Of a DNA stretch of 31,304 nt, positions 1 through 31,304 are shown one piece after another. Source of the DNA: Spirogloea muscicola (lineage: Eukaryota > Streptophyta > Zygnematophyceae > Spirogloeales > Spirogloeaceae). The first letter of the stretch is position 1; the number at the start of each line of letters is the position of its first letter. A program made the position numbers and the translations under genes. The notes under the pieces are model-generated. The model did no database searches. It saw nothing but the letters and a program-made list of their open reading frames with translations, and was not told the origin of the DNA. Where the stretch lies: contig WELB01000243.1 of assembly GCA_009602725.1 (NCBI GenBank), forward strand, positions 1-31,304. Direction: 5' to 3'.

Positions 1-199
1 CGGCGAGCCATCAGCCTGCGCGACCTGCGCCAGCGCCATGGGGCGGCGGCGGCCCCGCAGGCGCGCCCTCAGGGGCGGCGCGCCATAGCGGCGCCGGCGG
101 AGGCCGCCACAGCAGGCAGGCAGGGATTGCAGTTGCAGCGGAGCGCTCCTGCCACTGCAGCTCGAGCCTGTCCAGCTCGAAGCTCTGAACGGCAGCTCG

Positions 200-420
200 G
201 CAGCACCCTCATCGTCCTTCCACTGTTTGTCCGTCTCCCTTCAGCGGTCCATGACCCACGCCTTGCATCTGGGCTGGCTTTTTCCAGCCCGTCCTCAATG
301 GGCGAGCCCCCCTTCTTGCATCTGCGTGCTGGCCGTGCTCTCGCTGCGGCCTCCGGCTTTCGGCAGGGGAATAGTTTTCCGGCAGCGGATTTGAGGCTCC
401 TCACCCGTTACTACTGAGTG
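200..420 (+). pseudogene. LINE 3' tail remnant (plus)
   Basis: Reads like the C-terminal tail of the LINE family here (a basic SLQRS..A....RAGRALAAASG motif), ending in the recurring terminal sequence near ctcacccgttactactgag. It is interrupted by a 43-nt hairpin insertion at 272-314. The frame is broken by the insertion. Confidence 0.6.
272..314 (+). mobile_element. 43-nt hairpin insertion with 10-bp target-site duplication
   Basis: Flanked by direct repeats cttgcatctg at 262-271 and 315-324. The insert begins ggctggctttttccagcccg, a short hairpin matching the core of the GGGCTGG repeat family. The LINE tail copy on the minus strand near 22540-22585 has the same target sequence uninterrupted, giving an empty site within the window. 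Confidence 0.75.
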
Positions 421-493
421 GTCCCATCCTCCCCCGTTCTGACATAGCATCTTCAGGCCCCTTCGTAGCTGCTCAGCGCTTTGTAGGCCCCTC

Positions 494-586
494 CATCATT
501 TGGCCCCTTCGAACCTTTGTCAATTCCTTTTCGGGCTGGCTTTTCACAGCCCTTGCCCCATTGGGAGTGCCACTTCTCTTCCAGAC
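494..586 (+). repeat. GGGCTGG hairpin repeat, copy 1
   Basis: Matches the family pattern: a lead ggccccttcgaacctt, then gtcaattccttttc, the hairpin gggctggcttttcacagccc, then ttgccccattgggag and gccacttctcttcc. Confidence 0.8.
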
Positions 587-984
587 CCTGAAGACACCAT
601 GACCTCAAGCCCACTTGCCTGAAGTAGCAACTGTAGTTGCCAGCCTCTTGACCTGCTGTCAATCCACTCCAGCGCTCAGCAGTCTCCTGGGTGATCCTTG
701 CAGTAGGACTGCAGCCACAATGCATTTGGACCACAGACATTGCATGGTCTCAATTCCCTGGCTTCTCAGGCGACTGCAGCCGCAAGCTGCGACTGACCGC
801 AAAGTGGCCCTGCTACCTTTACTCGGGCCCCCAGTCTATCAAGCAGTTGCTCCCCTGTCCCGGCAAGGGCTGCGTGGAAAGCTGTGCCGCAATATGTGCT
901 CGCAGATTATACGAGAAGCAATTTGAGGTGGTGAGAAGGGCCAGCATTGTCCCTCTTGCTTGCACAGACGTGCTCATCACCAGG
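587..984. other. LAP 3' flank
   Basis: No gene, RNA or repeat recognised. It should contain the 3' untranslated region of the minus-strand aminopeptidase. Open frames here are uninformative. Confidence 0.4.
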
Positions 985-3825
985 TCAAATTGTGTGCTGC
1001 TCCTCCACCGCCAGAGAGGTTGCCGGCGCAGCTGCCGCCTCTGCTCTTGCAAGCACCCACTTGACAAGCGTGGCAACTGCGAAGCCTGTGGCGCCGCCCT
1101 TCTTCTCATTCCACACTGGACCGGCGATGTCCAGGTGCGCCCAAGGAATCTCGGCATCCACAAACTCCTTGAGGAAGAGGGACGCTGTGATGGAGCCGCC
1201 AGCGCGGCCGCCGGTGTTGAGCATGTCTGCTACCTGCGATTTCATGCCCTCAAAGTAGGACTCCTCCATGGGCATCCGCCACAGCTTCTCCCCGGCCGCT
1301 GCGCACGCCTGCCGCAGCTCCTCGGCCAGGCTATCGTGTGGTGTAAATAGGCCTACATCGAGATGCACGTGCACTGTAGATCAGATCCACTCCCCTGCTG
1401 CATGCGAAGCCAAGGTCAATGGGAGCTGCCACCAGTCACTGTTGCTGCTTCACTGTCAAGTTGGTGGTAGCCTAGTGCTGCTCAGCCAAGATAGAGTGGG
1501 GTGCCTCACCCCCAATGTCATTACCCAAGGCGATGATGCAAGCTCCGGTCAATGTTGCCAAGTCGACAATCTGAAGCACAGCAAAAATCATCAGTCAACT
1601 TCTAGCTTGTTCAAGCAAAACCTAAAAAATATAATGTACCTGTGCTCAAGCTGTTTAAGCAAGGGCATGCAGCTACCGCAAACTGCAGGTACAATCGCGC
1701 CTCAACTTAAAGGCTGAGGCCTACCGCGTCCACTTTGAGCGAGCACGCGTATACGAGTGCATCAGCCAGTGTGAGCCTCCCCTCTGCATCGGTGTTGTTC
1801 ACCTGGCGAAGCAGCAAATGCGACTCCATCACAGTCATGAATATGATAGCTTCTCAATTGCTGCAGTTGTTCAGCTCCTGCACACTTGCCAATGCTCTCA
1901 CGGGCATCGCCATGACGCTCTGACTTTAGGGGTGGCATTCTTGCTACTCAAAGCGCACCTCAATTGTCTTCCCGTTGGATGCGGTGAGGATGTCACCCGG
2001 TCGCATGCCTGCCCCATCAATCATATTTTCGCAGGCGGCGACGATGAAGTTGACCTGCTCCCCTTCAGCCCCCACAGCGGCTACTACGCTTTCAGGACCA
2101 GGAGGGCACAGCCTATCAAAAACTTGAAGCAACTTGCAATTGAACAAGCTCCTCGGCCCGTCCATACTGCTCCCGTCGGCAAAGAGCGTTACTCTTCAAG
2201 GTGGTATGGTTTCAGGAATGAGAAGCAAGGCACCTCCACTCCCGGTGGCTGGATGGCCCCGAGCGCCTTAGCGGCACCCAGTGTAGCCGCCGCCCCGCCC
2301 ATGTCAAACTTCATCAGCTCTATCATCGACCCCGGCCCAGTCTTAAGGTTGTAACCGCCGCTGCATGACCGCCACAAGAGCACACAGGTCCAATATCCAC
2401 GTCGTGCTCGACCTCGTCATTCCACCTGGAATGCTCATGCAAGGAAAGCTTGCGATGATGCACTTCAGAGTTGGAAGTTGTCAAACCTGTCAAATGTGAG
2501 GCCCTTGCCAACCACTGCGAGCTTTTTGTCAACCGGCCCACTTGGCGCCGTATACTTGAGGTGGATGAAGCGGGGGGGATTGGTCGAGGCGGCCGCCACA
2601 CCAAGGTAGGCGCCCATGCCAAGCTCCGCGCAGGCAGCCTCGTCCAGGAGCGTCAGCTGCATCACGTCCGCGTGAGCAGCCCGGATGCCCTCAGCCACAT
2701 CCGCAAGGGCCTCTGAACACAAGAATAAGAGAGGTCAAAAGTTAGGGTCACGGGGATCACGGGGATCAAGGGTATAGATTTTGACAGACTCTTGGTTCAG
2801 AGAGTGCTATTGTAGTCGAGGGTGAGATCTCTACCAGATACCAGGCGGCGAGTATGTTATCCTGGACAGACTTGCTGGGCAAAGCAAGCACACGGAGCTA
2901 TCCTATCGGCTGCGGGCTCGCTCTGGGGGACAGATGAGGCTCACGGGGTGTGAGAACGTTTGCAGGCGCATTGACAAGCTGCTTGGCGAGGATGATGCCA
3001 GCGCACAGCCGCATGGCACGGCCGAGCTCCGGCTCCAACTCCAGTGCCGGCCCCAGCCCCGAAATTGCCACTTGCTTCAGAGACACCTTCTTGGACTCCT
3101 TCTTGAAGCGCGTGTCCTCATAGCTCCCCAGCACCGCACCTGAGCCCGATACGCCGAGAGACATTCAGAACTGGGCTGGAAACTCGCGCAGATAGCTAAG
3201 GCAGATGCCCATGCAGCGAGGAGCACCAAGGTCAGAAGGAGAAGGCGTGCATGAGCAAGAACGCACCGGCTGCCAGAGCGGAGGCTGCAGCGACCCTACT
3301 CTCAGCGCTCATCCCGCCGCTGCTGCCATCAGGAACAATGACGGTCGCCGCCGCCGCCTGGGCCTGCTTGGCGGCCGCGGCCAGGGCGACGCCGACTCCC
3401 CGCCACGGGCTGGGCGCAGCGAGGCCGGCCGCCTTACCGAGGCCGGCGAGGCCGGCGCGCGCAAACGGCGCCCCCTGCAGCCGCACAATGGTGGACTGCC
3501 CGGGCTTGCCCTTGAATTCCTCCTCCGCCGCGAGCTCGGCGAGGGCGCCGCCGAGCGCGGCGTCCAGCTCCGCGAGCTCCGGGCTCCACTGCGCGCCGTC
3601 GGCAACGTCCTCCTCCGTCACCGGCACCAGCAGCAGGTCACCGCGTGCCGCCAGTGCGTCGCCGGCGCCGCCGGGGACGGCCACGAAGCCGATGTCCGGC
3701 ACCACGGGCTCCGTGGCCCTGGTCAAGCCCAGCACACGGCCCGCCGCGACCGCCGCCGCCGTCGGGGCGGTTNTCCGCGGTCGCGCGCGACCGCTGCTGC
3801 CCAAGTGCATCGCCCACCTCCTCAT
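985..3825 (-). CDS. LAP: Leucine aminopeptidase, peptidase family M17, eight exons
   Basis: Di-zinc exopeptidase that removes N-terminal Leu and other residues from peptides; in plants these are plastid or cytosolic hexamers. Exons, in transcript order: 3825-3267, 3139-2945, 2712-2487, 2360-2234, 2054-1959, 1802-1725, 1570-1510, 1352-985. All introns are GT-AG and the joins keep phase. Visible motifs: [22 protein letters not shown] (metal Lys and Asp, split by intron 3); MKFDMGGAA (metal Asp); [14 protein letters not shown] (metal Asp and Glu, substrate Arg); [12 protein letters not shown]; the C-terminal block [13 protein letters not shown]; and [12 protein letters not shown]. From Met 3825 the product is about 569 residues, normal for plant enzymes with a transit peptide; Met 3810 is also possible. 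The frame stays open to 3978, but that stretch lies antisense to a conserved bHLH exon, so I do not use it. An N at 3773 makes one N-terminal residue unknown. It is head to head with the bHLH gene. Confidence 0.93.
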
Positions 3826-3871
3826 CGGCTCCGGCCGCCACCCACTGTCCTGGCTCTGCATCAGGCGGCAG
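3774..3871. promoter_or_regulatory. Head-to-head junction between the LAP and bHLH genes
   Basis: The two divergent genes leave almost no intergenic DNA. LAP start candidates are at 3810 and 3825, and the first recognisable bHLH exon begins at 3872. Any shared promoter must lie here or inside the opposing first exons. I see no TATA box. An N at 3773 may hide missing bases. This is an inference from gene order only. Confidence 0.3.
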
Positions 3872-6800
3872 CTCGCTTGGTCAGACGGATGGTACAAGGG
3901 TGCCATGAGGAAGCGAGGCCCCTGCGGGGAGCTGATGACAGCGGCCGAGCTGAAGCGCTGTGCGACGATCAAGCTCAATCAGGTTCGTCTCCAGCGGCTT
4001 GAGCCGATCTATGCAGCCCGACGCAGACCTCTGTCTTGCCGCAAACCCTCACCTTGGCCAGCCCGGCAGCAATGTGCCCTCCTGCTGACCGTCAGCTGCC
4101 CGGCTCTCCCTCGCGAGCAGCTGCAGAACGTGACGTTGGACGGCGATGAGCACAATTCGCAGTCGGCAGCTGGTCTGACGCATCCTGTGGATGATATGGA
4201 ATGGTTCTTCATTGCCATGATGACCATGTCCTTCCAACACGGTGTTGGGTGAGAAGCACAGCTCAAGTGCTCCCAAGTAGCGACCGTATGCAGCCCGCGC
4301 TGACTCTGCAGCTTGTGCCACATTGGCACAAAAGCGCCCCCTGCTGTTGTTGCACTGACACACAGCGGCTGCAATGCTCCAACCAGGATGCAAGGTCGTA
4401 CTCATGTTGCGGGTACGTACGAGTGGCTCAACTTGCCGGGGATGCTCAACACCAATGCCGGGGATGCTCAATACACCCACACAGCACTTGCGCAGGCTGC
4501 GGGAGTTAAGGTACCTGCCGTGACCATGGCTGTGAGGGGGCTGACCAGCTTCTGACTGTTGGCCTCTGCCCAAGTGACGCCTGGCCAGCTGCATAGCAGT
4601 GCGAGATACAACGCACGCTCTGACACCAAGCAACGTGGCTGCCTATCAGACAGTTGTGTGCATGGCAATCGAAGGAGGAGTTCTTGAGATGGGCACCACA
4701 GAGTGGGTGAGGAATCTGTCCCACTTACTTGGTAACACCTTCCTCTGCTGATACCTACGGACTTTAGGTGGTGCTGATGTGCTACATTGCTCGACACTGC
4801 AACCGCATCTCACACAGATGCCTGCTTGTGGCAACCGGTCAGATTGACCAAGATATGGAGCTACTACAACGCATCCGCTCCACTTTTGATGGCCCGTCAA
4901 GGAGCCAGCAGCTGCACAAGCTGCCTTTCCCGCTCGCACTTGATCCGACCCCGCTCGCAATTCCCCTGATGGCCTCTGCTCCGCTGCTGCTGAGCCCCAC
5001 CGTCAGCACCAACACCGCCGGGAGGCAGAGGGACATGTGGGCTAACACGGAGGCCCCGGGCCTTTTGGCAGCAGGCGCAGGGGAGATTGCAGCTCCAGAC
5101 TTTCCGTTCTCAATGCTTATGGACGGCTCCCACGATGAGCTCAACAGCAACTTGATTTTAGGAGCAGGGTCGGCCTGTCACGGACTGTTGGACGTGGGAG
5201 GTTCAGGAGCTGCTTCTGCTGACACAAAGGTGGCAGCTCTCCAGCAAGGCTCCTTGCTTCAGATGCAGCAGAGAGGCTTGGAGCTCGGTGAAGACATGCT
5301 TACCTTGCCTACCCTGCTCCAGCTACAGCAGCAGCAGCAGCAGCCACTGCAACCCAGTCAGGAGTTGCAGACCCGGCAAGACCTCTTGGAGACATCCAGT
5401 GCACCATTGATGTTGTCACATCAAAACATATTGCAACGATCTGGCGACCTTGAGAGGTCGAATGTGCAAGTGCACAGGAGGTTGCGACACCATGTCAGCC
5501 TGCCTCCAGATCTTTCCCCCGTTTCGTACTTATCCACTGTCAGCCAGGGCCAGCACTACGTGGAGATGTCTCCCGAAGACAATGCAGGTGCTGCTACAAT
5601 CGATCGCTGCATCAAATCGCACGGATGCATGCGTCCATGCTAAACCCTCTGCTGCTTCTAGTGCCGCCGGAGTTGCAGCAGAAGGTGACAATGATGCACC
5701 ACCATGTCCTGCAGACCTGGGATCGGTCTCGCTGTCCAAGGAGGAGAACTCTCCAACCACCACGGCGGGCACATCTGCCACATGCAGGGAGACCCCAGGC
5801 AAGAGGGGCCGGACTGCTGGCGGCAAGCCTCCTGACGAGCAGGTGAGCGGCCCACACTATGTCGCATTCACCACTGCCACATCTGGAACCAGCGCAGTCT
5901 GTCAAGCTGCCTCAGCAAGGGCAGCTTGACAGCTGCTGTCCCTTAGCTGGCAGGCCATGAACCACACGCTGTCGGAGAGGAGGAGGAGAAAGAGGCTTGG
6001 TGAGCTCTTGCTCAGGCTGCGTTCGACCATGCCATACGTGTCCAAGGTGTGTAGAAGGCTCGAGGGCCCTCACTGTCGACTGCGTGTTTGCCGGGTGTGA
6101 CGGAGATTGTGTAATTCAGGGGGTAGGAGCTGGCCAGCCTCAGCCACCTTGCTGGCTACATTCACAAGCCTCCCCCGCGTAGCTACAAAGCGCATGCTTA
6201 GCGGAGTGCTTGAAGCCGTCCTTGTGCTGCAGAAGATGGACAAAGTGTCCCTGCTGAGCGACGCGGTCCAGTACATGGAGGAGCAGCAGCAGGAGCTGCG
6301 TAGATTGAGGGCACACAATGCGCAGCTGCAGCGACGGCTTGCACGCTCAGGCACCAGCAGCACTAGCAGACAAGATCCTGAACCTGATCGAGACCGGGGG
6401 GCTGGCCCGGGTACAGAGCCCGAAGGGGGCAGGGTTGATCAGCACAAGAGAGTCAAAAGCACTGGTGCGCTTCCGAATTGTCCCATCCACCGTACTCAAG
6501 ATTGTGAGTGAATTGATGGTGTGCTGCAGCAGTCAGCATGCCCGCTCTCACGTCCTGCTACTCTCTGTGTAACAGGTGCACAGATGGTGCCGCTTGCGAA
6601 CGTTGATGTCAAGGTTGGAGGAGGTGGGGCAATGGCAACAGTACAAGCAGAGAAGCGCAGCTCCCTTATGCTGGATATGATGATTGCTCTACATTCACTC
6701 GGCGTTGACCTCCTCTCCTGCAGTGCCACGACTGTGGGCACCTCGTCCCACCTCACCTTGCATATGAAGGTCCGCATCCATATCACTGTCGAACTCTTGC

Positions 6801-7023
6801 CCTCTTGCTTCCACATCTGCCAGGGAGCAGCTCACTTACTGAGCTTCCTCTGCCTTTACACGGCTTATGCTCTTGGCGTCACAGCAAGAGGATGTCTGCA
6901 TCCTGCCCGACTAATGCTCAAAATGCACATGCTCAGGTTGATACAGCAAACATCACAGAGAGCGACCTTGAGGCTGCACTGCAATCTGCAGCAGAGCGTC
7001 TGCCAAAGGCTCCAGCACCATAG
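3872..7023 (+). CDS. bHLH transcription factor, MYC_N + bHLH + ACT-like, 5' incomplete
   Basis: Nuclear DNA-binding regulator of the plant MYC/TT8-like class. Exons: 3872-3982, 4121-4248, 4387-4510, 4650-4706, 4843-5587, 5679-5842, 5954-6046, 6233-6503, 6576-6769, 6937-7023, all GT-AG and in phase, about 657 residues as seen. The first four exons read as the MYC_N domain: WSDGWYKGAMRKRG, MEWFFIAMMTMSFQHGVG, GRTHVAGTYEWL, ALAQAAGVK joined to TVVCMAIEGGVLEMGTTEW. A long low-complexity middle exon carries a CAG run (5325-5344, polyQ). The basic region NHTLSERRRRKRL has the His-Glu-Arg pattern of E-box/G-box binders. The helix-loop-helix continues MPYVSK (intron) KMDKVSLLSDAVQYMEEQQQ into a short leucine zipper. 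The ACT-like C-terminus starts ANVDVKVGGGG and ends ITESDLEAALQ. The domain normally begins 40-60 residues earlier, and no upstream exon was found, so the true start is missing. The target genes are unknown. Confidence 0.85.
4434..4474 (+). repeat. 22-nt-period duplication inside a coding exon
   Basis: A 19-nt unit, tgccggggatgctcaacac, at 4434-4452 recurs at 4456-4474 with one mismatch. The period of 22 is not a multiple of three, so the two copies are read in different frames (PGMLNT, then AGDAQYT) within the MYC_N exon of the bHLH gene. Confidence 0.7.
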
Positions 7024-7455
7024 GCCTTAAAGTAGGCAAGGGGGCGGAGGGGTGCAAGTTTTAAAGTCACAATCAACTCTGACACTATGCCCGTCAAGGC
7101 AGATGTCTGTACAAGATGCCCAAACGCGATAACCTTGCCTAACAGTCTCAGAGAAAGGGACAAGCAAGAGTTGGTACACTGCTAAGCTAGTGTGGCGAGG
7201 CCAGCGAGCAAGCTGAAGGCTGACGCAGGCTACTCCTGCAGCCCTCTGCCCAAGGCCATGACCTCTTGCCTTCTATGCAGGCTATGCCAACATACACTCT
7301 GCAACCAGTAGCCTCAGCAGCTGCTCAGTCAGCGCAAGCATCAGCGCAAGCATATGACAATAAATGTTGCCCCAACAGTAAGCTGGCAAATCAGCCTGTT
7401 GTCGTGGCCACTGCCTGTCTTGACGGTCATGCTTGTACAACGTACACGCCCTCCT

Positions 7456-8684
7456 TCACTTCACATCCTTGGAGGATATGCCATACTTCTCTTGCAATTT
7501 TGTCAAATCTTCCTCTTTCTTTTTCTGTAAGTGACAACCATAAGAAACTGCACTCAGTGTTGAACCTTCATCAAACCTTCCCCCCGCGCTCCTAAGGAAG
7601 AGTGGGAGCAGGGGGCAAGAGGCAGCTATCCAAGTCGTCCTGGCGGCCCTGCTGCAGGATGGCTGCTGGAAGCTACATACCTGGTCGACCTTCTTGTTCT
7701 GCTTCGCCTGTTGGTAGTAGAGAACTATGAGGTATCGGTTGGCAACATTAAATCCTGAGAGGTGATCGACCGCGTTCTTAGCATCGTAGATGTCCTCGTA
7801 CACGACAAATGCCGTGCCCCTTGTGTCCTTGCTCGTGCCCCTGCAGGAGCATTGCGGCCAAACATTGCACAAGACAAGCAGTGCAAGTGACGTGAGTGTA
7901 TTATGCTCCTCGCAAGCCCCAATCAAGCCTGGAGACTGTTACCGCAGACAAGCAGTCTTGGCTGGTGCAGGCCAGGAAATAGAGGCACTGGGCCCTGAGC
8001 CTTGACCATAAGCACCGAGACAGAGTCCTAACCTAAACCACCCCAACTCATCCCCACCCCCGCTCTTTCTTCCCCCCCCCACTGTCAGTCCTCCCCGACA
8101 CAGTGGAGGGCATATTCAGGAAGAAGAACAACAGAATACATCGTGACGTAGGGCTACTAGGAGAGCTCACACTCTGATTTGCCGGATGGCCCCATACTTG
8201 CCAAAGATGTCATACATCTCATCGGACGTGATGTTGAAGGGCAGGTTCCTGCATGAGCAAAGTCACGAGGTGAACAATCCGCTAGGGAGGGGACTAGGAT
8301 GTGAGAAGGGCAATTTCCTGCAAAAGTTCAGTCATGGGGGAAGTAGTCTGGTAGAGAAGAGTACTAGGCTGTGGCACATGGCAGGAGGGGGATTGGTGGG
8401 GCTTGGAGCGGGCTTGTTGACGCAACAAGCAGGCTTGCTGACGCAACAGAGTGCCGTAAGGCTGGAGGTTTCGAGCGAAGCGGGGTCAAGGCAGCGCTGC
8501 GGCAACGCTTGACCTGACGTAGATGACGCGGTTGACCTCAGGTGGCAGCCGTGCCTGGCCAAAGCAGAGGAGCGCGGGTGTGAGGCATAGAGCGCGAGGC
8601 AGGGCGTGCGGCGGTAGCGCAAGGCAGCGCAAGGGGCGGCTTGGTTGAGGAACGGCGGCGCACGTTGGAGCGGCGCGAGGACAT
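7456..8684 (-). CDS. SF3B6: Splicing factor 3B subunit 6 (SF3b14/p14), five exons
   Basis: RNA-recognition-motif protein of the U2 snRNP SF3b complex that contacts the branch-point region and SF3B1 in the nucleus. Exons in order: 8684-8664, 8554-8514, 8248-8171, 7840-7681, 7524-7456; introns are GT-AG and phases agree. The product is 122 residues against 125 in human. It reads MSSRRSN, then [33 protein letters not shown] (RNP2 region), [20 protein letters not shown] (RNP1 region and helix 2), [16 protein letters not shown], and a Lys-rich tail ending in [10 protein letters not shown]. The 21-nt first exon was chosen because it supplies a Met in phase, a GTGCGC donor and the expected seven-residue leader; it is the least certain exon. 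The gene converges on the bHLH gene with about 430 bp between stops. Confidence 0.93.
8411..8451. repeat. 21-nt tandem duplication in an SF3B6 intron
   Basis: The unit ggcttgttgacgcaacaagc and a near-identical copy lie head to tail in the second intron of SF3B6. It has no coding meaning and is probably replication slippage. Confidence 0.7.
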
Positions 8685-8904
8685 GGCGGCGACTGGCAGC
8701 GAGCGACGGCCGCGGGCGCTGGAAGCTGGGGGTGCGGCGGAGGTCGCAGTCGCGGTCGCTGAAGGGAGACGGCAGCGTGTATGGAGGAGTGGCAGAGGTG
8801 CAGAGCGCCGAAGAAACCACGAAGGGGCGAGGGCTGTGCAAGAGGGGAGCGGCTCTCCCAAAGGGTTTAGGTTTAGCATTAGGATCCAGGGAGACGGCAA
8901 AAGG

Positions 8905-8950
8905 CGCGCGGTGCGCATGAAATTGAAAGGGAGGCCAATTCTACGGCAGC
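8905..8950 (-). repeat. LINE 3'-terminal motif, minus
   Basis: Contains ggcgcgcggtgcgcatgaaa followed by ttgaaagggaggccaattct, the terminal block shared by the LINE 3' ends in this window. Only the terminus remains. Confidence 0.65.
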
Positions 8951-9039
8951 GTGTATGGAGTGACAGAGCGGCCGAAGAGATTGCAAGGGGGTGAGGGCTG
9001 TAAACAGCCGGCCCGAAAAGCGTTGACAAGGACAGGAAA

Positions 9040-9075
9040 GGCAAGACAACGAAGGCAAGGCAAGGCAAGGCCAAT
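9040..9075. repeat. (GGCAA)n short microsatellite
   Basis: Runs of gcaaggcaaggcaaggc in repeat-rich intergenic DNA between SF3B6 and HEMC. Confidence 0.6.
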
Positions 9076-9149
9076 ATGACTTGACAATGACGTCCCAGAA
9101 GATGGAACGAGGTCCTAAGGTGCCGAAAGCTTTGGTCCACACTGCTGCC

Positions 9150-9345
9150 CAAGTGTGCCAATCCTACAGAAGGGGGACTGCACACTCGGCGCGTCGACTT
9201 GGTGGCCTCCACGCCCGGCGGCGGCCCGCGCGTCATTGCAGATGTTGTCACCACTGATGTGGTGGATCGGTCCAATCGGGGGCTCTGCCTCGAGGGCTGG
9301 CCATGCTGCGGCGAACGCCGCTCGCAGCAAGGCGGCGAAACATAG
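9150..9345 (+). pseudogene. LINE endonuclease-domain fragment (plus)
   Basis: Reads RRVDLVASTPGGGPRVIADV, then VTTD, matching the restriction-like endonuclease segment of the LINE at 15.3-15.9 kb, including the 14-residue spacing between the two acidic residues. It is followed by a degenerate Ala/Arg stretch and a stop. No reverse transcriptase is attached. Confidence 0.7.
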
Positions 9346-10930
9346 TATGTACCGCGAGCATCTGTTTCGCCCTTATTGCAATAACAGTATGGCCAGCGTT
9401 GGCCTCCCTCTCATTCATTCGTAAAGCGCGCCTTCCTCTGTTTACTTTTTTCAACTTGCGGCTGCTGACTAGGGGTTCTTAGACAGGCATCCTTACTGTA
9501 CGCTGTCTAGCCTCTTTGGACTTCGGCCGTTCTCTATTGGGCTGGCTTTCCACAGCGTCGCCTCCATTTGAAACGACCCCTTTTGTAAGAGCTGCTTCTT
9601 CTGTGACCTTTCTTTTGACAGAGCTGCTTCTTCCTTCTAATGAAAATTTTTACCCAAGTGGTACAACAAATGGGTGCTCAACAACGTCACGGCCCTCCCC
9701 CCCTTTGGAAGAAGCAGCTCTACCTGTGCTCCATCGGCAGAAGTTACCGAGAGTGGTCCCGTATTTCTGTGCCTCCCCGGCCCTTTCGGACCTTGTTTTG
9801 TAGTCTGTGTTGTGCTGTAGTGTCGTGCATAGCTGTGTGGTTTAAGCGCCATTCGGCTCTTCGGACCTTGTTCATTCTTTCTGGGCTGGCCTTCCCAGCC
9901 ACCTTCTTAAATTGGGCGACCTTTTACTTGTATTGGCTGGCCTCTCGCAGCCATCTGCTTACTCGCTCATAAGCTCTTTCTTTCTTCTGTAAGAGCTCCG
10001 GCTTTTCGAACCTGACTTGCGGCTGCTGACTCGCGGAATCAGTAAGCTCCTATTCGCGGTAGTCACGTGCATAGCTGTGTAATATTTGCGTCTCCGGCCA
10101 TTTGGACCATTTGGATCTTGTCCGTACTTCTGTCGTAAGCGGGTCGAGCGTCCGCCGCAGTCCTCGCTGCTGCTGAATCATCCTCCTCCTTCGCCTCGAC
10201 CTTCCCGTCCTCCGCCTCACCTTCCTCCCCCCTCGCCTCCAAGGTGGTGTCAGTCGGCCTACATCGGCAGCTGGGCTTGCCTTAATAGAAAAGGAAGTGG
10301 CTTCACCAAAGGGGCCAAGGGCTGTGATAAGCCAGCACGAAAATTTGACAAGGTTCGAAGGGGCCAAAGCGCTGTTTCCAGTGCGCAGGTGGACCGCATG
10401 CACTTGTCCGTCTCGCCGCAGAGGTCCATGGCTCGCGCGTTGCATCTGAGAACCGGTCGTGCCCTAGCTGCAGCCTCTGGCCCTGGCCAGGGGAACCGTT
10501 AGCAGGAGCCCAGTTTCTCCGACCGACCTGCGGCTACTTAGCAAGGTCACTGAGTGTTTCGCAACTGCTTGATTCTATGTGCGCTAGCTTCAGCGCTTTT
10601 CCTTGGCCCCTCTGACCTTTGTTATTCTTTTTTCTGGGCTGGCCTCTCCCAGCCACCGCCCTCTCATGGAAGCGTCTTCCTTCAGAACCGGGGGAGGATG
10701 AACCACTTTGTGAGCACGAGTGAGGAGCCGCAGACCCGAAGGACTAGCTGCCGGCGCCTCAGTATAGCTTGTCAGATGTGCATCTGCTCACTCGGGGATA
10801 CGTGTCCCCCTCCCCATTGGGGGAGCCACTTCTTCTTCCCAGCCAGCTCATTACCCAGTTAACAGGACATTTGTAAGGCTAGAACTGGCCTCCCTTTCAC
10901 ATTCATGCGCACCGCGCGCCTTCTCTCCCC
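9346..10930. repeat. Mosaic of hairpin repeats and LINE tail debris
   Basis: Holds hairpin-family copies at about 9511-9560, 9846-9937, 10295-10370 (reverse) and 10593-10680; a LINE tail remnant at about 10370-10560 (plus, reading SMARALHLRTGRALAAASG); and a LINE 3' terminus at 10840-10930 (plus, with gcgcaccgcgcgccttctct). A 15-bp perfect inverted repeat (9620-9634 with 9707-9721) lies within it. I see no host gene here. Confidence 0.65.
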
Positions 10931-11110
10931 ACCGCTGCCGGATAGCAAACCCCTTGACGAGAGCCAGAGGCTGCAGCGAGAGCACGGCCAGCACGCAGGT
11001 GCAGGGAGCTGAAGGGACACGGCGACGCTCATGCCGTAGACCTGAGCTAACGAGCAAGCGGCGCTGATGTCAGCCTGCTCATCTCGCCTGCTGTAAGAGC
11101 ACAGCGACTC
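10931..11110 (-). pseudogene. LINE C-terminal tail remnant (minus)
   Basis: Minus-strand translation resembles the LINE tail (SLAQVYGMSVAVSLQ followed by a degenerate RAGRALAA-like part). It abuts, in opposite orientation, the LINE 3' terminus at 10840-10930. No intact frame. Confidence 0.5.
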
Positions 11111-11284
11111 AAGCGATGCGTAAGGCAATGGCTATGAGAGGCGGCGGGCCGACAGCCCCGGGGGTGGCTTCAGCTGGGCAGGCGCGCCAGGGTGCCCGGG
11201 ACCCAGCCCCCATCCGACGGCGCCCGCGGCCCCTCAATCGCACGGCTCCCCGGCCCCCTTATCCGTCGCCCCACCTCAACAAAC

Positions 11285-11307
11285 TGCCGCCGCCGCCGCC
11301 GCCGCCG

Positions 11308-11342
<35 letters not shown>

Positions 11343-11355
11343 GTTCGCCGCCGCG
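11285..11355. repeat. (GCC)n microsatellite upstream of HEMC
   Basis: A long run of GCC/CCG triplets with two interruptions (gctc and gttc) about 100 bp before the HEMC start. It probably lies in the 5' leader or promoter and gives long Pro, Ala or Arg shadow ORFs on both strands that are not genes. Confidence 0.85.
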
Positions 11356-11459
11356 ATCTGTGCCGCAATCCGAGGCGCGGGCTCCGGGAGGCGGGCTGAG
11401 ACAAGAAACAGTAACTGGACGGGGACCTGTGAGGATGGCCTGCCCTAACGGCGTTCCCC

Positions 11460-13465
<2,006 letters not shown>

Positions 13466-14024
13466 TATAAGGTCGCGTATTATTTAATTGCTTATAGCTC
13501 GATGGTAAGGGGTGTTATCAGTCCTTCCAGCCTTTCTGCTTGCAAGGCATAGCATGCACAGCAGCAAGACGACGTGTACCCTGCAAAGAGGCTGGTTCAA
13601 GGGGATGCCCGTGTCTTGTGCTTTGCATCACAGAAGCAGCAGGCCCAGTGTGTACCCATGCCATGAGACTAGCATGGCTGCAGTGTTGTTGTGACCCACA
13701 GGAGTGTGCAATGGGCATGAGCACCGCGGAGCAATGCAGTGCATGATGATGGCCTCCAACGGGCCCGACACCACAAGCTAGCCTGCAAGTGGTCACTACC
13801 TTGGTCGTACGCTAATTAGCTGCTGCCAGTGGCCACCTGGTCTAAGAGAGCCCTGCAGCAGCGGTGGCAGTACTCAGGCCCCTCGCGTCCTCTCGATCAG
13901 CAACGTGTCGATGTTGAGGAGACGCGGCAGCGCAGCCCAGCGCCGCCAGGAGGAAGTCGAGCAACGATCTGGTCGCAGGCCTGTCTGCAGCCAGGGACTG
14001 CATGCGCCCACCGTTTATCCGTCC
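13466..14024. other. Convergent intergenic region
   Basis: Lies between the HEMC stop and the stop of the small minus-strand gene, so it should hold both 3' untranslated regions and terminators. I see no further gene, RNA gene or repeat here. Confidence 0.5.
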
Positions 14025-14500
14025 TCACTGGGGCGAGCCGTCGGGGCCCACTCCGGGCTGCGGCTGCTGCACGCCGCTCTTCTCCGCCGCCTGCGCCAGC
14101 TCCTCGGCGTCGAAGGGCGGCCCGGTGCCCGTCTTCTCTTGCATCGTCGTCACCGTGCCGTCGCTGGGCATGTTGGGCGCGTTCTCCATGTCGCTCGACT
14201 GCTGCCGCTGGTACTGCTGCGCCACCTGCGTCTGCGAGGTGGGGGCCGGAGAGCAGCGTGGGTGGCCGGGCCGGGCACAAGGGGCCGCGTGCGGGGGTTG
14301 AGAGGGCGGAGGGAAGGGAGAACCTGGGCATGCTCCTTGTCGCTGAACTCGGCGTCGGCCGGCGGCGGGGCGGCGCGGGCGGCGGAGGAGGAGACGGCGC
14401 GGAGGGCGGNCAGCTGGGGGTGCTGGCGGGCGCGCCCGCCGGCCGCCCCGTGGCGCAGGGCGCCCGGTGGCCGCTCCAAAAGCTCCCCGGCCGGCCTTCT
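14025..14500 (-). CDS. Small hypothetical protein, two visible exons, 5' end unresolved
   Basis: I do not recognise this protein. The last exon, 14231-14025, is preceded by a good acceptor (cctcgcag) and reads TQVAQQYQRQQSSDMENAPN, then a Thr/Gln/Gly/Pro-rich hydrophilic stretch with PPFDAEELAQAAEKS, and stops after GPDGSPQ. An upstream exon ending at 14324 joins in phase and contains AAPPPADAEFSDKEHAQ; its donor (GTTCTC) is weak. Farther upstream the frame is open through the N at 14410, but the start codon is not visible and a retroelement 3' end begins at about 14509. The product would be short, acidic, probably disordered and soluble, with no signal peptide or membrane segment. It converges on HEMC. 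The evidence is an open frame with plausible splice sites and non-repetitive composition only. Confidence 0.45.
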
Positions 14501-14508
14501 ACCTCCTT

Positions 14509-14640
14509 TTCTAGGCACCTTAGTTTAGGTCTCTGTATCATGTAGCCTTGTTTCGTTTGCACTCGCCTCTGCTTGAACTGTGTATTGGCTTGAATTGGCC
14601 TCCCTTTTCATTTCATGCGCCCCGCGCGCCTTTCTCTCTC
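14509..14640 (+). repeat. LINE 3' untranslated region, type B (plus)
   Basis: Reverse complement of the copies at 21517-21706 and 23211-23395: caccttagtttaggtctctg, catgtagccttgtttcgttt, then the shared terminus ttggcctcccttttcatttc, atgcgccccgcgcgcctttc and a CT run. Confidence 0.85.
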
Positions 14641-14689
14641 TCTGCACAAGTACAAGGACCACCCGGCGGTGCCTTCGGGTCTTGTGTCG

Positions 14690-14860
14690 TGTCCTGCTAC
14701 CCCATGCGTTCATCTTGTCCCTCCAGCGGTCCCAGGCGATTGCTTTGCGTCGCCGGGCTGGTCGCGCCTTTGAGCAGCCTCTGGCTTCCCCTGGCCCCCT
14801 CTTATCCTTTGTTCATTCTTTTTTGGGCTGGCTCATTGGGCAGCCCTTCTTCTGGCTTGC
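14690..14860 (+). repeat. LINE tail remnant followed by a hairpin repeat
   Basis: About 14695-14790 reads FILSLQRSQAIALRRRAGRA, the LINE tail motif, on the plus strand. About 14795-14860 is a hairpin-family copy with tttgttcattcttttttggg and a modified hairpin (gggctggctcattgggcagc). Confidence 0.55.
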
Positions 14861-15250
14861 ACAGCGGGGTTGCTCTGCCTCCCCTCAGCTCATCTGAGTT
14901 CCTACTGCTGACACGGGGGTGGCCAGCCCAAAGGAATGGACAAGGTCTGAAGGAGCCGGAGTGCTAAGCACTAAGACAGCAGCAAAGGGGACTCTCAGTA
15001 ACCTCTAGTCAGTAGATGCAAGTCGGAAGAGCTAGCAGGCGGATAGACGTCGCCCTGACAGAAGCCGGAGGCCGCCGCCAAAGCGCGGCCTGCGCGCAAA
15101 ATAGCTGCGAAGGCAAGGGACCGCTGCAAAGAGATGGCCAAGCGCATCCGGAAGACCTGAGCGAGGGACCCGGCGACATTGAAGCCAGGCTGCTCGCCCT
15201 GCTGCCCGTGGCGGCGGGCCACTGCTCGCCGCGCAAGGCGGTGAAGCAGG

Positions 15251-15894
15251 TCAAGCCATTTTGTGCCAAACTCCGTGTACGTCAATGGCGAGTGGGACAA
15301 ACTCGTCGCCCACGGGGTGATCCGAGTATTTCCGTTCCTTTGCGCCCGCCGCTTGGCGGACTGCGTAGCCCGCCTCCTCCAACGAGCGTTTGGCGCTCCT
15401 GGAATTAAAACAGTCAGTCGTGACAACGTCGGCAACGAGCCGAGGCCCCCCGCCGAACGCGCTAGCGAAGAGATCGGCGCGCCGGGTGTGGAGGCGGCCA
15501 TCCGCCCCAGCGGTCAGAGGCATGATGCTGGAATTCTCCAGCGCCACCGTGTAAGTGGCCTCGACAAAAACGCCAAACATGGCGTTCCGGAGCAGGTGTG
15601 TGCCAGTCCGCTCCCTGCCCCGTGCGCACCTGAGCATATGAGCTGCCAACGCTGCCACGTCTGGGCTGCGCTCGCCGCACTCGCACTGCTGTACTCCACC
15701 TAGGCAGGGTGGGTGGAGGCCGAGTAGGCGGTGCACAGCCGTGGGGAATGCGTTGTCCGGCATCCGGAGCGCGTCATTGATCGGCAGGGCAGACAACCAA
15801 GCTGCCGCCCCTGGTGAGGATGCCGAGAGCAGCCGCACGCGCCGCCGGAGGTCGTCCGAAGGCAAAAGCCCGATGTTGCTCACTCGTGGGTACT
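15251..15894 (-). pseudogene. LINE knuckle and restriction-like endonuclease fragment, copy I
   Basis: Minus-strand reading begins RRRVRLLSASSPGAAAWLSA, then the zinc-knuckle-like CECGERSPDVAALAAHMLRC, then HTRRADLFASAFGGGPRLVA followed by DVVTTD. The two Asp are separated by 14 residues. Next comes a basic helix with AKERKYSDHPVGDEFVPLAI. A frameshift near 15255 leads into the tail (FGTKWLDLLHRLARRAV, RMRLAISLQRS, RAGRALAAASG). Confidence 0.8.
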
Positions 15895-16045
15895 GAGCTT
15901 CCCTGCATCGTCTCTGTGTTCTGCAGTGTTCTGTAGTGTAGTCCTTTTTCCGGCTCCTCTTTCTTTGGCTTTGGACATCGTCCATTCGTTTTTGGGCTGG
16001 CTTTGCCAGCTCCTCTTCTCTATGGGCGCGCACTTCCCCCTTTAC
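15895..16045 (+). repeat. About 140-nt hairpin-family repeat inserted in LINE copy I
   Basis: Contains tgttctgcagtgttctgtag, ggctcctctttctttggctt, a gtccattcg segment, the hairpin gggctggctttgccagctcc and atgggcgcgcacttcc. Its near-identical reverse complement lies at about 26295-26440. It interrupts the LINE frame between the thumb and knuckle regions. Confidence 0.75.
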
Positions 16046-16172
16046 AAAGCCCCGTCGCCGTGGTGAAGGAAGCCGCATCTACCTCCGCCATGAAGCGAGC
16101 TTGGGCCCGGGGGTCGGCCGCGCGCGCGACGTGCGCGAACGGGACGGCCCGTGCTACCGGGGCTGGGTGATA

Positions 16173-17060
16173 TCAGTGCATCCAGGGCGGAGCAGAGAGC
16201 CGCCTGGAATGGCAACGTGCCGGTCTCCACGTCCGCTGCGGCCTGCTCCAGGAGGCGACCAGGATGAAACGCTGGGCCACCGAGGCCGCAACCTGCGCCC
16301 AGCTCCCCAGGTGTGCAGCCCGGCAGGCACGAGCCAGCGGACGGCAGCCCAGACCCTCTCGGCTCACATGCAGGGAGGCCTGGTGAGCTGCAGCCGGCGT
16401 CTCCAGGAAGGCCGGGTGTCGGATCAGGGCCGCTGTGCTGGCCAGGATACCTGCATCAAAGGTTGCATAGGCGGCCTGCGCCGCCGGTGTGGGGGGGAGG
16501 GCTCGAGCCAGGTACAGGGGACGTTGGGCAATGCTGCGCGTCAGCATTGCGAGCGCAAGCTGCATATCGTGCAGCTCCGGGAGGCGGGCCGCCGGCTTGA
16601 GGTGCTCCTGCAGCTTGCCGCGCAGCTGCTCATCCACGAAGGCAGGTGAGCCCAGATGGAACTCCGAGGACTGTGAGGCCCCCGGCTGGTGTCTGACAGC
16701 CGGAGGGCAGGCGGAGGAGGGCTGGCAAGCCCTGTGGGGACCAAGCGCTACACTCCGACGCTCGGATGTCCAGGCTGATGTCCTTCAGCCGCTCCTCGAG
16801 GGTGGCGAAGGCAGCCAGGACCTCGTCTGGTTGCCCGACCAGGGTGGTGTCGTCCGCATACGTGGGCATGAGGACGCCCGGGTGAGCAGCTGCCGTGGCC
16901 TTCAGGGCGCGGTCGTGGGCCAGCGCGTAGAAAAACCCCGCCAGCGGGTCCCCCTGACGCGTGCCCGTGGAAGACTGGAGGACCTCCACCCCTCTGGATC
17001 AATGCCGCCATAGGAGATCACTGGGCTGGCGTAGCTAAGGGCGCCCTGTCTGCCTAGCCT
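16173..17060 (-). pseudogene. Reverse transcriptase fragment of LINE copy I
   Basis: Shows SYGGIDPEG, then after a one-base frameshift in a G run SSTGTRQGDPLAGFFYALA (RT block with the QGDP motif) and MPTYADDTTLVG (the YADD catalytic box). After a second frameshift near 16660 it continues GSPAFVDEQL and a thumb-like region with SREGLGCRPLARA and AAHLGSWAQVAASVAQRFI. The thumb lines up with the same segment of copy II at 24.4-24.7 kb. Catalytic motifs remain but the frame does not. Confidence 0.85.
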
Positions 17061-17109
17061 GTAGCTCCTTCATGAGCACCTGTATGCATCTGGCTGGCTC
17101 TGGTAGCCT

Positions 17110-17312
17110 CTTCAGTTTGGCCCCTTCGAACCTTGTCAATTCTTTTCGGGCTGGCTTCTCACAGCCCTTGCCCCCTTTGGGAGAGCCACTTCTTCAGGCC
17201 CCGCAGTCGCTGCTTAGCTCGTAGTTTGGCCCCTTCGAACCTTGTCAATTCTTTTCGGGCTGGCTTCTCACAGCCCTTGCCCCCATTGGGAGAGCCACTT
17301 CTTCTTTGCCGC
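17110..17312 (+). repeat. Two tandem hairpin-family copies
   Basis: Copies at 17110-17196 and 17223-17312 are almost identical: tttggccccttcgaaccttg, tcaattcttttc, hairpin gggctggcttctcacagccc, ttgccccc, ttgggagagccacttcttc. The 27-nt joint between them (aggccccgcagtcgctgctt...) also precedes the copy at 26.5 kb. Confidence 0.9.
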
Positions 17313-18028
17313 CGATTGTTTGACATCAGCAGCCGCATTCCAGTCCTCCACCCCAGCTCCCGTGGAAGCTTGCCCGGGCCCACCCAGACCCCCTCGCTCG
17401 GACATCAGTTCGCGACCTCCATGTGCTGACTCGAGGTTACTGAGCAGGTCAGCTGAGCAGCAGGTGATGTACATCTGTCCATGTGCTTGCCTTTGTACTT
17501 GGCCGCCCAGGCCCTCCACCACTCGATACGCACTCCATCTCCTAACCAGAGGTTACTAGATGATTATCATACCGGGAAAGCTTTGGGAAAGCGCTCTGTG
17601 GCCCCTTCGGACCTTGTCAATCTTTTTCAGGCTGGCTGTTCACAGCCCTTGCCCCCTTTTCGGAGAGCCACTTTCGCTGCTCGCCCTGAAGCCAGGCCCA
17701 TCCAATATAGGGGGACGGCTGTGATAAGCAAGGTAAGCTTTTCCAAACAGGGCGAGGGCTGTGAGGCGCGCGACGAAATGAAAAGGGTGGCCGTTTTGAG
17801 CCAGTACATTGTTCAAGCTGGAAGAGTGAGTTGTGAACGGCCAGCCCAAAGAACAACGGACACGGTCCGTCGGGGCCAGAAGCGCCACACAGCCACGCAA
17901 GCGGCTACTACAATTTAAGTGCTCGATAGTGCCCGCTAAGTGAGGGCTCGCTAGGTTCCTGTGCTAGGTGTCTAGTGCTCGCTGGGTTCCTATGGCTTGG
18001 CTTGAGGAGCAGCAAGAGAGCTCAGTCA
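17313..18028. repeat. Degenerate repeat region
   Basis: LINE-tail-like ends (gctgactcgaggttactgag near 17425; aaccagaggttactag near 17545), a hairpin copy at about 17598-17680, and a diverged LINE 3' terminus at 17760-17836. From about 17900 to 18028, the 3' flank of the NamZ-like gene, I see nothing recognisable. Confidence 0.5.
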
Positions 18029-21000
18029 TCAATACAAGAGATGCCGGGCTCGAGTGGCTCGGAACCAGATCAGATCGGCCTCCCACAGGGCCATGATCTC
18101 GTCAAGACAGCTCCCATTGCTGATCCCTTGTCTCAGAGAGCTGCATCCAGCTAGATTGTCAAGCCAGTAACCCTCTCTCTCAGAACCCCGCCATGCAAAC
18201 TTGTCGGGATACAGCTCTTTCAGGGAAACCATGATGGACAGTGCAACTTGAAGCGGATTGAAAAGGTCAATGTCTCCAATATGTACCTGGACACTTCAGG
18301 ACGGTAGTGAGACTGCTGTAACATCTCTTGAAGAACAACGGATTTATGCAACTTGTATCATCGAAGACACTGGGGACCCAGTGAGTACCAGATACTGACC
18401 CGTGTACACCTCTTCTTCCTCCTACTACCTTCTGCTACCAGTGACGCCTGACCACGTACTTTACTCGTACTCCCCAGAATGTCCTACTCTTACAATGGTC
18501 ACTGCAACGACGATGCATGGCAATTCAGGGCGGTTTTGCAAGTGGTTGCAGACCTGTACACCTGTGATACTCGATCCAGCATACTTGTTGAACCAGGGGG
18601 TAAATGTCACTTCTCGAAACTTAGCTCCAGGGCAGTGCTTTTTCGACAGACAATCAATGAGGAGGTCATTAATGTACGGGGCACCGACCTGACCAGCAGA
18701 GAGCAGCCGTGTAAGGCATAGAGATCGTATCACTGTTGGTGACTGTCAGTCTGCTTGATGACAATCAGGTCAAGTATTGATCCAATGGACTAGCATGTGT
18801 TAGGGTCTGGCAGGCAACATAAGAACGTCGCATTCCATAACCCCGTCGTAAGTGGAAACATCACTAGTCTACAAATGGTGTCTGTCTGTGCTTCGCGCAT
18901 CTGCGTAATCAGTCGAGCACTAAAACAAGATGTAGCATACACGCATGACTAAGCTGCGCACCAGCTCAAATGGTAGAGTTGTCCCACGAGCTTCGGAGCA
19001 ATTTGTGCCCTACGGAATGAGAATGTGATGCATGTGTTAGGGTGGACACAACTCTGCACACACATGCAATACCTCAGATGCACATTGCTCTCACAGCACC
19101 ACACAGGTTGAGCAAGGGACAGCGGAAGGAGAGAAGTGAGCAACACGAGCAGTCAGTATCACACCACAGTGGTGCACACCTCAAAGAGGGCCATGCCTGG
19201 GTATACAAGTGCTGTAGTGGGAGTTGGCATGTTTGGTGATGGTGCGACCCATAGAAGGCCCGTATCGACAAATTTCATTCCTCTATTCCAGCCCTCCATC
19301 CTTGCAACCTCAAGGTGTACCTGCTGCCTCACTACAGCCGCTGCAACTTACTGACAAAGTCAGACCGCTGACCTGAAAGACGTTGGACGGAGACACAGAG
19401 TGATGCAGGTTGCACACACACAAGGTGGTCCTTATTCATCAACAATGACTACAAGTGAGGGATCACCAAGTTTTCTGACCACCAACAGCAAACTTGCACA
19501 TACCCTTCTGCCTGCTTCCTCGGCAACAAAGTCATCATTGAACAGTTGTGCTAGTTCACCAATTGTCATGCCGTGCTGGAGCGCAATCGGCTGCAGCACA
19601 GTGCCAAGCTTGAATGATATCCCCAATAAATTGCGACTAATTTATCACAAACAAAAAGCTTGCTCAGAGGATTGAAGACTCTCATCAGCAGCTGCGACAA
19701 AGCTTGGATCTGAAGTGCTTGACCTGCACCTTCCGTCCGACGAAGGATGCGTGAGGTGGCTGGAGGACAGGCCCATCAACAACGGTACCCCCCATTGGAT
19801 TTGGACGGTCCGCGACCACCACCCTTATTGGCGTCTTTACCATTGCTGCAGCTACCATACAGTCGTACATTGTCCAGATGTATGTGTAGAACCTAACCTG
19901 GGAACAAGCCCGGTCATATCAGAAGCTGTATGAGCTTCAGAGCACCATGTGATTGATTTGAGCCACCATGGGCTGACAAGACCACCATTGAACACAATGA
20001 AATACTGTTTCTCGAAGTCTCAGGTTGCTGCCAGCTTATACTGGAAGGTAGAAGGTTACAACGCAGCTCACTCCTACATCCTGCATGTCAATGAGTAGGA
20101 CGTCGATGCCAGCTTTCTCCAAGACCGCAACCAAAGCACGGCCAGACTGTCATGAACAACAAAAGGCGCAAGGGGTTGTTAGGATGTTGGCAATGAAGTC
20201 ATGCACAAGTCCTGACGCGCAGCTGCAGCGCGAGAGCCTGACATGACCTGTCACTAGGCAGTGCTGCTTCAGCACTTGGTAGCCAAGGCAGCACCTTCTT
20301 GTAAATGTTGAAAACAGGTACACCTGTCCGTCCGTCAATTGCATCCTCTTCCGAAGCTCCTGCCTGGAGCAAGCGCACGCAATGTGGTGAGAATGCCTGG
20401 ACACTTGACTTATCTTGGTGCAGGTACCACCTTGTACCTGCATGTGCAGAGCATCATCGTGCTCCTCTTGCGGAATGTTGTTCTGCGCTCTACCAAGGTT
20501 GACAGCACCTGCGAGGGCCGGAGGGGGAAGGAGAAGTGGGGCGAGGGGGAGGGGGTTGGGATAGAGTGGGTGTTTTTGGGGGTTGGTCGGTGGAGGGCAG
20601 TGTGGGGCGGCGTACTTGTGCCTTCTTGTGCCCTCCGGTGGAAGGGCGGCTCCCAGGGAGTTAAACACACAGCACAGCCAGAAATTTATGGGCTGGCTGA
20701 CGGACTGCCGGCCCTTCACCATCATGGTCTGACGAATAGGCCAATTGGGCGACCTCGAAAGTGTCGAGGTGCTGACAAGGACATGTGCACACCTAAAATA
20801 GGATGAAAAGTGACTCCTGTGTGCTAGAGTTGCTGCGGGCGATGGCCAGGTCACCTGCATCTGCCCGCGAAACCCGTGCTCCGGCCCGAAGATAGCCACG
20901 AGATTGATGTCCTTGTCTTCGTGGAGCTTGTCGACCTGCAATGGTGGGATGCGGAGATAGCTATATCAGGCCAGTTACAGAGGGGTAATCACAAGTCGGC

Positions 21001-21329
21001 AGCATGCAGCCCACGTAGAGGAGCAAAGATGGCAGGGAATGGTCGACGAGGCACGGTGGTGGTGGAATGCAAGCCGCCGTCAAGTGTCACGGAAGCGGAG
21101 GCAGCTGTGCCCAGCGCACGCTCGCCTCGCCAGAGGAGCGGGGGGGAGGGTCGCTCACCACGTGCACCAAGGAGGCAAGGACGGCAGTGTGGTTGGCCAC
21201 CACGCCCAGCTGCAGCCGCAGGGAGGTGCCGGAGGGCGGCGGCGTGGCGGCGGTCAGCTGGCGCGCAGGCAGCAGGCGCCGCGGGGGGGTGAGTGCCAAG
21301 GGCGGGGGCNGGGCGGGCGCCTGGCCCAT
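18029..21329 (-). CDS. NamZ-like exo-beta-N-acetylmuramidase (DUF1343, GH171), ten exons
   Basis: Homologue of bacterial NamZ, which removes terminal MurNAc from peptidoglycan fragments. Exons: 21329-21159, 20935-20855, 20363-20295, 20146-20072, 19897-19730, 19590-19504, 19320-19180, 19009-18962, 18688-18554, 18286-18029; all GT-AG, all phase 0, about 410 residues, the family's usual size. Motifs in order: LGVVANHTAV; VAIFGPEHGFRG (family Glu-His block); DGRTGVPVFNIY; VLLIDMQDVG joined to VRFYTYIWTMYDCM; VVADRPNPMGG; SFVGRK joined to PIALQHGMTIGELAQLFN; MEGWNRGM; WVAPSPNMPTPTTALVYPG; GTNCSEARGTTLPFEL; VGAPYINDLL; FTPWFNKYAG; LYPDKFAWRG; and the end RARHLLY. The N-terminus (Met 21329 chosen, one residue lost to the N at 21310) is Pro/Ala/Arg-rich with no clear signal peptide, so its location is open. 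The gene is flanked by LINE debris. The substrate in an alga is unknown: plastid or bacterial wall material is an inference. Confidence 0.9.
20518..20600 (+). other. G-rich tract in an NamZ intron
   Basis: Many G runs of three to five (ggaggggg, ggggcgaggg, gtttttgggggttgg) on the plus strand, in the second intron of the NamZ-like gene. It could form a G-quadruplex. It is not coding. Confidence 0.5.
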
Positions 21330-21516
21330 GGCGCGCCCGCCGGGCTCGGCCTCCTGCTCCTGCCCTTCACTGCCGCAGTCGTCGTCTCCTGCCCCCTCCC
21401 ACAGCATCCGGCGGCTGCTGGTGGGGCACTGGAGCGGCTGATGGTGGTGACCGCCGGCCACTCCGCCGCCCCGGGCCCTCCGCGTCTCCTTGCTCACCCC
21501 TGGGTCCTAAGAGAGA

Positions 21517-21706
21517 GGCGCGCGGGGCGCATGAAATGAAAAGGGAGGCCAATTCAAGCCAATACACAATTCAAGCAGAGGCGAGTGCAAACTAAACAAG
21601 GCTACATAATATAGAGACCTAAACTAAGGTGCCTAAGGTGACATCAGTACCCACGGGAGAGCACAAACAAATCGGACAAGCTAACTTGGGGAAAACTTGG
21701 GGGGTA
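21517..21706 (-). repeat. LINE 3' untranslated region, type B (minus), copy 1
   Basis: Begins gaggcgcgcggggcgcatga, continues gggaggccaattcaagccaa, gcagaggcgagtgcaaacta and ends near aagctaacttgggg. Nearly identical to 23211-23395. It sits just upstream of the NamZ-like first exon, so it bounds that gene's promoter region. Confidence 0.9.
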
Positions 21707-21729
21707 CTAAACGTCACACTGTTACCATG

Positions 21730-21925
21730 GCTCTTGTCAATCCTTTTCGGGCTGGCTTATCACAGCCCTTGCCCTCATTGGGAGAGCCACTTCTTCTTCT
21801 ACCACAGCCACTTCAGCATAGGGCCTTTGGTTTGTGTAGCTATGGTTTGCACTAGTTTCTGCCTGAACAATGCATTGGCTTGAATTGGCCTCCGTTTCAT
21901 TTCGTGCGCACCGCGCGCCGTGTCT
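21730..21925 (+). repeat. Hairpin repeat plus inverted LINE 3' terminus
   Basis: 21730-21800 is a hairpin copy (gggctggcttatcacagccc). 21841-21925 is a type-B LINE 3' end on the plus strand (cattggcttgaattggcctc, gtgcgcaccgcgcgcc), inverted relative to 21517-21706. Confidence 0.75.
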
Positions 21926-22189
21926 CTCTTGTGTACGTCTTGGGCTTTAGTATCAGGGGTCAGAAGAAACAGCCCACGCCCTCTATGGAAGAATGTTGCT
22001 GCTGACATTTCCAGCACTCCCTGGCTCACGCCGTGCCCTTGCGGGCAAGCCTCGCTATGGCTGCTGCTTCTGGATCTCGTCGGGGTGCCTGTTTTCCAGC
22101 TGCAAGTCAATCCGACTCGCTGCGCTAACCCGGGGTTATTAAAGTCCCCTCCGCTGACGTCTCATGCATAGCTGTGTGGTCTAGGCGCC

Positions 22190-22430
22190 GCTCGGCTCTT
22201 TGGACATTGTCCATTCTTTCTGGGCTCGCCTTTCCCAGCCACCTACTTACATTGGGCGAGCTACTTCTTAATATCGAAAGAGTGGCTGTAAAAGCCAGCC
22301 AGGTGCATACAGAAGAAGCTCGCCCAATCAAAGAAGGTGGCTGGGAAAGAAGTGGCTCTCCCATTGGGGACAAGGGCTGTGAAAAGCCAGGCCGAAAAGA
22401 ATTGACAAAGGTTTGAAGGGGCCACAATGA
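22190..22430. repeat. Two hairpin-family copies in inverted orientation
   Basis: A plus copy at 22190-22272 (ggctcgcctttcccagccac, attgggcgagctacttctt) faces reverse-oriented copies at about 22310-22425 (gaagaagctcgcccaatcaa, gaaggtggctggg, then gaagtggctctcccattggg). The pair could fold into a long imperfect stem. Confidence 0.75.
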
Positions 22431-22494
22431 CGGAGGGCCTGGAAATGCTATGTCAGATCGGGTGGACCACTCAGTAGCTACGAGTGAGGAGCCT

Positions 22495-22915
22495 CAAATC
22501 CGACAGACTGCTGGAAAACTATCCCCCTGACAAAAGCCAGAGGCTGCAGCGAGAGCACGGCCAGCACGCAGATGCAAGGCTTGGGCCAATTCCGCTGGAG
22601 GAAGACAAACGCATGCGATATACCTGGGCCCACGAGCCAGCGGCTCGTGAAGTCAGCCGGCTCACCTCACCTGCGGGACACAGCGCGCCGCGCAAACCTG
22701 ACCAGCAGGTCGAGCCACTAGGACCCGGGAGCCCCGTGCACATCCACGGCCAGTGGTACGAACTCGTCCCCAGCCGGGTGGTCTGCGTATTTGGCCGCCT
22801 TGCAGCGAGCCGCGTTTGCCGCTGCATGGCCGGCCCTCGAAGCAGAAAGCCCCGGATAGGCGCGATCCACCACATCGGTGGTGACTGGGAAAGGCCAGCC
22901 CAAAAAGAATGGACA
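22495..22915 (-). pseudogene. LINE endonuclease and tail remnant (minus)
   Basis: Minus-strand reading contains VTTDVVDRAYPG, AKYADHPAGDEFVPLAVDVH and then tail sequence with SWAQVYRMRLSS, matching copy I. The tail contains the uninterrupted version of the site that carries the insertion at 272-314. It is joined at its upper end to a hairpin-family fragment (about 22885-22930). Confidence 0.7.
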
Positions 22916-23210
22916 AGGCTCAAAGAACCGAAAGGCTTCTGAAGGTCTTCATGACGGAGCCACAGGCTAGGCAGACAGGGCGCTCGTAGTACCCCCGTGT
23001 CAGTAGTAGATAGTCCGATGAGCTGAGGGCAGAGCAACCCCACTACGCAAGCCAGAGGTTGCTGCAAGGGCGCGACCGGCTCGGCGATGCAAGCAAGCGC
23101 GTGGGACCGCTGTAGGGACATAGATAGACGCATGCGGTAGCAGGACACAAGACCCCAAGGCACCGAGCCGCCAGGAAGTAGAAGAAAGACGCTTCCAGGA
23201 GGGGGGGGAA

Positions 23211-23395
23211 GGCGTGCGGGGCCAATGAAATGAAATGAAAAGGGAGGCCAATTCAAGCCAATACACAGTTCAAGCAGAGGCGAGTGCAAACTAAACAAGG
23301 CTACATGATACAGAGACCTAAACTAAGGTGCCTAAGGTGACATTAGTACCCACGGGAGAGCACAAACAAATCGGACTAAGCTAACTTGGGGAGCT
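23211..23395 (-). repeat. LINE 3' untranslated region, type B (minus), copy 2
   Basis: Nearly the same as 21517-21706, with a small GAAAT expansion (aatgaaatgaaatgaaaagg). It directly follows, in LINE sense, the coding tail of LINE copy II, showing that type B is that element's own 3' untranslated region. Confidence 0.85.
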
Positions 23396-24690
23396 GGAGC
23401 GCCGCCACGAAAGCCGGTGGCCTGACTTAGAGCACGCCCTGCACGTTGATGAAGAGCCAATGCTTGCGAGCGCAGCAAACAAAGCGAGGGCCGCATTCTA
23501 TAATATGCAATTAAGGCCTGTGGAATGCTGGAGTGGCCCAAGCTGCCCCCCCGACTTTTACGACGCGCATCAACCAGCCGGGCCAGATGCTGGATCAGGG
23601 AGGACCATTTCACGCCGTAGCCGCCGTAGATATCCATGGCACACGGGCAAAGATGGTCCCCTCGGGGATGGTCCTGGTAGTGCCGCTCCTTCTTGCGCTC
23701 CGCGCTGGACGTGGCCCAGCCAGACACGGTTGACGTGGGTGCGCCAGCCTTGTTTGCGTCGATCAGTACCACGTCCAGGAGCAGACGAGGCCCACCGCCC
23801 CGGGGGGTGGCGACCACGTCCAGACGCCGCACGTATGGCTTGCCGCGCCTGAAGGAGATTGGCATGATGCCGGACACCTCCATCGCCGGATGATACCCCG
23901 GCTCTCGCAAAATTCCAAACATTGTATCCCTGAGTAAGTCGTGGGAGGCAATGCGCTCACCCCCCTCAGCACACCTCAGCATGTGCGCAGCTAGGGCGAG
24001 CTTGTCATCGGCAATGTGGCCACACTCGCACTGGCGGATGCCAGCCAAGCAAGGGGGGGGGAGGCCGAGGTGGTGATGGAGCGCGGTACGAAACAGGTTG
24101 TCTGAGAGCCGAAGGGACTCGTATACGGCAGAGCATTTAACCACTCCGACGCGCCTGGGGAGCTGATGGAGAGGAGCCGGGTGAGGCCACGTCCATCGTC
24201 CTTGAGCAGTCCCTGCAATTCAGAGGCGGCCTGCACGTCCGCAGCGTGAGAGTAAAGGCCCTGCACTTTCCTGTCAGAACAGCGTGCCCATGCCGCAAAA
24301 TCTGCATGACCCTCTGCAAGCGTTGGTAAGCAGCGCGAGAGGTCACGTAGTGCTCCGGTTAGAGAAAGCTGGAAGGGCAGGTTCCCTGTTGCAACACTCG
24401 CTATGGCAGGTGCTAAAATAGCCTGGCTCCTCAGGATGAAGCGACTGGAGATGGTGGAGGCCACTTGGGCCCAGCAACCCAGGTGAGCTGCTTGGGACAG
24501 GCGAGCCAATGGACGGCACCCAAGGCCGCCCTTACTGGTGGGTAGGGTACACTGTAGGATGGCCGCCGGCGTGGTGGATAGGTCGGGATGGTCCACCAGG
24601 CCATGAAGAGCCTGTTGGAGTCTGGAGTCCACGATAGAGTAGATGGCGTTTAGTGCAGTGGTGGGGGGCACAGTCCGCGCCAGGAGAGGG
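23396..24690 (-). mobile_element. Non-LTR retrotransposon (RLE-type LINE), 5'-truncated, copy II
   Basis: The minus-strand element starts in the thumb region (SKGGLGCRPLARLSQAAHLG) with no RT palm. It continues through LTRLLSISSPGASEWLNALP, then after one frameshift near 24120 the knuckle CECGHIADDKLALAAHMLRC, the endonuclease RRLDVVATPRGGGPRLLLDV (Asp-x14-Asp), MDIYGGYGVKW, and the tail RMRPSLCLLRSQALALHQRA. It belongs to a different subfamily from copy I (LDVVLID rather than ADVVTTD). The type B 3' untranslated region follows at 23211-23395. Confidence 0.8.
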
Positions 24691-24829
24691 CGGTGGCTGC
24701 GAGAGGCCAGCCCATAGAGAAGCGCGGCCCAGTTGACTGGTGGCTGTGAGAGGCCCCAAAAGGAATGGACAAGGTCTGAAGGAGCCGGATGGCGCAAAAA
24801 GCAAGGTACGGAGTGCTAAGACGGCAGCA
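24690..24829 (-). repeat. Hairpin-family copy (minus) between two LINE pieces
   Basis: Contains ctggtggctgtgagaggccc and ggaatggacaaggtctgaag, the reverse complement of the cttcagaccttgtccattcc lead of the family. It lies between the 5' break of LINE copy II and the next LINE tail. Confidence 0.7.
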
Positions 24830-25130
24830 AGGGGACTCTCAGTAACCTCTAGTCAGTAGATGCAAATCGGAATAGCTAGCAGGCGGATAGACGTCGCCCT
24901 GACGGAAGCCGGACGGAGGCCGCCGCCAAAGCTCGGCCCGCGCGCAAGTGAACCGCGAAGGCAAGGGACTGCTGCAAGGAGATGGCCAAGCGCATCGGGA
25001 AGATTGAGCGAGGGACCCGGCGACATTGAAGCCAGGCTGCTCGCTCTGCTGCCCGTGGCGGCGGCCCACCGCACGCCGCGCATGGCGGTGAAGAAGGTCA
25101 AGCCATTTTGTCCCAAAGGCTCCGTGAAAG
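24830..25130 (-). pseudogene. LINE tail, second copy of the 15.0 kb tail
   Basis: Highly similar to 14990-15270: same terminus (ctcagtaacctctagtcagt, agatgcaa) and the reading FGTKWLDLLHRHARRAV. Only the tail and end remain. Confidence 0.85.
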
Positions 25131-25354
25131 TGCTGCACCCTGTTTGCGGCGCCGCTGGTCAGCTGGAGAGGCCAGCAGCGAAAGTAATGACCACCGACCC
25201 CCGTAACACCCGTGGATGTCCATGGCCAGTGGGTACAATGTATCGCAAGACGGGTGGTCCGTGTACTCGTGGGGTCAGGTGGCCAGGGTTTGTTCGGCCA
25301 CCTTCACAGCATAGCCGGTCTCAGAAGTCGTGGGGCCCTTCTTCCGGAATCTGT

Positions 25355-25410
25355 CGGTGAGGAAGGGGGCGGGGGCGGGGCGTGGCGGTTGGGGTTGGGG
25401 GGGAACAGAG
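25355..25410 (+). other. G-rich, quadruplex-prone tract
   Basis: gaagggggcgggggcggggc followed by ggttggggttggggggg gives several G runs of four or more within about 50 nt. It lies just outside a LINE 3' end that starts at about 25425. Confidence 0.5.
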
Positions 25411-25424
25411 CTTCGGACGAGAGA

Positions 25425-25870
25425 GGAGCGCGCGGTGCGCATGAAATTGAAAGTGAGGCCAATTCTAGCCTTCCAAATGTTCTGTTGACTGGGTAATGAG
25501 CTGGCTAAGGGGGACACTAATATCCCTAAGTGAGCACATGCATATCTGACAAGCTATACTGAGGCGCCAAACCACCACCACGGAAGCCATCGGCCTGGGC
25601 TAATGCACGACAGCACGCTGGTGTATTGCGAGTGCCTGGGAGCGCTGTAGAATCAATGATAGCCGCATTCTATAGCATGCAACGATGTCTTGCGGGATGC
25701 TAGAATGCCCTAAGCTACCCGCCCGACTACGTCGGCGGGCATCGACATGCAATGCCAGGCGATGGAGGAGGGAAGACCACTTCAGTCCGTAGCCGCCGTA
25801 TATGTCCATGGCGCATGGGAAGAAGTGGTCGCCCCAGGGGTGGTCATTGTAGTGCCTCTCCCTCTCCCTC
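25425..25870 (-). pseudogene. LINE tail with type C 3' untranslated region
   Basis: Minus reading contains MDIYGGYGLKWSSLLHRLAL and RMRLSLILQRSQALAIHQRA (subfamily II tail), followed by a different 3' untranslated region (about 25425-25620) that ends in the same terminus as type B: aattggcctc, a pyrimidine stretch, then gcgcaccgcgcgc. Confidence 0.8.
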
Positions 25871-25965
25871 TTCCTCCGGCTCCTTCAGACCTTGTCCATT
25901 CCTTTGGGCTGGCCTCTCCCAGCCACCAGTTAATCTGGCCGCGCTTGCTTCTTCCTCTCGGAATG
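25870..25965 (+). repeat. Hairpin-family copy (plus)
   Basis: Contains ccttcagaccttgtccattc and the hairpin gggctggcctctcccagcca, inserted between two type C LINE ends. Confidence 0.75.
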
Positions 25966-25987
25966 ATGTGTCGCCCAACCTGGCAGA

Positions 25988-26222
25988 GAGAAGGCGCGCG
26001 GTGCTCATGAAATGGAAAGGGAGGCCAATTCTAGCCTTCCAAATGTCCCGTTAACTGGGTAACGAGCTGGCTAAGGGGAAGACGAATATCCCCGAGTGAG
26101 CACATGCATATCTGACAAGCTATACTGAGGCGCCAAACCACCATCACGGAAGCCATTAGCCTGGGCTAATGCACGACCAGCTCGCTGCTGTATCGCGAGT
26201 GCCTGGGAGCGCTGTAGAAGAG
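25988..26222 (-). repeat. LINE type C 3' untranslated region, second copy
   Basis: About 230 nt closely matching 25428-25652: gggaggccaattctagcctt, gagcacatgcatatctgaca, ctatactgaggcgccaaacc, gagtgcctgggagcgctgta. It is truncated in the coding tail. Confidence 0.9.
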
Positions 26223-26223
26223 A

Positions 26224-26440
26224 AAGGCGCGCGGGGCGCATGAAATGAAAAGGGAGGCCAATTCAGAAGAAGAAGTGGCTCTCCCAATGGGGGCTGTAGA
26301 GAAGTGCGCGCCCATAGAGAAGAGGGGCCGGCAAAGCCAGCCCAAAAAAGAATGGACAATGTCCAAAGCCAAAGAAAGAGGAGCCGGAGAAAGGACTACA
26401 CTACAAAACACTGCAGAACACAGAAACGATGCAGAGGGAC
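26224..26440 (-). repeat. LINE 3' terminus joined to a 140-nt hairpin-family repeat
   Basis: 26224-26270 is the shared LINE terminus (ggcgcgcggggcgcatgaaa). It is followed by a hairpin-family piece and, at about 26295-26440, the reverse complement of the repeat inserted in LINE copy I (tggacaatgtccaaagccaa, cactgcagaacacagaaacg). Confidence 0.75.
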
Positions 26441-26483
26441 TGTGTAGGCACAGTCGGTTTGGGTGCCCCTGGTTCTGCCATAG

Positions 26484-26600
26484 CCTCTTCAGGCCCCGCA
26501 GTCGCTGCTTAGCTCGTAGTTTGGCCCCTTCGAACCTTGTCAATTCTTTTCGGGCTGGCTTCTCACAGCCCTTGCCCCCATTGGGAGAGCCACTTCTTCC
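26484..26600 (+). repeat. Hairpin-family copy sharing its leader with the 17.2 kb copy
   Basis: From ctcttcaggccccgcagtcg through ccacttcttc this copy is almost identical to about 17190-17312, including the 27-nt leader. Confidence 0.9.
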
Positions 26601-26790
26601 TGGTTGGAATGCGTCCATGAGAACGACTTCGAGGAGACGACGAGGCCAACCACTCCGGGGGGTGGCCACCACATCCAGACGCCTGACGTAAGGCCTGCCA
26701 CGCTTCTGGAGTACCGGCATGATGGAGTACCGGCATAATGGCCGGCACCTCCATGGCCGCATGATAACCTGCTTTGGACGAGTCGCTCTC
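26601..26790 (-). pseudogene. LINE endonuclease fragment (minus)
   Basis: Minus reading: RRLDVVATPRSGWPRRLLEV followed by VLMD, subfamily II, with Glu at the second acidic position and the same 14-residue spacing. It ends close to the first exon of the O-fucosyltransferase-family gene. Confidence 0.75.
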
Positions 26791-26979
26791 TCCCGTCAGA
26801 AGTGCTCGCTTCCACAAGCCGCTTGCGAGCCACGGTCCCCGCCCCCCACCGGGCGCCGCGACCGGCAGCCGTCGCAGCCGCCCCAGTCCTCCAGGCCCGC
26901 CGCGCCCCCATGCCGCCCTCCCCGCTCTCCTCCGCGCCGCCACGCGCACTCCCACTGCCCCCTTAAGCCCACGGTGCCC

Positions 26980-29900
26980 ATGGCCCTCCGCCACCCTGCC
27001 CGGCCACCTCGCCCGCCTGCTCCCCAGGCCACGCTGCTGCTGGCGGCCCTCCTCGGCGCTGTTGCTGCCGCCGGGGGTGCTGCAGCCTCCGGATCCGAGC
27101 CGGACAGCGTGGTGAGAGCCTCCGATGCAAGCCACAGGCCTCTGCACCGGCTTGGCTACCATCTTGCGCCTCGTCCGTCAAAGCTGCACAGCGATGCCCC
27201 CTGACTCTCCATGGCTGGCCACCGCCTTCGCGATCTAGCGCTGAGCTGCCCACTTCGGCGCAGCAGCTCGAGTGCTCCAGAACGCTCCACAGTGCTGCCC
27301 GCTCATCCTGAAACTGACTTCATTGCCTCGCAGGAGCGTTCCGCAGTCTCTGGCTTGCACGCGCTCGGGGTCGCCGAGCACAAGTGAGCGCCCCTTGCTT
27401 TGCGCTCTACTTGCCAATACCTTGACTGTTCACGTCGGCAAGTGTAGGCCGATATGGTGGCTAGTGGGTTGTGCATCCAGGCTTAGGGCCAGCTCTCTTG
27501 TGGGCCATTGTCAGCCTGTGTTAGCAACAAGTCAAGGCACGTGCAAATCGAGTAGTGTGGAGAGTATATCATCAATGAAGAACAGCAGAAGCAACAAGGC
27601 AGGCGCAAGTTGACTACTGGAAAGCACTGAGGAAAGGCAGGCGCAAGTAAGCACCAGACATCAGAGTCGGGGTCTCATGTTCCTTGGAGCTTCTGCTGCA
27701 AGGAAGCATGTCTAAGTACCTCTGTGATACAGGAAGGTGCTGAGATCTGCAATCCTGTGCTCCTTTCAGGGGCCTCCACGTTCCTGAGCGCGAACAGACG
27801 AAAAACATCTTGAGACCCACGCTACAAGCATGGGAGGAAGGTGAGGCACCGCAAGCAACAATACAGTGGACCTTTGGTCATGGACCTCCTGTACTTTACG
27901 TGCAGAGTTGCTTCTGGAGGACATTGTCTGGACATGCAGTCAAGCAACACCCAGCTCTGCTGGTGGTGACCTGCGGGTAGCCTTTGGATCCTCAATGCAG
28001 GAGTGCCAGAGTCTGAAATGGAGGAGCAGGCAGGTAGCAGAAAGCTTTTGCAGGTGCTGACCAGGAAAGAAGCTCTCCACATACGTATTCCGCCGCCTGC
28101 GCCCTGCAGTGGTATGATACTTACCAAGCTTCTTCTCCTCATCAATATTGCTGCACTTACTGCAAAGTTGACCCTATGCTTGGTCCTGACTAGTACAGCG
28201 TAGACCTTGCAACTTTGTGCCCTTAAGATGGAGATCAATTATGACTGCTCCCAGGCTCTTATACTGCTGCTCTGTCCTTTCCTTCAGAAAGAGCTTTCAT
28301 CTTGCCTGCTGAACAGCAAATACTTTGGAAACCAACGGTGAGTCTTTGCTGAGTTGAGGAAAGCTTGTGCTACAAGTTGCTGCTTACCGTCATGGGAAGC
28401 AGTCTCATGCCAGCTCCTGTTTCATGTGTTAGGTATCACAAAAGTCTAAGATAGCACACACAGACTTACCATTCTGCTTCACTTGAGTTCCAGGAGGAGA
28501 AGTACGTGCTTGCTGTGTGTCGTTATGGAGAGAGTAGCAACGGCATTGTATGTCTTGAGAGATACATGCTGCTGACTGCGCTGCTCAATCGGACGCTGGT
28601 GATTTCGAGGTACTTGTCTTGCTCCTGGCCACCTTCTCCCTTACAATACCCTAGGCAGTCCCTGGTCTTCTTGTGAGCTGATGATCGTAGTCGCCAAAAG
28701 CTGCTGTAATGCCTCCCAGTAAGCTTTTGTGCATCTGTCGCCGACATGTACACACATGGATACCCGTTGTTGATGCCCTGCTCTACAGTAACTGAGGCAC
28801 TTGCTTTCAACAGGCATACATACAACAGAATAGCCAGGTATGATTGGGACTGGGACCTGCTGATGGATGTCAAACATGCCAGGAAGTGCTTTGGCGATAA
28901 TACTGTCATCAGTCTTGCAGAGTACAAGGTCAGCTCATCACCACTCTGCAACTTGTTTTGCATTCAAGAGTTGCAGCCCCAATGCCTGTAGGAACAGCTA
29001 TAGGCATTGTTGCCTATGCACATGCTTCAGCTCCCTCATGGGGTCAACCTGAGTGGCATCCTCCAGCGACGGTATCCTCGTGCGGATGACAGGGTGGTTG
29101 TTGATGAGCTCGTCTGTTGGAAGGTAGGGTTCTCTCATTGCCATCTTCCAAATGCCTGAAACTTGGAAGCACATTCTCAAGGAGTGTCGTTTTGACGAAG
29201 CAGATTGCATTGCTTCACTTACGTCGTGTAGCAAATAGCAAGACATCTGTTATCATTGCTCACCATACAGCTCGTGGATGTCCAGAGAAGTGCTATATTA
29301 AGCCTACTGTAGCCCTGGCCGAGTGTCAGAGCATAGCAATAGAACTGTGTCAGAGCATAGCCATTGGACTGCTTAGAGCTCTGCTGCGCCAGCACTTTGG
29401 ATTCACATAGCAAGTTTTAGGTCTTCTGCGGTCTACATAGCTCTTACTGAACAATGATGGCATCTCTGTCATGCCCTCCAATCTAAAGAAGCTGCTGTTG
29501 CATGCGTTCAGCGGTCATATGATGATCTGCAAAAGATAAGCACATGACATGATGCAAGATAATACAGGTTATATCCATCTGATGCCTGGACATCTCCTTG
29601 TCATCTATTGACTGCTGCAGACCGACTGCCCAGCTCTGCCGAAGAAGATAGGTGACCATCGCCCCGACATCATCTGGCCTCCGGAAGCAGCGCATGCTGG
29701 ATTCAAAGGTGCAGTTCCAGTTTAAGATAATAATTGCTTATAGGATCAGGAAGCCGCCCGCCTCATTGCCGGTACGAGGTTGAGCCACGTACCCCATGCT
29801 TGACGGTGGCCGCCAACGGTGGCCACATGCTCATTGCCTCAAGTAGGTATTATTGCTGAGCATGCAACCTATGTGCACCCTTGTTAGGCAGCCACTAACC

Positions 29901-31066
29901 CCTATCCTTGCACGTTGCGCAGCTTTCACATCGCTAGACGATATTATGCCCGTGTTCAATGCATCCAGAGGGAGGCTCATCACATTTGGCGACTTGTATG
30001 GCACACAAGTCCACTATCCACCTGATTGGCTTTTTCGGCGTCCCTATGGTCCCATGAAACGAAGTTGTCTGCTTCCAATTCTTCCCCACCCAGCCATTGC
30101 TGCTGCTGCGGAGGGCTTTGTACAAACATTCACAGGTGACAATGCCCTCCTAATCGTCCACCTCATCCAGCATATCATGTCCTGCAACCAGGCTGCTGTC
30201 GCTCACAAGGAGTTGCCGATCCTGCATGTGTGCAAGGTCAGGTGGAAACTTCATTGCGCTGCACCTCCGGCGAGGTGACAAGTACAAGTACTGGCGGCAG
30301 TGCAACTGGAAAGACTGGTGCTATTGGCCCGTGACAGAGATCGCCAGCTGCTTGCTCGAAATAGCCGACCGCATTGGGGCGACAACGGTGTTTGCGGCCA
30401 ACAATGGTCACCCGCTGGAGGTCCGACTTTTGCGGCGATTGCTGGCCAGGCGCAGAAGACACGGCCTTAAGCCCGTCACGCTTCTGACCATGCCCGAAAG
30501 GCGAGTCTTCTCGATCTTCACAACTCTGGGGTCTCAATGGCATGCATCGGCCATTCGATCGCTGGTGTCCCCAATTGCAGGAGCCTGTGGTGCAGAAAGC
30601 AGTCAGCTGTCAGATGGGCAGGCCTGCTGAACATGGGTCCCATGGTAGCTCCCTGACTTGTAGTAGCTCTGCGGGGTTCCTTGACAGCCTCGAGGAGGCG
30701 GGTGGTGTTGGGCTGCCCTGGGCACGCCAGTGGAGCAACCTGGGCTTTGATGAGAACAAGTTTGCAATGATCCCGCTGGAGAAGCTCATCTGCTCCTTCT
30801 CCACGGTCTTCGTGACGAGTGGGGAGTCCACTTTCAGCGAGCACATCTCGCGCATGAGGCAGGCGTTGGGGACGTTCTCCTGCATGGATGGCATGCTGTG
30901 CGAAGGCCGTCTTATCAAGCGCGTGGTGCTGATGGAGAAGGCCCCCCTGTACAAGTACAAGCTGAAGGGATCGCAGGCGTGGTTCATTGGCGGGCATGCG
31001 CGCGAGAACTGCAAGGTTGGGAAGAACAAGACGAAGAAGGCGGACTGGGACGATTGCGCACCGTGA
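26980..31066 (+). CDS. GDP-fucose O-fucosyltransferase-family protein, eleven exons
   Basis: Type II secretory-pathway glycosyltransferase candidate. Exons: 26980-27111, 27334-27383, 27770-27840, 28288-28337, 28494-28609, 28814-28928, 29031-29123, 29621-29708, 29923-30135, 30242-30500, 30688-31066; about 521 residues with all phases agreeing. Residues 17-38 are a hydrophobic Leu/Ala/Gly segment, a likely signal anchor. Conserved pieces: KYVLAVCRYGESSNGIV and MLLTALLNRTLVIS (donor-site entry region of the family); CFGDNTVISLAEYK; FNASRGRLITFGDLYG; the hallmark GGNFIALHLRRGD (His-x-Arg-Arg motif of O-FucT domains); TVFAANNGHPLEV; and near the end PLEKLIC and TSGESTFSEHISRMR, the second conserved block. 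The last intron (30501-30687) needs a GC-AG junction (AAAG/GCGAGT); the join then reads MPE/SLEEAGG in phase. Exons 2-4 are short and rest on phase logic more than on similarity. The acceptor protein or glycan is unknown. Confidence 0.85.
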
Positions 31067-31199
31067 GCAGACGCAGGCCGTCAGCTTGTGCCGCGCCATG
31101 GGAGTGCATAGGAAGCAGTGGCAAGGGAGGAGGCCGTCCGGGTGCCAGTGGCCCGGGCAGCAGAGAGTGAGTTGGGGGAATAGGAGGTGCAATGGCGGC

Positions 31200-31304
31200 A
31201 TGGCGGGGGGGGGGGGGAAAGGCGGGCGGCGAAGTCGCGACAGAGAGAGCGAGGTCTGAGCAAGGCCGGACAAGGCCCGAGAAGCCCCCCCCAACCCCCC
31301 CCCC
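31200..31304. repeat. Poly-G and poly-C tracts at the window end
   Basis: A run of 12 or more G at about 31205 and a C10 run at the very end, in the 3' flank of the O-fucosyltransferase-family gene. These could also be sequencing-difficult spots. Confidence 0.6.

Follow-up and report, generated by a model that had tools for sequence, protein, structure and literature searches.

A NamZ-family gene with nine predicted introns in Spirogloea muscicola: a putative bacterial acquisition and candidate enzyme of plastid-wall turnover

In Bacillus subtilis, NamZ releases N-acetylmuramic acid (MurNAc) and takes part in cell-wall recycling. What might a gene of this family, split into ten exons, do in the genome of a streptophyte alga, and from where might it have come? 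The window, that is, the whole stretch of 31,304 nucleotides analysed here, carries this gene on its minus strand. The original prediction had read it as a eukaryotic gene for a DUF1343/NamZ protein of bacterial origin, working perhaps on remnants of plastid peptidoglycan or on ingested or epiphytic bacteria.

The gene model consists of ten minus-strand exons between positions 18029 and 21407. Joined conceptually, they encode 436 residues (437 codons with the stop) without an internal stop. In the final splice model all nine introns begin with GT and end with AG, all lie in phase 0, and their lengths range from 139 to 491 bases; eight of the nine contain a stop in the frame of the upstream exon, intron 2 being the exception. 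When the product is aligned pairwise with four proteins from bacteria (L021, L022, L025, and L049), none of the nine junctions coincides with a gap. The exon count and the in-phase joining given in the original prediction were correct, and the five sequence blocks that it had named (GPEHGFRG, DRPNPMGG, HGMTIGEL, PSPNMPT, and RARHLLY) are all present in the minus-strand conceptual splice product.

Searching all six frames of the raw genome with PF07075 found two exons unaided: exon 5 (19730-19897; VRFYTY through ADRPNPMGG to SFVGRK) at 9.4e-15 and exon 7 (19180-19320; VHLEV through PSPNMPT to MALFE) at 3.0e-6. A refined protein core, searched against the genome, gave nine matching stretches at one locus only. 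These matches, together with the pairwise alignments, place exon 2 (20855-20935; VDKLH to GPEHGFRGQMQ), exon 4 (20072-20146; SGRALV to DMQDVG), and exon 6 (19504-19590; PIALQHGMTIGEL to EAGRR); genome matches also cover exon 9 (18554-18688; VGAPYI to SITGVQ), at about which the NamZ_C domain starts, and exon 10 (18029-18286; VHIGD to RARHLLY and the stop). Exon 3 (20295-20363; AGASEED to FNIYKK) was placed through the pairwise alignments. Exon 8 (18962-19009; GTNCSEARGTTLPFEL) has 16 codons only and gave no match in the raw-genome search, including that with the refined core. Exon 1 (21159-21407) ends in LASLVHV, has a GC content of 0.76, and includes one ambiguous base (N, at about 21310).

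Two of the 18 splice sites, the donor of exon 3 (AAG/GTGCTG) and the acceptor of exon 6 (GCAG/CCG), were picked with homology in view, and the 3' end of exon 3 and the 5' end of exon 6 are thus set by homology. Relative to the bacterial proteins, a first splice model had 26 extra residues where exon 3 ends and six where exon 6 starts; it was dropped because both inserts disappear when neighbouring in-phase sites are used, and as it was this shift that removed both extra stretches, the two sites count as homology-guided. The first model or its core was used for the Pfam scan, the PDB search, the single-protein viral scan, and the scans of plasmid and phage records. The refined core was used for the genome re-search, the NCBIfam scan, the scan for relatives, the count of invariant residues, the pairwise alignments, and all trees. 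The host's class A penicillin-binding protein (PBP) served as a control for the introns: every one of its three copies contains a pair of introns that begin with GT, end with AG, and lie in phase 0 at shared sites. The uniformity of phase in the NamZ introns (nine of nine) went beyond our expectation. Five of the nine downstream exons open with GT, and in four of these five the junction reads G/GT. We regard the joined exons as a predicted spliced gene whose structure was set by homology, and infer that it is spliced accordingly in vivo.

Both NamZ domains score far above their Pfam cut-offs in the first-model protein, which bears out the family assignment of the original prediction. NamZ_N matches in two stretches (3e-66; 223.1 bits against a cut-off of 26.9), and NamZ_C is complete (positions 1-152 of 152; 2.7e-44; 152 bits against a cut-off of 25). 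In the PDB, the first-model core matches 4k05 (1.8e-60) and 4jja (9.7e-44), both of which their depositors labelled as hypothetical proteins. The NCBIfam scan of the refined core assigned no family, and the assignment is that of Pfam. The alga keeps 49 of the 50 columns that are invariant among 80 bacterial relatives, 75 of the 77 columns conserved at the 97% level, and 104 of the 117 at the 90% level. The sole change at an invariant position, G to A, lies in exon 8 and turns SEGRGTT into SEARGTT. Going by conservation, the Glu in GPEHG may be catalytic. Overall, the protein is only 52-54% identical to four of its best relatives (191/365 to 197/365); since the conserved columns are kept despite this divergence, the single gene copy appears to be under purifying selection and not to be a pseudogene.

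The gene is a new member of the known NamZ (GH171) family in an unusual host. It shares with the Bacillus subtilis type (PF07075 and PF20732, with 4k05 and 4jja as solved relatives) both domains and nearly all invariant residues. It differs from bacterial NamZ in being nuclear, eukaryotic, and interrupted by nine introns, in the residue change in exon 8, and in an unclear N-terminus. The bacterial N-terminal stretch with the motif T-G-x-E-V-L has no clear counterpart here, and the 5' end of the model is uncertain. So is the translation start, with in-frame ATGs at 21329, the one chosen in the original prediction, and upstream at 21407. From the ATG at 21329 to the conserved LQLGVV there are 38 residues with four Arg, no Asp or Glu, and abundant Pro, Ala, Leu, and Thr, a composition, and by composition only, compatible with an organelle transit peptide. 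With a start at 21407 instead, the first 26 residues include five Glu and three Asp, unlike a transit peptide. The GC-rich 5' sequence of exon 1 would by itself yield Pro, Ala, and Arg.

What such an enzyme might act on depends on the peptidoglycan of the host. We searched the assembly (153 Mb in 471 contigs) for MurD, MurE, MurF, MraY, MurG, and class A PBP. PF08245 had 15 exon matches on eight contigs. In NCBIfam, MurF came first or second for two exons of contig C39, MurD came first for C14 and C38, and MurE for C149, all of these matches being below whole-protein cut-offs, as is inevitable for single exons. Contigs C8, C42, and C12 were assigned through near-identical peptides and C435 by model positions only. 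The MraY model matched eight exons, which lie on C185 and C261; none of them exceeded the cut-off, and two of the C261 exons matched mraY again in NCBIfam. Nine transglycosylase matches lie on three contigs; the one transpeptidase match is on C107. MurE and MraY were found on two contigs each, and exons of MurD (C12, C14, and C38), MurF (C8, C39, and C42), and class A PBP (C3, C56, and C107) on three contigs each, as opposed to one locus for NamZ. Three contigs each is as expected for the triplicated genome of Spirogloea muscicola, which is mentioned in an excerpt of PMC7994812.

MurG had no match in the genome profile search, and the same model matches in all 14 control genomes; AnmK and Amidase_3 were likewise without a match. 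A search of this kind can overlook genes split into exons, and these negatives are to be read accordingly. The MurQ model had five matches, none over the cut-off. One of these, on contig C70, was considered as a MurNAc salvage gene and rejected, its C-terminal part being instead like glucokinase regulatory protein (GKRP), which is best known from animals. The frame on C70 (L123 1147-1923) corresponds to the C-terminal lid of that protein (GKRP-like_C, 1.1e-21; GKRP in the PDB, 3.2e-17), and the matches on C79 and C1 fall on the same positions of the MurQ model. With AnmK and Amidase_3 unmatched in the profile search and the followed-up MurQ match GKRP-like, no route for MurNAc salvage is visible.

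Because exons of MurD, MurE, MurF, MraY, and class A PBP are present, the host probably makes plastid peptidoglycan. Plastid peptidoglycan is described for streptophyte algae and bryophytes in the excerpted text of PMC10784329. The original prediction had spoken of "remnants": peptidoglycan in the host is upheld, but several synthesis genes are more than a remnant.

We propose, giving the reading an even chance, that the gene encodes an active exo-muramidase of the NamZ type that was acquired from bacteria and acts most likely on plastid peptidoglycan. An alga of the zygnematophyte type would have acquired a gene for a NamZ (GH171) exo-beta-N-acetylmuramidase from a bacterium, and the gene would then have filled with spliceosomal introns and been retained under purifying selection. 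Its product would remove terminal MurNAc from the glycan ends of peptidoglycan, the likeliest substrate being the thin peptidoglycan layer of the host plastid during remodelling or division. As the host has peptidoglycan synthesis genes of its own, trimming of the plastid wall is the economical reading; catalysis, plastid location, and a role in remodelling are what homology and host context would predict. A precedent is DipM, whose hydrolysis of peptidoglycan has, according to an excerpt of PMC4015805, a part in the division of chloroplasts in both a glaucophyte and a moss. Against the plastid reading stand the acidic N-terminus that a start at 21407 would give, the missing salvage partner and MurG match in our searches, and the single NamZ locus.

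Alternatively, an active NamZ might be secreted or vacuolar and work on the peptidoglycan of other bacteria, in feeding or in defence within the surrounding film. We consider this unlikely, although it is the most serious of the competing explanations. Relatives of the gene occur in Streptomyces, Nonomuraea, and Kribbella, which are typical soil bacteria. Gene transfer from soil bacteria to this algal group is reported in excerpts of PMC7902510, PMC12448838, and PMC11131428, and bacteria-killing peptidoglycan hydrolases of archaea in an excerpt of PMC12352652. However, the N-terminus from the ATG at 21329 has by eye no evident hydrophobic core of a signal peptide. In addition, an exo-acting enzyme, confined to free MurNAc ends, makes a poor killer, which speaks against action on outside bacteria.

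A further step down in probability, and in our view quite improbable, is that the fold was kept while the substrate changed to another hexosamine conjugate, or that the protein is a cytosolic enzyme with an unrelated role. The long branch of the algal sequence (see below), the unclear N-terminal stretch, and the replacement of the invariant Gly in SEGRGTT would fit such a change, but the retention of every other invariant column does not.

The second part of the question concerns the source of the gene. At least 583 relatives were confirmed in the genome collection; the best 80 of these, which were kept, come from Actinomycetota (47), Bacillota (32), and Thermomicrobiota (1). We calculated a quick tree with 92 rows and a careful tree with 44 of these 92, thinned by hand (L014, L016, L019, and L101 are among those dropped). 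The careful tree places the alga, with support of 100/98, in a set of 31 rows that also comprises 27 Actinomycetota, the one sequence from Thermomicrobiota, and two actinomycete sequences from plasmid records. The corresponding set in the quick tree has 52 rows and an SH-aLRT support of 99. Within the careful tree the pairing of the alga with the Thermomicrobiales sequence reaches 86/72 only. A topology that joins the alga to the eight Bacillota of this tree was rejected (p-AU 0.0012), whereas one in which it branches off as sister to all 30 bacterial sequences of the set was not (p-AU 0.355). The algal branch is long (1.31 in the careful tree), and for this reason we name no exact donor.

Mobile elements were searched as well. 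The single-protein scan of viral contigs found no relative; in the pattern-based alignment scan 36 stretches matched, of which one was a relative, at 32%, and no close viral carrier was found among the viral contigs scanned in this way. Matches were found in 29 plasmid and six phage records, the best at 45%. The trees, in which the alga is the one eukaryote, agree with the bacterial origin in the original prediction, with Actinomycetota and Thermomicrobiota as the nearest relatives found and union with Bacillota rejected. They suggest that the bacterium from which the alga acquired NamZ belonged to the NamZ branch of Actinomycetota and Thermomicrobiota or stood close to it.

NamZ might instead have been inherited from the cyanobacterial ancestor of the plastid, given that text excerpted from PMC10784329 counts the peptidoglycan layer of plastids among cyanobacterial traits. 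We give this very little credence: there are no cyanobacteria among the best 80 of the at least 583 relatives, PF07075 has matches in three of 14 control genomes with Synechococcus elongatus not among them, and Anabaena is stated in a passage of PMC10936207 to have no orthologue of NamZ or NagZ. By the same treatment of the layer as a cyanobacterial trait, the host's other wall genes may be cyanobacterial. A more specific picture we offer tentatively, and think possible without expecting it: in this streptophyte alga, a plastid wall built by old plastid-wall enzymes would be trimmed by an exo-muramidase that was captured later and is not of cyanobacterial descent.

The contig itself is the alga's own. 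Ten frames of the window besides NamZ were scanned, and four matched a Pfam family (one just under the cut-off): a porphobilinogen deaminase (11699-12322; 8.3e-47), an M17 aminopeptidase (985-1380; 4.3e-30), an RRM protein (7456-7938), which we take to resemble SF3B6, and, near the repeats, a reverse-transcriptase-like frame (16630-16998; RVT_1 at 1.6e-6, the match just under the cut-off). An 82-nt interspersed repeat is present twice on the plus strand at 17114-17304, beyond the 3' end of the gene; with diverged copies at 17595-17676 and 21715-21796 the repeat thus flanks the gene on both sides. A 62-nt part of it also occurs inverted (the repeat coordinates include 22347-22408). Beyond the 5' end of the gene, on the plus strand at 21546-21566, there is a 21-base repeat motif that recurs exactly in an rDNA stretch of the assembly (L102); the other three loci that match it overlap the window itself. 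Because this motif is identical in an rDNA contig of the assembly, we assign the NamZ contig to the genome of the alga.

The universal SSU rRNA motif occurs at three places in the genome, and Rfam identifies the two that were read as SSU rRNA of eukaryotes. One hallmark of Zygnematophyceae, the algae most closely related to land plants, is a group I intron towards the 3' end of this gene. One of the two copies (region L103 930-1263) has such an intron (RF00028, E 5.5e-9), with a score of 40.9 bits that is below the curated gathering score of 50, and the V9 region of the host SSU rRNA looks, we presume, streptophyte. In the other copy (region L102 1355-3028) the SSU match is by eye interrupted by foreign sequence, which in part carries the repeat motif of the window (L102 2201-2221). 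Together with the exons for peptidoglycan synthesis, the SSU rRNA with its intron agrees with the algal host of the original prediction. Bacterial contamination or a chimeric assembly, which a bacterial-type protein at a single locus could suggest, has next to no probability in view of the nine introns within the coding region (a refutation unless the exon model is wrong), the porphobilinogen deaminase and M17 aminopeptidase frames in the same window, and the repeat shared with the rDNA contig; on introns and repeat, the earlier reading as a eukaryotic gene stands.

NamZ and DipM belong to different families and cut different bonds. The role proposed for the algal NamZ, cutting plastid peptidoglycan, is like that of DipM, the plastid hydrolase of moss and glaucophyte (PMC4015805, excerpt); unlike DipM, the algal NamZ apparently came from bacteria other than cyanobacteria. 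It also resembles the transfers of GRAS and PYL, bacterial genes in streptophyte algae for which a soil-bacterial source is proposed in an excerpt of PMC12448838, but it is a cell-wall enzyme, as opposed to a regulator or a receptor. Among the open-access papers listed for NamZ, DUF1343, PF07075, and GH171, none deals, by its title and the beginning of its abstract, with a plant or algal NamZ; eukaryotic members that are annotated but undiscussed may well exist. In the excerpts of two plant papers, PMC9434261 and PMC12681378, the word "hydrolase" occurs solely within the citation of one moss study, and turnover of plastid peptidoglycan in green plants looks little studied. Against this background, an alga that has genes for peptidoglycan synthesis together with a captured exo-muramidase, its core intact, would provide a defined candidate enzyme for turnover of the plastid wall.
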